Under the pieces are notes generated by a model, which ran no database searches, was not told the origin of the DNA, and saw only the letters and a list, made by a program, of their open reading frames with translations. The translations under genes were made by a program, and so were the position numbers. From Amycolatopsis jejuensis (GTDB taxonomy: Bacteria; Actinomycetota; Actinomycetes; Mycobacteriales; Pseudonocardiaceae), in the NCBI RefSeq assembly GCF_000717335.1, contig NZ_JNYZ01000012.1, positions 1 to 64,000 on the forward strand: DNA of 64,000 nt, given 5' to 3'. This document shows, in pieces, positions 1-64,000 of this stretch; the first letter of the stretch is position 1; each line of letters begins with the position of its first letter.

Positions 1-64
1 CACGGGCACCACCTCCACCCGGCAGAGTGCCAGGCGTGGCAAATGAGCGGCCCGAAGGGAGCTA

Positions 65-730
65 TTACCTCGCCAACCTTCTGGGGCGCGGCACTAGCAG
101 CAGCGAGATCCCGGCCTGCACCATCATGGTCATTTTCGCCCAGATTCGCAGCGGCATCACGTCGGTGGGGCTGAATGCGGTGGCGTTGGTGAACGACATG
201 TACAGGTAGTCGAGGTACCGCGGTTCCCATTCGGCCTTGGCCATCGACGGGTCGCTCATCTGCGGGAACTGCAGGTCGGGGTATTCCGCGCGGCCGGTCG
301 CGCGCCGGGCCGGGCCGCCGCGGTCGAATTCCCAGTACCAGAGTGAGAAGACGACGACGTTGGTCCAATAGATTACGACGCCGCTGATCAGTACCTGCAC
401 CGCATGTCCGCGCAACGAGCCTTCGGCAATCCCGATCACGAGCTGTACCGCCGACGCGCCGTTCAGCACACTGACCACGGCGAGCGCGGCCAGCGAGATC
501 ATCCGCTCGATGGTGTTGAATTCGCTCACGCGGCCAGGGTTCAGCAGCATCAGCGCGACGATCAGCACCGCGGTCAATGCGGGCAGCAGCCACCACGGCC
601 GGAGCACCATCTCGTCGGGAAGGGCGAGCTGCAGCGCGAGAGTCCCCATCACCACGATCGCCGCGGGCCAGCGCGTCTCGCCGTTGGTTGCCCGCCGCCA
701 GGCAGGCAGTCGTTCCTCAGCCACCTGCAC
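65..730 (-). CDS. Integral membrane protein, DUF1345-like
   Basis: Predicted membrane protein of about 221 residues. Four or five hydrophobic segments are visible, including ones around 'LALQLALP', 'LLPALTAVLIVALMLL' and 'VLISGVVIYWTNVVVFSLWYW'. The C-terminal part, 'LDYLYMSFTNATAFSPTDV', resembles the last part of DUF1345-type proteins, where a pore-like loop precedes the final helix. The reading frame is open further upstream but would then overlap the LuxR gene, so I take the GTG 20 bases after that gene's stop. It lies in the same direction as the LuxR/AAA regulator and may be cotranscribed. Function unknown. Confidence 0.65.
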   Translation of the reverse strand: MQVAEERLPAWRRATNGETRWPAAIVVMGTLALQLALPDEMVLRPWWLLPALTAVLIVALMLLNPGRVSEFNTIERMISLAALAVVSVLNGASAVQLVIGIAEGSLRGHAVQVLISGVVIYWTNVVVFSLWYWEFDRGGPARRATGRAEYPDLQFPQMSDPSMAKAEWEPRYLDYLYMSFTNATAFSPTDVMPLRIWAKMTMMVQAGISLLLVPRPRRLAR

Positions 731-750
731 ACGGTAGGGCGCGCGCGACG

Positions 751-3531
751 TCAGGGCGAAGCAACGCGCGGCAGTTTTCGGGCGACGTCGGTGCGGCTGT
801 GGGCGCCTAGCTTGCGTAGCACCTTCGCGACATGCTGTTCCACCGTACGAGGCGACAGGAACAGACCGTCGGCGATTTGCCGGTTTGTCCGGCCTTCCGC
901 GAGCATCTCGGCCACTTCGCGCTCTCGCGGGGACAGTTCCCGACCGTAGCCGCGACGGCCGCGCTGTGACGGTGCCCAGGCACCGTGCTCGCGTAGCAGG
1001 TGGTGGCACCGGCCTGCGTCACGTGTCGCGCCTAGCTGTAGGTACGCCGTCGCGGCTTCGCTGAGGGACGTCGTCGCGTCGGATTGGCCTGCTTCGAGTC
1101 GACAGCATGCTGCGCGGTCACGCATTCGTGCGGCGAGATACGGCATCGGCAAGTCCGCGTACGCGACGGCGGCTGCGTCGAAGAGGGTTGCGGCGGCTAG
1201 GTGTTTCGCACGCGCCGCGGTCAACACAGCGTGACCCGCGTGCAGGGCTGCGGCCGCGAAGGGCGCGTCACGGCCTTCGATGCCGCGCGCGAACTTCTCG
1301 ACGAAGGCGTCGGCGTCTGGCCAACGTCCTGCGCGCGTGTACGCCTCCGCGGCGGCCGGGACCAACGACGCCGCCCAGACCCACACGCCTTTGCGCCGAG
1401 CGGCGTCGACAGCGATGTCGGCTGCTTCGCAGGCCGCGGCGACCTCGTCGGTCGACAGCAGTACGTCGATCAGCACCGATGCTGCGCACAGCACGACGGG
1501 AATCGGACCGTCGCCGGGCCGGTGCGCGGACGCCGCGGCCAGATGTCTTCGCGCCGCCGTGAACTCACCGCGCACGGCCGCCAACCCACCCAGGACCAGC
1601 GACGTTTCCATCACGAGGGTGCCCAGCTGCGGGTGCCGGGTGCGGATGTCGTCGGTCGCTTCGGCCAGCCCGTCCCACTCGCCGCGGAACCACGCGAGCC
1701 GGACCTTGGTTCCCTCCAGCAACCTCTGTGGATACCGCGCCTCCGCTGCCCGTCGTAAACCCTCGCTGACCAGCTGTTCTGCCCGGTCGAGATGGCCGGA
1801 CCACGACTGCGCGTCGGCGAGGTTGCCCCACAGCCGGGCCAGCTGGACGCGTTCGGCGACGGTCGGCGCGGTGTCCGGCAGCGACTGGAACTCCGTCCAC
1901 GCCGTCCCGTCGCCGATGTGCGCGGCGGTCGCGATCCGGTCCGCGGTGAGCGCCAGCCGGGCCTCGGGATCGGTCAGTCCGGAGTGGACTTCCCGCGCCC
2001 GGCGCATCCACCGCTCGTGCCAGGACAGCGGGGTCAGCCCGTCGAACGGCAGCGCCAGCAGGTTGATCCCGCGCGCGGCCAGGTCCGGCCGGTCGGCCAG
2101 CTCGGCCAACGCCTGTTCGACGGCCGCGCGGCCTTGCTCCAGCCTTCCGGCGACGCGGACCAGCAGCAGGCCCTGCGCCAGCCGAATCCTCCCGCGCACG
2201 ACCGGCGGCAACGGCCGGTCGTGGAGGACCTGCTCCAGCGTCGCGAGCACGTCCGGCCGGAAGGCGCGTAACGCAACTTCGCCGAGTTTCGTGGCGAGCC
2301 GTCCGACCGCGGACTCGGCTGCCTTCGCGACGATCGCCTGGAGCAAGTCGATCGCGCGCGCGGTGTCACCCTGCTCGATGGCCTCGTCGGCGGCGGCTTC
2401 CGCGTAGTGGCGCCATTTCTCGACGCATCCGGCGGCGAGGGCGTGCTCGGCCAGGAGCGACAGCGGTTGCCCGGGTAGCTCGATTGCCTTGGCGTGCAAG
2501 CGCTTCCGCTCGGCTGAGGAGACGCCGTCGTACACCGCTTTCCGGGCGAACGGAAAGCGGAAGCCGTACCGGTTGTCGTCCATTTCGCCCAGCAGGTCGC
2601 CGGACAATGCCTCGGGCAGTTCATCCAATCCGGCGAGCTGGGCCAGAATTGCCGGCTCGGCGGGGGTACCCAGCACAGCGGCGGCTTTCACCAGCCGGGC
2701 GACGGATTCCGGTAATGCGGCAAGCTGGGTGGAAATCGATTCCCGAAGCGGGACCGGCACTTCCAGCTGGTCCAATGCGGGCAGTTCAGCGCCCCTCAGT
2801 GCGCGGAGTGTTTCCTCTGCGACAAACGGGATTCCGGCGGTGTATTCGTGCAATGCTTCCGCGAACTCCGCAGTGACAGGCGCGTCCAGAATATCGCGAG
2901 CCATTGCGGTAACCGCAGGGATGTCCAACGGCCCCAAGGTGACCCGCGCCGTGTGCACGCCCGGTACGGTCGGGCCGCCCGCGCGGCTGGTGGCGACTAT
3001 CCCCAGCTCCGGCGGCCAATCCACGGCGAGAAACCGCAGCAGCTCACCGGTTCCCCGGTCGGCGCGGTGGAGGTCGTCGATGAGCAGAATGGCCGGACCG
3101 CACGCAATCAGCAGTTCGCGGAACGCGCGGAAAACCCGGTGCCGCTGTGCGCCCGGATCCGGCAGCAATTCCGGCGCGGGCGGCAGCACCCCGGCCAGTT
3201 CCGGAAGGAGCGGACGCAGGGCTCCGGCGACCGGGCTCAACGGCCCGAGCCGATCACCGGCCGTGCGTAATGCGTCGAGAATCGGGCCGTACGGAAATGG
3301 TTCCCGCAATCGTGGACACGCGCCCCGCAGCACCCGGACCTCGGCGAACTCCGGTCGCGCGGCGAGTTCGGTGAGAAACCTCGTGCGACCCATTCCGGGC
3401 GCTCCCTCGACCACGACCGCAGCGGGGCGGTGCTCGAGCACGTCGGCGACCGCGGCGATTTCGCGGTCGCGTCCGGTGAACAGCGCCGGGCGCGGGCGCA
3501 CGGAAATCGACGTCGGAACGGCCGGCCACAT
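751..3531 (-). CDS. LuxR-family transcriptional regulator with AAA ATPase domain (LAL type)
   Basis: Large MalT/LAL-type regulator of 926 residues: N-terminal P-loop ATPase, long helical TPR-like middle, C-terminal LuxR DNA-binding domain. The P-loop reads 'GAPGMGRT' (about residues 43-50), so the usual lysine is an arginine. Walker B is 'AILLIDDLHRAD'. The C-terminus carries 'LSPREREVAEMLAEGRTNRQ' and 'SPRTVEQHVAKVLRKLG', a canonical LuxR helix-turn-helix. Such proteins usually sense a ligand and activate nearby genes. The divergent neighbour is a secreted protease, a plausible but unproven target. The first ATG, clear of the divergent promoter region, was chosen. Confidence 0.92.
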   Translation of the reverse strand: MWPAVPTSISVRPRPALFTGRDREIAAVADVLEHRPAAVVVEGAPGMGRTRFLTELAARPEFAEVRVLRGACPRLREPFPYGPILDALRTAGDRLGPLSPVAGALRPLLPELAGVLPPAPELLPDPGAQRHRVFRAFRELLIACGPAILLIDDLHRADRGTGELLRFLAVDWPPELGIVATSRAGGPTVPGVHTARVTLGPLDIPAVTAMARDILDAPVTAEFAEALHEYTAGIPFVAEETLRALRGAELPALDQLEVPVPLRESISTQLAALPESVARLVKAAAVLGTPAEPAILAQLAGLDELPEALSGDLLGEMDDNRYGFRFPFARKAVYDGVSSAERKRLHAKAIELPGQPLSLLAEHALAAGCVEKWRHYAEAAADEAIEQGDTARAIDLLQAIVAKAAESAVGRLATKLGEVALRAFRPDVLATLEQVLHDRPLPPVVRGRIRLAQGLLLVRVAGRLEQGRAAVEQALAELADRPDLAARGINLLALPFDGLTPLSWHERWMRRAREVHSGLTDPEARLALTADRIATAAHIGDGTAWTEFQSLPDTAPTVAERVQLARLWGNLADAQSWSGHLDRAEQLVSEGLRRAAEARYPQRLLEGTKVRLAWFRGEWDGLAEATDDIRTRHPQLGTLVMETSLVLGGLAAVRGEFTAARRHLAAASAHRPGDGPIPVVLCAASVLIDVLLSTDEVAAACEAADIAVDAARRKGVWVWAASLVPAAAEAYTRAGRWPDADAFVEKFARGIEGRDAPFAAAALHAGHAVLTAARAKHLAAATLFDAAAVAYADLPMPYLAARMRDRAACCRLEAGQSDATTSLSEAATAYLQLGATRDAGRCHHLLREHGAWAPSQRGRRGYGRELSPREREVAEMLAEGRTNRQIADGLFLSPRTVEQHVAKVLRKLGAHSRTDVARKLPRVASP

Positions 3532-3899
3532 GACGACCTCCCTGCGCGAGCGTCTTGTCCGTTTCGCCCGGAGCCTAAGCAGCGCTCCGCAGTTGGTAAA
3601 CCTTCCACCAGCGGTGTCGCGAACCGGGCGCTAACCCGTCTGCCTGCGCACCGTCACCGGTTGGCAGAAGGAACCCCGGCGACCGGTCACGAAGCGTGCG
3701 AAACCGCGGGGGAATCGGCGGCTCAGCGGGACAACCCACGGACCGCCCGCGCGGGGGCCAACACACGGTAGTCGCGCAAATACCTACTTAAGGACTGCCC
3801 CGGCCGGGGCAGCTACCTATTCTCCCCACCCCTTATTGCAGTGGACTGGACCAGGTCGCACGCTTCGAAGCCGGGGGGAAACGATCACGAGGGAGAAGC
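3532..3899. promoter_or_regulatory. Divergent intergenic region with a 14-bp palindrome
   Basis: This 368-base gap separates the LuxR/AAA regulator from the protease gene and must hold both promoters. It contains the perfect palindrome GCCCCGGCCGGGGC (3797-3810), flanked by two TACCTA copies (3781-3786 and 3813-3818). Their symmetric placement suggests an operator, but no specific sigma-factor boxes are convincing. A Shine-Dalgarno GGGAG lies five bases before the protease ATG. Confidence 0.4.
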
Positions 3900-4997
3900 A
3901 TGAGAACCATCCGATTCCTCGGCGCCGCAACTGCTGCCGCTGCGGTGGCCGCCACCTTCGCCGGGATCCCGGCCGCCGGTGCCGCCCCGCTCAATCCCGG
4001 CCTGGTCCCCGCCATGCAGCGCGACCTCGGCCTCACCCACGCCCAGGCTCTCACCCGCCTTGCCCGGGAAGACGCCGCCGGCCAGGTCGGCGCGAGCCTC
4101 GAGAAGGCGCTCGGCGACAGCTTCGGCGGCACGAGCTTCGACGCGGCGACCGGCAAAGCCCGGGTCGGCGTCACGAACCCGGCGCTCGTGGACCGGGTGC
4201 GCGCGGCCGGGGCCGAGGCGCAGGTGGTGCGGTACAGCGCTCGGCAGCTCGACTCGAACGTGCAGACCCTGAACGCCAGCGAGAAGGCCGCGCCGAAGTC
4301 GGTCACCGGCTGGGGAGTGGACACCGCGAGCAACCGGGTCACGCTGACTGTCCTCAGTGGACAACGGGAAGCGGCCGACACCTTCGTGCGACAGTCCGGT
4401 GTGGACACTGCCGCCGTCGATGTGGTGGAAACGCCTGCGGCGCCCACGCCGCACTACAACGTCCTCGGCGGAGATGCTTACTACATCGGCGGTTCTTCCC
4501 GCTGCTCCGTCGGTTTTTCGGTGAACGGCGGCTTCCTGACCGCCGGCCACTGCGCGGCACTCACCGGCGGCGGCGCGCTGACCGGCTACAACCGGGTCGC
4601 GATGGGTTCGTTCTCCACCTACCGGTTCCCCGGCTCCGACTACGCTTTCGCCCGGGTCAACAGCAACTGGACGCCGGTGGGCCAGATCAACAACGGCACC
4701 CGCGTGACCGGTTCCACCGAGGCGGCGGTGGGCGCGTCGGTGTGCAAATCCGGGTCCACCACCGGCTGGACCTGCGGCACGATCCGCGCCAAGAACCAGA
4801 CCGTGCGGTATCAGGAAGGCACCGTGACCGGCATGGTGCGCACCAACGCGCGGTCCGACCACGGTGACTCCGGCGGCTCGTTCATCAGCGGCAACCAGGC
4901 GCAGGGCCTGCTTTCCGGCGGGGACACCGTGAACAGCTTCTACTACCCGGTGAACCGGGCCCTTTCCGCGACCGGCACGACGCTCGTCCGCGGCTGA
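3900..4997 (+). CDS. Secreted streptogrisin/alpha-lytic-type serine protease (S1 family)
   Basis: Preproenzyme of 365 residues. An N-terminal signal peptide ends near 'AGIPAAGA' (about residue 28), followed by an alpha-lytic-type propeptide (about 30-185) and a chymotrypsin-fold protease domain. The catalytic triad is visible as His217 in 'TAGHC', Asp247 in 'GSDYAF' and Ser324 in 'GDSGGS'. Cysteine pairs C202/C218 and C282/C292 match the disulfides of streptogrisins. Family members are secreted, fold with help of the propeptide and cleave themselves free. The start is supported by GGGAG five bases upstream. A strong hairpin follows the stop. Confidence 0.95.
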   Translation: MRTIRFLGAATAAAAVAATFAGIPAAGAAPLNPGLVPAMQRDLGLTHAQALTRLAREDAAGQVGASLEKALGDSFGGTSFDAATGKARVGVTNPALVDRVRAAGAEAQVVRYSARQLDSNVQTLNASEKAAPKSVTGWGVDTASNRVTLTVLSGQREAADTFVRQSGVDTAAVDVVETPAAPTPHYNVLGGDAYYIGGSSRCSVGFSVNGGFLTAGHCAALTGGGALTGYNRVAMGSFSTYRFPGSDYAFARVNSNWTPVGQINNGTRVTGSTEAAVGASVCKSGSTTGWTCGTIRAKNQTVRYQEGTVTGMVRTNARSDHGDSGGSFISGNQAQGLLSGGDTVNSFYYPVNRALSATGTTLVRG

Positions 4998-5021
4998 ATC
5001 TCCTTTCGGTCCCCCGAAAAA

Positions 5022-5068
5022 CAGCAGGGCGGCTCGAGTACCTCCAGAGTACTCGAACCGCCCTGCTG
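5022..5068. terminator. Bidirectional hairpin terminator
   Basis: Two 20-base arms (5022-5041 and 5049-5068) pair along their whole length with one G-U-type mismatch around a 7-base loop. The hairpin sits between the convergent protease and SsgB-like genes and can stop transcription from both sides. Confidence 0.85.
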
Positions 5069-5095
5069 CCTTCTGTGCCGCGGGATCGGCAGCTC

Positions 5096-5503
5096 TCAGA
5101 CGTTGCTGATCTCCTCGATCAGCGCGTCGATGTCGAAGTGCTCGCTCTCCACGCCGAGCGGCACCAGCTCGTAGGACGATTCCAGGAACGCCTCCAGGTC
5201 GGCGCGTTCCAGCTCGAACGACGCGTACCCGTCGGGCGATTCGATTTCCAGCGTGAGCAAGGCCTCGTCCTCGGACAGGTCAGGGCGGATCCGCACGTCG
5301 CCGATCCCGGTCGGCTCGGTGAGCCCGGTCACGAGCAGGTCACGGGCGAACGTCCACTCGATCCAGCGGCCGCGTTCGGTCCGGAACGCGACGGTGACCG
5401 CGAACGGCTCCGACACGTGGTAGGAGAGGCGGGACAGCACCGGCGTAGTGCTCTCGTTCAGCAACACGAACTGGGTCTGGTGTACGGCGTCGGTGGTGTG
5501 CAC
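5096..5503 (-). CDS. ssgB: SsgA/SsgB-like sporulation and cell-division regulator
   Basis: Small acidic protein of 135 residues in the SsgA-like family, found only in morphologically complex actinobacteria. SsgB recruits FtsZ to future sporulation septa in Streptomyces. Conserved stretches visible include 'LSYHVSEPFAVTVAF', 'WTFARDLLVTGL', 'PTGIGDVRIRP' and the acidic C-terminus 'EHFDIDALIEEI'. The reading frame is open further upstream, but the GTG used here has AGGAG five bases before it and gives the family's normal length. The ssgB name is inferred because actinomycetes outside Streptomyces usually carry the SsgB-type member. Confidence 0.88.
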   Translation of the reverse strand: MHTTDAVHQTQFVLLNESTTPVLSRLSYHVSEPFAVTVAFRTERGRWIEWTFARDLLVTGLTEPTGIGDVRIRPDLSEDEALLTLEIESPDGYASFELERADLEAFLESSYELVPLGVESEHFDIDALIEEISNV

Positions 5504-5668
5504 GGCTGCTCCTGGTGTCCTCCGGTCGTTCGCGCCTCGCGAACTGGTCGGCAGGGAGATGATCGACAGGGGAGGCCGTGACGCCGTTCCGGCGACGTTC
5601 ACGCGATCGGTTGCATCAGGCCGCGAACAGGTAACGCCGGGAACAAAATCGCTATGTCGCGCGGCCGG

Positions 5669-6139
5669 TCAGGAAAGCGGCAGCGTGAGGCCCACTTTGA
5701 CGCGGTCCATCGCCACGCTGGTGGTGAAGTGGCGGACGTCGGGGTTGTCGAAGAACATCCGCCGCGTGAACGCCTCGAAGGCGGCCATGTCGGGGCAGGT
5801 GACCACGAGCGCGAAATCGGCGGTGCCGGTGACGTAATAGCACTGCTGCACGCAGTCGTCGGCCAGTACCTGTGCGCGGAAGGCGTCGAGCACCGCCAGG
5901 TTCTCGCGCTCCATCTCGACCATGACGACGAACGTCATGTCGAGCCCCAGCGCGGCCGGGGACAGCACCGCGACCTCTTTCTCGATCACCCCGGCCTCGC
6001 GCAGCCGTTTGATGCGCCGCTGCACGGCGGCCGCGGACAGGCCCACCTTGGCGCCGATCACCTCGGCAATCGTGCGGGCGTCGGCCTGCAGGCAGGCGAG
6101 GATGGCAAGGTCCAGCCGGTCGAGGTCGGGAGTGCGCAC
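5669..6139 (-). CDS. Lrp/AsnC-family transcriptional regulator
   Basis: Protein of 156 residues with the two-domain Lrp layout. The N-terminal winged helix-turn-helix begins 'LDRLDLAILACLQADAR' and includes 'LSAAAVQRRIKRLREAGVI'. The C-terminal effector-binding RAM domain contains 'VQQCYYVTGTADFALVV'. Members bind amino acids and act as octamers on nearby or global promoters. The divergent neighbour across about 200 bases is the FabH-like gene; a lone Lrp gene often regulates its own promoter. The start is GTG. Confidence 0.92.
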   Translation of the reverse strand: MRTPDLDRLDLAILACLQADARTIAEVIGAKVGLSAAAVQRRIKRLREAGVIEKEVAVLSPAALGLDMTFVVMVEMERENLAVLDAFRAQVLADDCVQQCYYVTGTADFALVVTCPDMAAFEAFTRRMFFDNPDVRHFTTSVAMDRVKVGLTLPLS

Positions 6140-6341
6140 GCTTCAGGCTAACCGGATGGACCGACAAAACGCGCCGGGTTTACCTGGGCACGGGACCTCC
6201 TCGCGCAATACCTCCTATCGAGCGAATGTGGAAGAGGTCTCTTAGTGACGTAGAACACAACTGACCGGTCTACCCAGGGGTAGGCCATACAAGGGAGAGA
6301 GCCGGCGACGTCCGCCATCAGCCGGTCTGGGAGGTTCCATC

Positions 6342-7340
6342 GTGACTGCCGCAGGATCGCTGCCGCCCCGTTCCGCCGTCGTCGCGGGGCTCGGTGGCGC
6401 GCTGCCCGACCGGGTGGTGACGAACGAGGAAATCGCCGCCCGCCTGGACACCTCAGACGAGTGGATCCGCACGCGTACCGGGATTCGCGAACGCCGCCAG
6501 GTCGCTCCCGGGCAGTCCACTGTGGATCTTGCCGAGGAAGCAGGCCGGGCCGCGCTCGGCGACGGGCGCGCGGACGCGGTCGTGCTGGCCACGTCCACGG
6601 CCGACCAGCTGTGCCCGGCCACCGCCCCCCAGGTCGCCGCCCGGCTGGGGCTGGGGACGGCGCTGGCGTTCGACGTCAACGCGGTGTGCAGCGGGTTCGT
6701 GTACGCGCTGGCCACGGCGGCGGGGTTGATCGCGGGCGGTATCGCGACGCGGGTGCTGGTGATCGGCGCGGACGTCTTCACGTCCCTCATCGACCCGGAC
6801 GACCGCACCACGGTCCCGATCTTCGGCGACGGCGCAGGCGCGGTCCTGCTGCGCGCGGGCGAGCCGGGCGAACGCGGTGCGCTTGGCCCGTTTGACCTGC
6901 ACAGCGAGGGTGAGCTGGCCAAGCTGCTGTGGGTCGAAGCGGGCGGCGCGGCCCGGCGCGTGTCGGATGACCCGAAGGACCGGTTCATGGTCATGCAGGG
7001 CACGGCCGTGTACCGCCACGCATGCGCGCGGATGGCGGAATCGTCGCGTGCGGTGCTGGAGCAGGCCGGCTGGATGGTCGGCGACGTCGACCGGTTCGTG
7101 GGGCACCAGGCGAACATCCGCATCCTCCAGGCGACGGCCAAGCAGCTCGGCATGCCGGCGGACGCGGTCGTGGCGAACATCGACCGGGTCGGCAACACGA
7201 GCGCGGCGTCGATCCCACTGGCGCTGGCGGACGCGGTCGCGGACGGGACTTTGGTGCCGGGTCACCGGGTGCTGCTGACGGCCTTCGGAGCGGGGCTGAC
7301 CTGGGGGTCGACGGTGTTGACGTGGCCTTCGCTGCCGTGA
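6342..7340 (+). CDS. 3-oxoacyl-ACP synthase III (FabH-like)
   Basis: Ketoacyl synthase III family, 332 residues, full length. The thiolase-fold catalytic triad is intact: Cys116 in 'NAVCSGFVYAL', His255 in 'GHQAN' and Asn285 in 'NTSAAS'. FabH condenses an acyl-CoA starter with malonyl-ACP to begin fatty acid synthesis; relatives prime polyketides. It stands alone, not in a fab operon, so it may serve a special starter unit rather than housekeeping synthesis (inference). The GTG start has GGGAGG seven bases upstream. It converges with the adenylate cyclase, one base between stops. Confidence 0.88.
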   Translation: MTAAGSLPPRSAVVAGLGGALPDRVVTNEEIAARLDTSDEWIRTRTGIRERRQVAPGQSTVDLAEEAGRAALGDGRADAVVLATSTADQLCPATAPQVAARLGLGTALAFDVNAVCSGFVYALATAAGLIAGGIATRVLVIGADVFTSLIDPDDRTTVPIFGDGAGAVLLRAGEPGERGALGPFDLHSEGELAKLLWVEAGGAARRVSDDPKDRFMVMQGTAVYRHACARMAESSRAVLEQAGWMVGDVDRFVGHQANIRILQATAKQLGMPADAVVANIDRVGNTSAASIPLALADAVADGTLVPGHRVLLTAFGAGLTWGSTVLTWPSLP

Positions 7341-7341
7341 G

Positions 7342-8820
7342 CTAAGTCGTCCACGTACGGGTTTCGCGGTGCCGGCCGCGGAGGTGGAGTTCTCCGTGCA
7401 GGCGCCAGTGTTCCCGTTCGCCGCCCAGTGCCGACTTCACCGTCGTTTCGCTGGCCAGCACCCGGGACGGCACCGCTTTCGCATGCTCGGTGAGCCGGGC
7501 TGCTTCGTTCACCGCGTCGCCGATCACGGTGTACTCCAGCCTGCTCGACGCACCCAGCTGGCCAGCGAACACCTGTCCCGTCGCGACGCCGATGCCCAGG
7601 TCAAGCTCGCCTTCGGCCAGTACTGCGTCGCGGATTGCGCGAGCTGCGGCGAGCGCCATCGTCGGGCCGTCGGCCAGCCGGGTCGGCGCGCCGAACACGC
7701 ACAGCGCTGCGTCGCCCTGGAACTTGTTGACCAGGCCGCCGCGCGCGTCCACCGCGGACACCACGCTCGCGAAGAACCGGTTCAGTTTCGCCACCAGCTC
7801 CCGCGGCGGAGTGCGCGACGCGAGCGCCGTCGAGTCGACGACGTCCACGAACAGCGCGGTGACCTCGCGGACGTCGCCGGACAGGGAAGCGCCGTACTCG
7901 AGCGCGTGGCGGGCGACGTCGGTGCCGACGTGCCTGCCGAACAGGTCCCGCATCCGATCCTGTTCGCGCAGGCCCGCGGCGAGTTCGTTGACCGACGTCT
8001 GGAGCATGCCGATCTCGCTGGAGTCATCGACGTTGACGTGCACGTCCGTGCGGCCGCGCGCAATTCCGTCCAGCGCGACCCGCAACCGGTGCAACGGTGC
8101 GGCGACGGCGCGGGACAGCAGCGCGGTGCCGATCGCGCCGGTGACCAGCCCGGTCACCGACAGCACGATCAGGCTTGCCGTGGGGTTCCCGTGCCCGAGA
8201 TCGGGTGGCGTGGTCACCAGCAAGACGCCGATCAGCGGTACCCCGCTGGCCAGCGCCCACGTGACCACCAGCCGGGTCAGCACGGTGACCGGCAGCGAGC
8301 CACTCGGCGGCAGGACGTCGAGCGCCATCGTCATCACCGGCCGCGCGACCCATTCCGCGGCGAGGTACGTGAGCCCGGCCGTGGTCAGGCCGCCGAGACC
8401 GATGGTGAGCGCGATGCCCGCCGCGTCGCCGAACGACCCGAGCACCCCGGCTAGCGTCCCCAGCGTGAGCGCGCCGAGCAGCCACAACGTGCCGCTGACG
8501 ACGGCCATGTCGATCGGCAGCCGCAGCGCGCGACGGGCCTCGGCCTCAGTGGGCGGGCGGCCGATCGTGAACCAGACGACGGTGCGGCGCTGCAGGTAGG
8601 CCGTCCAGAGGGTGCCGACGAGGAGACTCACCGCGACCACGACGGCGGCGGTGACCCCGAGCGTCCAGCCGCGGTCGCCGACGTCCTCCGGCAGACCCTG
8701 CAGGAGCAGCAGCAACGCCACGACCCCCGCACCGGCCACACTCGACCCCGCGCCGAGCGCGGCGAAGCCCAGGCTGGTGCGCAGAACCAGCCGGAACCTC
8801 CCTGCGGTTTTCCTGCGCAC
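7342..8820 (-). CDS. Membrane-anchored class III adenylate cyclase with HAMP domain
   Basis: Protein of 492 residues: about six membrane helices in the first 240, a HAMP linker ('APLHRLRVALDGIARGRTDV'), and a C-terminal class III cyclase domain. Metal-binding aspartates are seen in 'LFVDVVDST' and 'KFQGDAALCVFG'. The lysine of 'NKFQGD' and 'EYTVIGDAVN' fit ATP rather than GTP specificity. The transition-state Asn/Arg pair is in 'VNEAARLTEHAK'. The layout matches the mycobacterial Rv1318c-Rv1320c cyclases. Product is cAMP; the membrane signal is unknown. Confidence 0.92.
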   Translation of the reverse strand: MRRKTAGRFRLVLRTSLGFAALGAGSSVAGAGVVALLLLLQGLPEDVGDRGWTLGVTAAVVVAVSLLVGTLWTAYLQRRTVVWFTIGRPPTEAEARRALRLPIDMAVVSGTLWLLGALTLGTLAGVLGSFGDAAGIALTIGLGGLTTAGLTYLAAEWVARPVMTMALDVLPPSGSLPVTVLTRLVVTWALASGVPLIGVLLVTTPPDLGHGNPTASLIVLSVTGLVTGAIGTALLSRAVAAPLHRLRVALDGIARGRTDVHVNVDDSSEIGMLQTSVNELAAGLREQDRMRDLFGRHVGTDVARHALEYGASLSGDVREVTALFVDVVDSTALASRTPPRELVAKLNRFFASVVSAVDARGGLVNKFQGDAALCVFGAPTRLADGPTMALAAARAIRDAVLAEGELDLGIGVATGQVFAGQLGASSRLEYTVIGDAVNEAARLTEHAKAVPSRVLASETTVKSALGGEREHWRLHGELHLRGRHRETRTWTT

Positions 8821-8844
8821 GAGCCGATCGTATGGGGTCGGGGC

Positions 8845-9657
8845 TCAGAACTCCCATTCGCCGATGCGACCCATCCGGCGGACGGCGGGGATGAGCGCGG
8901 TGGCGCGCAGGGCGAGCCGGGACGCGGTGGGGAGTTTCGTGAGCGTGTCACCGGCCGCCCACTCCGATGCGTCCAAACAGGACACCAGGCTAAGGCCGTA
9001 GCGCTCGAGGTCATGCGGATCGTCGATGCCCCAACGGAGAGTGGCCCCCGAGCGGCGGACGACCGGGTTCACCATTTGCGCCTTGATGCCGAGCGAGCTG
9101 AAGAAATCGCACACGAGCCGGCCGGACGGGAACTTGCCGACGAGCCTGCGGACCAGCTCGCCGCCGGACTCCGCGGTGAGGTACATCGTGAGCCCCTCGG
9201 CCACGATCAGCGCCGGACGGTCGCCGGGTACCTGATCCAGCCACTCGAAATCGGTGACCGACGAGCCGATCGTGGTGTAGCCGTCACGTTCCGGGTACAG
9301 CCGGGTGCGCAGGTCGACGACCTCCGGGTAGTCCACGTCGAACCACGCGACGGTGGGCGGTGGATCCAAGCGGAAGACCCGCGTGTCCATGCCGCAGCCC
9401 AGGTGCAGGACGACCGCGTCGGGATGCTCGGACAGCCATTTGCCCGCGATTTCGTCCATGGCGCGGGCCCGGATCGCCACCGACACGGCGGTGTTCTCGT
9501 TGACGCCGAGCTTGCGGAAGTCGTAGTCGATGCGCCGGACGGCCTCGTCGGCAGCGGTGTCGCCGAGAATCGGATCGGCGCGGCGGGCGTCGAGTGCGCG
9601 GCCGAACAGCGTGCCGAGCATGGTCGCCTTTTCCCCGGTGAAGTGGACTTTTTCCAC
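8845..9657 (-). CDS. Class I SAM-dependent methyltransferase, TcmP/LCMT-like
   Basis: Protein of 270 residues resembling the leucine carboxyl-methyltransferase/TcmP O-methyltransferase group. The SAM-binding motif is 'VLHLGCGMDTRVFRL', followed by the acidic loop 'WFDVDYPEVV' and 'LIVAEGLTMYL', all typical of the family. Small-molecule O-methylation is likely; the substrate is unknown. It is followed downstream, same strand, by the cyclase gene across 24 bases. Confidence 0.85.
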   Translation of the reverse strand: MEKVHFTGEKATMLGTLFGRALDARRADPILGDTAADEAVRRIDYDFRKLGVNENTAVSVAIRARAMDEIAGKWLSEHPDAVVLHLGCGMDTRVFRLDPPPTVAWFDVDYPEVVDLRTRLYPERDGYTTIGSSVTDFEWLDQVPGDRPALIVAEGLTMYLTAESGGELVRRLVGKFPSGRLVCDFFSSLGIKAQMVNPVVRRSGATLRWGIDDPHDLERYGLSLVSCLDASEWAAGDTLTKLPTASRLALRATALIPAVRRMGRIGEWEF

Positions 9658-9725
9658 GGTCTGCCCCCTGCTGTCAAAACTTTCACAAACTTGTGAAGAC
9701 TGTAGCGCTGTTTGGGTCCTCTTGC

Positions 9726-10418
9726 TCAGGAAGACGCGTAGTCGTGCGCGTAGGTTTTCGCGTCTAGCAGATGTTTGAGCGTGATCTCGCGGGCGGCGGC
9801 AGCGTCGGAACGGCGGATGGCGTCGAGGATGGCGCGGTGCTCGTCGACGGCCTTGCGAATCTGCCCGGGCAACCGCAGCGCGGCCCGACGTTCCTCGCCG
9901 ACGAGCGCGAGCACGGAACGGAGCAGGTCAGCGACGTCGTCGTTACCCGCGTTCCCGGCAATGACCCGATGGAACTCGGCGTCGGTCGCAATCACCCGCA
10001 GCATGTCCCCGGCCTCGGCCGCAGCGGCCATCTCGGCGACGTTGTCCGCAAGCCGCTGCACGACCCGCGGCGCATGATGCCGCGCAAGCCGCTCGGCGAG
10101 GGTCGGCTCGACGGCCGCCCGCAGGTCGAAGAGCTTCTCCACGAGCTGCTCGTGCTCGGAAAACCAGCTGCTCAGCGGCCCGGCTTCCTGTTCGCGGACG
10201 TACGTGCCGGACCCCGCGCGAATCTGGACGTACCCGATGGAATCCAGCACCCGCAACGCCTGCCGCAACGACCCGCGGCTGATGCCGAGCTGCTCGCACA
10301 GCGTCCTTTCCGCAGGCAGCCGCGACCCCGGCGGGAGCTCACCGGAGTCGATCATCCCGCGCAGATGGTCGACGGTGGCGCTCCATACCTGATCGGTTTC
10401 GTGGGCCACGCCGTCCAT
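9726..10418 (-). CDS. GntR-family regulator, FadR/FCD subfamily
   Basis: Regulator of 230 residues. The winged helix-turn-helix is clear in 'GSRLPAERTLCEQLGISRGS' and 'LRQALRVLDSIGYVQIRAGSG'. The all-helical FCD ligand domain contains 'FDLRAAVEPTLAERLARHH' and 'DAEFHRVIAGNAGN', whose Asp/His residues usually bind a metal and an organic acid. It is divergent from a small VOC protein across about 80 bases. The effector is unknown. Confidence 0.92.
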   Translation of the reverse strand: MDGVAHETDQVWSATVDHLRGMIDSGELPPGSRLPAERTLCEQLGISRGSLRQALRVLDSIGYVQIRAGSGTYVREQEAGPLSSWFSEHEQLVEKLFDLRAAVEPTLAERLARHHAPRVVQRLADNVAEMAAAAEAGDMLRVIATDAEFHRVIAGNAGNDDVADLLRSVLALVGEERRAALRLPGQIRKAVDEHRAILDAIRRSDAAAAREITLKHLLDAKTYAHDYASS

Positions 10419-10500
10419 CCTGGCAGCCGAGGGCGCGGGGCGGGAAATTGTCGGTGGTGGGTGTCACTATCGGGAGTGGGTTTGGTCAGGGGAGGAGAAC

Positions 10501-10842
10501 GTGGTGACTGCGAAGTTCAAGGATCTGGCTTTGGATGCGATGGATCATCAGGCGATGGCGGACTGGTGGTGCGGGGTGCTGGGGTATGTCCGGCGGGAGG
10601 TGGCTGGCACGCGGGGGTCGCCGGTGCCGATCGTCGACCCCGGTGGTGAGGGGCCGCTGATCTGGATCAACCCGGTTCCGGAGCCGAAGACGGTGAAGAA
10701 CCAGATGCACCTGGACGTCTGGGGAGATCCGGAGGAACTTGCGGCAGCCGGGGCGCGGATGGTGGCGCCCCGGGGAGGAGACCGGGAATGGCACCAGATG
10801 GCAGATCCGGAGGGGAATGAGTTCTGCGTCTTTGAGCGGTGA
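10501..10842 (+). CDS. VOC-family (glyoxalase-like) protein
   Basis: Single-domain protein of 113 residues with the beta-alpha-beta-beta-beta fold of the VOC superfamily: 'LALDAMDHQAMADWWCGVLG' near the start, 'KNQMHLDVWGDPEEL' in the middle and 'WHQMADPEGNEFCVFER' at the end. Histidine and glutamate positions typical of metal binding are present. Family members include dioxygenases, resistance proteins and isomerases; the substrate cannot be told. GGGAGG lies upstream; the start may be either of two adjacent GTG codons. Confidence 0.82.
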   Translation: MVTAKFKDLALDAMDHQAMADWWCGVLGYVRREVAGTRGSPVPIVDPGGEGPLIWINPVPEPKTVKNQMHLDVWGDPEELAAAGARMVAPRGGDREWHQMADPEGNEFCVFER

Positions 10843-11325
10843 GTGCGGGTGAGTGGTGGGGCGGAGAAGGGAGGTGCGGGCTGGGCGGGGTTGAACTCGG
10901 TGTGGGCCGGTTGCTTGGAGTGTGTCGGTGTTGACTGCGCGGTGGCTGAGCCCGGTGTGAGTCGTGGGTTGGCTGCCCGGCTGAGCCGGAGCAAGTCGGT
11001 GCGACTCCGCGGGGCCGAGTCCAGCGCGAGCCGTGGGCCGGTAGTCCCGCACAACCGGCGGGAAGAGGCACGGCACGTGTGCGGCCGGGATCACGGCGCG
11101 GGCGGCGAAAGGGGCCAAACGTGGGAGCCCAAACACAGGAGTCCAAACACAGCAAGCCGTCCGGTGCGCGTCGGGTACAGTGCGTGCATGTTCTGCGTAT
11201 GCGTGGCTCTGGACTGGTGGGCGCCGTCCGAGTGACGGCCGTCGGGTAAGCCCTTCGGGTCGTCTTCGGACGACCGTGTCCTCTACCGCGCCGCGTGCGT
11301 GCTCGTTCGAAGGCGGCTCCTGTCA
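10843..11325. other. Intergenic stretch without a convincing gene
   Basis: About 480 bases between the VOC gene and the interrupted methyltransferase. A frame is open across part of it, but its composition is low-complexity and it shows no domain, so I do not call a gene. No RNA gene or clear terminator was recognised. Confidence 0.5.
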
Positions 11326-12455
11326 ATGGAGTCCTTCGTGGAACATCTTGCTGCTCATGGAAAAACGACGATTTCCTGGAATGAGAACGGCCGTTCTCGG
11401 TCGGCCGAATGGCGGTCGGCTGGTGGGGTGCGGCCGCCGGGGCGAATCGAGGTCATAGAAACCGGACTGCGGGCCGATCGGGCACTTCGGCTGGCTTCGC
11501 AGGGGGTCGGGATGTTGTGGCGGGCCGATTTCGCCGATGCGCGGCGGCTGCTTTCCGGGATGAGCACGATCTTGGACCGCCGGTCGGTCGAGGCTTCGCC
11601 GGATGGGGCGACGAGCTTCTACCGGCACCGTCAGCGGCGGAAGAACCGGGCGCGGGTGCTCGGAATGCTCCTGATCGAACTCGACGCCGGACGCGATCTC
11701 CCCGGGCGGGCGTGCGTGCGGTTTACGGCGACATCGTGGAGCCGTGCGTCGTCTCGGTTCGGGAGCTTCTCGGGGTGCTGAGCGCTCATCAGTGGCGGCA
11801 GGACGGCGTCCCCGTCCCGGCGCTGAACGCGCGGATTCATCCCCACTACGGCGTATTTCCGCCGACCCGTAACGAATACGTCGATCTCGTCGCCACTGCC
11901 CGGATGACCGGTGTGCGCACGGCGTTCGACATCGGCACCGGCACCGGAGTGCTCGCGGCGGTACTTGCCAAACGCGGAGTTCGCCGCGTCGTGGCTACCG
12001 ACATCGCACCGCAAGCCGTGGCCTGCGCGCGGGACAACATCCACCGGCTCGGCTTGAGCGGCCGCGTGACCGTGACCCAGACCGACCTGTTCCCACCCGG
12101 CCGCGCTGACCTGGTGGTCTGCAACCCGCCGTGGCTACCGGCAACGCCGAGCTCACCACTCGACGCGGCGGTTTTCGACCGGGGCGGGCGCATGCTGTCG
12201 GGGTTCATCCGCGGCGTCGCGGACCATCTGACGCCCGGCGGTGAGGCCTGGCTGGTGCTGTCGGACCTCGCGGAACTGCTCAGGCTGCGTACCCGTGCAC
12301 AACTACTGACCGAATTCGCCGCGGCCGGGCTTGCCGTGCGCGGGCGGATGGAGGTGCGTCCGAGACCTGCCCGGGATGCACGTGACCTGCTCGCGGCGGC
12401 ACGAGCGGCCGAACGGGTCTCACTGTGGCGTCTTGGCCCGGAAAACGGTGGATGA
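11326..12455 (+). pseudogene. SAM-dependent methyltransferase with an internal frameshift
   Basis: Two reading frames together encode one methyltransferase of about 376 residues. The first frame runs from ATG 11326 ('MESFVEHLAAHGK') to about 11710. The protein continues one frame over from 'VRAVYGDIVEPCVVSVREL' to the stop. The catalytic half is intact, with the SAM motif 'FDIGTGTGVLAAVLAKRG' and the 'NPPW' motif of HemK/RlmG-like N-methyltransferases. One missing base near GGGCGGGCGTGCGTGCGG explains the break. It is either a recent pseudogene or a sequence error; the rest shows no decay. Confidence 0.7.
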
Positions 12456-12523
12456 GTGTCGGACCGGACACATCGCGTCGCCGGGATCGGCGTGGGTGCC
12501 TAGGGTCAGCCTGTGAGTGCTTT

Positions 12524-13285
12524 ATGACGTGGTGGCACGCCGTGGTCATCTTCGTCGCCGGGATGTGGGCGGGGACGATCAACACGGTCGTCGGCTCCGG
12601 CACGCTCGTCACGTTTCCCGTGCTGGTCGCGCTGGGGTATTCGCCGGTGACCGCGACGACGTCCAATGCCGTCGGGCTGGCGCCGGGGACCATCAGCGGG
12701 GCGTACGGGTACCGGGCCGAGCTCGTCGGGTACTGGCCGCAGGTGGTGCGGTTCGCCGTTGCCTCGTTCTTCGGGGCCATCGGCGGCACCATCCTGCTGC
12801 TGACGTTGCCCAAGGGCGCCTTCGAGACCGTCGTACCGGTGCTCGTCGGGCTGGCGGTCGTGCTCGTGATCGTGCAGCCGCGAGTGTCCAAGTGGGTGCA
12901 GAAACGCCGCGAGGCCAACGGGCGCGAGCACCACGCCGGTCCGCTGCTTTTCGGGCTGCTGTTCGTCATCGGCATCTACGGCGGCTACTTCACCGCCGCG
13001 CAGGGCGTGATGATGATGGCCGTCATGGGCATGCTGCTGTCCGAATCCATGCAGCGGCTCAACGGCGTGAAAAACGTGCTGTCGGCCGTCGTGAACATCG
13101 TCGCGGGCACGATTTACGCGTTCGTCGCGCCGGTGAGCTGGCCGGTGATCGGGCTGCTCGCGCTCGGCTCCACGATCGGCGGCCAGCTCGGGGCCCGGAT
13201 CGGCCGCAAGCTGTCGCCCACCGTGCTGCGCGGCGTGATCGTGGTGATCGGTCTCGCCGCTGTCGTACAGCTGGTGCTGAAGTAG
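12524..13285 (+). CDS. TauE/SafE-family sulfite/anion exporter
   Basis: Integral membrane protein of 253 residues with about eight helices in two repeats. It carries the family features 'GTINTVVGSGTLVTFPVLVA' near the start and 'GGYFTAAQGVMMMAVMG' at the second repeat. Family members export sulfite, sulfonates or related anions. The frame is open upstream, but ATG 12524 starts directly before the first membrane helix. The stop is one base from the convergent aminotransferase stop. Confidence 0.88.
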   Translation: MTWWHAVVIFVAGMWAGTINTVVGSGTLVTFPVLVALGYSPVTATTSNAVGLAPGTISGAYGYRAELVGYWPQVVRFAVASFFGAIGGTILLLTLPKGAFETVVPVLVGLAVVLVIVQPRVSKWVQKRREANGREHHAGPLLFGLLFVIGIYGGYFTAAQGVMMMAVMGMLLSESMQRLNGVKNVLSAVVNIVAGTIYAFVAPVSWPVIGLLALGSTIGGQLGARIGRKLSPTVLRGVIVVIGLAAVVQLVLK

Positions 13286-13286
13286 C

Positions 13287-14345
13287 TCAGCCCGCCAGGA
13301 ACTCCCGCGCGGCGGCCAGCACCTGGTCGTTCTCCTCCGGGGTCCCGATCGTCACGCGGGCGCCCTCGCCGGGGAACGGCCGCACGATCAGCTTCCGGTC
13401 CAGCATGTGCTCGGCGAACGCCGTCGTCCGCTCGCCCAGCGGGAACCACACGAAATTCGCTTGCGTCGGCGGGATTTCGTACCCGATCTCCAGCAACGCG
13501 TCGCGCACCCGGGTGCGTTCGGAGATGATCTCGCGGCAGCGGGCGAGCAGCTCGTCCTCCGCGTCGAGCGACGCGATCGCGGCCACCTGCGCGATGCTGT
13601 TCACCGAGAACGCCACGTACACCTGGCGCAACGCGTCGGCGATCGGCTCCGGCGCCACGGCGTACCCCACCCGCAGCCCGGCGAGCCCGTACGCCTTCGA
13701 GAACGTGCGCAGCACCGCCACGTTGTCCCGCGAGCGGGTGTACTCGATGCCGTCCGGCACCTCGGGGTCGGTGACGAATTCCTTGTACGCCTCGTCGAGC
13801 ACCACCAGCACGTGCGGCGGCACGGCGGCGAGGAACCGTTCGATCTCGTCGCGGTGCAGCGCGGTACCGGTCGGGTTGTTGGGGTTGCAGACGAACACGA
13901 GCTTCGTGCGGTCGGTGATCGCCGCGAGCATCGCGTCGAGGTCCAGCCCGTGCTCCGGAGTGACGGGGACCTTCACGCCGGACGCATGGGCCACCTGGAC
14001 CACGATCGGGTAAGCCTCGAACGACCGCCAGGCGAACAGCACCTCGTCGCCAGGGTCGCACAACGCCTGGATCATCTGCTGGCACAGCGACACCGAGCCG
14101 CAGCCGATCGCGACCCGTTCCACCGGCACGTCCAGCCGCCGGGCCAGCCGCTCGCGCAGCGCCTGCGACCCGCTGTCCGGGTACCGGTTCACGCCGGTCA
14201 GCGCCGCCGTGATGGCCTCCTGCACGCTCGGCAGCGGGCCCCCGGGCACCTCATTGCTCGCCAGCTTGACGGCGCCCTCGATCGTCCGGCCAGGGACGTA
14301 CTTCGGCAACGAATCGAGGTCGGGACGGGGGGCGAGGGACGGCAT
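13287..14345 (-). CDS. pat: Aromatic amino acid / histidinol-phosphate aminotransferase (Pat/HisC2 type)
   Basis: PLP-dependent fold type I aminotransferase of 352 residues. Lys217 in 'RTFSKAYGLAGLRVGY' forms the Schiff base; Asp184 and Tyr187 of 'VVLDEAYKEF' bind the cofactor. 'FVCNPNNPTG', 'GCGSVSLCQQ' and 'APEENDQ' closely match the mycobacterial HisC2/Pat enzyme, which transaminates aromatic amino acids. The genuine HisC is usually in the his operon, absent here, so Pat is preferred. AGGAG precedes this ATG; a longer upstream frame lacks support. Confidence 0.85.
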   Translation of the reverse strand: MPSLAPRPDLDSLPKYVPGRTIEGAVKLASNEVPGGPLPSVQEAITAALTGVNRYPDSGSQALRERLARRLDVPVERVAIGCGSVSLCQQMIQALCDPGDEVLFAWRSFEAYPIVVQVAHASGVKVPVTPEHGLDLDAMLAAITDRTKLVFVCNPNNPTGTALHRDEIERFLAAVPPHVLVVLDEAYKEFVTDPEVPDGIEYTRSRDNVAVLRTFSKAYGLAGLRVGYAVAPEPIADALRQVYVAFSVNSIAQVAAIASLDAEDELLARCREIISERTRVRDALLEIGYEIPPTQANFVWFPLGERTTAFAEHMLDRKLIVRPFPGEGARVTIGTPEENDQVLAAAREFLAG

Positions 14346-14449
14346 CGTCGGTTCTCCTCGGTTTTCACGGGACGGCGAGGCCACCGTATCTCGCCCCGGC
14401 CGATCCGCAAAGGTTCCCAATGTTCACCCGGAGGTGATTGCATGAGGCG

Positions 14450-15082
14450 ATGACGTCGACGACCACCGTGGAACACCAGCGTACCGACGGCCGCACCCTC
14501 CGCCTCACCTTCGCCGAACCCGAGGGCGTCATCCGCGGCGGGCTCGTCGTGCTGCACGCGGGCCAGGGCGTCACCGACGGGGTTCTGCTGCTGGTCACGA
14601 GCCTCGCGGGGGAGGGCTGGCTCACCGTCACACCGCACATCGACCGCGACGAGCGGCTGACCCAGCGTGACCTGCTCGCCGCCACCGACGTCACGTTGGA
14701 ATGGCTGCTGGAGCGCGGCGTCGACGCGGATCTGCGTGGCGTCGTCGGGTTCGACCTCGGCGGTACGGCCGCGCTGGTGGTCGCGTCGCATCGCAAGCTC
14801 GGCGCGGCGGTGAGCGTCGGCGGGCAGGCGGTCACGGAACTGCCGAAACTGCTGGAAATCGCCGGGCACGTCACGAGCCCGTGGCTCGGCATGTACGGCG
14901 ACGCGGGGGACGAGGCCGGCGAGGCCGAGGTGGAGCAGCTGCGCGAGGCCGCTGCGGCGGCGAAGGTGGCCACCAACGTCGTCCGCTACCCGGGTGCGAA
15001 CCACCGCTTCGATGCCGATCCCGGTGCCGCGGCGGAAGCTTGGCAGCGCACCCTCGCCTGGTTCGACGCGCACCTGAGGTGA
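14450..15082 (+). CDS. Dienelactone-hydrolase-like alpha/beta hydrolase with Asp at the nucleophile position
   Basis: Protein of 210 residues with the dienelactone hydrolase layout: 'GGLVVLHAGQGVTDGVLLLV', the nucleophile elbow 'VVGFDLGGTAAL', an acidic loop 'GDAGDEAGE' and 'YPGANHRFD' with the likely catalytic His185. The elbow residue, normally Cys or Ser, is Asp102. Aspartate nucleophiles occur in haloalkane dehalogenases and epoxide hydrolases, so it may be active with different chemistry or be non-catalytic. The start is the in-frame ATG after GGAGGTGA. Divergent from pat. Confidence 0.8.
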   Translation: MTSTTTVEHQRTDGRTLRLTFAEPEGVIRGGLVVLHAGQGVTDGVLLLVTSLAGEGWLTVTPHIDRDERLTQRDLLAATDVTLEWLLERGVDADLRGVVGFDLGGTAALVVASHRKLGAAVSVGGQAVTELPKLLEIAGHVTSPWLGMYGDAGDEAGEAEVEQLREAAAAAKVATNVVRYPGANHRFDADPGAAAEAWQRTLAWFDAHLR

Positions 15083-15104
15083 CGTACGGGTTTAGCATCG
15101 GAGA

Positions 15105-17075
15105 GTGACCGCCGACATTCCCGAGGTGCTCTGGCGACCCGACGCGAACCGGGTCGCCGATTCGAAGATCGAAGCCTTTCGCGAGTGGCTGCGCGACCGG
15201 CACGACGTCGATCTCACCGATTACGACGACCTGTGGCATTACTCGGTCGAGCACGTCCCCGAATTCTGGGCCGCGGTCGCGGAATTCTTCGGCGTACGTT
15301 GGCACGAACAGCCACGGGAAGTGCTGTCCGGGGCAATGCCGACGGCAAAATGGTTCGACGGTGGCACGCTCAATTACGCCGAGCATTCGCTGAGTCCCGG
15401 CGCCGGAGCACCGAAAGCCGACGACGAGCTCGCCGTGATCTTCCATCGTGAAGACGGTTTCGCCGAGCAGCTGACGTATGGCGACCTGCGTGCACACGTC
15501 GGCGCGGCGCGTGCGGCGCTGCGGGCGCTCGGCGTCGGCAAGGGCGACCGCGTGGTCGCGCTTGCCCCGAACTGCCCGCAGACGCTCATTGCATTCCTCG
15601 CCACGGCAAGCCTCGGCGCGATCTGGTCGTCGTGCTCCCCGGACTTCGGCATTCGCGCGATTTCCGACCGTTTCACGCAAATCGAGCCGAAAGTGCTCGT
15701 CGCGGTGAACGGGTACGCCTACAACGGCCGCGCTTTCGACGTTCGCGGCACCGTGCAGCGGCTGCGCGAGCAAATCCCGTCCCTCGAAGCCACCATTCTC
15801 GTGAAATACGTCGGCGACGGAACCCTGGAGCACACCGTCGACTGGAACGCGCTGCTCGCCGAACACTCCGGCGGCGAACTCGCGTACGAGCCGGTGGATT
15901 TCGCGCATCCCTTGTGGGTGCTGTATTCCTCGGGGACCACCGGGCTGCCGAAGGGGATCGTGCAGGGGCACGGCGGGATCGTCGTCGAGCATTTCAAAGC
16001 GCTGGCCCTGCAGACCGGACTCGGCCCCGGCGACCGGTTCTTCTGGTTCACCACCACCGGCTGGATGATGTGGAACTTCGTCGTCTCCGGGCTCACCGTC
16101 GGTGCCACGATCGTGCTGTACGACGGCAGTCCCGGCCATCCGGACCTGAATGTGTTGTGGCACTTGGCCGAACAGCATCGGGTCAGCTACTTCGGCACGT
16201 CCGCGCCGTTCATCCAGAGCTGTCTCAAAGCGGGCATCACGCCGTCCGCGCGCTACGACCTCAGCGCCCTGCGCGCGCTCGGCTCGACCGGCGCGCCGCT
16301 GTCGGTGGAGGGCTTCCGCTGGATTGCCGACGAGATCGGCCGCGACGTGCAGATCTGCTCGGTTTCCGGCGGCACCGACCTGTGCGCGGCCTTCGTCGCC
16401 GCGGCCCCGGACGTTCCGGTGTGGCTCGGCGAGATCTCCTGCCGCGCGCTGGGGGCGGCGGTGGTGGCGCTCGACGAGCAGGGCGAGCCGGTGGTCGACG
16501 AGGTAGGTGAGCTGGTGATCACCGAGCCGATGCCGTCGATGCCGGTGTACTTCTGGAACGACCCGGACGGCTCACGGCTGCGCGAGGCGTACTTCGAGAT
16601 GTACCCGGGACGGTGGCGGCACGGCGACTGGATCAAGATCACCCGCCGTGGCTCGGCGGTGATCTACGGCCGCAGCGATTCCACGCTCAACCGCGGCGGC
16701 GTACGGATGGGCACCGCCGAGTTCTACCGGGTCGTGGAGGGGCTCGCCGAGGTCGCGGACTCACTGGTGGTCGACACGTCGGCCGTGGGCAACGAAGACG
16801 GGCAACTGCTCTGCTTCCTGGTCCTCGCTTCGGGTGTCTCGCTCGAGGAAATCGAGCCTGACCTGCGGAAAGAGCTCCGGAACGCGCTGTCGCCGCGACA
16901 CGTACCCGATCGGTTCATCGTCGTCGCCGAGATTCCCCGTACGTTGAACGGTAAGAAGTGTGAGGTACCGGTGAAGAGAATCCTCTCCGGAGTCGCGCCG
17001 GAGAGGGCGGTGAGCAGGGACGCGCTGGCCAATCCGGCCGCGCTCGAGCCGTTCGTGGAGCTCGCCGTGAAGTGA
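15105..17075 (+). CDS. Acetoacetyl-CoA synthetase (acetoacetate-CoA ligase)
   Basis: Adenylate-forming enzyme of 656 residues, the normal length for acetoacetate-CoA ligase. It has the N-terminal motif 'WHYSVEHVPEFWAAVAEFF', the P-loop-like AMP-binding signature 'LYSSGTTGLPKGIVQGHGG', 'TTTGWMMWNFVVSGL' and the C-terminal catalytic lysine region 'LNGKKCEVPVKRIL'. It activates acetoacetate to acetoacetyl-CoA for reuse of ketone bodies or as a biosynthetic building block. The start is GTG 22 bases after the hydrolase gene, so the two may be cotranscribed. Confidence 0.93.
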   Translation: MTADIPEVLWRPDANRVADSKIEAFREWLRDRHDVDLTDYDDLWHYSVEHVPEFWAAVAEFFGVRWHEQPREVLSGAMPTAKWFDGGTLNYAEHSLSPGAGAPKADDELAVIFHREDGFAEQLTYGDLRAHVGAARAALRALGVGKGDRVVALAPNCPQTLIAFLATASLGAIWSSCSPDFGIRAISDRFTQIEPKVLVAVNGYAYNGRAFDVRGTVQRLREQIPSLEATILVKYVGDGTLEHTVDWNALLAEHSGGELAYEPVDFAHPLWVLYSSGTTGLPKGIVQGHGGIVVEHFKALALQTGLGPGDRFFWFTTTGWMMWNFVVSGLTVGATIVLYDGSPGHPDLNVLWHLAEQHRVSYFGTSAPFIQSCLKAGITPSARYDLSALRALGSTGAPLSVEGFRWIADEIGRDVQICSVSGGTDLCAAFVAAAPDVPVWLGEISCRALGAAVVALDEQGEPVVDEVGELVITEPMPSMPVYFWNDPDGSRLREAYFEMYPGRWRHGDWIKITRRGSAVIYGRSDSTLNRGGVRMGTAEFYRVVEGLAEVADSLVVDTSAVGNEDGQLLCFLVLASGVSLEEIEPDLRKELRNALSPRHVPDRFIVVAEIPRTLNGKKCEVPVKRILSGVAPERAVSRDALANPAALEPFVELAVK

Positions 17076-17086
17076 CAGGGGGAAGC

Positions 17087-17119
17087 ATGGCAAGGCCGTA
17101 CGTGTTGCACGCGTGGTGA
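17087..17119 (+). CDS. Possible 10-codon leader ORF overlapping the lysX-like start
   Basis: An ATG with a strong purine-rich site (AGGGGGAAGC) opens a frame of only ten codons (MARPYVLHAW) whose TGA overlaps the GTG start of the next gene as GTGA. It could be a translationally coupled leader peptide. It could also be the true N-terminus of the following protein, separated by a one-base error. Nothing else supports it. Confidence 0.3.
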   Translation: MARPYVLHAW

Positions 17120-18822
17120 CGGGGACCCGCGCGCAGCACACCTGGCACGTGGCCGGCGTCACGTCGGTCGTGGCCATTACGTGGGTGACCAGGCTGGCCG
17201 GCCTGGCCACGCTGGTGTCGACCGTGGTGCCGGTCGGCCGCAACCTGCGCGGGCACGTCGCGGAGTGGCTGGAGCTGCCGCAGGACGCCACCACCGCCGC
17301 GGCTGCCGTGTCGCTGGTCACCGGGGTGGTGTTGATCATGCTCGCCGCGGGGTTACGTCGTCGTAAGCGCCGCGCGTGGCAGCTGGCGGTGGCGTTTTCG
17401 GCGTTGCTGACCGTGTCCCATCTGGGGCTGCGGCATGTGTTCGGCGCCGGGGTGGTGTCGGTGGTCCTGCTTGCCGGGCTCCTCGCCACGCGCCGGTATT
17501 TCATCGCGCGCCCCGATCCGACGGTCGGCCGCTGGCGGGCGTTGCGCGTGCTGCTGCAGTTCCTGCTGGCCGGGTTCGTGCTGAATGTGGTGCTGCTGTC
17601 GGTCGCGCCGGCCCGGATGGTCGACCCGCTGAGCTTCGCCGACCGGCTTGCCCACTCGGCGCTCGCGCTCACCGGGGTGAGCGGGCCCGCGGTGTTCCAC
17701 GAGATGTGGTTCGAGGATCTGTCCGCAACCATCGGGCTCCTCTTCAGCATCGCCGGGGTGCTGGTGTCGGCGTACTTCCTGCTGCGCTCGGCCGAACCCG
17801 CACCGGAACTGTCCGACGACGAGCTCGCGCGGCTGCACGCCTTGCTGCAGCAGCACGGAGAACGCGACTCGCTGGGGTATTTCGCGTTGCGGCGCGACAA
17901 GTTCGCGGTGTTCTCGAAGACCGGCAAGGCGGCCGTCACGTTCCGGGTGATCGGCGGGGTCGCGCTGACCTCGGCCGACCCGCTCGGCGACCACGAGGCG
18001 TGGCCCGGCGCAATCGAGGAGTACCTGGACGTCTGCCGGCGGGGCGCGTGGGTACCGGCTGCGATGGGCGCGTCCGAGCTCGGCGCGACGGTGTGGGCGC
18101 GGTTCGGGCTGGAGGTGCTGGAAATCGGCGACGAGGCGATCGTCGACACCGCGACCTTCAGCCTGGAGGGCCGCGTGATGCGCGGCGTGCGGCAGGCGGC
18201 GTCGCGGACGAAGCGGGCCGGGTACAAGGTGCTGGTACGCCGGGCCGAAGACCTGCGCCAGGGCGAGCTGACCGAGCTGGTGCACCTGGCCGCGACCTGG
18301 CGCGGCACCGAAACCGAACGCGGATTCTCGATGGCGCTGGGCCGGATGGGCGACCGCGGTGCGGTGATCGTCACGGCCGAACAGGGCGGACGCGTGCGCG
18401 GCGTACTGCAGTTCGTGCCGTGGGGCGAGCGAGGCCTGTCGCTGGACGTGATGCGCCGCGACCGGACGGCCGACAACGGCGTCAACGAGCTGATGATCTC
18501 CGAGCTGCTGCTGCACGCCCGCGACCGCGGGATCGACCACGTGTCGCTGAACTTCGCCGCTTTCCGGGCCCTGATGGAACAAGGCCAGCGCATCGGCGCC
18601 GGCCCGGTGGCGCGGCTGTCGGCGAAGGTACTGCACTTCTTCTCGCGCTGGATCCAGATCGAAAGCCTGTACCGGTTCAACGCCAAGTTCCAGCCCCGGT
18701 GGGTCCCGCGGTACCTCGTGTATCCCGGCGTGGGTTCCCTCCCGCGGGTAGGCATCGCCACCTTCGAAGCCGAGGGTTTAGGAGGCCGTTCCCCCTGGCT
18801 GCGGCGGCTGCTACACCGTTGA
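17113..18822 (+). CDS. Membrane aminoacyl-phosphatidylglycerol transferase, LysX/MprF-like
   Basis: Protein of about 569 residues: six or seven membrane helices in the first 225, then a C-terminal DUF2156 tandem GNAT-type domain. 'HGERDSLGYFALRRDKFAVF', 'ETERGFSMALGRMGD', 'LSLDVMRRD' and 'RIGAGPVARLSAKVLHFFSR' closely follow the transferase part of mycobacterial LysX. Such enzymes move an amino acid from aminoacyl-tRNA to membrane lipid, giving resistance to cationic peptides. There is no fused lysyl-tRNA synthetase domain. Two adjacent GTG codons are possible starts; the second overlaps a short upstream ORF. Confidence 0.9.
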   Translation: MVTGTRAQHTWHVAGVTSVVAITWVTRLAGLATLVSTVVPVGRNLRGHVAEWLELPQDATTAAAAVSLVTGVVLIMLAAGLRRRKRRAWQLAVAFSALLTVSHLGLRHVFGAGVVSVVLLAGLLATRRYFIARPDPTVGRWRALRVLLQFLLAGFVLNVVLLSVAPARMVDPLSFADRLAHSALALTGVSGPAVFHEMWFEDLSATIGLLFSIAGVLVSAYFLLRSAEPAPELSDDELARLHALLQQHGERDSLGYFALRRDKFAVFSKTGKAAVTFRVIGGVALTSADPLGDHEAWPGAIEEYLDVCRRGAWVPAAMGASELGATVWARFGLEVLEIGDEAIVDTATFSLEGRVMRGVRQAASRTKRAGYKVLVRRAEDLRQGELTELVHLAATWRGTETERGFSMALGRMGDRGAVIVTAEQGGRVRGVLQFVPWGERGLSLDVMRRDRTADNGVNELMISELLLHARDRGIDHVSLNFAAFRALMEQGQRIGAGPVARLSAKVLHFFSRWIQIESLYRFNAKFQPRWVPRYLVYPGVGSLPRVGIATFEAEGLGGRSPWLRRLLHR

Positions 18823-18888
18823 GGGGGGTCCGTTCCGGAGGAGGCCGGGGGGTGTGTAACCTATCTGAGCAGTGGTCGTTTGGGCCCA

Positions 18889-18978
18889 GGAGGCTTCGCC
18901 TAGTCTGGTCTATGGCGCCGCACTGCTAATGCGGTTGGGGGTAACCCCCCCTCCCGGGTTCAAATCCCGGAGCCTCCG
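18889..18978 (+). tRNA. tRNA-Ser (GCT anticodon)
   Basis: Ninety bases fold as a class II tRNA. The acceptor stem GGAGGCT pairs with AGCCTCC, and the discriminator base is G, as required for serine. The anticodon loop reads CTGCTAA (GCT), there is a long variable arm GGGGGTAACCCCCC, and the T-loop is GGTTCAAATCC. CCA is not encoded. Confidence 0.96.
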
Positions 18979-19020
18979 CTGGTACCTGTTACGGCAGGTG
19001 CTAGATTGACAACTGAACAC

Positions 19021-19094
19021 GCGCCCGTAGCTCAGCTGGATAGAGCATCTGACTACGGATCAGAAGGTCAGGGGTTCGAATCCCTTCGGGCGCA
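19021..19094 (+). tRNA. tRNA-Arg (ACG anticodon)
   Basis: Seventy-four bases form a standard cloverleaf. The acceptor stem GCGCCCG pairs with CGGGCGC with discriminator A, the D-arm is AGCTCAGCTGGATAGAGC, the anticodon loop reads CTACGGA (ACG), and the T-arm contains GGTTCGAATCC. CCA is not encoded. tRNA genes such as this are common integration sites for mobile elements, and an odd repeat lies just downstream. Confidence 0.97.
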
Positions 19095-19114
19095 CGTCTG
19101 GTCGAGACAGATAC

Positions 19115-19156
19115 GGCAGGGGCCTTGTTTCCATTCGTGGAGACAGGGCCCCTGCC
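19115..19156 (+). terminator. Strong hairpin terminator after tRNA-Arg
   Basis: Two 18-base arms (19115-19132 and 19139-19156), starting GGCAGGGGCC and ending GGCCCCTGCC, pair fully apart from two G-U pairs around a 6-base loop. This very stable hairpin ends the tRNA transcript. Confidence 0.88.
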
Positions 19157-19176
19157 TATATCCGGCGGCAGCCGCG

Positions 19177-19219
19177 CGGGCGTGCAGCAGCAGCTCGGAG
19201 ATCATCAGCTCGTTGACCC
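19177..19219. repeat. 43-bp inverted duplication of part of the lysX-like gene
   Basis: The stretch from about 19177 to 19219 is an exact reverse complement of about 43 bases inside the lysX-like gene (near 18481-18523, encoding 'VNELMISELLLHAR'). The match stops abruptly on both sides. It is not part of a gene here. It looks like a scar of an inversion, recombination or insertion event between the tRNA genes and the downstream catabolic operon. Confidence 0.8.
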
Positions 19220-19295
19220 CGGCGCCCGCGCCCATTGGCCGCGATCCCGGCGTGTCGGGCCGAAACATCGAACCCCATCGCTGCGGGGACAACCT

Positions 19296-20660
19296 TCAGC
19301 CGTCTTCACCGGGATCGTCCGCAAGCAACCGCTGGGTCGCAAGGGAGCTGCGGTCGATGATGATGCCGTCCTTGATCACGTCGCGGATCTTGCGGTAGTT
19401 CTCCGGGGCGGCCAGCGGGTCATCGTCGAGTATCACCATGTCGGCGGCCTTGCCGGGGGTCACGGTGCCGTAGTGGTCGCTCTTGCCGTACGCCTCCGCC
19501 GTGTAGGCGCTTGCGGAGCGCAGGATTTCCATTGGTTCCATCCCTCGCTCCCAAGCGGCCTTGATCCACCGGAAGTGGGCTGATCCGAGGTGAGTCGGCA
19601 TGTCCGGCACGGAGTCTTCGAGGATGCCGGGGCGGAATCCCGGGTGGTTTTTCACGCGTTGCCCGTAGGCGAACGCGTCGGTGGTCAGCAGGACACGGGC
19701 GCCCTTGGCGATGAATGCGCGGTTGTTCTGGTCGCTGATGGCTGCACGGGCTCCGAGTTGGGGCTTCGCGTCGGCGAGCCACGCCAGGTACCGCTCGGTG
19801 TGGAACATGGTCATGCACGGCAACTGGCGGGCGACGATCTCGTCCATGAGCGGTTCGGGGATCGGGTGGCCGCCGGTGATGTCGGGGTGCTGAAGCAGGT
19901 CAGCGCCTGCCTCGACCTCCATGCGCAGGGACTCGATCGAGGTTGTGTGCGCCTGGACCAATTTCCCTTCGGCGTGCGCGGACGCCACGATCCTCCGCTG
20001 GGCTTTTTCGGAGAACAGCAGAAAGCCTTCCATGCGATGGTCGGACGCGGCGTACTTGATGAAGTCGACACCAGTGGCGTGAACGTAGGCGACAACCGCG
20101 TCACCGATCTCGTCGACCGTCAGCGAGATCAGCTCGGTGCCACAACCGACCTCCCACACATCGTTGATGCGTTGCTTGGTCGCGGGCTCGAAGGTCAGAC
20201 CGGTCTTGAAGAAGTCCTCGGACATCGGGCCGCCCAGGCCGAGAATGTTGCCGGCGCAGAAGAACCGCGCCCCTGCCCGCCGGCCGCTGTTGATCGTCTC
20301 GCGGGCCGTGACGAGCGGTCCGGCCGGGCCCCAGGTGTCGAACACCGTCGTCAGACCGTACTTGAGGGCCAGTTCGGCGGCCTCGAACGCCAGCTCCTCG
20401 TAGCGGCCTTCGAACTCCAGGAGCGTGTCCGGTGTACGGGCCGAGACGAGATGGACGTTCGCATCCATGAGACCGGGAATGAGGTAGCTGCCTGAATAGT
20501 CGCGGACCTGAGCCTCGGCCGGCACGGGCACCGATGCTGTCGGCCCGGCTGCGCTGATCAGGCCGTCGGTTACGACGCCCGTTGCGTCGGGCACGGGAGA
20601 GCACCCGGTCCCGTCGATGAGGGTGGCGTGCTGTAGCGCGACCACCTCTGTCATGGTCAC
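19296..20660 (-). CDS. Amidohydrolase-superfamily enzyme with altered first metal motif
   Basis: Protein of 454 residues of the imidazolonepropionase/prolidase-like amidohydrolase group. The N-terminal small domain leads to 'LIPGLMDANVHL', where the usual HxH metal motif reads Asn68-x-His70. Other expected features are present: 'VDFIKYAASDH' with the likely carbamylated lysine, 'VQAHTTSIES', 'ADLLQHPDITG' and 'LLTTDAFAYG'. It probably cleaves a C-N bond in a cyclic or linear amide. Its GTG overlaps the last base of the asparaginase-like stop, so it is the distal gene of the operon. Confidence 0.88.
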   Translation of the reverse strand: MTMTEVVALQHATLIDGTGCSPVPDATGVVTDGLISAAGPTASVPVPAEAQVRDYSGSYLIPGLMDANVHLVSARTPDTLLEFEGRYEELAFEAAELALKYGLTTVFDTWGPAGPLVTARETINSGRRAGARFFCAGNILGLGGPMSEDFFKTGLTFEPATKQRINDVWEVGCGTELISLTVDEIGDAVVAYVHATGVDFIKYAASDHRMEGFLLFSEKAQRRIVASAHAEGKLVQAHTTSIESLRMEVEAGADLLQHPDITGGHPIPEPLMDEIVARQLPCMTMFHTERYLAWLADAKPQLGARAAISDQNNRAFIAKGARVLLTTDAFAYGQRVKNHPGFRPGILEDSVPDMPTHLGSAHFRWIKAAWERGMEPMEILRSASAYTAEAYGKSDHYGTVTPGKAADMVILDDDPLAAPENYRKIRDVIKDGIIIDRSSLATQRLLADDPGEDG

Positions 20661-21691
20661 TACCTCTTCCCTGTGCCCAGCCGGAGATCGCCTGCCCCTG
20701 GCGTCCCTACCTTGCGGAATGCCTCCGCGACTTGCTCCCGGCTCGATCCGCGCATCAAGAGGAGCAGGAGAACGAGCCGGGATCTGAGGCCGGTGAGGTA
20801 ACCCGCCGGGATGAGGCCACGATCCAGGAGGTCGCTTTCGGATCCCGGGAAACCATAAGTATGAGTGAGCAGCTCGCCGCTGCCGGTCCGCGAGGCAAGC
20901 ACGACCGGTATGCGTGCTGCGAGCTGCTGGAGCGGCGCGACCATCGTTCGAGGCACATGCCCTCCACCGAGAGCCTCGACGACCAGACCGGAGTAATCGC
21001 GCTCCGCGATGGAAGAAAGCAGCCGCCCGTCGTCGCCGAATCCGACTTTAAGGAGTGCAACGGAAGGGACCAGGGCGCGGTCCGGCCAAACATGGTGGCG
21101 CCCGACCGGGCGGACTGCCACCCTGACGTTGCCCTCGGAGATCCAGCCGATCGGACCGGTGGGCGTAGAGCGAAACGTTGCGGGACTCGATGTGTGCGTC
21201 TTCTGGACGAAACGCGCTGCGTGGATTTCGTCGTTGAACACCACGACGGATCCGAGGCCCCTCGCTGCGGTGCTGAGCGCGACGCGGACTGCAGCAACGA
21301 GGTTGGCCGGCCCGTCCGCACCGGGAAGACTTGGGTTGCGCATCGCACCCGTCACGACGATGGGCTGGTCTCCGTTCCACAGCAGGTCGAGCAGGAAGGC
21401 GATCTCCTCCAGGCAGTCACTGCCTTGGATGACGACCGTTCCGGTCGCCCCCGCAGATACCTGCCTGCCGATGTTCTCCACCAGTTCGACCAGGTCGGGT
21501 ACGGTCAGCTCGAACGAAGGCGCCTGCCGAAACGAGATCGCGGAGACGTCGGCCATCGCGGCCAGGCCGGGCACAGTTGCCATCAAGTCCTCGGCCGTCA
21601 GCCGTGGAATTGATCCCATGCCGAGCTCTGCGGGCGAGGCCATGGTGCCGCCGGTCGCGAAGACCGCCACCTTGGGCCGGGCATCAGACAT
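20660..21691 (-). CDS. Asparaginase/glutaminase-family protein
   Basis: Type II-like asparaginase fold of 343 residues. The first nucleophile motif 'FATGGTMAS' (Thr16) is normal. The second motif, usually GTD, reads 'QGSDCLEE', with Ser91 replacing the catalytic threonine but Asp92 kept. The lysine in 'FVQKTHTSS' is in place. Such changes suggest a substrate other than asparagine. It lies between the MmgE/PrpD and amidohydrolase genes and likely releases ammonia from an amide intermediate (inference). Confidence 0.88.
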   Translation of the reverse strand: MSDARPKVAVFATGGTMASPAELGMGSIPRLTAEDLMATVPGLAAMADVSAISFRQAPSFELTVPDLVELVENIGRQVSAGATGTVVIQGSDCLEEIAFLLDLLWNGDQPIVVTGAMRNPSLPGADGPANLVAAVRVALSTAARGLGSVVVFNDEIHAARFVQKTHTSSPATFRSTPTGPIGWISEGNVRVAVRPVGRHHVWPDRALVPSVALLKVGFGDDGRLLSSIAERDYSGLVVEALGGGHVPRTMVAPLQQLAARIPVVLASRTGSGELLTHTYGFPGSESDLLDRGLIPAGYLTGLRSRLVLLLLLMRGSSREQVAEAFRKVGTPGAGDLRLGTGKR

Positions 21692-21714
21692 GTTGTCCCT
21701 AACCGTTTCGAGTC

Positions 21715-23103
21715 TTACTTTGTAATGCGCGCAAACAACTCCGACAGGTCGGGTGCCTGCTCGATGGCGAACACCGCTTCGTGTAACGCGTCGGCGTCCT
21801 CATGAGAGACCACGCCTTCGGTCAGGTGCTGGAACTTCGCGCGGAGTTCTTCCTCGGTGAGAGGATTCTCAGCGGAGCCACGCGGATGTGTGACGTGGCG
21901 TGAGTGTCGCGTGCCGTCGCGAGTCGTCAGCGTGACCGTCGAGGCGACGGACTGGCGACCGGCTCCCGCGGCCTCGTCGAGGCTCTTGTCTCCCTTGACG
22001 GTGATGCGATCGTGCAGCTCCTTGACGCGCTCGTCCTCGAGACGGCGATCGTTGATGATGTCGTCGAATCGGACGGTTCCGTGATGGGCTGCGACGGCGA
22101 CGACGTACTGCAGATTGTGTGATCGCAGCGGGTTTCCGTCGACCACCTCGTAGACCGAGAGGGGAGCGCGGACCGTGATGCTCTCGATCCGGTCGACCGG
22201 AACCTGGTCCTCGTCGCGGATGGCGAGGACGCCCTCGACGCTTGCCGGGATGAAGACACAGCAGGACCAGCGTTTGAAGAACAGCTGGCTGACTTCGAGG
22301 GACGAGGTGTCCTGCGGCCAGAGCTTGGCCTCGTCCCAGGAGTCGGAAAAGGCGCGGCCGAACGGGTACTTGCCGGCGAGGATGTCCGCCGGACCCTTCA
22401 GCCCGGCGGCGGCGAGCAGCGCCGCTTGTGCGCCGTTCCGGGCGGCAAGGCCGATATTCAGGGGCCGCGACTGTTCGGAGGGATCGTCGACCCACGCCAG
22501 CAGCCCCGAGGAGGAGTTCCCGGCGAGTCCGAGTGCGTCCAGGAAAGTCTCGTCGTCCAAGCCGAGTAGCAGTCCCGCAGCGACGGCGGCGCCGAACGTG
22601 CCGGCGACGGTCGAGGGATGGAACCCGCGCGCATACTGCGCGGCCGGACCGAGCGCGAAGCTGATTCGCGCAGCTGCGTCTATTCCGCCGACGACGGCGG
22701 CTAGCAAGTCGGCGCCGCTGCACTGCATGCGCTGTCCGACGGCGAGCGCGGCAGGGACGACGACGGCGGTCGCGTGGACGTTCGCGGTCGGATGATGACT
22801 TTCGATGTCGCAGTAATACGCCAGGGTCCCGTTGAGGAGAGCCGCGGTCACCGCGTTGGTTCGCATGCTCGACCCGATCAGTGAGGACTCGGGTACCCCA
22901 CCGGTCTCCTTCGCGACGCCTTCGACGAGGCCGAGGATCGGCCAGGAATCGGCGGTCGCGGCGAGCATCGCGCCAAGGCAGTCGAACAGAGCACGCTTGC
23001 CGTCGTGGAGCGCCTGGTCCTGCAGCGCCGGATACCGATAGTCGCGTAATGAGGCGACAAAGCGCTCGGTCGTGGTAGTGGTCAACGCTGTTCCCCCGGT
23101 CAT
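21715..23103 (-). CDS. MmgE/PrpD-family protein
   Basis: Full-length (462 residues) member of the family that includes 2-methylcitrate dehydratase and cis-aconitate decarboxylase. Typical stretches are visible: 'LAYYCDIESHHPTANVHATA', 'GFHPSTVAGTFGAAVAAGLL', 'FKRWSCCVFIPASVEGVL' and 'ENPLTEEELRAKF'. Family members dehydrate, decarboxylate or isomerise small carboxylates. Translation is coupled to the preceding HAD gene by a four-base overlap, so both act in the same pathway. Confidence 0.9.
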   Translation of the reverse strand: MTGGTALTTTTTERFVASLRDYRYPALQDQALHDGKRALFDCLGAMLAATADSWPILGLVEGVAKETGGVPESSLIGSSMRTNAVTAALLNGTLAYYCDIESHHPTANVHATAVVVPAALAVGQRMQCSGADLLAAVVGGIDAAARISFALGPAAQYARGFHPSTVAGTFGAAVAAGLLLGLDDETFLDALGLAGNSSSGLLAWVDDPSEQSRPLNIGLAARNGAQAALLAAAGLKGPADILAGKYPFGRAFSDSWDEAKLWPQDTSSLEVSQLFFKRWSCCVFIPASVEGVLAIRDEDQVPVDRIESITVRAPLSVYEVVDGNPLRSHNLQYVVAVAAHHGTVRFDDIINDRRLEDERVKELHDRITVKGDKSLDEAAGAGRQSVASTVTLTTRDGTRHSRHVTHPRGSAENPLTEEELRAKFQHLTEGVVSHEDADALHEAVFAIEQAPDLSELFARITK

Positions 23104-23807
23104 TGTTCGCCATCCGGACTGAAACCGAGCACGCTCGCGAGCTGGGTCAGGTCCGGCATCTCGAGTGTCGGTGCCGGCGTCCCGTCCGCGAGCGTCTGGC
23201 CGTGCCGGTTGATCCAGATCGTCGGAATGCCCATCGGCACTGAACGCGGCAGGTCGACGTATTGCGACTGTGCGACGTGAACCGCGTCGTGGGGACTCAC
23301 GCCCGCTTTCTCGAGAACGAGCTCAAACAGCGCCGCGTCCGGCTTGTACGCACGCACGTCCTCTCCGGTGAACACGTAGGTGAACGGATCTCCCAGAAGC
23401 CTGCTGCTCTCGCGGATGATGTCGTGCTGGCTGTTGGAGATCGTGGCCAGCGGCACGTGCCGCGCGAGCCGGGCAAGCGTGCCGGCAGCATCCGGGAACG
23501 GTCTGGCGGCTGCCATCGCATCCCCGAAATCGTGGCCGTCGTCGGCGTCCAGCGGTACGTCCGCAGCAGCAAGAGCCGTGCGCAACGTCGTCGTCAGCAA
23601 CTCTCGATACGGCAGGAAGGGTCCGGTCACTGCAGGCAATGCGTGGCCGTAGTACCAGTCGCGGTAGAAGCTCGAAACGTCAAGATCGACGCCTTTGCGG
23701 GCGAAAAGGGCGCGAACATATGCGCGCAAAGCCGTATCCCAGTCGATCAGCGTTCCATACGTGTCGAAAGTGATCAGGTGTGGTTTGCCGGGCAAGGGGG
23801 CGGCCAT
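23100..23807 (-). CDS. HAD-superfamily hydrolase, haloacid dehalogenase type II-like
   Basis: Protein of 235 residues, first gene of the four-gene operon. HAD motif I 'ITFDTYGTLIDWD' holds the nucleophile Asp15, motif II is 'LATISNSQHDI', and the lysine of 'DVRAYKPDAALF' with 'VHVAQSQYVDL' completes the site. Type II dehalogenases open 2-haloacids, but many relatives are phosphatases, so the exact reaction is open. GAGGAGG lies six bases before this ATG, which rules out the longer upstream frame. Confidence 0.88.
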   Translation of the reverse strand: MAAPLPGKPHLITFDTYGTLIDWDTALRAYVRALFARKGVDLDVSSFYRDWYYGHALPAVTGPFLPYRELLTTTLRTALAAADVPLDADDGHDFGDAMAAARPFPDAAGTLARLARHVPLATISNSQHDIIRESSRLLGDPFTYVFTGEDVRAYKPDAALFELVLEKAGVSPHDAVHVAQSQYVDLPRSVPMGIPTIWINRHGQTLADGTPAPTLEMPDLTQLASVLGFSPDGEQ

Positions 23808-23913
23808 CGACGTCCTCCTCGGCGCTGTGCCGCGCCTCTGCGGCAACAGGCCCTATGGTAGTTTTGACCCTGTCGATACATCAGACGCTAGCGCGAGCCG
23901 GAACAGGAGTCAA

Positions 23914-24477
23914 ATGTCTTTTGAACCTTACGGCGAGCGAGCCGTGAACACCGTCGTGGCACTGGTCAACAGCCTCGCCCCCAGCGACGGGACCGACGGC
24001 CTGCCGGATCTCGACGCGTGCGCTCAGCTCCTCGGCGAGCACGGCTGGATCGTCGACGATCTGACGTCAGCCGACTTGAGGTTTCTTCGGAAGTTGCGCC
24101 CCCGGCTGCGCTTTGCGTTCGAGGTTCAGGACGAGAGGGAGCTGGTGACGCACCTCAATCGGCTGTTGTCCGAATGCGATGTGCTCCCCCAGCTCACCGA
24201 TCACGACGGGGCTTGGCACTTTCACTACGCGCGTCCCGGTGCGACGCTGGCGCAGCGCGTCTTCGTGACGGGCCTGATGGCGCTCCTGGTCGTGGTTCGA
24301 GACCGCGGATCGGACCGGCTCAGAATCTGCGCCGCCGACGGCTGCGCAAACGTGCTCTTCGACACGACCAAAAACCACTCTCGTCGTTTCTGTGATGCCC
24401 GAACATGCGCAAACCGCGTCCACACGGCGGCATATCGCCGTCGGCAGCGGGTGAAAGCCGATACGCCGGATCGTTGA
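23914..24477 (+). CDS. CGNR zinc-finger regulator (ABATE domain)
   Basis: Protein of 187 residues with an N-terminal ABATE-type stress domain and a C-terminal CGNR zinc finger: 'RICAADGCANVLFDTTKNHS' then 'FCDARTCANRVHTAAYRRR'. Four cysteines are placed to bind zinc, and the basic end suits DNA binding. CGNR proteins are usually local regulators. It is divergent from the HAD-MmgE-asparaginase-amidohydrolase operon across 106 bases, so it likely controls that operon. CAGGAG lies four bases before the ATG. Confidence 0.88.
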   Translation: MSFEPYGERAVNTVVALVNSLAPSDGTDGLPDLDACAQLLGEHGWIVDDLTSADLRFLRKLRPRLRFAFEVQDERELVTHLNRLLSECDVLPQLTDHDGAWHFHYARPGATLAQRVFVTGLMALLVVVRDRGSDRLRICAADGCANVLFDTTKNHSRRFCDARTCANRVHTAAYRRRQRVKADTPDR

Positions 24478-24724
24478 CCATGACCTCAACTGGCGGGTGT
24501 GAAGGGAGGGGGGCCGAACCGATCGAGCAGGGGGTTGCCACAAACGCCGTGAGGCGGCCGCCGACGGCGCGTCCACGGGCCGGGAGAATGTGCAGCCGAA
24601 ACCCGCCGAAGATTCGAGGAGATTGTTCGCGCGGGGTGCGCAGAATTTGACAACGGATCAATTATGCCGCGAAGGACTTCTGACCTCGGCAAATGATCGG
24701 CGACTCGAAAAAAGCGATACCGGG

Positions 24725-25354
24725 ATGCAGCACAATATCCGCGTACGGCACGGTCCGATTGGGCAGGCCTTGCGGCACCTGGTGATCACAGTCGGGCGGG
24801 GTGCCGCCTCGGCGGAAAGCACCACGGCCAACCGGACGGCGACTTTCGTCAACCCGGACCGGCCAGCCGATCTGGATCGGCGGCAGGGGCAACGGTGACG
24901 GCTCGAAGAACCCGACCGGCCTGCCCCGGCTGAACGACGGCCAGCGGGCGACGGTCACCGTGCCCGAATCGGGCAATCCGGGCCACCGGCGTGGAAAGTT
25001 CTTCGCCCGGCAGGGTGGTACCGGAAAATCGGGCAGCAGCTTCCATTGCGTGGTCGGCGATTGCGGCAACGTGGCCGACCGCTGTACCCGCCGGTGAACA
25101 GCCGACCAGCCTTGCCGAGTTCACCTTCGACCGGCGCGACAAGGCTGCGCCTTGGTACGACGTCAGCTACGTGAATGCGGTGTCGTTCTCCATTACGATC
25201 GAGACGACCGGTGCGAAGCCCGCGCCCGGTTCGAACCAATGCGAGACGATGGGCTGCTCGGCCCCGCTGCTGCGGTACTGCCCGCCGGCCAACCTCACCA
25301 CGCGCGACGGCAAGCTGCAACGGATTCGGCGTCACGTTCCATCGAGGGAATTGA
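24725..25354 (+). pseudogene. Thaumatin-like protein pseudogene
   Basis: Pieces of one secreted thaumatin-family protein can be read across three frames. A degenerate signal region and 'TATFVN' come first. Next are 'PIWIGGRGNGDGSKNPTGLP' and 'SGSSFHCVVGDCGNVADRC'. After a one-base shift come 'GEQPTSLAEFTFDRRDKAAP', 'WYDVSYVNAVSFSITIET' and 'CSAPLLRYCPPANLTT'. After another shift the normal end 'CNGFGVTFHRGN' leads to TGA. Compared with family members, a block between 'CPPANLTT' and the C-terminus is missing. Frameshifts plus the internal deletion mean the gene is dead. Confidence 0.75.
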
Positions 25355-25609
25355 TTGCGGCTGCCGGAACCGGAGCGAACTACGGCAGTACCGGACGCAG
25401 ATGTCCGGTGCCTGTTGAGCGGCAACGGCGGGTTTCGCAAGGAGCCCGCCGTCACCCCTGGCCGACGTGCGCAGGAAGGGCGGGCGGAAATCGGAACCGG
25501 TGGACAATTGTGCCCATTTCGTCGAGCTTGATTTTCTGAAGGCAGCAGTTTGGGAAGCGGTTGACCCGCGCGGGCATTTTGTGCTTCCTGAATTTGCTAT
25601 CGTTCGCGG

Positions 25610-26041
25610 ATGTGGTACGACTATTTCGTGGCCGCGGACGACGAGACGGCGGCTCGTGAGCTCGAGAATCCGGATACGGCCCGGAGCGCTGGTTACCCCG
25701 AGCTCGTCGCGAAGGGTGTCGATCCCGAGCTCGACCTGCTGCCCGTCGAGGCGGTGCTGACCGGCCGGACGACTGATGAGGTCCAAAACGATCCGGCCCA
25801 CTGCCCGCTGGTCGCGCAAGTCGACGAAGGTGAAGTGGTCATCCTGTCGCTCGCCGACAGTTTCCGCGACGCGCTCGCCGCCGCCGATGTTGGTGCGCTG
25901 CACGCCGCTGCGGTCGCCTTTGTGGAAGTGAACGAGGCAGGAGAGGTCGAGGAGGTGGCTGGGTTCTTGACCGAACTCGCTGTCCTGGCCAAGGGCGCAG
26001 TCGAGAATGGACACCGGCTCTACTGCGAGATCGCCTGCTGA
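25610..26041 (+). CDS. Conserved hypothetical protein
   Basis: Intact acidic protein of 143 residues beginning 'MWYDYFVAADDETAARELEN'. It has balanced codon usage and no membrane segments. It resembles a group of small uncharacterised actinobacterial proteins that start with an 'YDYF' motif and contain 'LLPVEAVLTGR' and a C-terminal 'GHRLYCE'. No catalytic motif is visible. It is the only intact gene in a stretch of decayed genes, which suggests it is still under selection. Function unknown. Confidence 0.72.
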   Translation: MWYDYFVAADDETAARELENPDTARSAGYPELVAKGVDPELDLLPVEAVLTGRTTDEVQNDPAHCPLVAQVDEGEVVILSLADSFRDALAAADVGALHAAAVAFVEVNEAGEVEEVAGFLTELAVLAKGAVENGHRLYCEIAC

Positions 26042-26159
26042 CCGGATTCCTCCGGCGGCCGCGTTCGGCGTGCTCTTCAATGGAGCATGCGGTGGATTCG
26101 GTCGTCTCAACCGGTGGCCCGCCGGGTGCCCTGCGACCCGGCCTCCCACGATGATCGTC

Positions 26160-26490
26160 GGAGGGCTCACCATGCTTCGAACGCGACCGCGTCGACGGTG
26201 AGTTGCGGGTGGCGTCGAGATACGAGCGCAGCGTCTCCCGGAGCACGTGCCCGCCGTCCGTGTCGGATGTCGTGGGTGTGAGACAGCGGTCCACCGGCAC
26301 CGCGCCGCCGTCGTCCGCCGAGGCCACGGCCAGTTGCAGCGACAGCCTTTCCGCGGTGAGCAAACCCGACCTCCCGAAGGCAAGGCCCACGCCGAGGACC
26401 TGGCTCGCGCGCCGGAACGACGTCGGCAGGTCGGCTAGTTCGGCAACCGGTCCGACGGCCACCGCGAGATGCTCGGGGATCACCGGCGAC
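26160..26490 (-). pseudogene. Tentative PucR-type regulator remnant
   Basis: On the minus strand a fragment reads 'EHLAVAVGPVAELADLPTSF', then 'SGLLTAERLSLQLAVASADD' and 'HVLRETLRSYLDAT'. This pattern is like the region before the C-terminal helix-turn-helix of PucR/CdaR-type regulators. No intact start or complete DNA-binding domain follows. The assignment rests on pattern likeness only. Confidence 0.35.
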
Positions 26491-26573
26491 GTCGCCCACG
26501 AAGATGCCCAGCAGGGAGGGCGCGTGACGAGTTGTCCGCGCGACCAGTTCGGTCAGGGCGCCGCGCTCGGCCG

Positions 26574-27113
26574 TGGCACGCCGCGGGCATCCCGCTACTC
26601 GTGGGCAACACCCGCGACGAGGCCGTCCTGCACCTCGGGACCGCTGTTGCCACCAGGCTGCTCGGCGGGATCCTCGAAGGGTTCGGCTCGCGCGGCCCCG
26701 TCATCGAGGTGACCTATCGCCGGGTCTGCCCGGATGCCCCGGACGAGCGGCTCGCCACCGCCCATCGTCGGTGACGCCGCGCTGCGCTACCCCGCGTTCG
26801 CCGTCGTCCGCGCAGAGGTCTTCTGCTACCGCTTCGACCAGCCCACCGTCCGCGACGGGCGGCCGCTCGGCGCCGAGCTTCCCCACCTGTTCGACCCCGG
26901 GGAAACCGCGGCGGGCCGCACCTGGCGGGCGAGGTCGACGCCGAGCGGGTGCGGGCGGCGTGGGCGGCCTTCGCGACCACCGGACGACCTCGGCCTCCGC
27001 ACGGGGAATGGCCGCGCCACAGCGTCCGGCAGCCGACGGCGTTGGCGATGTCGGCCACGGGCTTCACCCCCGTGACCGAGCCACTCGCCGCGATCTGGCT
27101 GCCGCCGACCTGA
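26574..27113 (+). pseudogene. Carboxylesterase (type B) C-terminal remnant
   Basis: Three successive frames give the C-terminal third of a carboxylesterase. First comes 'AAGIPLLVGNTRDEAVLHLG'. After a shift near 26762 the frame reads 'IVGDAALRYPAFAVVRAEVF' and 'RPLGAELPHLFDPGE'. After a shift back near 26918 it reads 'HLAGEVDAERVRAAWAAFAT' and 'EPLAAIWLPPT' to TGA. The catalytic serine half is absent. It is a truncated and frameshifted relic. Confidence 0.68.
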
Positions 27114-27253
27114 CCGAACCGCCTTCTCCCGACCGGAGGAACAGGTGACCCAGCCCACTCCGTTTGCGGATTTCGCCCCGAATGCAACGCTGTCACCACG
27201 ACCGGGGACAAGTGGTTGTGACAACAGTTGCGGATCAAGGCTGGGGGTGGGGG

Positions 27254-27847
27254 ATGCCGGCTGACGTCCCGGGTTCCCCCGACGGCGATCAGGGCCTGTG
27301 GGAGCAGGCGGCCACCGGGGACGTCCAGGCGTTCGGGGTGCTCTTCGACCGGCACGCTGCCGCCGTGTGGAACTACGCCTACCGGCTGACCGGGTCCTGG
27401 GCTACCGCCGAGGACCTGACCTCGTTGACCTTTCTCACGGCGTGGCGACGGCTCCGCGAGGTGACGTTGGTGAACGACAGCGCGCGGCCGTGGCTGTACA
27501 CCGTCACCGCCAACTTGGCTCGTCGCGAGCAGCGGCGGCTCGGGCGGTTTGCGGCGGCGTTGACGAGGCTGCCGCGGGCGGCCGTCGTGCGGGATCATGC
27601 TGAGGACGTGGCTGGGCGGGTCGATGCGGACCGGCGGTTGCGGACCGTGCTGGGGGCCGTCGCGAAGCTGCCTCGGGCCGAGCGGAGGGCGGTCGAGCTT
27701 TGCCTGCTGGGCTCGCTTTCGACGGCCGATGCTGCGGCGGTGCTCGGGATCGCCGAGCCGAGTGTGCGGGCGCGGATCTCCCGCGCGCGCAGCCGGTTGC
27801 GCACGTTCCTGCAGGACACCGACGTACTGACCGGGGAGGAGTTCTGA
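27254..27847 (+). CDS. ECF RNA polymerase sigma factor
   Basis: Sigma-70 family, extracytoplasmic-function type, 197 residues. Region 2 is seen in 'FDRHAAAVWNYAYRLTGSWA' and 'AEDLTSLTFLTAWRRL', and region 4 in 'LPRAERRAVELCLLGSLSTA' with 'SVRARISRARSRLRTFL'. It overlaps the next gene, a membrane protein that likely restrains it, by one base. The frame is open upstream; the ATG preceding 'MPADVPGSPDGDQ' gives a normal ECF length. Targets are not evident. Confidence 0.88.
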   Translation: MPADVPGSPDGDQGLWEQAATGDVQAFGVLFDRHAAAVWNYAYRLTGSWATAEDLTSLTFLTAWRRLREVTLVNDSARPWLYTVTANLARREQRRLGRFAAALTRLPRAAVVRDHAEDVAGRVDADRRLRTVLGAVAKLPRAERRAVELCLLGSLSTADAAAVLGIAEPSVRARISRARSRLRTFLQDTDVLTGEEF

Positions 27848-28560
27848 TGTCCGACGACCTGAACCTGCCCCCGGACCGGCCGATGCCGGACCTCCTCAAG
27901 GAATCCATGTGGAACCGGCTCGCGCCGGAGCTGCGCAGGCCGCGGCGGAAGGTGGGGCGGCCGTTGGCGGTTGCCGCGGCTGTCGGGGCTTTTGCGTTGG
28001 GCGCGGTGCTCGTGTTCGCGCCGGTGCGGCAGGTGGCTCCGGAAATGACGCACGTGCCGGTCGGCACTGCGCCGGATGCCGCGGACTGGCAGCGGCTCAG
28101 GGAATGCCTCGACAGTGCGCGCGGTCTTGGCATCACCCCGCCCGACCCGAAGGGCTGGCGGCCGTCGCTCAAGATCAAGGCGAATGCCAATCATTCCTCG
28201 TACCTGTTCATACGCACCGAAATCGCGACTGCGAGGTGCCTTCTCGAGCCAGGCAATCCGGCCGTGCTTGCCGGGACCACCTCAGTCCAGCTTGCCGGAG
28301 AGAACCTCCTGACCAGCTTCCGCTCCGTCGAGCACTACCCCGTGCACTCCCTCTTCTCCAACGACGGCCTCGTGACGGGAATGGCCGGCAACGACGTGGA
28401 ATCGGTCGCCTTGATCGCGCCGGACAATTCCCTGATCCCGGCTGTGCTGATGGACGGGTTCTATGCGGTCGACGTTCCGGATGGGTTTCCGCGGGTTTCC
28501 CAGCTCCGGATCCAAGTGAAACTGTACGACGGGCAAGTGCTGACCGCGTACGCCGCTTAG
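27847..28560 (+). CDS. Single-pass membrane protein, likely anti-sigma partner
   Basis: Protein of 237 residues with a short cytoplasmic N-terminus ('MSDDLNLPPDRPMPDLLKES'), one membrane helix ('PLAVAAAVGAFALGAVLVFA') and an extracytoplasmic domain with two cysteines. Its ATG overlaps the sigma factor stop (TGATG), and this order, sigma then membrane protein, is typical of an anti-sigma factor. No zinc-binding anti-sigma motif is visible, so the role is inferred from position. Confidence 0.75.
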   Translation: MSDDLNLPPDRPMPDLLKESMWNRLAPELRRPRRKVGRPLAVAAAVGAFALGAVLVFAPVRQVAPEMTHVPVGTAPDAADWQRLRECLDSARGLGITPPDPKGWRPSLKIKANANHSSYLFIRTEIATARCLLEPGNPAVLAGTTSVQLAGENLLTSFRSVEHYPVHSLFSNDGLVTGMAGNDVESVALIAPDNSLIPAVLMDGFYAVDVPDGFPRVSQLRIQVKLYDGQVLTAYAA

Positions 28561-28579
28561 CCGAGTAAAGGAATTCGAA

Positions 28580-30091
28580 ATGTCACTGGGGCTGAGTGCG
28601 CCCGAAATCACCCGGGAACAGCCTGGTCCGGCGGGGCGACCACGGTATCTGCTGCCGGTCACGACGGCCGTGTTGTCGACGCTGTTCTTTTTCCTGGTGC
28701 ACGGGCACCTGATCGATGACACCTACATCACCTTGAGTTACGCGCGAAATCTGGCTTTTCACGGCACCTGGGGATTGCTGTCCGACAGTGTTTCGAATAC
28801 CGCGACGTCACCGCTCAATGTCCTTTCCCTGGCCGCGTTGACCTTCATTCTGCGTGACGCGGTTTCCGCCGCGGGGGTCCTCTATGTCGGATGCCAGATG
28901 CTGCTCGTGCTGGCATTGCGCAGAGCAGGCAGGTCCACCGGATTACCCGGCTGGTTCCCGATGCTGACCATCGCGGCGCTGACGGTGAACCCGCTTCTGG
29001 TGTCCTCGATCGGGCTGGAGGTCGAACTCGGTGCGACGGCACTCGCCTGGCTGCTCGTCTTCTCGATCGAACGGCGGCCGTTCGCGTTCGGCCTGGTCGC
29101 CGGTGCGGTTGCGCTGATCCGGGTCGACCTGCTGATTTTCGTCGCGATCATTTTCCTTGCCCGCAAACACTTCTGGCTCGACGCGCGGCGTAGCTTCCAA
29201 GGTGCCGCGCTGGTCGCGCTGCCGTGGTTCGGGTTCAGCTGGATCGTGCTGGGGGCAGCGGTCCCGGACACCGTCATCATCAAAACTCTGCAAGGCGCAC
29301 TGCGATTCTGGGGCGAGTGGCAATTCGGCAACGGGTACCGGATGTACTGGGGAGGAATGCCGCTGCAGACGGTGCTTTCGTTCTTGCCGCTGGGTTTGGC
29401 AGTGCTGGCCGGGCTGTGGTGGGTGGTACTTGCCTTGCGCGGCAACGAAACCAGCCGTCGGCTGCTGCCGTTCGCGGTGCTCGCGATTGCCGGAGCGGCG
29501 TACACCCTGGCGTACGTACAGCTGAAAGTACCGCCGTATCACTGGTACTACGGCCCCGGCATCATCGCCGCGACGGTGTTCGGGTGCGCCGTCGTCGCCG
29601 GCTTCGCCCATCGTGTTCAGCGGATTGCGGGTGCCGTCGTCATCGTGGCCTTGGTCGGCGCCAGCGTGATCGCGTACGCCGGAGCCGGGCTGCCTCGCGC
29701 ATTCGCTCCGCTGACCACGAACTACACGACGAGCGCGCAGTACGCCGAGATCGGCCGGGAGGTCGGCAGGCTGGCGGACGGGAGGACGGTCGCCAGCGCC
29801 GGTGAGATCGGGGTGCTCGCCTACAACTGCGACTGCACGATCATCGACGTCTTCTCCGACCGCGGCCGGATGCCACAAGCGATCGCCGACCTGGAAGCCC
29901 ACACCGGACACCTGTCACGGGGTCTGCTGCGCGTGAACTTCGCCTTCTTCGACTACGGGTTGCAGCCGCGGAAACCGGAACTCGCCCTGATCCGCAAGAG
30001 CGGACCGCCGCCGCCGGGCTACCTCGGCCGGTGGGTGATCTCGGCGCCGCTCTACGAGACCACGCAGCTGTACCTGGTCCCCGCGGAGTAG
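28580..30091 (+). CDS. GT-C-fold membrane glycosyltransferase-like protein
   Basis: Polytopic membrane protein of 503 residues with ten or more hydrophobic helices and a C-terminal extracytoplasmic part. The first loop holds 'HLIDDTYITLSYARNLAFHG' (Asp46-Asp47). This double aspartate is the mark of GT-C transferases such as the mycobacterial arabinofuranosyltransferase AftB. Such enzymes use polyprenyl-phosphate sugars to extend cell-wall polysaccharides. It follows the sigma/anti-sigma pair by 19 bases and may belong to its regulon. The donor sugar is unknown. Confidence 0.75.
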   Translation: MSLGLSAPEITREQPGPAGRPRYLLPVTTAVLSTLFFFLVHGHLIDDTYITLSYARNLAFHGTWGLLSDSVSNTATSPLNVLSLAALTFILRDAVSAAGVLYVGCQMLLVLALRRAGRSTGLPGWFPMLTIAALTVNPLLVSSIGLEVELGATALAWLLVFSIERRPFAFGLVAGAVALIRVDLLIFVAIIFLARKHFWLDARRSFQGAALVALPWFGFSWIVLGAAVPDTVIIKTLQGALRFWGEWQFGNGYRMYWGGMPLQTVLSFLPLGLAVLAGLWWVVLALRGNETSRRLLPFAVLAIAGAAYTLAYVQLKVPPYHWYYGPGIIAATVFGCAVVAGFAHRVQRIAGAVVIVALVGASVIAYAGAGLPRAFAPLTTNYTTSAQYAEIGREVGRLADGRTVASAGEIGVLAYNCDCTIIDVFSDRGRMPQAIADLEAHTGHLSRGLLRVNFAFFDYGLQPRKPELALIRKSGPPPPGYLGRWVISAPLYETTQLYLVPAE

Positions 30092-30112
30092 CGAGAACTA
30101 CCCCTTGGCAAA

Positions 30113-30133
30113 ACTTACATCAGAACTGTAATC
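30113..30133. promoter_or_regulatory. MerR-type operator before the NCS1 permease
   Basis: The dyad ACTTACA-N7-TGTAATC lies 34 bases before the permease ATG. It shares arm sequence and seven-base spacing with the perfect dyad in the regulator/operon promoter at 32464-32484, with two mismatches in the right arm. This links the permease to the same regulator. Confidence 0.7.
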
Positions 30134-30167
30134 TCTGGCTCTCCCTTCGAGCAGCCGGAGAGTGGCC

Positions 30168-31616
30168 ATGACCTCAGCATCACCTGCCCCACGCGGGGGG
30201 ATCGAGTTGCACTCGATCGACTACGTGCCGCGGGGGGAGCGCCATGGCAAGGCTTGGCATCAGGCGCCGTTCTGGTTCACCGGCGAGTTCGTCATCACCA
30301 CGGCGGTCACCGGGTTCGTCGGGCCGCTGAGCGGGCTCAGCTTCGGCTGGTCCGCGCTCAGCGTCGTGCTCGGTGTCCTGTTCGGCACGTTCTTCATGGC
30401 CTTCCATGCCAACCAGGGCCCCACCATGGGCCTGCCCCAGATGATCCAGTCGCGTGCGCAGTTCGGGTCCCGTGGCGTGATTCTGCCGCTACTGCTCGTG
30501 ATGGGGATGTACATCGGGCTCACCGTGTTCGGCGTGATCCTGGCGACGGAAGCCATCCAGACCGTGCTGCCCGGCGGGCCGTGGCTCTGGTACCCGGTGG
30601 TCATCGTCGCCGCGGCCGGCGTCGCGATTGTCGGGTACGACCTGTTGCACCTGCTCCTTCGCTGGCTCACCTTCCTGGTCGTACCGATTTTCGGGATCAT
30701 CACGATCATTGCCGTGGTGACGCTGGAACCGTCCGGCGGCAGCTCGTTCTCCGTCACCGGGTTCCTCGCGCAGTTCGGCGTCGCGGCCGGGTACCAGATC
30801 GGGTACGCGGTGTACGTTTCCGACTATTCCCGTTACCTGCCCGCGAAAACGCCTGCCCGCCAGGTGATCGGGTGGACCTACCTCGGTGCCGTGCTCGGCT
30901 CGATCTGGCTGATGGTGCTCGGTTCGCTCATTGCCAGCTCGCTGCCCAACCCGGACGCGGTCGGCAGCCTGCGGCAGGTCGGCGACTCGTGGTTCGGTGG
31001 CTTCGGCACTTTCGCCGTGGTGGCCACGATCGTGCCGTCGTGCATTGCGATCATGGGCGTGAACTCCTACGGCGCCATGCTGTCCGCATTGTCCATTGTG
31101 GAGGGATTCCGCAAGATCCGGCCGACCCGCGGCTGGCGCGTGCTCGGGATCGCGCTGTGCGCCGGGGCCTCGGTCGCGATCGCGACGGTGATGCCGGCCG
31201 ACTTCGTGGGCAGCTTCAGCGGTTTCATCACCTTGCTGCTGTACGCGCTCGTGCCGTGGACCGCGGTCAACCTGGTCGATTACTACGTGGTCCGGCGGGG
31301 CCACTACGCGATCGCGGAAATCCTTGCCCAGGACGGGATTTACGGCCGGTGGGGCTGGCGCGGTCTCGGCGCGTACCTGCTCGGGATGGCCGCGATGGTG
31401 CCGTTCATGGTGACGCCGTTCTACGTCGGCCCGGTCGCGGAAGCGCTCGGCGGCGCGGACATCGCGTTCGCAGTCGGGTTGCTGGTGGGCGGTCTCGCGT
31501 ACTTCCTGATGGCGCGCGGCCACGACCTCACCCTCGAACAGGCCGCGATCGCCCGCAGCGAAGCGTTGCTGGAACCCGGTGAGCTCGTCAGTGACGGCGC
31601 CGCGCCAGCATCGTGA
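30168..31616 (+). CDS. NCS1-family nucleobase/cytosine-type permease
   Basis: Membrane transporter of 482 residues with about twelve helices. Family features include 'GKAWHQAPFWFTGEFVITTA', the substrate-region 'AAGYQIGYAVYVSDYSRYLP' and 'LLLYALVPWTAVNLVDYYVV'. NCS1 proteins import purines, pyrimidines, hydantoins, allantoin or thiamine-like compounds with sodium or protons. This fits uptake of the substrate degraded by the neighbouring operon. Its last 29 bases overlap the convergent regulator gene tail to tail. GGAG precedes the ATG. Confidence 0.92.
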   Translation: MTSASPAPRGGIELHSIDYVPRGERHGKAWHQAPFWFTGEFVITTAVTGFVGPLSGLSFGWSALSVVLGVLFGTFFMAFHANQGPTMGLPQMIQSRAQFGSRGVILPLLLVMGMYIGLTVFGVILATEAIQTVLPGGPWLWYPVVIVAAAGVAIVGYDLLHLLLRWLTFLVVPIFGIITIIAVVTLEPSGGSSFSVTGFLAQFGVAAGYQIGYAVYVSDYSRYLPAKTPARQVIGWTYLGAVLGSIWLMVLGSLIASSLPNPDAVGSLRQVGDSWFGGFGTFAVVATIVPSCIAIMGVNSYGAMLSALSIVEGFRKIRPTRGWRVLGIALCAGASVAIATVMPADFVGSFSGFITLLLYALVPWTAVNLVDYYVVRRGHYAIAEILAQDGIYGRWGWRGLGAYLLGMAAMVPFMVTPFYVGPVAEALGGADIAFAVGLLVGGLAYFLMARGHDLTLEQAAIARSEALLEPGELVSDGAAPAS

Positions 31617-32421
31617 CGGTGCTCGACACTTCCTGCTCGTCCCATGCACCGGCAGGCAGTTGCTCGATCCACACCGCCTTCATTGCCGCTGTACCTCGGT
31701 TCTCCCAGGCAAATTCGCTCCCGCCCGGCATGCTGAGCGCGTCCCCGGTGCCGACAACCAGGTCCTCGTCGCCGCGGGACACGGTCAGCTCGCCTTCGGT
31801 GACCAGGACCAGCGTTTCGCCGGGCCGGGCGTAAGAGCCGCCGGAGTTTTCGCCGGGCGGGACGGTGAGCAGCGCGGCTTCGAAAGCGTGTCCGGGCAAC
31901 ACCAATTCCTCCCACAGCACACCGCCGGCGAACTCGCCACGCGCCCGCTCGTCGTTGCGCACGATGTGCGAATCCTTCGCGTGGTGGTCGGCGAGGGCGG
32001 TCATCGGGAGCAGGTACGCGTCCGCGACCCGCGCGGCGAACTGTGTGGTGACCGCTGCTTCGCCGCGCTCGACCGACGACAGGAACGACGACGACACCCC
32101 GATTCGCTGCGCGGCTTCCTTGATGGACATCCCGCGGTCCTTGCGCACCGCGCGCAGCGTCGGGCCGTGCCACTGCGGTGGCGTGGTGGCGGCCGTGCGG
32201 CCGAGTGCGGTGCGAATGGCCGCCGGGTTCCAGCCGTGCTGCTGGCGCAACCGCACGATCGTGAGTGCCCGGTCGAGGTGGTCCTGGGTGTAGCGGCGGT
32301 GCCCGCCGTCGCTGCGCTCGGGGATGAGCAGCTCCTTGGCCTCCCACACGCGCAGCGTCTGCGTGCTCACGCCCGCGGCCTCGGCGACCTCGCCGATGGT
32401 CAGGTAACCCGGTTCTGCCAT
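31588..32421 (-). CDS. Triple-domain regulator: MerR HTH + XRE HTH + cupin
   Basis: Protein of 277 residues with an unusual order of domains. Residues 5-72 form a MerR-type winged helix ('LTIGEVAEAAGVSTQTLRVW', 'GHRRYTQDHLDRAL'). Residues 86-140 form a Cro/CI helix-turn-helix ('MSIKEAAQRIGVSSSFLSSV'). Residues 180-252 form a cupin ligand domain ('PGETLVLVTEGELTVSRGDE'). It lies between the permease and the catabolic operon, divergent from the latter, and probably senses the pathway substrate. This ATG starts just before the MerR domain; a longer upstream frame would run over the operator. Confidence 0.9.
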   Translation of the reverse strand: MAEPGYLTIGEVAEAAGVSTQTLRVWEAKELLIPERSDGGHRRYTQDHLDRALTIVRLRQQHGWNPAAIRTALGRTAATTPPQWHGPTLRAVRKDRGMSIKEAAQRIGVSSSFLSSVERGEAAVTTQFAARVADAYLLPMTALADHHAKDSHIVRNDERARGEFAGGVLWEELVLPGHAFEAALLTVPPGENSGGSYARPGETLVLVTEGELTVSRGDEDLVVGTGDALSMPGGSEFAWENRGTAAMKAVWIEQLPAGAWDEQEVSSTVTMLARRRH

Positions 32422-32456
32422 GTGCCGGAGTCTACGGGTATCCGCCCGGGCGGTGG

Positions 32457-32484
32457 TTGTAATACTTACAAGTTCATTGTAAGT
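32457..32484. promoter_or_regulatory. Overlapping operator dyads in the divergent promoter
   Basis: The perfect dyad ACTTACA-N7-TGTAAGT (32464-32484) overlaps a second one, TTGTAA-TAC-TTACAA (32457-32471). The right edge is seven bases before the hydrolase ATG, so the mRNA leader must be very short. The same core appears before the permease. MerR-type regulators bind such dyads. Confidence 0.78.
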
Positions 32485-32491
32485 TCGAGGC

Positions 32492-33259
32492 ATGGTCTCG
32501 ATCACCGGCCCGGCCGGTTCCCTTTCGGTCGACGTCTCCGGTGCGGCCGATGGCGAGATGGTGCTGTTCATCCATCCCGCCAACCTGTCTGCCGCGTCGT
32601 GGTCGGCGGTCGCGCAGCGAATCGATACCCGCTGGCTCGCGGTGGATCTGCGGGCGCACGGCGGTTCGGCGCGGTCGGCTGACCTGGGGGTGGCGCAGTG
32701 GGCGGAGGATTGCCTGGCGGTGCTCGATCAGCTGCATTCCGGGCCGGTGCACCTGGTCGGCGGGTCGGTCGGTGCGGCGGTGGCGATCGAGGTCGCTGCG
32801 CGCCGTGCGGAGGTCGTGCGTTCGGTGACGACGGTCGGCGGCGGCTTTCTGCCGGGTACCGGACCGGAACTGCTGGACGCCATCGCCACGCTCGGGCCCT
32901 TCGAAGCCTTGCAGCAACACGCCGTTGGGGAGGCTTTGGCGCCCGGCGTGTCGGCGGCGTTGGTGGCCCAGGTGACCGCGGACCTCAGCCGGAACGACGC
33001 GGCGACCACTGCCGCAATCTGGCAGGCGGCGCTGGACACTGACGTCCGGCCGGTGCTGGACGCGGTACGAGCGCCGCTGCGGGTGGTGGTCGGCGAGCAC
33101 GACACCGGGATCGAGGAATCGCGCATCGTGGCGCGGCTGACCGGCGCGCGGCTGGTCGAGCTGCCCGGGGTCGGCCATCTGCCCATGTATGAAGCCCCCG
33201 CCGTGCTCACTGAGCACATTGGACTGTCTATTTCGGACTCAAGAGGAGGACGGCCATGA
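32492..33259 (+). CDS. Alpha/beta-fold hydrolase
   Basis: Protein of 255 residues, first gene of the catabolic operon. The triad is Ser92 in 'LVGGSVGAAVAIE', Asp in 'VVVGEHDTG' and His in 'LPGVGHLPMYEAP'. It resembles 3-oxoadipate enol-lactonase-like esterases. It may open a lactone, ester or activated amide made by the neighbouring oxidoreductase (inference). Its end overlaps the next gene by four bases. Confidence 0.9.
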   Translation: MVSITGPAGSLSVDVSGAADGEMVLFIHPANLSAASWSAVAQRIDTRWLAVDLRAHGGSARSADLGVAQWAEDCLAVLDQLHSGPVHLVGGSVGAAVAIEVAARRAEVVRSVTTVGGGFLPGTGPELLDAIATLGPFEALQQHAVGEALAPGVSAALVAQVTADLSRNDAATTAAIWQAALDTDVRPVLDAVRAPLRVVVGEHDTGIEESRIVARLTGARLVELPGVGHLPMYEAPAVLTEHIGLSISDSRGGRP

Positions 33260-33795
33260 GTGCTGCCCGTACCGCGCCCGCTGCGGACGTCGACGAAATC
33301 CTGCGCCTGCACCGGGAATGGTGGGAGTCGAACGAGAACTGGGACATTCCGCGGATGGCCGCGGTGTTCCCGGATCCCGGTGACGAGTACCTGATGTTCA
33401 ACTTCAACGGCCACACCTACTACAACCTCGCCGAGAAAACGGCGCTGTGGGAATGGTATCGGGACAAGACCGGGCAGGACGGCGGCTTGGTCGTGAAGGT
33501 GCTGCGGCTCGAAGTTCGCGGCGACACCGCGTGGCTCGCCGCCGAGGGCAGCATCGGGACGTACATGTACGACGGTGGCGAGTGGACAGTCGACGGCGTT
33601 CCGGGACATCGCTTCCGGGCCACCGAGATCTATCACCGCGACCGCGGCGACGGCACGCCGGAATGGCGGATGTGGCACACGCACATCAGCGCACCGGCGC
33701 CGGACGACGAGCCGCGACCCGGGTTCGGGGACACCACCGACCAGCGCGGCCTCGGCTGGGTGCCGTGGCAGATCGAGCCGGTGCGCGATGCCTGA
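33256..33795 (+). CDS. NTF2/SnoaL-like protein
   Basis: Protein of 179 residues with an NTF2-like cone fold pattern: 'EILRLHREWWESNENWDIPR' near the start, 'WLAAEGSIGTYMYDGGEW' in the middle and 'FRATEIYHRDRGDGTPEWRM' near the end. SnoaL-like proteins act as small isomerases, hydrolases or ring-dioxygenase partners. GAGGAGG lies before the ATG. It is translationally coupled to both neighbours, so it serves the same pathway; its reaction is unknown. Confidence 0.82.
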   Translation: MSAARTAPAADVDEILRLHREWWESNENWDIPRMAAVFPDPGDEYLMFNFNGHTYYNLAEKTALWEWYRDKTGQDGGLVVKVLRLEVRGDTAWLAAEGSIGTYMYDGGEWTVDGVPGHRFRATEIYHRDRGDGTPEWRMWHTHISAPAPDDEPRPGFGDTTDQRGLGWVPWQIEPVRDA

Positions 33796-34744
33796 GCTGG
33801 GATTTCTACTCGGCAGCACGGAAGATCCGGCGCAGATCGTCGCCACCGCGAAGGCGGCGGAACGAGCTGGGGTCGACGAATTGTGGCTGGGTGAGGATTA
33901 CTTCTTCGCGGGTGGAATTGCCGCGGCGGGCGCGCTGCTCGCTTCGACGTCGTTGCCGGTCGGAATCGGGATTGTCCCGGCGGTCACGCGTCATCCGGCG
34001 TTGCTCGCCATGGAATTGGCGACGCTCGCCGGAATTTACCCGGGGCGCGTATACGGCGGAATCGGCGCCGGGGTGCCGGAATGGCTGGACGGAATGGCGT
34101 TGCGGCCCAAGGCATTGCTGAGTTCGGTACGGAACACGCTGCGGGCTGTCCGGGATCTGCACGCGGGTAAGACGGTCACGGTGGAGCACGAAACCTTTGC
34201 CGCGCAGGAGATCGCACTCCATTGTCCGCCGGTCGAGCCGCCACCGTTGTATGTCGGCGCGAGTGGGCCGAAGGCCTTGGCGATGTCGGGTGCCGAGGCG
34301 GATGGAAGTGTGCTGTCCGTGCTCACCGACGCCGATTACGTCCGGTGGGCCAGTGAACAGATCGGGGTTGGCGGTCGGCCACATCGGCTTGTCGGGTATG
34401 CGTTTTGCGCGGTCGACGACGATGCCGAAGCAGCGCGGGAATCGTTGCGGGAATTGGTCGGGTTGTATTTGCTCACCGGGCCGCGTAATGCGATCACGCA
34501 GGTACAAGGTATTGCGGACCAAGCTGAAGGGCTCGCTGAGCTTGGGCTGGAAGAGGGTACCGCGCGTATTCCGCACGACCTCATCGATCGGCTCACCATT
34601 GCCGGGCCGGCGGAGTATTGCGCAGAACGCATTGCCGAGCTCGGTGCGGCCGGGGCAGACGCGATTGTCCTTGCCACGGCACCGGAAACGCAGGTCGAGG
34701 AAACAATCCGGGCCGTCGCGCGGGCAATGGGGAGGACGACGTGA
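33788..34744 (+). CDS. Luciferase-like (LLM class) flavin/F420-dependent oxidoreductase
   Basis: TIM-barrel enzyme of 318 residues. Family motifs include 'AAERAGVDELWLGEDYFF', 'ALLASTSLPVGIGIVPAVTR', 'HPALLAMELATLAG' and 'PPLYVGASGPKALAMSG'. The short length and Mer-like pattern suggest F420H2 or FMN use. LLM enzymes oxygenate or reduce heterocycles, for example uracil by RutA. It overlaps the gene before by eight bases and the DUF1028 gene by four (GTGA). Confidence 0.9.
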   Translation: MPELGFLLGSTEDPAQIVATAKAAERAGVDELWLGEDYFFAGGIAAAGALLASTSLPVGIGIVPAVTRHPALLAMELATLAGIYPGRVYGGIGAGVPEWLDGMALRPKALLSSVRNTLRAVRDLHAGKTVTVEHETFAAQEIALHCPPVEPPPLYVGASGPKALAMSGAEADGSVLSVLTDADYVRWASEQIGVGGRPHRLVGYAFCAVDDDAEAARESLRELVGLYLLTGPRNAITQVQGIADQAEGLAELGLEEGTARIPHDLIDRLTIAGPAEYCAERIAELGAAGADAIVLATAPETQVEETIRAVARAMGRTT

Positions 34745-35606
34745 CGTACACCATTGTCGCCCGTGATCCGGAAACCGGCGAGCTGGGTGTTGCGTGCCAG
34801 TCGCATTTCTTTGCCGTCGGTGCTGTCGTTGCGCGAGCGGAGGCGGGGGTCGGTGTGGTGGCCAGCCAGGCCTTTGCCGACACGGATCTGCCGTACCTCG
34901 GGCTGAATCGCCTGCGGAACGGTGAACCAGCCTCCGCCGTGCTCGACGGTTGCTCGAAACCACCACACTCGCGCCGTTTCGGCAGGTGGCGGTGATTGAC
35001 GCGAAGGGGACAGTCGCGCATCACACCGGAGATCGCTGTGTACCCGCGGCTGGTGCGGCAGCGGCAGACGGTGTCGTCGCGCTCGGGAACATGCTGGCCA
35101 ACGACGGATGGGCCGACATGCTCGACGCGTACCAGCGGACCGGCGGCAGCCTCGTCGACCGGCTCTACGCGGCGCTCGTCGCCGGGGAAGAAGCAGGCGG
35201 CGACGCACGAGGGTCCCAATCGGCCATGCTGTACGTGGTTTCCGGCGAACGCACCTACCGGCCGTGGCAGCAGGTCCGCTGCGACATCCGGGTCGACGAT
35301 CATCCGGACCCGGTCGCGGAACTCGGCCGGCTGCTGCCCCGGCACCGGGCGTTCGGCGAGATCGGGCGAGTCCTGTTCGCGCCGCCGTTGGTGATCGGCG
35401 ACGACAAGCCCACCCACGCAGAGGCCGAAGCCGCGTTGCCCGGATTGCTCGAGGCGGCGAAGTTGCTCGGGGACAACCGCGAGGCCGACGTCTGGCGTGG
35501 GGTGATTCTCTTCCGCGCCGGACGGGAGGACGAAGCAAAGGCGGTATTCGACGAACTCCCGCCGGAACTCGGCGGATTCCTGCGCGCACTGGGGGTCCGG
35601 TCATGA
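34741..35606 (+). pseudogene. DUF1028-family protein interrupted by a frameshift
   Basis: The start, 'TYTIVARDPETGELGVACQS', is typical of DUF1028, an Ntn-hydrolase-like family in which Thr2 could be the nucleophile. The frame breaks near 34947 and continues in the next one as 'LLETTTLAPFRQVAVIDAKG', then runs intact through 'HHTGDRCVPAAGAAAADGVV' to the stop. One missing base in GACGGTTGCTCG explains the break. Both flanking gene overlaps (GTGA, ATGA) are perfect, so a functional gene is expected; this may be a recent mutation or a sequence error. Confidence 0.75.
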
Positions 35607-36715
35607 ATAGGTGCGTTGCGCTTGCCCGGGAACTCGTGCGCTGCGACACCCAGAACCCGCCGGGCCGCGAAGCTCCGGTCGTCCCGCTGCTGGTCGACCT
35701 GCTGAGCGGCCTGGGTTGCGAGGTCGAAGTCGTGACCACGGGGCCCGGCCGGGAGTCCGTGCTCGCGAGGTACGGCACTGGCAAACGGCCGACCCTGCTG
35801 GTCAACGGGCATCTGGACGTCGTGCCGGTGGCCGAGGAGGACTGGTCGGTACCGCCGTTCGCCGGGGTCGTGCGGGACGGGCGGCTGATCGGCCGCGGCG
35901 CCGCCGACATGAAGGGCGGGATTGCCGCGGCGATCGAAGGTTTCCGCGCTTGCCTGGACGCCGGCACGCTCGGTACGGACGTCGTATTCCACCTGGTCGC
36001 CGACGAGGAGACCGGCGGACGGCTCGGTACCCAGGCTCTGCTGGAGTCGGGCCGGATTGAGGCCGACGCGTGTGTCGTGCCGGAACCGACGGAACTGCGG
36101 GTCGCGGTGGCCGAACGCGGCACTTTCCAAGCCAGGATCGAGGTCTCCGGCATCGCCGGGCACGGTGGCGAACCAGGTCGTGCCCGGTCGGCGATCGCGG
36201 ACGCCGCCGCAGTCGTCCAGTCTCTGCACCTGGCGGATTTCGGCGACACGCACCCGTTGCTCGGCAGCCCGACGTGCAATGTCGCGCTGATCGAGGGTGG
36301 GTCGGCAGCCAACGTCGTCGCCGCGCGGTGCGTGCTCACCATCGACCGGCGGACGCTGCCCGGGCAGACACAAGCGGACATCGTTGCGGCGCTGGAAGCC
36401 CGGATTCCCGCGGGGATCGACTACCGGATCGAGCCGCTTTTCTTCGCCGAGGCCTCGGAAATCGCGCCGGGACACGCCTTTGTGGACTTCGCGCTCGACT
36501 GCTGCGGCGAGACCGAGCCGGTCGGCCTCTCGCTCGGCACCGACGCCCGGTTCCTGCGCAACCAACTGGGAATCCCGTCCGTGGTTTTCGGCCCGGGATC
36601 GATGCGGCAGGCCCACACCGCGGACGAATGGGTGTCGATCGAAGAACTGGCCGCGGCGGCGCGTTGCTTCGAGCGGATGTTCACGCCACCGCAAGGACAT
36701 CCGATGTTCACCTGA
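35603..36715 (+). CDS. M20-family metallopeptidase/amidohydrolase
   Basis: Dizinc enzyme of 370 residues of the ArgE/DapE/acylase group. Metal ligands and catalytic residues are visible as His70 and Asp72 in 'LLVNGHLDVVP', Asp102 in 'GRGAADMKGG' and Glu135-Glu136 in 'ADEETGG'. A dimerisation lid domain follows. Such enzymes remove acyl or carbamoyl groups from amino acids. It is the last gene of the operon and overlaps DUF1028 by four bases, so it may finish breakdown of an N-acylated product. Confidence 0.92.
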   Translation: MNRCVALARELVRCDTQNPPGREAPVVPLLVDLLSGLGCEVEVVTTGPGRESVLARYGTGKRPTLLVNGHLDVVPVAEEDWSVPPFAGVVRDGRLIGRGAADMKGGIAAAIEGFRACLDAGTLGTDVVFHLVADEETGGRLGTQALLESGRIEADACVVPEPTELRVAVAERGTFQARIEVSGIAGHGGEPGRARSAIADAAAVVQSLHLADFGDTHPLLGSPTCNVALIEGGSAANVVAARCVLTIDRRTLPGQTQADIVAALEARIPAGIDYRIEPLFFAEASEIAPGHAFVDFALDCCGETEPVGLSLGTDARFLRNQLGIPSVVFGPGSMRQAHTADEWVSIEELAAAARCFERMFTPPQGHPMFT

Positions 36716-36733
36716 GCTGCTTAGTCTCGCCGT

Positions 36734-37624
36734 ATGTTGCGGGACGTGCGGGAGTACATCGACCGGCTCGAAATCGGCGGACATTCGATCGGCGAGGACC
36801 ACGATGACGATCCGGTGCTGATCGACGCGTTCGGCAAGGCGGTCGACACCTGGCGGGAGAACTATCCGTACGACGAGCGGATGTCGCGTGAGGAGTACGA
36901 CGAAACCAAGTACCTGCTGCAGGTCGAGCTGCTGAAGCTGCAGAACTGGATCAGTGAGACCGGCAGCAAGCACGTGCTGCTCTTCGAGGGCCGTGACGCC
37001 GCGGGCAAAGGTGGCACCATCAAGCGGTTCATGGAACACCTCAACCCGCGGCACGCGCGTATTGTCGCGCTCGCCAAGCCCAGCGATCGCGAAGCGCACC
37101 AATGGTATTTCCAGCGATACGTACAGCATTTGCCCACCGCCGGGGAAATGGTGCTGTTCGACCGGTCCTGGTACAACCGCGCGGGCGTCGAGCACGTGAT
37201 GCGGTTCTGCTCGGCCGAACAGTACGAGCAATTCATGCACCAGGTTCCGCTGTTCGAGGAAATGCTGGTGGAGAGCGGGATCACGGTCACCAAGTTCTGG
37301 TTTTCGGTCACCAAGGCCGAACAGCGGACCCGGTTCATCATCCGCCAGGTCGATCCGGTGCGGCAGTGGAAACTGTCCCCGATGGACCTGCAGTCGCTCG
37401 ACAAATGGGACGACTACACCGCGGCCAAGGAAGCGATGTTCCTGCGCACCGACCGCGACCTCGCCCCGTGGACCACGATCAAGAGCAACGACAAGAAACG
37501 CGCCCGGATCAACGCGATGCGGTATTTCCTGTCCCGCTTCGACTATGAGGGCAAGGATTCCACTGTGGTCGGTGAGCCGGACCCGCAGGTCGTCAAGCGC
37601 GGGCGGGACGCGGTCGGCGACTGA
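36734..37624 (+). CDS. ppk2: Polyphosphate kinase 2
   Basis: PPK2-type kinase of 296 residues. Walker A is 'FEGRDAAGKGG' (84-94), the Walker B/lid region is 'VLFDRSWYNRAGVEHV', and the family ends 'IKSNDKKRARINAMRYFL' are intact. Single-domain class I PPK2 enzymes phosphorylate nucleoside diphosphates (GDP or ADP) with polyphosphate. Nothing connects it to the catabolic operon ahead of it beyond a gap of 18 bases. Confidence 0.95.
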   Translation: MLRDVREYIDRLEIGGHSIGEDHDDDPVLIDAFGKAVDTWRENYPYDERMSREEYDETKYLLQVELLKLQNWISETGSKHVLLFEGRDAAGKGGTIKRFMEHLNPRHARIVALAKPSDREAHQWYFQRYVQHLPTAGEMVLFDRSWYNRAGVEHVMRFCSAEQYEQFMHQVPLFEEMLVESGITVTKFWFSVTKAEQRTRFIIRQVDPVRQWKLSPMDLQSLDKWDDYTAAKEAMFLRTDRDLAPWTTIKSNDKKRARINAMRYFLSRFDYEGKDSTVVGEPDPQVVKRGRDAVGD

Positions 37625-37627
37625 GCG

Positions 37628-38416
37628 TCAGTCGAGCACGTCCGGCTCCTGCTCGATGAGCAATTCCTCCATCAGCTGGAAATTGTTGCGGGCCATGTTC
37701 GCGTTGCCGAATTGACGGGCGGCGAGCGTCGCTTCCTCTTCGGTCATCAGCCGTGGCGTACCCGCGGCTTCGGCGAGCAACTGCATTTGGCACGCGCGAT
37801 CCATGGTGATGAACCACCATGCCGCCTCGCCGACCGTGCGGCCGACCGTGAGCAATCCGTGGTGCCGGAGAATTGCGGCGCGTTTGGACCCCAGCCGCGC
37901 GGCAATTCGGACGCCTTCGTCGCGCTCCAGCACCAAGCCCTTGTATTCGTCGAACAGCACATGGTCGTTGTGGAAAGCGCAGGCTTCCTGAATGATCGGG
38001 TCCAGCGGACGGCTCAAGGCTGACCACGCGCGTCCGTGAATCGAATGCGCGTGCGCGACAGCGACTACGTCCTCGCGGGCTTCGTGGATGGTCGAGTGAA
38101 TCGAAAACGCCGCCTTGTTCGAGCGCCGGGTACCTTCCACGACCTTGCCGTTTTCGTCCAGCAAAAGCAGATCGCTGACCTTGATCCGCGAAAAGTGGAC
38201 GGCATAAGGGTTCACCCAGAACCGGTTCGGGAATTCCGGGTCGCGGGCCGTGATGTGCCCGGCGACGCCCTCGTCGAAGCCGTAGCGGGCAAACAGCCGG
38301 AAGGCGACGGCCAGCTGGCGTTTGCGGTAGGCCCGCTCGGCCGTCGCGGACTCCTGCCGCTCGGGCAGCGCTTCGAGGTCGAGTTCCGGAACCTCTTCTA
38401 CGGTCGCCTTGGTCAT
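37628..38416 (-). CDS. Class II aldolase/adducin-family protein
   Basis: Protein of 262 residues with the fuculose-aldolase-like fold. Zinc ligands are visible as His122 and His124 in 'VAVAHAHSIHG' and a histidine in 'AILRHHGLLTVG'. Family members split or decarboxylate hydroxy or keto acids. It is divergent from an MHS transporter across 166 bases, suggesting one small catabolic unit with it. Of two adjacent ATGs after GAGGAG, the second has the better spacing; a longer upstream frame exists but lacks homology. Confidence 0.88.
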   Translation of the reverse strand: MTKATVEEVPELDLEALPERQESATAERAYRKRQLAVAFRLFARYGFDEGVAGHITARDPEFPNRFWVNPYAVHFSRIKVSDLLLLDENGKVVEGTRRSNKAAFSIHSTIHEAREDVVAVAHAHSIHGRAWSALSRPLDPIIQEACAFHNDHVLFDEYKGLVLERDEGVRIAARLGSKRAAILRHHGLLTVGRTVGEAAWWFITMDRACQMQLLAEAAGTPRLMTEEEATLAARQFGNANMARNNFQLMEELLIEQEPDVLD

Positions 38417-38468
38417 CATCGTCTCCTCGCCCGCGAGTGCTGTGCCTGTGTGGCAACTAGCGTGCCTC

Positions 38469-38497
38469 GGTGACATCTGCCCGTCAAGCAGGTCACC
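38469..38497. promoter_or_regulatory. Candidate operator between aldolase and MHS transporter genes
   Basis: GGTGAC and CTGC on the left mirror GCAG and GTCACC on the right around a short centre. The imperfect dyad is in the divergent promoter region, where an XRE-cupin regulator from the same neighbourhood could bind. No second copy was found. Confidence 0.35.
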
Positions 38498-38582
38498 CCA
38501 AGAAATATGCCGGAAGTCGACGCATTGGTACTTGCCTAGGAGGCACATCGTGGTGTCTCCTTGTCGGCCAAGGAGGTGTGGG

Positions 38583-39878
38583 ATGTCCGTCACACAGAAC
38601 ACCGGCACGCTCGGCCCGCCCCGCGGGAAGGTGCGCCGGGCCGTCGCGGCGAGCACCGCGGGCAGCACCATCGAGTGGTACGACTTCCAGCTTTACGGGG
38701 TGGTCGCGGCGATCGTGCTGCCCGCGGCCTACTTCCCCGAATCCAGCGCGCTCGCCGGCACTTTGCTGTCGTTCTCGACCTTCTTCGTGGGGTTCGTGGC
38801 GCGCCCGCTCGGCGCGGTGCTGTTCGGGCATCTCGGCGACCGGGTCGGGCGCAAGAAGGCGCTGGTGGTGACCCTGATGCTGATGGGGATCGGCACCGTC
38901 GGCATCGGCCTTACCCCCGGCTACAGCGCGATCGGCCCGGCCGCGCCGCTCTTGCTCGTGCTGATGCGGGTGGTGCAGGGCTTCGGCGTCGGCGGCGAAT
39001 GGAGTGGCGCGATCCTGATGGCGGGTGAGTCCGGCCGCCGCAGCAGACAGGCGTTCCTCACCAGTTTCCCGCAGGCGTCGGCAATGCTGGGGACGGCGCT
39101 GGCGTCGCTGTCGGTGCTCGCGGCCGGGGCGATCGGCGGTCCGGCGGCGTTCATCGAGTGGACGTGGCGGATTCCGTTCCTGATCAGCGCGGTCTTGGTG
39201 GTGCTCGGGCTTTGGATGCGGCACGGGATCGGCGAAACCACCGAGTTCGCCGAAGTCCGCGCGCAGGGGAAGGTCGAGCGCGCGCCGGTGCTCACGGCGA
39301 TGCGGTCGTACTGGCGGGAAATTCTGCTGGGGATGTTCCTGAAGGTCGGGGAAATGGCGCCGGTCTTCATCTTCGTGTCGTTCATCTACACCTACGGCAA
39401 GCAGGTCGGCGGCCTCAGCCAGACGACCCTGCTCGCCGCGGTTTCGGTCGCCGCGCTGGTGTCCGCGCTGATCACGCCACTGATGGGGTACCTCGGCGAC
39501 CGGCTCGGCCCGGTTCGCGTGTACCTCATCGGCGCGGCCGCGATGGCAGTCGAGGCACTCGGGTACTTCGCCGCGATCGGCTCGGGCAACCACGTCCTGG
39601 CGATCGGCGTGATCGTGGTGAGCCTCGTCCCGTACGCGCTGATGTTCGCCAACGAGGCCACGATTCTGACCGGCCTGTTTCCCGCGCCGGTCCGGTATTC
39701 CGGCAGCTCACTGGCGTTCAACCTGGCCGGAATCCTCGGCGGCGGACCCGCGCCGTTCATTGCCGCCGGTCTTCTCAGCGCGACCGGCACCGCGTGGTCG
39801 CTCACCGGGTACCTGCTGCTGACCGTCCTGGTCGGCGCCACCGCCGCGGTACTGATCCAACGCCGGGGGCACTCGTGA
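38583..39878 (+). CDS. MFS transporter, metabolite:H+ symporter (MHS) type
   Basis: Transporter of 431 residues with twelve helices. MHS signatures are present: 'STIEWYDFQLYGVVAAIVLP' near the start, 'GHLGDRVGRKKALVVTLMLM' between helices 2 and 3, and 'RVVQGFGVGGEWSGA'. MHS proteins import organic acids such as citrate, ketoglutarate or shikimate. ATG 38583 has GGAGG upstream; GTG 38550, in frame after AGGAGG, is an alternative start. It overlaps the next gene by four bases. Confidence 0.92.
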   Translation: MSVTQNTGTLGPPRGKVRRAVAASTAGSTIEWYDFQLYGVVAAIVLPAAYFPESSALAGTLLSFSTFFVGFVARPLGAVLFGHLGDRVGRKKALVVTLMLMGIGTVGIGLTPGYSAIGPAAPLLLVLMRVVQGFGVGGEWSGAILMAGESGRRSRQAFLTSFPQASAMLGTALASLSVLAAGAIGGPAAFIEWTWRIPFLISAVLVVLGLWMRHGIGETTEFAEVRAQGKVERAPVLTAMRSYWREILLGMFLKVGEMAPVFIFVSFIYTYGKQVGGLSQTTLLAAVSVAALVSALITPLMGYLGDRLGPVRVYLIGAAAMAVEALGYFAAIGSGNHVLAIGVIVVSLVPYALMFANEATILTGLFPAPVRYSGSSLAFNLAGILGGGPAPFIAAGLLSATGTAWSLTGYLLLTVLVGATAAVLIQRRGHS

Positions 39879-40522
39879 CGATCCTGGTCCTCACCCCGGA
39901 AGGCGGCCCGTTCGTCCCCGGTTCGATTGCCGATCCGGCCACCCATCCAGGGGGTACCACGACGTACCCGCCGGGTGCCGCAGATCTGAGCGGCCAGCTC
40001 GGCCCGTCCGGCTCGCTCGGGCCGGCCACCTGCCGCGCGATCGCCGCGGCCCCCGGCGGAGGGCTGGCAGTGACCACGATCGGCTACCTGTCCCGCGCGC
40101 AGCACGACCTCGCCCGCGCGACCGGCCGGACGGTGGTGTCCTCACCGCTGCTGGCAGTCCCGATGTTGCTGGCCATGCTGCCGCCCGGACGGCGGATCCT
40201 GGTGGTGTACGCGCATCTCGGCCTCGCGTCCGCCGACGACATTCCCGGGGTGCCACCCGAACGAGCGGACGACGTCATCCGCGTCGGGCTGGAGGGCGAC
40301 GGCGCGTTCCGGCGAGCGGTGCTCGACCGGTCCGAGGATTTCGATCATGCCGCGGTCGCGGCTCAGATCATCGCGATGCTCAATGTCCCGGATCTGGGCG
40401 CGGTGGTGCTGGAGTGCGGTGAGATGGCGGCGGTCGCAGGGCGGGTCCGGGCGGCGACGGACGTGCCGGTGGTCGACTACCGGGTGCTGGTCGACTGTTT
40501 CGCCGCGGCGCTGGGTTACTGA
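39875..40522 (+). CDS. Asp/Glu racemase superfamily protein with a single catalytic cysteine
   Basis: Protein of 215 residues. The C-terminal motif 'VVLECGEMAAV' keeps Cys181, but at the N-terminal site, usually TTSCGFL, the sequence is 'AVTTIGYLSRAQHDL', with Gly70 where the first cysteine belongs. The same one-cysteine layout is known in arylmalonate decarboxylase, so a decarboxylase is as likely as a racemase. Translation is coupled to the transporter by GTGA. Its last bases overlap the convergent regulator by seven. Confidence 0.78.
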   Translation: MTILVLTPEGGPFVPGSIADPATHPGGTTTYPPGAADLSGQLGPSGSLGPATCRAIAAAPGGGLAVTTIGYLSRAQHDLARATGRTVVSSPLLAVPMLLAMLPPGRRILVVYAHLGLASADDIPGVPPERADDVIRVGLEGDGAFRRAVLDRSEDFDHAAVAAQIIAMLNVPDLGAVVLECGEMAAVAGRVRAATDVPVVDYRVLVDCFAAALGY

Positions 40523-41082
40523 ATCGGCCCAGTCCGGGGGGATGCGATCACGACGATCACCTCCGCGTCCGGCGCGCCGCGCAGGGTGTGTTCGGTGCCG
40601 CCGGAGAACTGCGCCGAATCGCCCTTTTCCAGCGTGTGCGCCTCGCCGCCGAGGACGAGCTCGAGCCGTCCGCTGACCACGTGCAGCCATTCCTCCCCAC
40701 CGTGCCGGCTCGGCCGGGGAGGGATGGCGCGCCCGCGCAACGTCACGCGCGTGGCCTCGATGAACGCGTTCGTGGACGGCGGCGACAGGTGCATCAGCTC
40801 GGCGCCGCGGGTGCCGTACGTGGTCGCTTCGTCGCGCTTGACGATCGGCGACCCACGTTCCCCCTCGGAGGCGAGGTCGGCGACGCTCACGTCCAGCACG
40901 CGCGCGAGCACCACCAGCGTGCCGACGCTGGGTACGCGCTGCCCGCTTTCGACGCGCGACAGGTAGCCGGGCGTGATGTCCGCGGCGGCCGCGACCTTCT
41001 CCAGCGTGAGACCCCGCTCAAGACGAAGCTCGCGCAGCCGCTTCGTGATCCGCTGCTCGGCTTCTTCCACCTCCCGGCTCAT
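40516..41082 (-). CDS. XRE-family regulator with cupin sensor domain
   Basis: Protein of 188 residues: an N-terminal Cro/CI helix-turn-helix ('RGLTLEKVAAAADITPGYLS', 'VPSVGTLVVLARVLDVSVAD') and a C-terminal cupin ('GGEEWLHVVSGRLELVLGGE', 'GDSAQFSGGTEHTLRG'). Such regulators bind small acids or amino compounds in the cupin. It is placed to control the adjacent transporter/aldolase genes. Its ATG overlaps the stop of the SRPBCC gene, which lies downstream. Confidence 0.92.
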   Translation of the reverse strand: MSREVEEAEQRITKRLRELRLERGLTLEKVAAAADITPGYLSRVESGQRVPSVGTLVVLARVLDVSVADLASEGERGSPIVKRDEATTYGTRGAELMHLSPPSTNAFIEATRVTLRGRAIPPRPSRHGGEEWLHVVSGRLELVLGGEAHTLEKGDSAQFSGGTEHTLRGAPDAEVIVVIASPRTGPIQ

Positions 41083-41564
41083 CCCCCCACTCTACGGGGG
41101 CCGGTGAGCGCCGCCATGCGGTCGAGGGTACGGCGCATGCTGCCGCGGGCCGTGCGGCGGAACCCGAACAGCAGCAGACGCAGGGGTTCCTCGCTGAGGT
41201 CCCAGCTTTCCCGGACCAGCGTGTGGTCGCCGTCCGGCTCGAACTCGTACCGCAAGATCCGCCCGCCGAAGAGGAACCGCCACCGCGCCGAATCGCGGTG
41301 CGGCCTGCTCTGCCAGGCGAACCGCCGCCCGGGTACGGCCTCGATCACGGTGCTCGTCATCGTGTACTTGCCGCGCAGGTCCATGGCGACACTGAAGGTG
41401 TCGCCGACGCCGAGCGGCCGTCCGGTGGTGCTGACCTCGGTGACCCCGACGAGTGCCCCGGACCCGTCGATGTCCTTGTGCCGCACCGGATTGGCGACGA
41501 GCAGGTAAAGTTCGTCGGTGGAAGCCGCAATCCGGCGCTCGACCGACTCGACCCAGCGAGGCAT
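41079..41564 (-). CDS. SRPBCC-family protein
   Basis: Protein of 161 residues with a START/Bet v 1-like pattern: 'VESVERRIAASTDELYLLVA', 'VGDTFSVAMDLRGKYTMTST', 'VIEAVPGRRFAWQSRP' and 'LVRESWDLSEEPLRLLLFGF'. Such proteins hold a hydrophobic ligand in a deep cavity. It follows the XRE-cupin regulator by a four-base overlap, so they form one transcript. The frame extends upstream, but ATG 41564 matches the fold's start. Confidence 0.82.
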   Translation of the reverse strand: MPRWVESVERRIAASTDELYLLVANPVRHKDIDGSGALVGVTEVSTTGRPLGVGDTFSVAMDLRGKYTMTSTVIEAVPGRRFAWQSRPHRDSARWRFLFGGRILRYEFEPDGDHTLVRESWDLSEEPLRLLLFGFRRTARGSMRRTLDRMAALTGPRRVGG

Positions 41565-41635
41565 GCCCGCGATGCTAAGGGCGGCGCGCACCGCGCTCCC
41601 CGCGAACGGCCCGGATGGCCACCGGCTCTGCCCGG

Positions 41636-42550
41636 TCAGGGCAACTTTTCCGGCGCCGGGAACGCGTAGAACCGCAGGGCGAGCTCCCGCGTCTGGCTGG
41701 TGGGCTCGGGGTTCCGGCTCGCATAGCGGTGTACGAGCTCGAGGTACTGGGCGTCGAACTCCGCCAGGTCCTTGGCGGTGAGATGCATCCCGGCGCGGCT
41801 CCCGGCCGCCCATTCGCCGAACGTTGTCCGCCGTTGCGCCGCCCAGGCGAACAACCGCAGCTCACGGTCGTACTTCGCGTCGAGATACGCGGTTACTGCG
41901 CTGCGATCGGCTGCGGGGAACTGGTCCGGATTAGTTTCCCGCAGATGCTGCGGGACCGAATGCCAACGGCCATCGCGAGCGCGGTGCGCGTAACCGGCAT
42001 GCGCGAGGCTTCGCAACGCGTCGTCGGCAGAGGGATCCTGCGTGCGGAGTTCTGCAGTGGTGGCGGGCATCCGGCCCAGCAACCGCTGGTAGGCCGGGTT
42101 CGTGTGCACGGCGATATCGCCCATGGTCAGTGAGCGCTGCCGCGCGTCACCCGACAAGAGGCTTCGCGCGCGTAGCAGCAGGAACACCGCGATCGGCACC
42201 TCCGCAGCGAGCGCCGTACCCAGGCTCGCCCACTGATCAGGCCCACCCCAATCGAGGGCGGCGTCGAACCACGCGTCGCAGAACAGCAGCGTCGCCGTCG
42301 CGGCCAGCAGGGGGACCGTGGCGCGGCTTCGGCGGATGCCGAGCACCACCGCAGCCGCGAAGCACAGCAGCAGTACCACGTCGAAGCCCACCCACGCGAA
42401 CCGCCACTGGCCGGTGTCGAAGCGCTCCGGCAAGGTCACCCCGACGTACACCGTCCACGGCACCAGGAACACCGCGATGGCGGCGAGCAGCGCGAGGAGC
42501 AGGCGTCGGGACACGAGGTCGACGCTAATCCCGCGCGGGCGCCCCGGCAT
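41636..42550 (-). CDS. Four-helix membrane protein with soluble C-terminal domain
   Basis: Protein of up to 304 residues. Four hydrophobic segments lie in the first 130 ('LLLALLAAIAVFLVPWTVYV', 'VGFDVVLLLCFAAAVVLGI', then two more), followed by a soluble, charged region with a helical pattern ('MPATTAELRTQDPSADDALR', 'HAGYAHRARDGRWHSVP') loosely like a winged helix. The exact start is uncertain because no good ribosome site is seen. Function not recognised. Confidence 0.72.
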   Translation of the reverse strand: MPGRPRGISVDLVSRRLLLALLAAIAVFLVPWTVYVGVTLPERFDTGQWRFAWVGFDVVLLLCFAAAVVLGIRRSRATVPLLAATATLLFCDAWFDAALDWGGPDQWASLGTALAAEVPIAVFLLLRARSLLSGDARQRSLTMGDIAVHTNPAYQRLLGRMPATTAELRTQDPSADDALRSLAHAGYAHRARDGRWHSVPQHLRETNPDQFPAADRSAVTAYLDAKYDRELRLFAWAAQRRTTFGEWAAGSRAGMHLTAKDLAEFDAQYLELVHRYASRNPEPTSQTRELALRFYAFPAPEKLP

Positions 42551-42605
42551 CCGGCCGATCCCGGAGATCCGACCCGGGGATCACCCCGAAGTCTACTGTG
42601 GACAC

Positions 42606-43649
42606 TCAGGTCCGGTCGCCGGAATCCTCGGCGCGGAACTGCCAGTGGTCGGCCTCGTTCATGGCGCCGCGGGCGCGCAGCATCCGGGCGAGGCTGAGCA
42701 TTCCCTGCACGTCGCCGGTTTCGGCGGCGGTGCGGAAGTAGTGTTCGGCGCGGGCGAGGTCGTCGCGGGCTTCGGCGAGGTGCCCGAGGTTCGTCAGCGC
42801 GGGGACGCTGCCGTGCTCGGCGGCCTTGCGGTACCAGGCCGCGGCCTCGCCGTCGTCGCCGCGGCTGCGGGCCAGCACACCCAGGTTGGTCATCGCCGCC
42901 GGGTCGCCTGCCTCAGCCGCGTCGAGGTAGCAGCTCTCAGCCTCCTCGACGTCTCCCCGGCGATGCAACAGCAGCCCCAGCCGCACCTTCGCCTCCACGT
43001 GCCCGCCCTTCGCGCCCCGGCGGAACCACGTCTCGGCTTCCTCCGTTCGGCCGAGCCGTTCCGCCTGACGGCCCAGCAGGCACGCCGCCGCGAGTTCGCC
43101 CGCTTCCAACGCGGCTCGCCACCACCGGGCCGCCTCGCCGTGCACCCCGGCTTCCCGCAGCGCGATCCCCAGGTCGACCATCGCCGTCGCGTCCCCTGCC
43201 TCGGCCGCGTGACGGCACCAGCCCTCGGCGTCGGAGTATCGACCGGCCTCCACGAGCAGATGCCCGAGCGGCCCGCAAGCCTCGCTGACCCCGGCCTGGT
43301 ACGCGGCGAGGTACCAGTGTTCGGCGTTGTCGCCATGACCGTGGCGTTCGCACGCGCGGGCGTACCCGAGCATTCCGTGCGGTTCCCCGGCCAGCGCGGC
43401 TTCGTGGTACCAGCGTTCGGCCTCGCCGTCGGCGCCCCGTTCGGTGAGCAGGTGGCCCAGCGCGGTCATCGCGATCCGGTCGCCCCCCGCGGCGGCGCGC
43501 CGGTACCACGCCTCGGCTTCGGCCGATTCGCCACGTTGGCGCAGGTCAGCAGCAACGCGCGTCATGGCGACGACGTTGCCGCCCTCCGCCGCTTTGCGGC
43601 GCAGGTAGTCGTCGACCCGCGTGTTCCACTTCCGCAGCCGCCCGGGCAT
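42606..43649 (-). CDS. Sel1-like/TPR repeat protein
   Basis: Protein of 347 residues made almost wholly of about eight 36-residue Sel1-like repeats, with the pattern A-x-x-WYRRAAEAGD-x-x-AMTNLG. Clear copies are 'AEAWYRRAAAGGDRIAMTAL', 'AEHYFRTAAETGDVQGMLSL' and 'AAAWYRKAAEHGSVPALTNL'. Such solenoids bind other proteins. There is no signal peptide, so it acts in the cytoplasm. No partner is evident. Confidence 0.9.
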   Translation of the reverse strand: MPGRLRKWNTRVDDYLRRKAAEGGNVVAMTRVAADLRQRGESAEAEAWYRRAAAGGDRIAMTALGHLLTERGADGEAERWYHEAALAGEPHGMLGYARACERHGHGDNAEHWYLAAYQAGVSEACGPLGHLLVEAGRYSDAEGWCRHAAEAGDATAMVDLGIALREAGVHGEAARWWRAALEAGELAAACLLGRQAERLGRTEEAETWFRRGAKGGHVEAKVRLGLLLHRRGDVEEAESCYLDAAEAGDPAAMTNLGVLARSRGDDGEAAAWYRKAAEHGSVPALTNLGHLAEARDDLARAEHYFRTAAETGDVQGMLSLARMLRARGAMNEADHWQFRAEDSGDRT

Positions 43650-43891
43650 GTCCGGCCTCGCTCCTCATCCGTTCCCCTTTCGCATAATCGCTCGAAACCG
43701 CGCGTACGTGACACCCTCGCCCAGCGTTACCCTCCCCCGCTGCCCTGGGCTTTTTCGTTGCCCGGCAACAGATGCCCGAACGTGGTCCCCGCCACGTCCG
43801 CGATCGCCGCTGAGAGTGTCTGCGCGATCACGGCTCGATCGACCGGCATACTGCCGCTTCCCGCACCCCGCCCGAGAGGACCCCGCGCGCC

Positions 43892-44545
43892 ATGGCCCGG
43901 ACGTTTCCCATCAAGCGCACCGCGGCACTCGCGGTCGTGCTGCTACTGGCCGTCGCCGGGTTCTGGTACGCCCAGCGCCAGGTCGGCGACGGACCGTCCG
44001 AAGCCGCCCCGGCGAACGTCGGCGACGCCGGACAGCAGCTGGCCGAGCTGAAAATCGCGCCACGGACGCCGATGACCGGCTACTCCCGCGAGAAGTTCCC
44101 GCACTGGGACAGCCAGGGGCACAACTGCAACACACGCGAGACGGTGCTCAAGCGGGACGGCAAGGACGTCAAGGCGGGCAACGACTGCAATCCGACGGCA
44201 GGCTCCTGGTACAGCAAGTACGACGGCGAAACCTGGACCAAACCCGGCGACCTCGACATCGACCACGTCGTCCCGCTCGGCCAGGCGTGGGAAAGCGGTG
44301 CGCGCGACTGGGCGCAGGACAAGCGCGAACAGTTCGCCAACGACCTCACGCGCCCGCAGCTGTTCGCCGTGACCGCCAGCGTGAACCGGCAGAAGGGCGA
44401 CAAGGCCCCGGACGAGTGGAAGCCGCCGCTCGTGTCGTTCTGGTGCACCTACGCCACCGACTGGGTCACGGTGAAACACCACTACGCGCTGACGATCACC
44501 GACCTGGAGAAGCGCGCCCTGCAAGACATGCTTCGTCGCTGCTGA
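43892..44545 (+). CDS. Secreted or membrane-anchored HNH-type nuclease (DUF1524)
   Basis: Protein of 217 residues with an N-terminal signal or anchor ('RTAALAVVLLLAVAGFWYA') and a DUF1524-type HNH domain. The catalytic 'DLDIDHVVPLGQAW' holds Asp124-His125, and 'VTASVNRQKGDKAPDEW' holds the second Asn/Lys part. Cysteines at positions 79, 99 and near the end probably form disulfides outside the cell. Such nucleases degrade DNA for nutrients or against competitors. Confidence 0.9.
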   Translation: MARTFPIKRTAALAVVLLLAVAGFWYAQRQVGDGPSEAAPANVGDAGQQLAELKIAPRTPMTGYSREKFPHWDSQGHNCNTRETVLKRDGKDVKAGNDCNPTAGSWYSKYDGETWTKPGDLDIDHVVPLGQAWESGARDWAQDKREQFANDLTRPQLFAVTASVNRQKGDKAPDEWKPPLVSFWCTYATDWVTVKHHYALTITDLEKRALQDMLRRC

Positions 44546-44641
44546 ACCGTTTCGTCATCTGCTTGTCCCACTTGCGACATGTCACAACCGCGACACGGCA
44601 AGGTAGTGACGCGGACCCCGGTCCGCCCCGAACCTGGTGCG

Positions 44642-47600
44642 ATGACGTGGAGATCACGAGTCATCACTCTCGGCTGCACCGGCGCACTGGTCGTGGGACT
44701 CGCCCCGGGCGCTGCGGCCGACCCCGCAAGTGGCCCACCGGCCATTCCCCAAGGTCCCGGTGAACGGCACACCGTCACTCTACTCACCGGTGACGTCGTG
44801 CAGGTGGAAGGACCACCGGGCGGCAGGCAGACCGCGACGGTCCGGCCTGGCAAAGGACGCGAGCGCGTCCAGTTCTCGCAGAACGAGGTCGACGGCAAGC
44901 TGTCGGTCATCCCCTCCGACGCCGTGCCGCTGCTGGCGGCCAAGCGTCTCGACAAATCCCTGTTCGACATCACCGGCCTGATTGCGCAGGGGTACGCGGA
45001 CGAGACCAGCAAAGCGTTGCCGCTGATCGCGCATTACCCCGACGGCGTCTCGATCGCGTCCGTACCCACCTTGGCCGCCACCGACCAGGGCGCGGAGCTG
45101 CCGAGCGTGCACGGCCGCGCGGTCCGCGAGGACAAACAGCGCGCCGGTGAGTTCTGGAAGGCGTTCACCGGCCCGAAGGCCGCCTCCGGTGGCGTGGAAC
45201 GGATTTCGCTGGACCGCAAGGTGCACGCGACTCTCGACCGCAGTGTGCCGCAGATCGGCGCTCCCGAGGCGTGGGCCGCCGGGTACGACGGCAACGGCAC
45301 CACGGTCGCCGTGCTCGACACCGGGTACGACGCCGCTCACCCGGACCTCGCCGGGAAAGTGGTGAAGTCGGCGAACTTCTCGTCGAGCCCGGACATCGTC
45401 GACCGGGTCGGCCACGGCACGCACGTCGCGGCCACCATCGCCGGTACCGGCGCGGCCGCGGGCGGCACGCGCAAGGGAGCCGCGCCGGGGGCGAAGCTGA
45501 TCGTCGGCAAGGTGCTCGGCGACGACGGCAGCGGCACGTATTCCGAGATCCTGCAAGGGATGGAGTGGGCCGCGTCGTCCGGCGCCAAGGTGGTCAACAT
45601 GAGCCTCGGCGGCGGTCCGACCGACGGCAAGGACGACCTCAGCCTCGGCCTCGACGAGATCAGCGCGCGCACCGGCACGCTGTTCGTGGTCGCGGCAGGC
45701 AACGACGGCGAGAACGGCTCGTCCACGATCGGCTCGCCGGGCAGCGCGGACGCGGCCCTCACCGTCGGCGCGGTCGACCGCAAGAACGCGCTCACCACGT
45801 TCTCCAGCAAGGGTCCGCGGCTCGGTGACCTCGCCGTGAAGCCGGATCTCACCGCGCCCGGGCTTGGCATCGTCGCCGCCCGCGCGGCCGGTACCTCGCT
45901 CGGCGACCCGGTGGACGAGCACTACACCTCGATGTCCGGCACGTCGATGGCGACCCCGCACGTAGCAGGCGCCGCAGCGATTCTGGCCCAGCGCTATCCA
46001 CAGTGGACGGCGCAGCAGCTCAAGGATGCCTTGGGCAGCACCGCGAAACCGACGCCAGGGCTCACCGCATTCCAGCAAGGCGGTGGCCGGGTGGATGTCG
46101 CCGCAGCCGCCGCGCGTCCCGGCGTTTTCGCCACCGGGACGCTCAACCTCGGTCCGATCGATGCCGGTTCCGCGGCAGTGCGCAAGGAAGTCACGTACAC
46201 CAACACGACTTCCGCTCCGGTACACCTCACCCCGCGGCTCGATCTACATCGGACTGATGGCACCGCGCCCGGTGCCGCGGTGCGCCTTGAAAAGTCCACA
46301 GTGGACGTTCCGGCCGGGGGCAGTGCCACGGTCGGGATCATCGTCGATTCGGCCAAGCTGGCGCACGGCAACTACACCGGAAGCCTGGTCGCGGATTCCG
46401 TGCACACGACCGTCGGGCTGATGAAGGAGGCGCCGAAGCACAAGGTGACCGTGCGCGGTCTCGGCCGCGACGGCAAGGGCGCGTTCATGGAGTTCACCCT
46501 GCGCGGCGACGACGACCGGTTCGACACGTTCTGCTATCTCGACCAAGGCGAACCTGTCACCTTCGAGGTCGCCGAAGGCACCTACTACCTCCGCGGCATG
46601 GTCGGCGGCGGCATGGCGCCGGACGAGGAGATGACCGTGGTCATCCTGCCCGAGGTCGAGGTGAACAAGGACGTCGACCTGGTCATGGACGCCCGCAAGG
46701 CGGTGCCGGTCGAGATCCGGACGCCCCGCCCGGCGGCGGTGGACAACGTCGTGAACATCTACACCCACCGGGAGATCGGCGAGCGCAACATCACCACCGG
46801 CAACACCGCCCTTCCCGGGGTCCGGCACCTCTACGTGACGCCGACCCAGCCGGTGAAGAAGGGCAGTTTCGAGTTCGGCACCAGGTGGCAGCTCACCGCG
46901 CCGGCGCTGACCGCGAGCGTGCTGCCGTGGTTCGATCTCCGTACCGAACTGTTCTATTACCCGTCGTCTCCGGCGATTTCCGGGCTGAAGTGGCTGCCGG
47001 TGGTCCCGGTCGACGGCAACCGGCCGGACTACGGCAAGGCCCGCGGCAAGATCGCGCTCGTGACCCCGACGGCGGACGGCAGCGTCAACCCCGAGGACGC
47101 CGCTCAGGCGGCCGCCAAGGCGGGTGCCGCGATGGTGGCCGTGGTCACCGGGCCGAAGGAGCCCACGTACGGCCGCTGGCTGCCGTCGGGTGAACGGCTG
47201 CCGATCCCCACCGTGTGGGTGCCGGGGGAGCAGGGCACGCGCTTGGCCGACCGGGCCGGGCACGGCATGGCGAGCCTGCTGCTGCACGGCACGCCGGTGA
47301 GCCCGTACCTGTACGACGTCCTGCAGGTCTCGCGTGGTCAGGTGCCGCAACGGATCGTGTACCGGGTGACCGACCAGAACAGCGCAACCGTGACGGCCAA
47401 CTACCACGCGACCGGGAAAACCGAGTGGCTGGCCGAACAGCGGTACGCCTGGCGGCCGTGGGAGAAGTACTCGTTCGGCCAGCTCCAGCGGTTCGCCCCC
47501 ACCGGGCGGGCGCGCGAGGAAATCGTCTCCGCGGACGACACGCTGTGGCAGCACCAGGTCAAGAACGGGCTCAGCTGGGAGACGATGCAGCCGCTGGCGG

Positions 47601-48349
47601 GCGGCATGATGGACCAGCTGCACGCGTTCCGGCCGGGGCAGCGGGCGACCGAGAACTGGTACCAGCCGGTGGTGCGGCCGTCGATCCCGCGTGGCGTCCC
47701 GGGGCTGCAGTCGAGCCGGACCGGGAACAGCCTGACGCTCCGGATTCCGGAGTTCACCGGCGCGGAAGCCGGGCAGTACGCATTCTCCGAAACGACCATG
47801 GGCGGGTATCCGGACGAGGTGACCGCGCGGCTGTACCAGAACGGCAAGCTGCTGAAGGAAGGGACGGCCGCGTGGGGCAAGTACCCCGTACCGGGTGATC
47901 CGTCGACCTACCGGCTCGACCTGTCGGTGACCCGGTCGACTCCGGACTGGCAGTTCAGCACGCACACGGACACGTCGTGGACCTTCGGCTCGCGCCGTCC
48001 CACCGATGGCAAGACCGACCTGCTTCCGTTGCTGCAGCTGGATTACGGGGTCGCGACGGATCTCGCGCAGAAGGCCCGTGCCGGACGTTCGGTGCCGATC
48101 GAGCTGACTGTGCGGAATCAGGATGGCCTGGCCGCGCCAAGGAATCCGTCGATGAAGGTGGCAGTGTCCTATGACGACGGTCGCACGTGGACGGACGTCA
48201 AACGGCTCGAAAACCTTGGCCAGGGCCGGTTCCGTGCGGTCGCCGACCAGCCGCGGGGCAACGGTTACGTCTCGTTGCGCGTGCAGGCGGGCGACGGGAC
48301 CGGGAATTCGGTGCAGCAGACGGTGATCCGGGCCTTCGGGCTCGGCTGA
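44642..48349 (+). CDS. Very large secreted subtilisin-like serine protease (S8)
   Basis: Secreted protease of 1235 residues. A signal peptide ('RVITLGCTGALVVGLAPGAA') and propeptide precede the S8 domain. Catalytic Asp226 is in 'VAVLDTGYDAAHPDL', His258 in 'GHGTHVAATIAG', the oxyanion Asn in 'VAAGNDGENG' and Ser435 in 'GTSMATPHVAGAA'. About 750 residues of beta-rich domains follow, probably for substrate binding. The frame allows an ATG 63 bases earlier; the later ATG puts the signal peptide at the very N-terminus. Confidence 0.93.
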   Translation: MTWRSRVITLGCTGALVVGLAPGAAADPASGPPAIPQGPGERHTVTLLTGDVVQVEGPPGGRQTATVRPGKGRERVQFSQNEVDGKLSVIPSDAVPLLAAKRLDKSLFDITGLIAQGYADETSKALPLIAHYPDGVSIASVPTLAATDQGAELPSVHGRAVREDKQRAGEFWKAFTGPKAASGGVERISLDRKVHATLDRSVPQIGAPEAWAAGYDGNGTTVAVLDTGYDAAHPDLAGKVVKSANFSSSPDIVDRVGHGTHVAATIAGTGAAAGGTRKGAAPGAKLIVGKVLGDDGSGTYSEILQGMEWAASSGAKVVNMSLGGGPTDGKDDLSLGLDEISARTGTLFVVAAGNDGENGSSTIGSPGSADAALTVGAVDRKNALTTFSSKGPRLGDLAVKPDLTAPGLGIVAARAAGTSLGDPVDEHYTSMSGTSMATPHVAGAAAILAQRYPQWTAQQLKDALGSTAKPTPGLTAFQQGGGRVDVAAAAARPGVFATGTLNLGPIDAGSAAVRKEVTYTNTTSAPVHLTPRLDLHRTDGTAPGAAVRLEKSTVDVPAGGSATVGIIVDSAKLAHGNYTGSLVADSVHTTVGLMKEAPKHKVTVRGLGRDGKGAFMEFTLRGDDDRFDTFCYLDQGEPVTFEVAEGTYYLRGMVGGGMAPDEEMTVVILPEVEVNKDVDLVMDARKAVPVEIRTPRPAAVDNVVNIYTHREIGERNITTGNTALPGVRHLYVTPTQPVKKGSFEFGTRWQLTAPALTASVLPWFDLRTELFYYPSSPAISGLKWLPVVPVDGNRPDYGKARGKIALVTPTADGSVNPEDAAQAAAKAGAAMVAVVTGPKEPTYGRWLPSGERLPIPTVWVPGEQGTRLADRAGHGMASLLLHGTPVSPYLYDVLQVSRGQVPQRIVYRVTDQNSATVTANYHATGKTEWLAEQRYAWRPWEKYSFGQLQRFAPTGRAREEIVSADDTLWQHQVKNGLSWETMQPLAGGMMDQLHAFRPGQRATENWYQPVVRPSIPRGVPGLQSSRTGNSLTLRIPEFTGAEAGQYAFSETTMGGYPDEVTARLYQNGKLLKEGTAAWGKYPVPGDPSTYRLDLSVTRSTPDWQFSTHTDTSWTFGSRRPTDGKTDLLPLLQLDYGVATDLAQKARAGRSVPIELTVRNQDGLAAPRNPSMKVAVSYDDGRTWTDVKRLENLGQGRFRAVADQPRGNGYVSLRVQAGDGTGNSVQQTVIRAFGLG

Positions 48350-48395
48350 CGAACCGGGCGGGCGGCTATCCGGCAGCCGCCCGTCCTGGTTCGTC
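48348..48395. terminator. Bidirectional hairpin over both convergent stop codons
   Basis: GACGAACC-GGGCGGGCGGCT (48348-48367) pairs with the arm 48375-48395 around a 7-base loop, with a single bulge and one mismatch. It spans the stops of the subtilase and the minus-strand HTH regulator. Confidence 0.75.
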
Positions 48396-49376
48396 GAGCC
48401 AGCCCTGGCGGCTGGTCTCCCAGGCGAGCTGCATCCGGGTCTGGACGTTCATCCGGGTCATCAGGTCGTGGATCCGCCGCTGGACGGTGCGCTGGCTCAC
48501 CGCGAGCCGGGTCGCGATGGCCTTGTCCGTGACACCCGCGACCAGCAGCGACAACAGGTGGCGCTCGTCCGGATCGGGACGGGCGCCACCGGGTTGCCGG
48601 TCGGTGGTGTCGTACAGCGTCCGGTCGGCACGCAGCGGCCAGGCGCGTTCCCAGTAGCTCTCGAAAAGGGCGATCAACGCGGCGAGGAGGGTGCTGTCGC
48701 GGATCAGGGCGGCGGTCGGTTCGCCGGAACCGTCCAGGTCGTGGACGAGGGGGCACAGCGCGATGCGGTCGTCGGCGATCGCCATCCGGATGGGCAAGGT
48801 GGCGGCTGAGCGTGCTGTCTCGCCGCGCCGGATGCCTTGGGTGATGTTTTCGATCGTGCCGGGTTCTTCGAGCATTGCGCGCTCGTAGATCACGCGGTAT
48901 CCGACCCCGCGGGCCAGGGCGGCGTACTCCTCGGTGTTTTCGCCGGACGCCATGGCGATGTGCCCGGCGCGGCAGAACCACCGCATTTCGTGGCGGACGC
49001 CGGTCTGGATGTTGGTGAGCTGCTGGCGGATCGCTGCGGTGCCGGTGATGATCTCGACGAGTTGGGTGGCGTCCCGGCGTCTTGCGCCGCCGCGGTACTC
49101 CTCGGTCAGGTGGTTGACGGCGGTACGGGCCCATTCGAGGGATTCCTGCCCGCGGAGGAGCAGGGGGGCGAAGGCCACGTCGGGTGGGGAGGGGGCGTAT
49201 GTGCCGGAGATGTGGCTGATGAGGCCCTTGGTGTGGAGGGAGTGGAGGAGGGTGGCCACCTGTGGCGGGGACAGGTGGAGGTGGTGGGCGATCTGGTCGG
49301 GGGTGGCGTCGAACATGCCGACGAGGAGGCGGTAGACGCGTTCTTCGTCCGCGGTGACCCCGATGGCGTCCAGCAT
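48366..49376 (-). CDS. TrmB-like plus LuxR-type helix-turn-helix regulator
   Basis: Protein of 336 residues with two DNA-binding modules: an N-terminal TrmB-like winged helix ('LDAIGVTADEERVYRLLVG', 'SPPQVATLLHSLHTKGLI') and a C-terminal LuxR-type one ('DERHLLSLLVAGVTDKAIAT', 'VSQRTVQRRIHDLMTRMNVQ'). The middle resembles the sensor domain of actinobacterial TrmB/LuxR hybrids. The first 270 bases of its gene are overlapped, same strand and another frame, by the run-on end of the next upstream gene. The ATG at the start of the TrmB-like domain was preferred. Confidence 0.85.
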   Translation of the reverse strand: MLDAIGVTADEERVYRLLVGMFDATPDQIAHHLHLSPPQVATLLHSLHTKGLISHISGTYAPSPPDVAFAPLLLRGQESLEWARTAVNHLTEEYRGGARRRDATQLVEIITGTAAIRQQLTNIQTGVRHEMRWFCRAGHIAMASGENTEEYAALARGVGYRVIYERAMLEEPGTIENITQGIRRGETARSAATLPIRMAIADDRIALCPLVHDLDGSGEPTAALIRDSTLLAALIALFESYWERAWPLRADRTLYDTTDRQPGGARPDPDERHLLSLLVAGVTDKAIATRLAVSQRTVQRRIHDLMTRMNVQTRMQLAWETSRQGWLDEPGRAAAG

Positions 49377-50035
49377 CCGGCGAGCGTAGGGCACGTGAGG
49401 GTGGGGTTTGGGGGACAAGAATGGACAGGTGTCCTGGTGGGCGCTGGGGGGTGCCCGGTGGGCCCTGGTTCCCGGTTGGGAATTGTTGCGTTGGGGGCAC
49501 CCCGAAGCTGGATTGTGACGACGTGCGGAGGGTGCTTGTCAAGGCGGGAAAGATGCCTTGACAAGCACCCTCCGCACGTGTTGGAGCTTCGGATCGGGGT
49601 GCAGGGCGGGGGCTGGCTGCCCGGGTTTCGTTGGGTTCGCGCGTGCGGCTTGGGTTCTTCGGAGGGGGCGTAGCCCCAGCGTCGGGACAGGGCGCGGACC
49701 AGTTGCAAGCCGCGGCTTCGTGCGGCTGCGGGGGTTGGTTCCTTCAGTTCCGGGGGCGAAGCCGAGGTGTCGAAGACCTGCACCACCAGCTCGCTGCCCT
49801 CGACGCGGAGTTCCAGGCGGTCCGGGTGGTCGCCGTGTTCGAAGGCGTTCGTCACCAGTTCCGAGGTTGCCAGCAGGACGTCGTCGCGGAGTTGGGCGGG
49901 GACTTCCAAGTCGGCCAGTGCGGTGCGGACCTGGGCGCGGGCTACTGCGGGCGCGGTGACGTCGTCCGGGAGCGCCAGGCGCACGGTGGCGGCGGCTGCC
50001 CCGGTGCTCCTGGTCGGCATCCTCGACGTCGTCAT
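49106..50035 (-). CDS. ATP-binding (RsbW/HATPase_c-like) regulator with run-on C-terminus
   Basis: The first 125 or so residues are a normal anti-sigma-type ATPase domain: 'DDVLLATSELVTNAFEHGDH' (N box) and 'RSRGLQLVRALSRRWGYAP' (G box). Proteins of this kind usually end there, at about 140 residues. Here the frame has no stop: it reads through a 25-bp hairpin ('NTCGGCLSRHLSRLDKHPPH') and about 180 more Pro/Ser/Thr-rich residues, ending inside the neighbouring regulator gene. The tail is probably not functional. GGGAGGTG precedes the ATG. Confidence 0.75.
   Translation of the reverse strand: MTTSRMPTRSTGAAAATVRLALPDDVTAPAVARAQVRTALADLEVPAQLRDDVLLATSELVTNAFEHGDHPDRLELRVEGSELVVQVFDTSASPPELKEPTPAAARSRGLQLVRALSRRWGYAPSEEPKPHARTQRNPGSQPPPCTPIRSSNTCGGCLSRHLSRLDKHPPHVVTIQLRGAPNATIPNREPGPTGHPPAPTRTPVHSCPPNPTLTCPTLAGCWTPSGSPRTKNASTASSSACSTPPPTRSPTTSTCPRHRWPPSSTPSTPRASSATSPAHTPPPHPTWPSPPCSSAGRNPSNGPVPPSTT
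49521..49579. repeat. Perfect 25-bp inverted repeat (hairpin element)
   Basis: Two exactly complementary 25-base arms (49521-49545 and 49555-49579), beginning ACGTGCGGAGGGTGCTTGTC, flank a 9-base loop. It could be a terminator between two minus-strand genes or a small palindromic mobile repeat. It lies inside the run-on reading frame of the ATP-binding protein. No second copy was noticed in this window. Confidence 0.85.
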
Positions 50036-50099
50036 GGCGTTGCACCTCCCGACCTCTGTGCTCGCAACCTCGTATTTACCCAACCTGGGCGAAGACAAA

Positions 50100-50876
50100 T
50101 CACGTGCCTTCGGTGATGTCCGTCTCTGCGAGTCCGGTGCGGAGCTTCTTCAGCGTCGCGGCCAGTAGCCGGGACACCTGCATCTGCGAAACCCCCACGC
50201 GGCGCGCGATGTCCGACTGGCTCATTCCCGACCCGAACCGCAGCGCCACGATCTTGCGTTCCCGCTCAGGCAGGCTCTCCAGCATGGGGCGCAGTGCCTC
50301 GCGCAGTTCCGCCTGGCCGAGGTTCGCGTCCGGGGCTCCGAAGCGGGTGTGCGCGGAGTTCTCCAGCAGGTTGTCCAGCGACGCCCCATAGCGGCCCTGT
50401 CCGGCGCGCAGGCCCTCGTACACGTCCTCGATCGGCACCCCCAGATGCCGCGCGATTTCACTCGGCCGGGGGGCGCGCGACAAGCGGATGGTGAGCTCCT
50501 CGCGGGCGGCCGAGATCGTCGCGTTGAGTTCCTTCAAGCGTCGCGGGACCCGTACCGACCAGCTGTTGTCGCGGAAGTGGTGGCGCAGTTCGCCGGAGAT
50601 CGTCGGCACGGCGAAGGCCAGGAAATCGGTGCCCTGGCCGGGGTCGTAACGGTCGACCGCGTGGATGAGGCCGACCGTCGCGATCTGCACTAGGTCGTCC
50701 ATTGCCTCGTCGCGGTTGCGGAACTTCCGCGCAAGATTGCGCGCCAGCTCGAGGTGCTCGCGTACCAGCTGGTCCCGGATCTCCTCGCGACGCGGCGAAC
50801 GGTCGGGCAGCCCGGTCAATTCGTGGAACAGTGCTGCCACGTCGGTGGGCTCGCCGCCGCCGGCGGGGGTCGTCAC
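50100..50876 (-). CDS. SigB/SigF-family RNA polymerase sigma factor
   Basis: Sigma factor of 258 residues with regions 2, 3 and 4: 'AMDDLVQIATVGLIHAVDRY' (2.x), 'HFRDNSWSVRVPRRLKELNA' (3.0) and 'SQSDIARRVGVSQMQVSRLL' (4.2). This is the stress/sporulation SigB/SigF group, controlled by partner switching. Its GTG overlaps the anti-sigma stop (GTGA), so regulator and target are made together. The ATP-binding protein lies further downstream. Confidence 0.92.
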   Translation of the reverse strand: MTTPAGGGEPTDVAALFHELTGLPDRSPRREEIRDQLVREHLELARNLARKFRNRDEAMDDLVQIATVGLIHAVDRYDPGQGTDFLAFAVPTISGELRHHFRDNSWSVRVPRRLKELNATISAAREELTIRLSRAPRPSEIARHLGVPIEDVYEGLRAGQGRYGASLDNLLENSAHTRFGAPDANLGQAELREALRPMLESLPERERKIVALRFGSGMSQSDIARRVGVSQMQVSRLLAATLKKLRTGLAETDITEGT

Positions 50877-51289
50877 GAGTGGGCCGCCTCGCTCTCCCGG
50901 ACCAGCTGCACCCGGGAGAGGTACCGGCCGTCCGCGGGAGTCACGGTGCGTCGCGCGGAGGTGGCCAGCGCGGTGAGCAGCTGCCAGGACAGGCCGGTCT
51001 CGTCGCCGTGGTCGGCGCGGTCGGAAACCACCGAGACGGTGACCTCGATCCGGCCGTCGATCCAGGAGAAAACGCAGGTCAGCTTGCCGTCGGCGGCCGA
51101 GGGCAGCAGCATCGAACAGGCCTCGTCCACGGCCATCCGAAGGTCCTCGACGGCGTCGAGGTCGAAATCCTGGCGCATCGCGATGTCGGCGACGATCGTG
51201 CGCAGAGTGGGTACCACGTGCGGGATCGCCGCCGTCCGCACCTCGATGAGCTGTGCGTCCTCGCGCTCGAGCGGGGCGTTCTCCTCCAC
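50873..51289 (-). CDS. Anti-sigma factor, RsbW/UsfX-like
   Basis: Protein of 138 residues with an HATPase-like fold ('VVPTLRTIVADIAMRQDFDL', 'LRMAVDEACSMLLPSAADG'). The N box reads DEACSML, lacking the usual asparagine, as in mycobacterial UsfX-type anti-sigma factors; kinase activity may be weak. It should bind the SigF-type factor encoded right after it, and be released by the STAS antagonist encoded nearby. GGAGAAGGGA lies before the GTG. Confidence 0.88.
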   Translation of the reverse strand: MEENAPLEREDAQLIEVRTAAIPHVVPTLRTIVADIAMRQDFDLDAVEDLRMAVDEACSMLLPSAADGKLTCVFSWIDGRIEVTVSVVSDRADHGDETGLSWQLLTALATSARRTVTPADGRYLSRVQLVRESEAAHS

Positions 51290-51438
51290 GTGCTGTCCCT
51301 TCTCCGGCGTGCTGCCGCCGAGTCTTTCGTGCCCGGTCTGCCACATGCCCGGGGGGTGAGCAAACCAAACCCGCGTTTGACCGCCGCGACCGGCGGGCAT
51401 GTAGCGATCGAGTGCATCCCGGGAAAGGTGGGGACGAC

Positions 51439-51744
51439 ATGGCTGACGTGAGCCGGCTGCCCAACGTGGTCGCCGAGGAGTGGGAGTGGCAGCTTCGCGG
51501 GTCGTGCCGTGGTGCGGACAGCAGCCTGTTCTTCCATACCGACAACGAGCGCGGCTCCGCGCGCGAGCGCCGCGAGTCCCGTGCGAAGGCGATCTGTCAC
51601 ACCTGCCCGGTGCTGGCGCAGTGCCGCAAGCACGCGATGACCGTGCAGGAGCCGTACGGGATCTGGGGCGGTCTCGGCGAGATCGAGCGGCGCGAGCTCT
51701 TCATGCGTGAACGGCGGGCCAAGCGCAAGACCGTGTCTGCCTGA
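51439..51744 (+). CDS. WhiB-family iron-sulfur transcriptional regulator
   Basis: Protein of 101 residues with four cysteines (C23, C53, C56, C62; 'GSCRGADSSLFFH' and 'ICHTCPVLAQC') to hold a [4Fe-4S] cluster, then the family turn 'EPYGIWGGLGEIERR' and a basic tail for DNA binding. WhiB proteins act with the main sigma factor in development and stress. It is divergent from the anti-sigma gene across 149 bases. The precise paralogue cannot be told from sequence reading alone. Confidence 0.95.
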   Translation: MADVSRLPNVVAEEWEWQLRGSCRGADSSLFFHTDNERGSARERRESRAKAICHTCPVLAQCRKHAMTVQEPYGIWGGLGEIERRELFMRERRAKRKTVSA

Positions 51745-51756
51745 CCCCGCCCGGAA

Positions 51757-51781
51757 CCCCGCGCACCAGCAGTGCGCGGGG
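51757..51781 (+). terminator. Hairpin terminator after whiB
   Basis: CCCCGCGCAC pairs perfectly with GTGCGCGGGG around a 5-base loop, twelve bases past the stop codon. Confidence 0.8.
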
Positions 51782-51944
51782 TCTGTTGTGCGTGCCTCCG
51801 GCGGGGTACCCCTGTGCCGACGCGGGCGCGGTCACCCACTGGGTTAGGGTTGGGTCTCCAGATGCTTGGGACCGTGACACGGTTGCCGCTTGAGACAACA
51901 GGCGCGTACCGGCGCAGGAGCAGCGCCTGACGAGGAGAAACTGC

Positions 51945-52298
51945 ATGCCCGCAGCCGACCAGAACGCCACTCCGCCCGGATTCGGCATCACGCTGGACAC
52001 CGCGGCCGCCGAGCCGAGGGTGGTGGTCACCGGTGAGCTGGACCTGCTCACCAGTCCGCAGCTGCAGGAAGCCTTGGCCGGATTGATCGCGGACAAGGGC
52101 TCCCGCCGCGTGGTGGCCGACCTCACCGGCGTCACCTTCTTCGATTCGTCGGCGCTGAACGTCGTCCTGCACGCCCAGCGTCAGGCCGGGGAACAGGACG
52201 TGGAGCTGGAGGTCGTCCCCAGCGCAGCGGTCAGCAGGGTGATCGAGCTCACCGGCGTCGCCGAGCACCTGAGCGTGTCGGAGGAACCCCCGGCCTGA
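51945..52298 (+). CDS. Anti-sigma factor antagonist (STAS domain)
   Basis: Single STAS-domain protein of 117 residues: 'RVVVTGELDLLTSPQLQEAL' and the phosphorylation loop 'VTFFDSSALNVVL', where Ser68 is the likely phosphate site. When unphosphorylated, such proteins bind the anti-sigma factor and free the sigma factor. It completes the partner-switching set beside the SigF-type factor and its anti-sigma factor. GACGAGGAG lies before the ATG. Confidence 0.92.
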   Translation: MPAADQNATPPGFGITLDTAAAEPRVVVTGELDLLTSPQLQEALAGLIADKGSRRVVADLTGVTFFDSSALNVVLHAQRQAGEQDVELEVVPSAAVSRVIELTGVAEHLSVSEEPPA

Positions 52299-52357
52299 TC
52301 ATTCGCTACGGTCGCGCGGGTTTGCGAAAATGCCCGGCGACCTGGGGGATGATCACG

Positions 52358-53146
52358 ATGATGGGGCGCACGCACGCCCTCACCGGCTGGTGCGCGGGGC
52401 TCGCCGTGGCACCCGCGGCCGGCGTCGGCACGGTGCACCAGGCGGTGATTTTCGCCGCCACCACCGCCGGGTTCGCGCTGCTGCCGGACCTGGACCACCC
52501 CGGCGCGAGCGCGTCCCGCCTGTTCGGCTGGCTGACCGGCGCACTTTCGTGGGTACTACGCCGCATTTCGGCTGCGGTTTACGCACTGACGAAGGGCCCA
52601 CGCGACGAAAAAGTGACCGGTACCCACCGGCACTTGTCCCACACGCTGCTGTTCGCCGTAGGCCTGGGCGCGGCCACATCCGCGGGTTGCGCGGCCGGCG
52701 GACCATGGGCCGTGCTGGGCGTGTTACTCCTCGGCCTGCTCCTGGCAGTCGGCGCACTGGGCGACTGGCTCCTGCTGGCCTACGGCGGCGCGGCGATCTG
52801 GTGGTACTTCACCGCGCCCGACGACCGGGTAGCCCAACTGGCGGACATCTCCGGCTGGCTGGGAGTAGCCGTCGCGGTCGGCTGTTTCGTCCACTGCCTC
52901 GGCGACTCGCTCACCGAGTCGGGCTGCCCGTTCCTGTTCCCCCTCCCGATCGCGGGGGAGACGTGGTACGAAATCCGCCCCCCGAAACCCCTGCGGCTGC
53001 ACACGGGTAAGAAGGTGGAGACCCGGCTGGTGTTCCCGGTGTTCGTCCTGGTGGGAATCCTGCTGGTACCGGGAGTGTGGAACTGGGCGGTGACCACGGG
53101 GGAGCGGTTGTTCACCCCACCTGCTTCTCAAACTGCGACCCAGTGA
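52358..53146 (+). CDS. YdjM-like membrane-bound metal-dependent hydrolase
   Basis: Protein of about 262 residues with several membrane helices and the conserved histidine/aspartate pattern of the family: 'GRTHALTGWCAG' at the start, 'LLPDLDHPGASASRL', 'THRHLSHTLLF' and 'HCLGDSLTESGCPFLFPLP'. These proteins, often DNA-damage-inducible, are thought to hydrolyse a membrane lipid. GGGGG lies nine bases before this ATG; slightly earlier in-frame starts exist. Confidence 0.88.
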   Translation: MMGRTHALTGWCAGLAVAPAAGVGTVHQAVIFAATTAGFALLPDLDHPGASASRLFGWLTGALSWVLRRISAAVYALTKGPRDEKVTGTHRHLSHTLLFAVGLGAATSAGCAAGGPWAVLGVLLLGLLLAVGALGDWLLLAYGGAAIWWYFTAPDDRVAQLADISGWLGVAVAVGCFVHCLGDSLTESGCPFLFPLPIAGETWYEIRPPKPLRLHTGKKVETRLVFPVFVLVGILLVPGVWNWAVTTGERLFTPPASQTATQ

Positions 53147-53150
53147 AGCG

Positions 53151-54560
53151 CTATCCCGGCGTGTGAGTCCGTGCGGCAAGCTGGCGAAGGCCGGGTAGCG
53201 CGGCTTGCCAGGGGTGGTGCAGCAGGTCGGTGACGAGACGGCGGACGGTTGCCCTGGTGCGGACCTCGCCGGGCGCGGCCCGTTCGGCCGTCAGCAGCGC
53301 TTGATACGCACGGTCAGGCTTGTTCCATTGGGCGAAGCACAGGGCCACGTCGACGAGAAACCGCGCGCGGCGTTCGGTGTCGGGGAACTGGCCGAGCTGT
53401 GCAGCCTTGGCACGGTTCAGGGCGGAGCCGGCGTTGCCGAGGACGTAGTCGGCGGAAACGCGGTGGCTGATCACGTTGGCTGTCAGCGCGCGCTGCTCGG
53501 CCGGATGGTCTGTGAGCCGGGCAGCGGTCGTGTCAGCCTCGTTCAGGAAATCGGCGGTGCGGTCGTGGTCGCCGGCACGTGCCGAGGCATAGCCGGCCGA
53601 GCACATCAGGACCCCGTACAAGGTCAGATGCCGGGGATCGGGCGCCTTTCCGCGGAGGTCGAGCTGGTCTGCCGCGGTCAGGGTGAGTTCCCTGGCTCGC
53701 TCGTGGTGCCCGGCCCGCCGGCAGGCGGAGCCGAGCAGGCGCTGCGCTTCCGCGAGGGACAACGGGTCGCCCGCGGCCGCGGCGGCACGGAGAGCCCGGT
53801 CGGCGGAGATCCACTCCAGACCGCTGGCCTCCAGTTTGATCAACGCGCGGGTGGCGAGGCGGTATGCCCGCGCGACAGTGCCCGCCGTGACCGGATCCCC
53901 GGTCTGCCGGTGGGTGGCTTCGGCAGTGGTGATCAGTTCAGGCAGGCGCGCGGCCAGCTCCAAGTAGCGGCAGCCACGGAAGTCGGCGTGTGCGGCGGCA
54001 AGCACCGCCTGGAGCGTCGGGATCGGGACCGGCCGGGCTGCCGCGACGGAGTCGGTGAGGAGGACTCCTTCCAAGCGGCGGGTCAGGAACGCCGCCGAGT
54101 CGACCTCGATGGCGTTCGCGGCCTGGGCATTCGGCGCGCCGAACGGGGCACCGGCAGCAACGATGCTGCCGCCCGCGGCGAGCAGGAACGCGCGTCGTCG
54201 CACCGGATCATCCCTTTCCTGGCTCAAGTCGTGCCTCACCCTAGGAGCCGCCGTTGTCGAGTCAGGGGAGGCAGGCCGCGGCGTCGGCTCGTTCGTGAGA
54301 CCGAACGCTTCCACGGGCAAGGCGAGCACGGTCGCGAAGCGGCGCAGTACGACAAGGTCGCGGAGCCCGCGCCGGCCGTTCTCGAACCGGGAGATCGTGG
54401 AGGCTGAGCAGCCGAAACGTTCGCCGAGCTCGCCTTGGGACCAGCCGAGCTCCGCACGGGCGTGGCGCAGCACCGCCGGGTGATCACCGCGGCGCGCGGC
54501 GTCCCAGAGCGCAGGCGACCACCAGTCCGGCACGGCGTTCCCCTCGTCTTGTTGTCGCAC
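53151..54560 (-). CDS. XRE-family regulator with C-terminal TPR-like region
   Basis: Protein of 469 residues. The N-terminus has a Cro/CI helix-turn-helix ('ELGWSQGELGERFGCSASTI', 'RFENGRRGLRDLVVLRRFAT'). A basic stretch and a hydrophobic segment like a signal ('RRAFLLAAGGSIVAAGAPFG') follow, then a helical TPR-like domain of about 300 residues. Such regulators are common beside peptide and antibiotic clusters in actinomycetes. It is divergent from the graspetide genes across about 145 bases and is their likely controller. Confidence 0.88.
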   Translation of the reverse strand: MRQQDEGNAVPDWWSPALWDAARRGDHPAVLRHARAELGWSQGELGERFGCSASTISRFENGRRGLRDLVVLRRFATVLALPVEAFGLTNEPTPRPASPDSTTAAPRVRHDLSQERDDPVRRRAFLLAAGGSIVAAGAPFGAPNAQAANAIEVDSAAFLTRRLEGVLLTDSVAAARPVPIPTLQAVLAAAHADFRGCRYLELAARLPELITTAEATHRQTGDPVTAGTVARAYRLATRALIKLEASGLEWISADRALRAAAAAGDPLSLAEAQRLLGSACRRAGHHERARELTLTAADQLDLRGKAPDPRHLTLYGVLMCSAGYASARAGDHDRTADFLNEADTTAARLTDHPAEQRALTANVISHRVSADYVLGNAGSALNRAKAAQLGQFPDTERRARFLVDVALCFAQWNKPDRAYQALLTAERAAPGEVRTRATVRRLVTDLLHHPWQAALPGLRQLAARTHTPG

Positions 54561-54705
54561 CTACGGTAGCCGCTCGACTACGAATGCAACCACATTTGCG
54601 TGGTTGGCACATGCCGTGCAGATCCGGCACGACAGGCTTCTCGCCTGGTCAGCGCATTCCTACCGTCGAGGTAGGGCACCGCCGCAGAGAAGAAATGAGG
54701 AGATC

Positions 54706-55023
54706 ATGCTGACGACGATCGAGGGCCTCGAGCCGGAACCGGGCGCCAGCCCGCTGGCATCGGCGGCGTTGCGTTTCCTGGTGCGGCAGTCGGACCAGGC
54801 AGACCGGCCGGGTCCGGCTGCCACCCGTCCGTTCGGATTGAACGGCGCCACGCCGGTCGATCCGCCGGTTCGGCGGGAGTTCTGCTACTGCCCGGAGAAG
54901 CAGGTCGCGGTCGACGAGCACGGTCTTCCGTTGATCGAGACGATGGGCAAGGACTGGCGCACCAAATCGTCGACCGACGGCGACGAAGGCCCGGAGGAGA
55001 ACTGGGGCTGGGAAGAGGCATGA
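54706..55023 (+). CDS. tgmA: Graspetide (omega-ester) precursor peptide, TgmA-like
   Basis: Precursor of 105 residues for an ATP-grasp-modified peptide. The leader carries 'TRPFGLNGATPVD', the recognition motif of this precursor group, and 'KQVAVDEHGLPLIE' before the core. The C-terminal core (about 79-105) is rich in hydroxyl residues (Thr86, Ser88, Ser89, Thr90) and acidic ones (Asp91, Asp93, Glu94, Glu97, Glu98, Glu103, Glu104) that can form ester links. Asp91-Gly92 suits aspartimide formation. GAGGAG precedes the ATG; its stop overlaps the ligase start. Confidence 0.88.
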   Translation: MLTTIEGLEPEPGASPLASAALRFLVRQSDQADRPGPAATRPFGLNGATPVDPPVRREFCYCPEKQVAVDEHGLPLIETMGKDWRTKSSTDGDEGPEENWGWEEA

Positions 55024-56006
55024 CTCGAAATCCGGGAACGGTGGTGATCTTCGCCCAGGAAGCCGACGCGCCCGTGGACGCCGTCGTCCGCGAACTCGAC
55101 CGGCGCGGAGCAGCGGTGTTCCGCGCGGACACCGCCTGGTTTCCCCAGCGCTTGTCCCTGGACGCGCGCCTCGACCGCGACGGGCGCTGGCGCGGGATCC
55201 TGTGCACTGAACACCGTGCCGTCGCGCTGGAGGACATCGACGCGATCTGGTATCGCGATCCCTCGGCGTTCTCGTTCCCGGCCGCGCTGACCGAGGTCGA
55301 GCGTGCCTACGCCCATCGCGAGGCGCGGCTCGGCTTCGGCGGCGTGCTCGCCGCACTTCCGGTGCTCTGGGTCAATCACCCCAACCGCGCAGCCGACGCG
55401 ATGTTCAAGCCTCTCCAGCTGGCCACTGCCGCTGCCTGCGGGCTGCGCGTCCGGCCCACTCTGGTCACCAACTCGCCTGCCGCCGCGTCCCGCTTCGCCC
55501 GCGAGCACCGCACCGGCGGGACGGTCTGTAAGTCGTTCGGGCCGAACACGATCACCGAAGGCGGACAGCTCAAGGTCGCCTACACTCGTCGGCTCGGCGC
55601 CACCGACCTCGCCGCGCTGGACGGGGTCGCAACGACTGCCACTCAATTGCAGGGCTGGGTCGACAAGACGCATGAGGCGAGGGTCATCGTGATCGGCGAG
55701 CGGATGTTCACCATCACCATCACCGCGGATTCACCGTCGGCTCACGTCGACTGGCGGTCTGACTTCGCTGCGCTGCGCTACCGACTCGTCGACACGCCGC
55801 GTGAAGTGGAGAACGGATTGCGCCGCTACCTTGACAATCTGGACCTTGCTTATGCGGCAGTGGATTTCGCGATCGATCAGGACGGATTCTGTTTCCTCGA
55901 AAGCAATTCTTCCGGCCAGTACGGCTGGCTCGAAGCCCAGACCGGGGCGCCGCTCACTGCCGCGTTGGCCGACCTGCTCACCCGTCGCGCAAGGAGCCGC
56001 CCGTGA
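55020..56006 (+). CDS. tgmB: ATP-grasp ribosomal peptide maturase (graspetide ligase)
   Basis: ATP-grasp enzyme of 328 residues, the partner of the precursor just upstream. Recognisable parts are 'DIDAIWYRDPSAFSFP' near residue 80, 'VNHPNRAADAMFKPLQLATA', 'VCKSFGPNTITEGG' and the metal/ATP-binding 'DFAIDQDGFCFLESNSSGQY'. It activates acidic side chains in the core as acyl-phosphates and joins them to Ser/Thr as side-chain esters. Its ATG overlaps the precursor stop by four bases. Confidence 0.92.
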   Translation: MTRNPGTVVIFAQEADAPVDAVVRELDRRGAAVFRADTAWFPQRLSLDARLDRDGRWRGILCTEHRAVALEDIDAIWYRDPSAFSFPAALTEVERAYAHREARLGFGGVLAALPVLWVNHPNRAADAMFKPLQLATAAACGLRVRPTLVTNSPAAASRFAREHRTGGTVCKSFGPNTITEGGQLKVAYTRRLGATDLAALDGVATTATQLQGWVDKTHEARVIVIGERMFTITITADSPSAHVDWRSDFAALRYRLVDTPREVENGLRRYLDNLDLAYAAVDFAIDQDGFCFLESNSSGQYGWLEAQTGAPLTAALADLLTRRARSRP

Positions 56007-57115
56007 TCCATCCCGGCCTCGAGTGGAAGTCGCACGCCGCCCGGCTTGCCGATGATCTGATCGCCGCAGGCAAGCTGACCGATCCGCGGCTGGCCGACGC
56101 TGTCCGCGAGACACCGCGGCACGTGTTCGTCCCGGCCTACCACCGGCAAACCGCCGATGGCGGCTGGGCCGAGCACCGCAGCACGGACGATCTCGCCGCT
56201 GTCTACGCCAATACCGCCTTGATCACCGCGCTCACGCCGGAACGTGCGGTGCTTTCGTCGTCGACCCAACCGGGGCTGATGACTCGCATGATCGAATCAC
56301 TGCAGCTCGCCGACGGAATGCGGGTGCTGGAGATCGGCACCGGGACCGGCTACAACGCCGCCCTGCTGACGCACCTGCTCGGCGAGCGGAACGTGTTCTC
56401 CATCGACATCGAACCCGGTCTCGTCGAGCTGGCCCGCACACGGATACCCGGCCGTCCGACGCTCGTCACCGGCGACGGCGCGCAGGGACTGCCCGAGCAT
56501 GCTCCCTTCGACGCGATCATCGCGACCTGCGCAGTTCCTGCAATCCCGTGGCCCTGGATCGACCAGGTCCGGCCTGGCGGGGTGATCCTGGCCGATCTCA
56601 AGCCTGCGCCCGGCGCAGGCAGCCTGGTCCGTCTCACGAGGCAAGGTGACGGCGCCGAAGGACGTTTCGACCCCACGTACGCGGCATTCATGGATCTGCG
56701 TCCTGCGCCCGGCACCGCCGGATTCCGGGTCGAGCGAGGCCATGCGGAGTACCGCACCACCGACGTGGACCCGAACACCCCGTGGACGTCGTTGGTCACC
56801 TGGTTCATCGCATCATTCGACCTGGGATCCGAAATTGCTTACGGCTACACCTTTCCCGAAGGCTCAGCTGCGTCCTCGATCGCCACCCCGGACGGCTCCT
56901 GGGCCGAAATCACCCTCGCCGCCGAGAACGGACGGCACGCAGTCGCGGAAGGTGGGCCGCGTCGCCTCTGGCGTCTGGTCGAGGAAGCTCACCGTCTCTG
57001 GACCGATCTCGGCTGCCCGGGATGGGATCGCTTCGGCTTCACCGCTACGCCGCAAGCGCAAACCGTCTCGCTCGATGGCGGTCACTCCTGGCGAGTCACC
57101 GGCGGACCGGAGTAA
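56003..57115 (+). CDS. tgmC: Protein-L-isoaspartate O-methyltransferase homologue of the graspetide cluster
   Basis: SAM-dependent enzyme of 370 residues: a PIMT catalytic domain ('PRHVFVPAYHRQT', 'VLSSSTQPGLMTRMIESLQ', 'MRVLEIGTGTGYNAALLTHL') with a C-terminal extension. In aspartimidylated graspetides (fuscimiditide, amycolimiditide) this partner methylates one core Asp, which then cyclises to an aspartimide. The GTG overlaps the ligase stop (GTGA). Its last 34 bases overlap the convergent SnoaL gene. Confidence 0.9.
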   Translation: MIHPGLEWKSHAARLADDLIAAGKLTDPRLADAVRETPRHVFVPAYHRQTADGGWAEHRSTDDLAAVYANTALITALTPERAVLSSSTQPGLMTRMIESLQLADGMRVLEIGTGTGYNAALLTHLLGERNVFSIDIEPGLVELARTRIPGRPTLVTGDGAQGLPEHAPFDAIIATCAVPAIPWPWIDQVRPGGVILADLKPAPGAGSLVRLTRQGDGAEGRFDPTYAAFMDLRPAPGTAGFRVERGHAEYRTTDVDPNTPWTSLVTWFIASFDLGSEIAYGYTFPEGSAASSIATPDGSWAEITLAAENGRHAVAEGGPRRLWRLVEEAHRLWTDLGCPGWDRFGFTATPQAQTVSLDGGHSWRVTGGPE

Positions 57116-57843
57116 TCCCGAGACCGCACGATCCTCCCCTCCCGCATCGTCATCACCATTGCGTACGTCGACACATATGGCTTGCCCTCCATCTCGCCGT
57201 GCAGGTCGAACTCCGTCACCAGTACCTCCGGGTCGCTGGTCTGATGCACGACCACCCGGTCCGCCTTCGTGATCCGGCGTCGGCTGGCTGCCTGGTGGAA
57301 GCGTTTGCGCAACTCCTCCCGGCCCTGTGTCATCGTCGGCACTCCGGCTGGGGCGAACGGGATTTCGATCACCACGTCCTCGGCGTACAGGTCGGCCAGG
57401 TCGTCCCAGCGGTTGTCCACTGAGGCGGCCAGGAAGCGCTCGAACACGGCCTCAGTACCCATGACCGTGCTCGCCGCGCCGACGTTGGGGTAGTCGCGGT
57501 ACCTGGTCACCTTGCCGTCGCGCACGTTCAGCATTCCCACCGACGACGGGAAGCGGTACGTGTCGCCGGTGTGCGGGTTGCGGCCCTCGGCGATGAGTTC
57601 GACGGCGAATCCGTCGGCCGTTTCCGTAGTGGTGACCTGCACTTTCTCCAATCCGATCGCCCGTGCACGAGTGCTCCCGGCGGCGAGTGTGGACAGGACC
57701 GCATCCCGGCCCTCCGCCCGATCGCCGGTGAACGGGGTTTCGTACACGGCGTCGTCCGCGAGGACGGTGGCCAGCGGCGCGGGGTCGAACGAGCTCAGCG
57801 CTTGCGCCACGCTCGCAGCGACTTCGGAGACGGTATGGGGCAT
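57082..57843 (-). CDS. Tandem SnoaL-like (NTF2) protein
   Basis: Protein of 253 residues with two NTF2-like domains in tandem: the first has 'LATVLADDAVYETPFTGD' and 'GMLNVRDGKVTRYRDYPN'; the second has 'DDLADLYAEDVVIEIPF' and 'MVMTMREGRIVRSRDYSGP'. The internal repeat suggests duplication. Such domains bind or isomerise small hydrophobic molecules. It is divergent from a TetR gene, so its product is probably part of a detoxifying response controlled by that regulator. Confidence 0.86.
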   Translation of the reverse strand: MPHTVSEVAASVAQALSSFDPAPLATVLADDAVYETPFTGDRAEGRDAVLSTLAAGSTRARAIGLEKVQVTTTETADGFAVELIAEGRNPHTGDTYRFPSSVGMLNVRDGKVTRYRDYPNVGAASTVMGTEAVFERFLAASVDNRWDDLADLYAEDVVIEIPFAPAGVPTMTQGREELRKRFHQAASRRRITKADRVVVHQTSDPEVLVTEFDLHGEMEGKPYVSTYAMVMTMREGRIVRSRDYSGPPVTRQE

Positions 57844-57896
57844 CGGAAATCCTTCCCAAGGGCATAATCGGAACGTTGGACCCGCTTAGCACGATA

Positions 57897-57912
57897 CGGA
57901 GCACCGACTCCG
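57897..57912. promoter_or_regulatory. Candidate TetR operator
   Basis: The dyad CGGAG-N6-CTCCG lies in the 155-base divergent gap between the tandem SnoaL gene and the TetR regulator. Position and symmetry fit a TetR binding site, but the arms are short. Confidence 0.35.
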
Positions 57913-57998
57913 GTTGTCAACGAGAGCGATCTCGGACACGCTCCGGCGCAACCGAGAATGGGATACGGAAGAATCGCTTGACCCCGAGGAGGCCGCCG

Positions 57999-58544
57999 GT
58001 GGACAAACCCGCGCTGCGTGCGGATGCGCGTCGCAACCGTGCCCGCGTGCTCGCCGCTGCTGAAGCGGCCTTCGCGGCCGACGGGCTGGCGGTTCCGCTC
58101 GACGACATCGCGCGGCTGGCAGGTGTCGGCGCGGGTACGGTCTACCGGCATTTCCCCAGTAAGGAAGTGTTGTTCCAGGCGGTGGTCGTGGAGCGGCTGC
58201 AGCAGTACTCGGCTGAGGCGCAGGAACTCGTCGACTCCGACGCGCCCGGCGAAGCCTTCTTCGACTACTTCACGCGCGTCATCGAGCAGGCGTCGACAAA
58301 CCGTGCGATCTGCGAAGCGCTCGGTGAGACGAGCGGGTCTGCGTACAAGGCTGAAGCGAGCGAAAGGTTCCGCGTGAACCTAGAGGCGCTTCTGGAACGC
58401 GCGCAGGCCGCGGGCGCTGTACGTACTGACATCGACGGCGAAGACCTGCGCGCGCTCATCGTGGGTGCCTTGGCGGTGGAGCGGTATACGCCCGACAGTC
58501 GCCATCTGGTCCGCGTACTGCTCGACGGGCTGCGTACCCATTAA
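57999..58544 (+). CDS. TetR-family transcriptional regulator
   Basis: Regulator of 181 residues with the TetR helix-turn-helix 'VPLDDIARLAGVGAGTVYRH' followed by 'FPSKEVLFQAVV', and a helical ligand domain. GAGGAGG lies six bases before the GTG used, so a longer frame upstream was rejected. It likely represses itself and the divergent tandem SnoaL gene. Ligand unknown. Confidence 0.92.
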   Translation: MDKPALRADARRNRARVLAAAEAAFAADGLAVPLDDIARLAGVGAGTVYRHFPSKEVLFQAVVVERLQQYSAEAQELVDSDAPGEAFFDYFTRVIEQASTNRAICEALGETSGSAYKAEASERFRVNLEALLERAQAAGAVRTDIDGEDLRALIVGALAVERYTPDSRHLVRVLLDGLRTH

Positions 58545-58615
58545 GTGATTCCTACCGACGCGAACGGTTCTCCGTTCGTGCGACCGTGATCCGAGCCGCC
58601 GGGAAGGGTGCGCAA

Positions 58616-59074
58616 ATGATCACCGGAATCGATGTGAACGCACCTGTGGTGGTGCACCGCGACGTCGTCATCGACGCACCATTGCCGCGCGCATGGGAAT
58701 TGCTCACGGACGTTTCTTCGTGGCCGCAATGGCATCCGGACATCACCGTCGCCGAAGCCGACCGTCCGCTGCGCGAGAGCGACACCTTCCGCTGGCGCGC
58801 GGGCGGGCTCGACGTCGAGTCCACTGTGTACCTGTCGAAGCCGCCGCGCCGGATCGTCTGGGGCGAAAACGTCCGGGGCATCACGGCCGTCCACGTGTGG
58901 ACGTTCGACCTCGCCGGTCCTTCCGTGCACGTGCGCACCGAACAGTCCTGGGCCGGGGAACCGGTACTCGCCGACGTCGAGGGCATCCAGGCGGTGCTCG
59001 GCGATTCGCTTGCCGCGTGGCTCGGTTACCTCAAGGAAGCAGCGGAAACCGGCCGACGCGGGCGTGCGAGGTAA
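58616..59074 (+). CDS. SRPBCC-family protein (polyketide-cyclase-like)
   Basis: Protein of 152 residues: 'HRDVVIDAPLPRAWELLTDV', 'WPQWHPDITVAEADRPL' and 'RIVWGENVRGITAVHVWTF' follow the START/SRPBCC ligand-pocket pattern. It is in line with the TetR gene 71 bases upstream and may be cotranscribed. GGGAAGGG lies before the ATG. A terminator hairpin overlaps its stop codon. Substrate unknown. Confidence 0.85.
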   Translation: MITGIDVNAPVVVHRDVVIDAPLPRAWELLTDVSSWPQWHPDITVAEADRPLRESDTFRWRAGGLDVESTVYLSKPPRRIVWGENVRGITAVHVWTFDLAGPSVHVRTEQSWAGEPVLADVEGIQAVLGDSLAAWLGYLKEAAETGRRGRAR

Positions 59075-59089
59075 GCACGCCCGCGTCGG
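59053..59089. terminator. Bidirectional hairpin terminator
   Basis: Perfect 15-base arms (CCGACGCGGGCGTGC and its complement) surround a 7-base loop that includes the TAA of the SRPBCC gene. It separates this gene from the convergent Dabb gene. Confidence 0.85.
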
Positions 59090-59092
59090 GGG

Positions 59093-59509
59093 TCAGTTCC
59101 CGTGTTTGCCGGGGGCGGCACTGCCCGTGTACTCGTTGAGGCCGGAAACCAGGTCGGCGATCTCGGGCTTGTTCTCGTACCGGCGCCGGTGGATGTCGGC
59201 GATCTTGGCGCCCACCTCCGGGTCCGGGTCGTCGGTGACGTCGTAGGACACGAACTTGTCGACGATCGGCAGCCCGGACCGGTCCATCGCCAGGTGCGCC
59301 GGGTGGTTCATGTACACCTCGTACGCCTCGAGGTCCTCGAGCACCGTGACGGCGCCGTATTCGTATTCCCCGCCGAAATCGGGGCCGACGACGCGGTGCT
59401 TGATGACCGGAATGGCGTTGATGTGGTCCCGCATCTGGGCGAGCCGGGCCGTTTTGTCCTCCTCGGAGACACCGGGCTTGAGAGTGAACCGGATGCAGTG
59501 GTAGATCAT
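59093..59509 (-). CDS. Dabb-family (stress-responsive alpha/beta barrel) protein
   Basis: Protein of 138 residues with a ferredoxin-like dimeric barrel: 'MIYHCIRFTLKPGVSEEDKT', 'HRVVGPDFGGEYEYGAVTVL' and 'EAYEVYMNHPAHLAMD', the last holding the conserved histidines. Dabb proteins are often small cyclases or stress proteins. AGGAAG lies before the ATG, which overlaps the stop of the MFS gene upstream by four bases. Confidence 0.85.
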   Translation of the reverse strand: MIYHCIRFTLKPGVSEEDKTARLAQMRDHINAIPVIKHRVVGPDFGGEYEYGAVTVLEDLEAYEVYMNHPAHLAMDRSGLPIVDKFVSYDVTDDPDPEVGAKIADIHRRRYENKPEIADLVSGLNEYTGSAAPGKHGN

Positions 59510-60696
59510 CGGATCTTCCTTTCGGTGCGGATACGGAATCCGGCCGCGGCGAGTGCCGCGCCGGTGACCATGGCGATCCCGGCCGTCGTGAAGGCGCCAC
59601 CGACGCCGACGGCCTCGATCAGGGGCTGGATGAGCAGCGGGGACAGGAACTGGCCGAGGAAGATCCCGGAGACGAGCCCGCTGAGGACGCGGCCCCGCCA
59701 CGCCGGTGCGGCGAGCTCGGACAGCCGCAGGGTGACGTTGGGGACCGAAAGCCCGAGCCCGGCGCCGCCGACGAGCAGCCCGGCCGCGGTACCCAGCACG
59801 GAGTCGGTGCTGCCGATCAGCAGCCAGCCCGCGCCCAGCAGTGCGACGGCGCCGGTGATGATCGCGGTGAACCCCAAGCGCTTGCGTACCACCGGAAACG
59901 CCAGCGCACCGAGCAGGCTGCTCAGGGTGCTTCCGGCGAGGACGACACCCACGACCGCGGGCCCGACGCCGAGACTCTCCAGCCGGAACGGCACCTGGGT
60001 CGGCGCCATGTAGAAGAGCACGGTCACGCCGAGCGCGAGCAGGTAGATGCCGAACACCCGGCCGAGCGTGCCGCGGGTCGCCGGCGCATCGGGGGCAACC
60101 GCGGCAGCCGTTTCGCGTGGCCGGTCCTGCACTGACAGAATCGCGAACAGCGCGACCACCGCGGCGAGGCTGTACAGCCAGAACGGCACCCGCCAGCTGA
60201 TCGTCGCGAGCACACCGGCCAGCGGCAGGAACACGACGCCACCGAGGCTTGCGAAAGCCTGTTGCAGGCCAAGGAAAGCGGCCCGCTTCGGTCCGTCGAA
60301 CCAGTCGGCGACCGTCGAGCTGACCGCCGTCATCACCCCGCCGATGGCGATGCCGAGCACCGCGCGGGTCGCCACCAGGACGTAGAGATCGGTGACGAAG
60401 AACCCGGCGGTGCCACTGATCGCGTACAGCAGGAGCGCCGTCACCAATAGCGGACGGCGTCCGGCGCGATCGGCGATCAGTCCGGACAGCGGGGCGCTGA
60501 CGGCGATCATCAGCGACGTGATCGTCATCGCGAGCCGGACCAGCAGGGCAGCTCCCGGCTCGGCGGCGAAGACCTGCTCCATCGTCGGCAGGCTGGGCGA
60601 GACGACCGCGGGCGCCATGATCGTCAGCATCGCCGCGGCGAGGATCGTGCCGCGGGCGAGGCGGCGCGGCGCTCTGCGATCGGCTTGCGTTGTCAT
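59506..60696 (-). CDS. MFS transporter, probable drug efflux
   Basis: Membrane transporter of 396 residues with twelve hydrophobic segments. It has the MFS motif A 'LSGLIADRAGRRPLLVTALL' after helix 2, 'TRAVLGIAIGGVMTAVSS' at helix 4, and 'SLPTMEQVFAAEPGAALLVR' early on. The arrangement suits export of small toxic or signalling compounds. It is coupled to the Dabb gene. Substrate unknown. Confidence 0.9.
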   Translation of the reverse strand: MTTQADRRAPRRLARGTILAAAMLTIMAPAVVSPSLPTMEQVFAAEPGAALLVRLAMTITSLMIAVSAPLSGLIADRAGRRPLLVTALLLYAISGTAGFFVTDLYVLVATRAVLGIAIGGVMTAVSSTVADWFDGPKRAAFLGLQQAFASLGGVVFLPLAGVLATISWRVPFWLYSLAAVVALFAILSVQDRPRETAAAVAPDAPATRGTLGRVFGIYLLALGVTVLFYMAPTQVPFRLESLGVGPAVVGVVLAGSTLSSLLGALAFPVVRKRLGFTAIITGAVALLGAGWLLIGSTDSVLGTAAGLLVGGAGLGLSVPNVTLRLSELAAPAWRGRVLSGLVSGIFLGQFLSPLLIQPLIEAVGVGGAFTTAGIAMVTGAALAAAGFRIRTERKIR

Positions 60697-60773
60697 GTCT
60701 TCACGATCGCGTGCACCGGCCCGCGTTCGCGTCGGTGAGAATCACTTACTTCGCGGGGTCCGGGATACGCAAA

Positions 60774-60806
60774 ACGGCGGGCGTGATCAGAGATCACGCC
60801 CGCCGT
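60774..60806 (-). terminator. Rho-independent terminator of the NmrA-like gene
   Basis: Perfect 15-base arms (ACGGCGGGCGTGATC and its complement) with a 3-base loop are followed, on the minus strand, by a run of T. It lies ten bases after the NmrA-like gene stop. Confidence 0.9.
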
Positions 60807-60815
60807 CGAAGGGGT

Positions 60816-61661
60816 TCAGCGAGTGAATGCGCTGGCGTAGTCGCGGGCGAAGTCGGCGACATCGCGCGCGGGATACCCGGTCAGGTCGCTGACGGCGGTG
60901 GTCACCTGCGCGGCTTCACCCCGGGCGTAGTGCGCGTAGTCCTCCAGCAGGCCTTCGAGCTGCCACGGCGGAATGAAGCCGGCCAGCGCGGCCGCGAACT
61001 GCTCGTCGGACGCGTCGCGGAACGCGATCTCCCGTCCGGTGGCGGTGGCGATCGCCTCGGCGATCTGGTCGTGGGTCACCGCGCGCGGCCCGGTCAGCGT
61101 GTACGTGTTGCCAGCGTGCCCGGTTCCGGTCAGCACGGCCGCCGCGGCGGCTGCGATGTCTCTGGTGTCGATGGCGCTCACCGCCGCGCCGTGGATGGGC
61201 GCGGCGAACCAGCCCTGCGCGATGGTACCGGCGGAAGCGAGCAGTGCCTGCAGGTAAAGGTTGGGGCGCAACACAGTGTGGTCGAGTCCGAGCGTCTTGA
61301 CGTGTGCCTCGACCTCGGCGTGCCAGCGCAGAAAGCGCACCGGCGAGTCGGCAGTCGCCGCGTATTGCGAGAGCAGCACGAGCCGCGGTACCCCGGCGGC
61401 AAGGGTCAGGTCGGCGAATCGGATCTGGAGTTCCGCGGCGTCGGCAGTCGACGGGCTGTTGAGGAAGACCGCGTCGACCCCCTTCAGCGCGGCGGTGATC
61501 GAATCCGGTTCCTTCAGGTCGGCGACCACGGTTTCGGCGCCGAGTACGGAAAGGTCGGGATTGCGGGTCATCGCACGGACGTTGACGCCGCGGTCCTGCA
61601 AAGCCGGGATCAGTGCGGAGCCGACGGTTCCGGTCGCGCCGGTCACGAGAACGTTGTACAT
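60816..61661 (-). CDS. NmrA-like NAD(P)-binding reductase
   Basis: Atypical short-chain dehydrogenase of 281 residues. The nucleotide-binding glycine motif is 'VLVTGATGTVGSALIPALQD', followed by 'VNVRAMTRNPDLSVLGAETV' and 'HTVLRPNLYLQALLASAG'. NmrA-like proteins sense or reduce with NADPH and often quench quinones. It is the gene after a DHA2 efflux pump on the same strand and ends at a terminator, so the two form a likely operon. Confidence 0.9.
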   Translation of the reverse strand: MYNVLVTGATGTVGSALIPALQDRGVNVRAMTRNPDLSVLGAETVVADLKEPDSITAALKGVDAVFLNSPSTADAAELQIRFADLTLAAGVPRLVLLSQYAATADSPVRFLRWHAEVEAHVKTLGLDHTVLRPNLYLQALLASAGTIAQGWFAAPIHGAAVSAIDTRDIAAAAAAVLTGTGHAGNTYTLTGPRAVTHDQIAEAIATATGREIAFRDASDEQFAAALAGFIPPWQLEGLLEDYAHYARGEAAQVTTAVSDLTGYPARDVADFARDYASAFTR

Positions 61662-61688
61662 GGTGGTGCCTCTCTGGATGGTGGTGGA

Positions 61689-63092
61689 TCAGCTGAGGAC
61701 TGCGGCAGGCTGGGGGCGGACCACGCGGACGAGGGAGATGGCCAGCGCGATGAGGACGAGGGCCGCCTCGCCGATGAATGCGGTGGTGAAGGCGATGTCG
61801 CCGGTCTTGCCCGCGGCGCCGATGGCGATCCCGGCCAGCGCCGCGAGCCCGACCGCGCCACCCAGCTGCTGTGCCGCGTTGATCAGGCCGCTGAGCAGGC
61901 CGGATTCCCCTGGCGCGCTGTCTTTGACGCCCATTGCGGTGGCGTTGACGAGGCCGAGCCCGAGGCCGGTGCCGATGAGGAGGAACGCGCCGGCGAGGCT
62001 GATCGAGAAGCCGCTGGCCGTCCGGTCGAGCACCAGCCAGACGAAACCGGCGAGCAGCACGACGAGGCCGATCGGCAGCGCACGGGCGACCCCGGTCGCC
62101 TTGGCCAGCAGCGGCGCGAGCACGCTGCCCACGATGATCATGCCGGCGATCGGGAGCTGGGTCATCCCGCTCGTCAGCGGATCCATCCCGAGCTCCTGCT
62201 GCTGGTACTGCGGCAGGAAGAAGAACAGGCTGGTCAGCGTGCCACCGAGCAGCAGGACCACGAGGTTCGACGTGATCACCGGCTTGCGGCGGAACACGTG
62301 CAGCGGCACCAGCGGGTGCTCGGACCGCCGTTCGACGGCGACGAACGCGGCAAGGGAGAGCAGGCCGACCGCAATGCCGATGATCGTGCCGGGCGAGCCC
62401 CAGCCTGCGTCCGAGGCGGTGACCATGCCGAGGGCGAGGCCGGACGTACCCACGGAGATGGTGATCGCGCCGAGCGCGTCGAACTTGCCGGGCCTGCCGG
62501 GAACGGACGGGATCGCGCGCCACACGATCAGCGCACCGGCGAGACCGAACGGCACCGGGGCGAGGAACACCGACTGCCAGCCGAGTACCTGGGTCAGCGT
62601 GCCGCCGAGGAACACCCCGATGAGGCTGCCGAAGCCCGCGATCGCTCCCCAGATACCCAGCGCGCGGGTGCGTTCCGCGGGGGTCGGGTGGATGGCGAGC
62701 ACGAGCGACAGCGCAGCGGGCATCACCAGCGCGGCGCCCGCCCCCTGCCCGATCCGGGCGGCGATCAGCACGCTGCTGCTGGTCGCCAGCGCACAGGCGA
62801 GCGAAGCGGTGAGGTAGACGACCATCCCGCCCAGGAACATCCTGCGGCTCCCGAGCACGTCGGCGAGCCGTCCGCCGAGCAGCAGCAGACCGGCGAACGC
62901 CACCAGGTAGCTGCCCACGACGACGGTGAGCTCGGCAGCGGTGAGCCCGAGGCCCGCGCGGATCGCCCGCGAGGCCAGGTTCACCATCGCGTTGTCGAGA
63001 ATGACCAGGAACATCGCCGTGGCCAGGCCGACCATCGCCACCCCTCGGGGCAGCCGGGGCCGGACGGTGCCCGGCGCGGTTTCGTCGCTCAT
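61689..63092 (-). CDS. MFS transporter, DHA2 (14-helix) drug efflux type
   Basis: Transporter of 467 residues with fourteen hydrophobic helices. DHA2 markers are 'MFLVILDNAMVNLASRAIR' (motif D1), 'GGRLADVLGSRRMFLGGMVV' (motif A) and 'RIGQGAGAALVMPAALSLVL'. Such pumps export antibiotics and biocides with protons. A divergent LuxR/AAA regulator starts about 150 bases away and may control it. The NmrA-like gene follows by 27 bases. Confidence 0.92.
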   Translation of the reverse strand: MSDETAPGTVRPRLPRGVAMVGLATAMFLVILDNAMVNLASRAIRAGLGLTAAELTVVVGSYLVAFAGLLLLGGRLADVLGSRRMFLGGMVVYLTASLACALATSSSVLIAARIGQGAGAALVMPAALSLVLAIHPTPAERTRALGIWGAIAGFGSLIGVFLGGTLTQVLGWQSVFLAPVPFGLAGALIVWRAIPSVPGRPGKFDALGAITISVGTSGLALGMVTASDAGWGSPGTIIGIAVGLLSLAAFVAVERRSEHPLVPLHVFRRKPVITSNLVVLLLGGTLTSLFFFLPQYQQQELGMDPLTSGMTQLPIAGMIIVGSVLAPLLAKATGVARALPIGLVVLLAGFVWLVLDRTASGFSISLAGAFLLIGTGLGLGLVNATAMGVKDSAPGESGLLSGLINAAQQLGGAVGLAALAGIAIGAAGKTGDIAFTTAFIGEAALVLIALAISLVRVVRPQPAAVLS

Positions 63093-63149
63093 CGTTTCGT
63101 CCCCTTGTGCACGCTGTCGGTTGGTTCTGATGCCATGACGATGGCGGGT

Positions 63150-63161
63150 ACCACCGGTGGT
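63150..63161. promoter_or_regulatory. 12-bp palindrome in the efflux pump / LuxR divergent promoter
   Basis: ACCACCGGTGGT is a perfect palindrome in the short gap between the DHA2 pump and the LuxR/AAA gene. It is a plausible operator, but such short palindromes also arise by chance in GC-rich DNA. Confidence 0.3.
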
Positions 63162-63256
63162 TCGCGTCGGTGATCGACACCTATTTGCCCCTTTCGACAG
63201 GTGCGCACGGGCACGTAAGGGGCAAGCCGGACGGCATCCGCCCTATGGTTCGTCAC

Positions 63257-64000
63257 ATGGCCACGACGACCTCGCGCCCGCTCGTCGGCAGGCACGACGA
63301 GACCAGCCGGCTGCTCGCCCTCGTGCGCGCCGCGGAAACCGGGGCAGGTGGCGGGCTCGTCCTGCGCGGTGAACCGGGGATCGGGAAGAGCGCCCTGCTG
63401 GCACACCTCGAGCAGGTATCGGACAAGGTCCAGGTCATCCGGGCCTCCGGGGCCGAGTTCGAGGGTGAGCTGCCGTTCGCCGCGTTGCACCAGCTGTGCG
63501 TGCCGTTGTCGGCGCACCTCGACTCGCTCGCCGCGCCTTACCGCGACGCGCTGCTGATCGCGTTCGGGCTGGCCGACGGCGCGCCGGAGCCGTTCCGGGT
63601 CGGCCTTGCCACGCTCGAACTGCTCGCGACGGCCGCGGCGGACCGGCCGCTGCTGTGTCTCGTGGATGACGCGCACTGGATGGACACCGCGTCCGCGACG
63701 GCGTTGACATTCGTGGCCAGGCGCATTGCGGCCGAGCCGATCGCGATGGTGTTCGCGGCTCGTGACCAGGAGGTCGTCCGCGGGCTGGACGAGCTGCCCG
63801 AGCTGGTCGTCGGCGGGTTGAGCGACACGGACGCGCGAGCCCTGCTGTCCGGGGAGAAGGCCGGGGTCCTCGACGACCGGGTCCGCGATCGCCTGCTCGC
63901 CGAAGCGAGGGGGAACCCGCTCGCGCTCATCGAGCTGCCGCATGCAGGTGGGTTCGCGCTGCCAACGCCGTCGCCGGTGGCGAGCCGGATCGAGCGGAGT
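63257..64000 (+). CDS. LuxR-family AAA ATPase regulator (partial, cut by window end)
   Basis: The first 248 residues of a large LAL-type regulator. 'TSRPLVGRHDETSRLLALVR' is the usual start, the Walker A 'GEPGIGKSALL' is intact, Walker B is 'PLLCLVDDAHWMDTASATAL', and the NACHT-like 'RGNPLALIELP' follows. The LuxR DNA-binding end lies beyond the window. ATG 63245, in frame, is an alternative start. It is divergent from the DHA2 efflux pump. Confidence 0.88.
   Translation, partial: MATTTSRPLVGRHDETSRLLALVRAAETGAGGGLVLRGEPGIGKSALLAHLEQVSDKVQVIRASGAEFEGELPFAALHQLCVPLSAHLDSLAAPYRDALLIAFGLADGAPEPFRVGLATLELLATAAADRPLLCLVDDAHWMDTASATALTFVARRIAAEPIAMVFAARDQEVVRGLDELPELVVGGLSDTDARALLSGEKAGVLDDRVRDRLLAEARGNPLALIELPHAGGFALPTPSPVASRIERS

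Follow-up and report, generated by a model that had tools for sequence, protein, structure and literature searches.

Introduction

Four graspimiditides (group 13 graspetides) have been characterized: fuscimiditide (ThfA/ThfB/ThfM) from Thermobifida fusca, amycolimiditide (AmdA/AmdB/AmdM) from Amycolatopsis cihanbeyliensis, SsfA(BM) from Streptomyces sp. F-3 and albusimiditide from Streptomyces albus J1074. As described in excerpts of PMC13001092, all four have a Gly directly after the methylated Asp. In fuscimiditide an RPFG tetrapeptide is the sequence recognized by the ligase (excerpt of PMC13003496), and amycolimiditide is a stem-loop that holds its aspartimide in the loop (excerpts of PMC12291112 and PMC13001092). 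SsfA(BM) and albusimiditide contain Thr-Asp esters (excerpts of PMC13001092 and PMC10787088). The main open challenge for aspartimidylated RiPPs, as stated in an excerpt of PMC13001092, is to link them to a biological function.

Here we analyze a locus at positions 54706-57115 of a 64,000-nucleotide stretch of Amycolatopsis jejuensis DNA (the window). A preliminary description had taken it for an aspartimidylated graspetide cluster, and this assignment is backed by family models, the leader motif, domain architecture and gene order. We consider it likely that the locus constitutes a complete graspimiditide cluster, a best explanation that includes both an ester-forming and an aspartimide-forming step. 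The gene set is intact and very probably makes a ring-closed aspartimide graspetide. Judged by its sequence, the locus is a further graspimiditide of a kind already known, with a core that differs from those of the characterized graspimiditides but is not unique.

Gene organization and class assignment

The cluster is composed of three genes on the + strand. The first encodes a graspetide precursor of 105 residues with a leader and a C-terminal core (54706-55023; ATG at 54706, TGA ending at 55023) that has homologues of similar length. It is followed by an ATP-grasp ligase, or graspetide synthetase, of 328 residues (55020-56006, ATG start) and by a PIMT-type O-methyltransferase (PAMT) of 370 residues with an extra C-terminal domain (56003-57115, GTG start). 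The four-base overlaps claimed for both junctions were confirmed by sequence, and read ATGA between precursor and ligase and GTGA between ligase and methyltransferase. We retrieved 80 ligase loci of the family, mostly top-ranked among the matches listed; in 77 of them the ligase is followed on its own strand by a homologue of the window's methyltransferase, with no such match at L067, L093 and L094.

Features of group membership that are present include a ligase of the graspetide synthetase family, an adjoining precursor with RPFG, a RiPP-type PIMT homologue, and a core with Ser/Thr before and Asp/Glu after an Asp suited to aspartimide formation, these positions being conserved among homologues. 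Absent are the Asp acceptors of the four characterized members (+8 and +12 from the loop Asp in fuscimiditide, where the window has Asn99 and Glu103), a trait of the products known so far and not a stated definition of group 13 in the literature excerpts examined.

Two neighboring classes were considered and excluded. In imiditide or pamtide clusters, which have two genes, the PIMT is the sole enzyme, whereas here a ligase gene lies between precursor and methyltransferase. Microviridins (group 1 graspetides) need ligases of both the MvdC and MvdD kind, whereas the whole genome contains one TIGR04187 match; this ligase reaches 167.9 of the 475 bits needed for the MvdD model and 139.9 of 425 for MvdC.

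An XRE-type regulator gene (HTH_31, PF13560) is located divergently at 53151-54560 on the - strand and is a candidate regulator of the cluster. Of 15 further loci that carry this core, 4 have a homologue (58-77% identical) divergently adjoining the cluster and 11 do not. The intergenic region (54561-54705), a candidate promoter/operator, contains blocks that are conserved among close relatives in a five-locus alignment. A scan found two terminator-like elements against 1.1 expected, an Rfam search gave no match, and 54560-54720 is free of repeats of at least 12 bases.

Leader and modifying enzymes

Profile searches place the three genes far above chance expectation. The precursor scores 39.3 bits with TIGR04186 (NCBIfam cut-off 25) and 30.4 with PF14408 (cut-off 25). 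The PFGLN leader motif reported earlier is indeed present as part of RPFGLN at residues 41-46 (54826-54843, + strand), which contains the RPFG tetrapeptide (41-44). Across 101 aligned homologues, R41 and P42 are kept in 100, F43 in 90 and G44 in 95. A search of the PDB with the whole precursor returned no graspetide among its matches.

The ligase scores 389.7 bits with TIGR04187, above the cut-off of 350, and a structure search with its predicted fold matched MdnC, CdnC and PruB (E <= 5e-28) as well as PsnB. Residues K130, K171, R221, D282, E294 and N296, which we take to bind ATP/Mg, are invariant in 20 of 20 sequences including that of the window.

The methyltransferase matches PF01135 with 111 bits (cut-off 20.3) and contains GTGTG at residues 112-116 and WTDLGCP, a WxxxGxP motif, at 333-339. 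Its predicted model has strands and helices in the order beta-alpha-beta4-alpha over residues 249-335. The best PDB fold match is 1DL5 (TM 0.54/0.63, rmsd 8.0), with the two domains not superposing as one body. An extra C-terminal domain together with WxxxGxP has been described for RiPP PIMTs (excerpts of PMC13001092 and PMC10787088). A housekeeping repair PIMT was rejected on the basis of this extra domain and of the operon overlap.

With TIGR04188 the methyltransferase scores 334 bits, short of a cut-off of 380 that is the NCBI naming threshold of the graspetide methyltransferase model and not a group-defining feature in the literature excerpts examined. The cluster's enzyme is also outscored by an orphan methyltransferase encoded elsewhere in the genome. 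Both observations count against the best explanation given above.

Conservation of the core peptide

Residues 82-105 of the precursor, KDWRTKSSTDGDEGPEENWGWEEA (54949-55020, + strand), form a core block that is near-invariant in homologues. The homologue set consists of the best 120 of 146 matches to this very precursor, one of them the window's own, and conservation measured with it is biased upward. An acidic-tail filter dropped 19 of the 120 rows to give the 101-row alignment, and counts at positions 102-104 are partly set by that construction. The same anchored core pattern fits 118 of the 119 other homologues. We also counted 89 distinct tails, where one of the 120 rows (P0074) falls outside the pattern, the 119 fitting rows include fragments and one frameshifted tail, and the pattern itself fixes K82, K87 and GDEG.

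The core of the window contains four hydroxyl residues (Thr86, Ser88, Ser89 and Thr90), with Thr79 just upstream. Thr86 (54961-54963, + strand) is Thr or Ser in 89 of 89 distinct tails and 100 of 101 aligned rows, and Thr90 (54973-54975, + strand) is Thr or Ser in 88 of 89 tails; hydroxyls are less well kept at position 88 (50/89) and position 89 (57/89). By this comparison the conserved hydroxyls, and hence the candidate donors, are Thr86 and Thr90 only. The earlier count of four Ser/Thr thus fits this sequence but overstates the likely cross-links. Four esters from all four residues, in a stem like that of amycolimiditide, which has four cross-links (excerpt of PMC12291112), would match the number of hydroxyls in the window, but positions 88 and 89 vary as above and a hydroxyl at 88 is not associated with an acid at position 99, the fuscimiditide register (Fisher p = 0.83, 89 distinct tails); we regard such a product as very unlikely. 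A hydroxyl at 89, and one within 78-81, goes with the lack of an acid at 99 (p = 3e-7 and 1e-4, distinct tails), associations that we read as subfamily structure.

Asp91-Gly92 (54976-54981, + strand), put forward earlier as a good aspartimide site, is likely to be the site of methylation and aspartimide formation, as Asp91 is found in 87 of 89 tails and Gly follows Asp as in the characterized graspimiditides. Candidate acceptors are Glu97-Glu98 (54994-54999, + strand; acid at 97 in 87/89 and Glu at 98 in 88/89 tails) and Glu103-Glu104 (55012-55017, + strand; 79/89 tails end in EE or in EE plus one residue). Because the window's core has no Asp beyond Asp93, and its last 12 residues contain five Glu and no Asp, these Glu residues should be the ester acceptors, unlike in the Thr-Asp esters known so far. 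An Asp is present after position 94 in 47 of 89 subclass tails, and Glu-only acceptors are therefore a property of the window and not of every relative. An acid at position 99 (+8 from Asp91) occurs in 35 of 89 tails; the window has Asn99.

Proposed maturation and alternative products

In the pathway we propose, the ligase would bind the RPFG leader motif, use ATP to phosphorylate the carboxylates of Glu residues in the C-terminal core and then join Thr hydroxyls to them. Given the conservation of Thr86 and Thr90, two esters would form, from these residues to two of Glu97/98 and Glu103/104 in a putative pairing. The methyltransferase would recognize the ring-closed core and methylate Asp91, the methyl ester would cyclize with the Gly92 amide into an aspartimide that may hydrolyze to isoAsp, and some host protease would remove the leader. 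The best reading of the product is about two Thr-Glu esters (-36 Da) with an aspartimide at Asp91 (-18 Da), in a connectivity that we infer. The calculated monoisotopic mass of the linear precursor, untagged, is 11442.52.

A variant that concerns the last step only, and is compatible with this best reading, is that the aspartimide is just an intermediate and the end product an isoAsp or Asp/isoAsp peptide. SsfA(BM) was obtained as a mixture of isoAsp and Asp forms (excerpts of PMC10787088 and PMC13001092) and the aspartimide of fuscimiditide hydrolyzes to 95% isoAsp, but the other three characterized graspimiditides were purified with the aspartimide (excerpts of PMC13001092). No sequence feature decides for or against this outcome, which we consider possible but doubtful.

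Several observations run counter to the two-ester reading. Thr86, Thr90 and the Glu pairs do not fall into the register seen in fuscimiditide (-7, -3, +8 and +12 relative to its loop Asp), and a ring between Thr90 and Glu97/98 would span 6-7 residues as opposed to the 10-12 published (excerpt of PMC12291112). In addition, two-ester chemistry gives no role to Lys82 and Lys87 (54964-54966, + strand), which are Lys in 101 and 100 of 101 aligned homologues, respectively, and hence as invariant as the conserved hydroxyls.

These lysines raise the alternative that Lys87 (or Lys82) is joined to an acid, also or instead, to give an amide-containing core, for instance one with a KxxxD isopeptide or a microviridin-like ester/amide cage. 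K87-SST-D91 fits KxxxD, the motif in which the corallotide ligase CorB, a listed TIGR04187 member, forms a Lys-Asp isopeptide (excerpt of PMC13097080), and the K-x-x-[ST]-D-x-acid-acid spacing equals that of microviridin Lys6, Ser9, Asp10, Glu12 and Glu/Asp13 (excerpt of PMC9826346). However, the Thr of microviridin is shifted by one residue, motifs this short may recur by chance in such stretches, an Asp91 tied up in an amide or ester could not also be the aspartimide, and excerpts of PMC13001092 describe the four characterized graspimiditides with Thr-Asp esters only. Moreover, unlike the window, none of six sister cores has a Lys four residues before Asp; a hydroxyl is kept at -5 in five of them and at -1 in just three, the latter count also speaking against the two-ester reading. 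We judge Lys participation unlikely. The specific proposal that this subclass has new cross-links, with Glu acceptors and Lys87 (perhaps Lys82) as amide donor alongside one or more Thr esters, a combination that would bring ester, amide and aspartimide together in one short peptide, seems to us quite unlikely.

Distribution and selection

The core was found in at least 18 of 297 sampled family genomes, a number that includes the window's own genome and one in which the leader is broken. With 12 candidates scored per genome in the class search and 16 in the family search, counts from both are lower bounds. Ligases of loci with the window-type core form one supported clade in a tree of 82 of 86 loci, which omits L001 and L002 (copies of L052 and L056) and the partial L003 and L123, and in which L137/L138 are not placed. 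The core is under purifying selection, with pN < pS in 15 of 15 non-independent comparisons among 16 core loci that were found by a pattern fixing much of the core.

This selection, together with three open frames and intact motifs in the window, argues against a decaying or silent remnant that makes no product, which we view as extremely unlikely. In favor of decay, L073 and L074 have leader and core in different reading frames, and the precursor and ligase N-terminus were not found in L123, although assembly errors are possible in each case, and a scan for sigma-70 consensus promoters found none (0.3 expected).

That the core sequence is nearly fixed across Pseudonocardiaceae may point to a conserved function, for example in signalling, and less to a variable weapon. 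The suggestion that the core looks distinct and its product may be new stands as far as it differs from the characterized graspimiditides, but this core is shared by the genomes counted above. A full-text search with core fragments gave no relevant match, and the texts searched describe no chemistry for this core; figures and supplements lay outside its scope, and the core type may well appear in group 13 surveys. Taken singly, the locus is unremarkable within a group of more than a thousand predicted clusters. A core that is near-constant across genera and under purifying selection provides a good handle on function, and one product could represent the whole subclass. Its chemistry would test whether this ligase group can use Glu (and Lys) where only Thr-Asp pairs have been seen so far.

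Comparison with known systems

Fuscimiditide shares with the window a precursor, ATP-grasp ligase and PIMT homologue, an RPFG leader, a C-terminal core in which Thr and acidic residues flank Asp-Gly, and a pair of hydroxyls at a distance of four residues (Thr3/Thr7 in fuscimiditide, Thr86/Thr90 in the window). In contrast, its acceptors are Asp18 and Asp22, +8 and +12 relative to Asp10 of the loop, and the two cores have little in common beyond Asp-Gly. The comparison with known precursors proposed earlier thus separates the window from fuscimiditide by sequence, and from amycolimiditide by acid content. Amycolimiditide has the same kinds of genes and comes from the same genus, but is described (excerpts) as a 29-residue core with four Thr-Asp esters, which the window's core cannot form because only Asp93 follows Asp-Gly. 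Two other core types, taken from the retrieved loci as queries, gave no match to the amycolimiditide chain.

SsfA(BM) and albusimiditide have the group 13 gene set and an Asp-Gly modified by a PIMT homologue (as excerpted). The last 12 residues of SsfA contain four Asp and no Glu, the reverse of the window's acid content, and albusimiditide, needing at least two Thr-Asp esters (excerpt of PMC13001092), would differ from the window as well. Corallotide (CorA/CorB, group 15) resembles the window in its TIGR04187-listed ligase and Lys-x-x-x-Asp motif but, according to excerpts of PMC13097080, has a long repeated precursor, an isopeptide instead of an ester, and oxygenase and beta-lactamase genes that replace the PIMT in the expressed set. 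The Pseudonocardiaceae sister cores (L089/L090, L109, L118, L137 and L138) have the same leader type and Asp-Gly. L089/L090 read DGDEGPSEDWGND and, unlike the window, keep the fuscimiditide-like Asp residues at +8 and +12, whereas L137/L138 share with the window the GWEE tail and a hydroxyl at both -5 and -1.

Gene Set and Assignment of the Enzymes

Analysis of the sequence confirmed the three-gene set at the positions of the preliminary description, all on the + strand and with a four-base overlap at both junctions: the precursor gene at 54706-55023, the ATP-grasp ligase gene at 55020-56006 and the methyltransferase gene at 56003-57115. The precursor matches TIGR04186 (39.3 bits; cut-off 25) and PF14408, and the previously noted PFGLN leader motif is present as part of RPFGLN at residues 41-46; in the fuscimiditide system, RPFG was identified as the motif that the ligase recognizes (PMC13003496). 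The ligase scores 389.7 bits against TIGR04187 (cut-off 350) and is the one match to this family in its own genome at E <= 0.001. Its predicted fold (mean pLDDT 89.7) matches MdnC, CdnC, PruB and PsnB, residues K130, K171, R221, D282, E294 and N296 are invariant across 20 sequences including its own, and the closest named ligases found, from Amycolatopsis antarctica and A. rubida, are 83-84% identical.

The methyltransferase belongs to PF01135 and reaches 334 bits against TIGR04188, under the cut-off of 380. A second TIGR04188-like protein in the same genome outscores it at 377.6 bits, also below the cut-off, without an adjoining ligase, and we therefore assign the cluster enzyme by context and architecture rather than by TIGR04188. 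A methyltransferase homologue lies downstream of the ligase on the same strand at 77 of 80 fetched family ligase loci, with no match at the other three (L067, L093 and L094). The enzyme carries GTGTG at 112-116 and WTDLGCP at 333-339, and its best PDB match is 1DL5 (TM 0.54/0.63, rmsd 8.0), the T. maritima PIMT, which bears a C-terminal extension of the kind seen here (PMC13001092).

Several related loci were also observed. The second own-genome protein is a RiPP-type PIMT of 382 aa (L007:1447-2595; own genome, C12:227464-228531); no precursor was recognized among ORFs of at least 50 aa at this locus, and a divergent ORF resembling an HTH regulator flanks the gene. A further TIGR04188-like stretch in this genome (L009, C11:6679-7764; 175.8 bits) is apparently degenerate, as it contains one internal TGA. 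At locus L087, ~1.6 kb past the first set, there is an extra pair of ORFs, one ligase-like (called at 188 aa) and one for a second methyltransferase. L093 and L094, sisters in the ligase tree, have in common the unusual core GTSSGGTD..TGDEEMDFHQPD.

Distribution and Conservation of the Core

A search with the precursor protein gave 146 hits, and among the best 120, which include the query itself, nearly all of the aligned tails follow K-[DE]-W-x-[TS]-K-x-x-[ST]-DGDEG-x-EE-x-WGWEE. A profile built on 24 precursors of this core type matched at least 57 of 297 family genomes at E <= 1e-6, the weaker matches being other group 13 cores, and at least two of 394 class genomes, namely the own genome and one weak 36-bit hit. 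Scores above 100 bits occurred in at least 18 of the 297 family genomes, the own genome included, and all 18 have the same core type. Thus, the earlier suggestion of a distinct core and possibly new product stands with respect to the four characterized graspimiditides, but the core is shared with other genomes of the family.

In a tree of 82 ligases, the 16 entries with this core plus L073 form one clade (support 100/96), next to which lie L089/L090 (weakly, 89/65) and then L109/L118 (97/85). When compared by codon with 15 other cores, pN was below pS in all 15 comparisons (pN 0.04-0.28, pS 0.38-1.01), each covering 23 codons and the 15 not being independent. Three relatives have apparently damaged clusters. 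At L073 and L074 the core is there with its leader missing or in another frame; the latter, where leader and core frames differ, is one of the 18 core-bearing loci. At L123 the methyltransferase remains, and the precursor and ligase N-terminus were not found. Assembly error is possible at all three loci.

Residues That May React

Of the best 120 precursors, 119 fit the pattern and yield 89 distinct tails. Thr or Ser occupies position 86 in 89/89 and position 90 in 88/89, as compared with 50/89 at position 88 and 57/89 at 89. Consequently, although the four Ser/Thr counted earlier are indeed present in this core, the conserved hydroxyls are two. Asp91, the predicted aspartimide site, is conserved in 87/89. 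An acid is found at 97 in 87/89, at 98 in 88/89 and at 99 in 35/89, and in 79/89 an EE pair is C-terminal or followed by a single further residue. The strongly conserved acids past D93/E94 are thus Glu. A pure-Glu subclass is nevertheless argued against by an Asp after position 94 in 47/89, the present core having none.

It is also conceivable, though we consider it unlikely, that a Lys (K87 or K82) takes part in cross-linking. Both are as invariant as the hydroxyls among aligned homologues, the corallotide ligase CorB, also listed under TIGR04187, forms a Lys-Asp isopeptide in KxxxD (PMC13097080), a pattern that K87-SST-D91 matches, and the spacing from Lys onward is that of microviridin (PMC9826346). 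However, a Lys87 equivalent is found in none of six related but different sister cores, which keep the hydroxyl at -5 from the aspartimide-site Asp in five and at -1 in three, and linkage and aspartimide formation at Asp91 are mutually exclusive.

Regarding esters from the two hydroxyls, the fuscimiditide chain (PDB 7LI2/7LIF), numbered from its sole loop Asp, carries Thr at positions -7 and -3 and Asp at positions +8 and +12, with ring pairs given in PMC12291112. In the neighbouring ligase clade (31 of 32 precursors found), Asp occurs at +8, +9, +12 and +13 in 42% each. Since positions +8 and +12 are Asn and Glu in the present core, and a hydroxyl at -3 is not associated with an acid at +8 across the 89 tails (p = 0.83), its cross-link register is probably shifted relative to fuscimiditide. 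One pairing may be a Thr86-Glu97/98 ring enclosing 10-11 residues with Asp91 inside, which falls within the published loop size of 10-12 (PMC12291112) and leaves Thr90 with no nested partner. Alternatively, a Thr90-Glu97/98 ring (enclosing 6-7) may be nested within Thr86-Glu103/104 (16-17).

Two homologues, P0068 and P0082, replace the aspartimide Asp with Glu (TEGDEG) and Asn (TNGDEG), as natural variants or sequencing errors. Additionally, the cores of L137 and L138, KDWTTTDYSTDGED..SSEEFGWEE, are intermediate: the two hydroxyl positions and the GWEE tail are retained, and Lys87 is not.

Regulatory Region and Surroundings

An XRE-type gene (53151-54560, - strand), a putative regulator, is divergent from the precursor. 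Of the 15 other core-bearing loci, four (L052, L054, L055 and L056) have a 58-77% identical homologue in the same place, and the remaining 11 do not. The intergenic region (54561-54705) has blocks conserved with L052, L055 and L056 around TTTGCGTGGTTGGCACA and CCTACCGTCG, which are a candidate operator and -10 element. XRE-type pairs with DUF397/DUF5753 are described near group 13 clusters (PMC13097080); neither domain was found in this gene. No protease was present among the cluster neighbours examined, and an MFS transporter gene 2.4 kb beyond the cluster (59506-60696) has no feature tying it to the cluster.

Comparison with Characterized Graspimiditides

Surveys of this class predict 962 to 1432 clusters, with four products made, and these four contain two to five Thr-Asp esters each (PMC13001092). 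A search for the core in the running text of the papers covered gave nothing relevant. The core proved not to be the same as that of fuscimiditide, from which it differs by sequence, or amycolimiditide, from which it differs, as from SsfA, by the acid content described (PMC13001092, PMC12291112). A difference from albusimiditide is inferred from the Thr-Asp esters reported for it (PMC13001092). The product predicted from this near-fixed core would thus not be among the four made. The class itself is known, and the product of this cluster would be a further member beyond those four.
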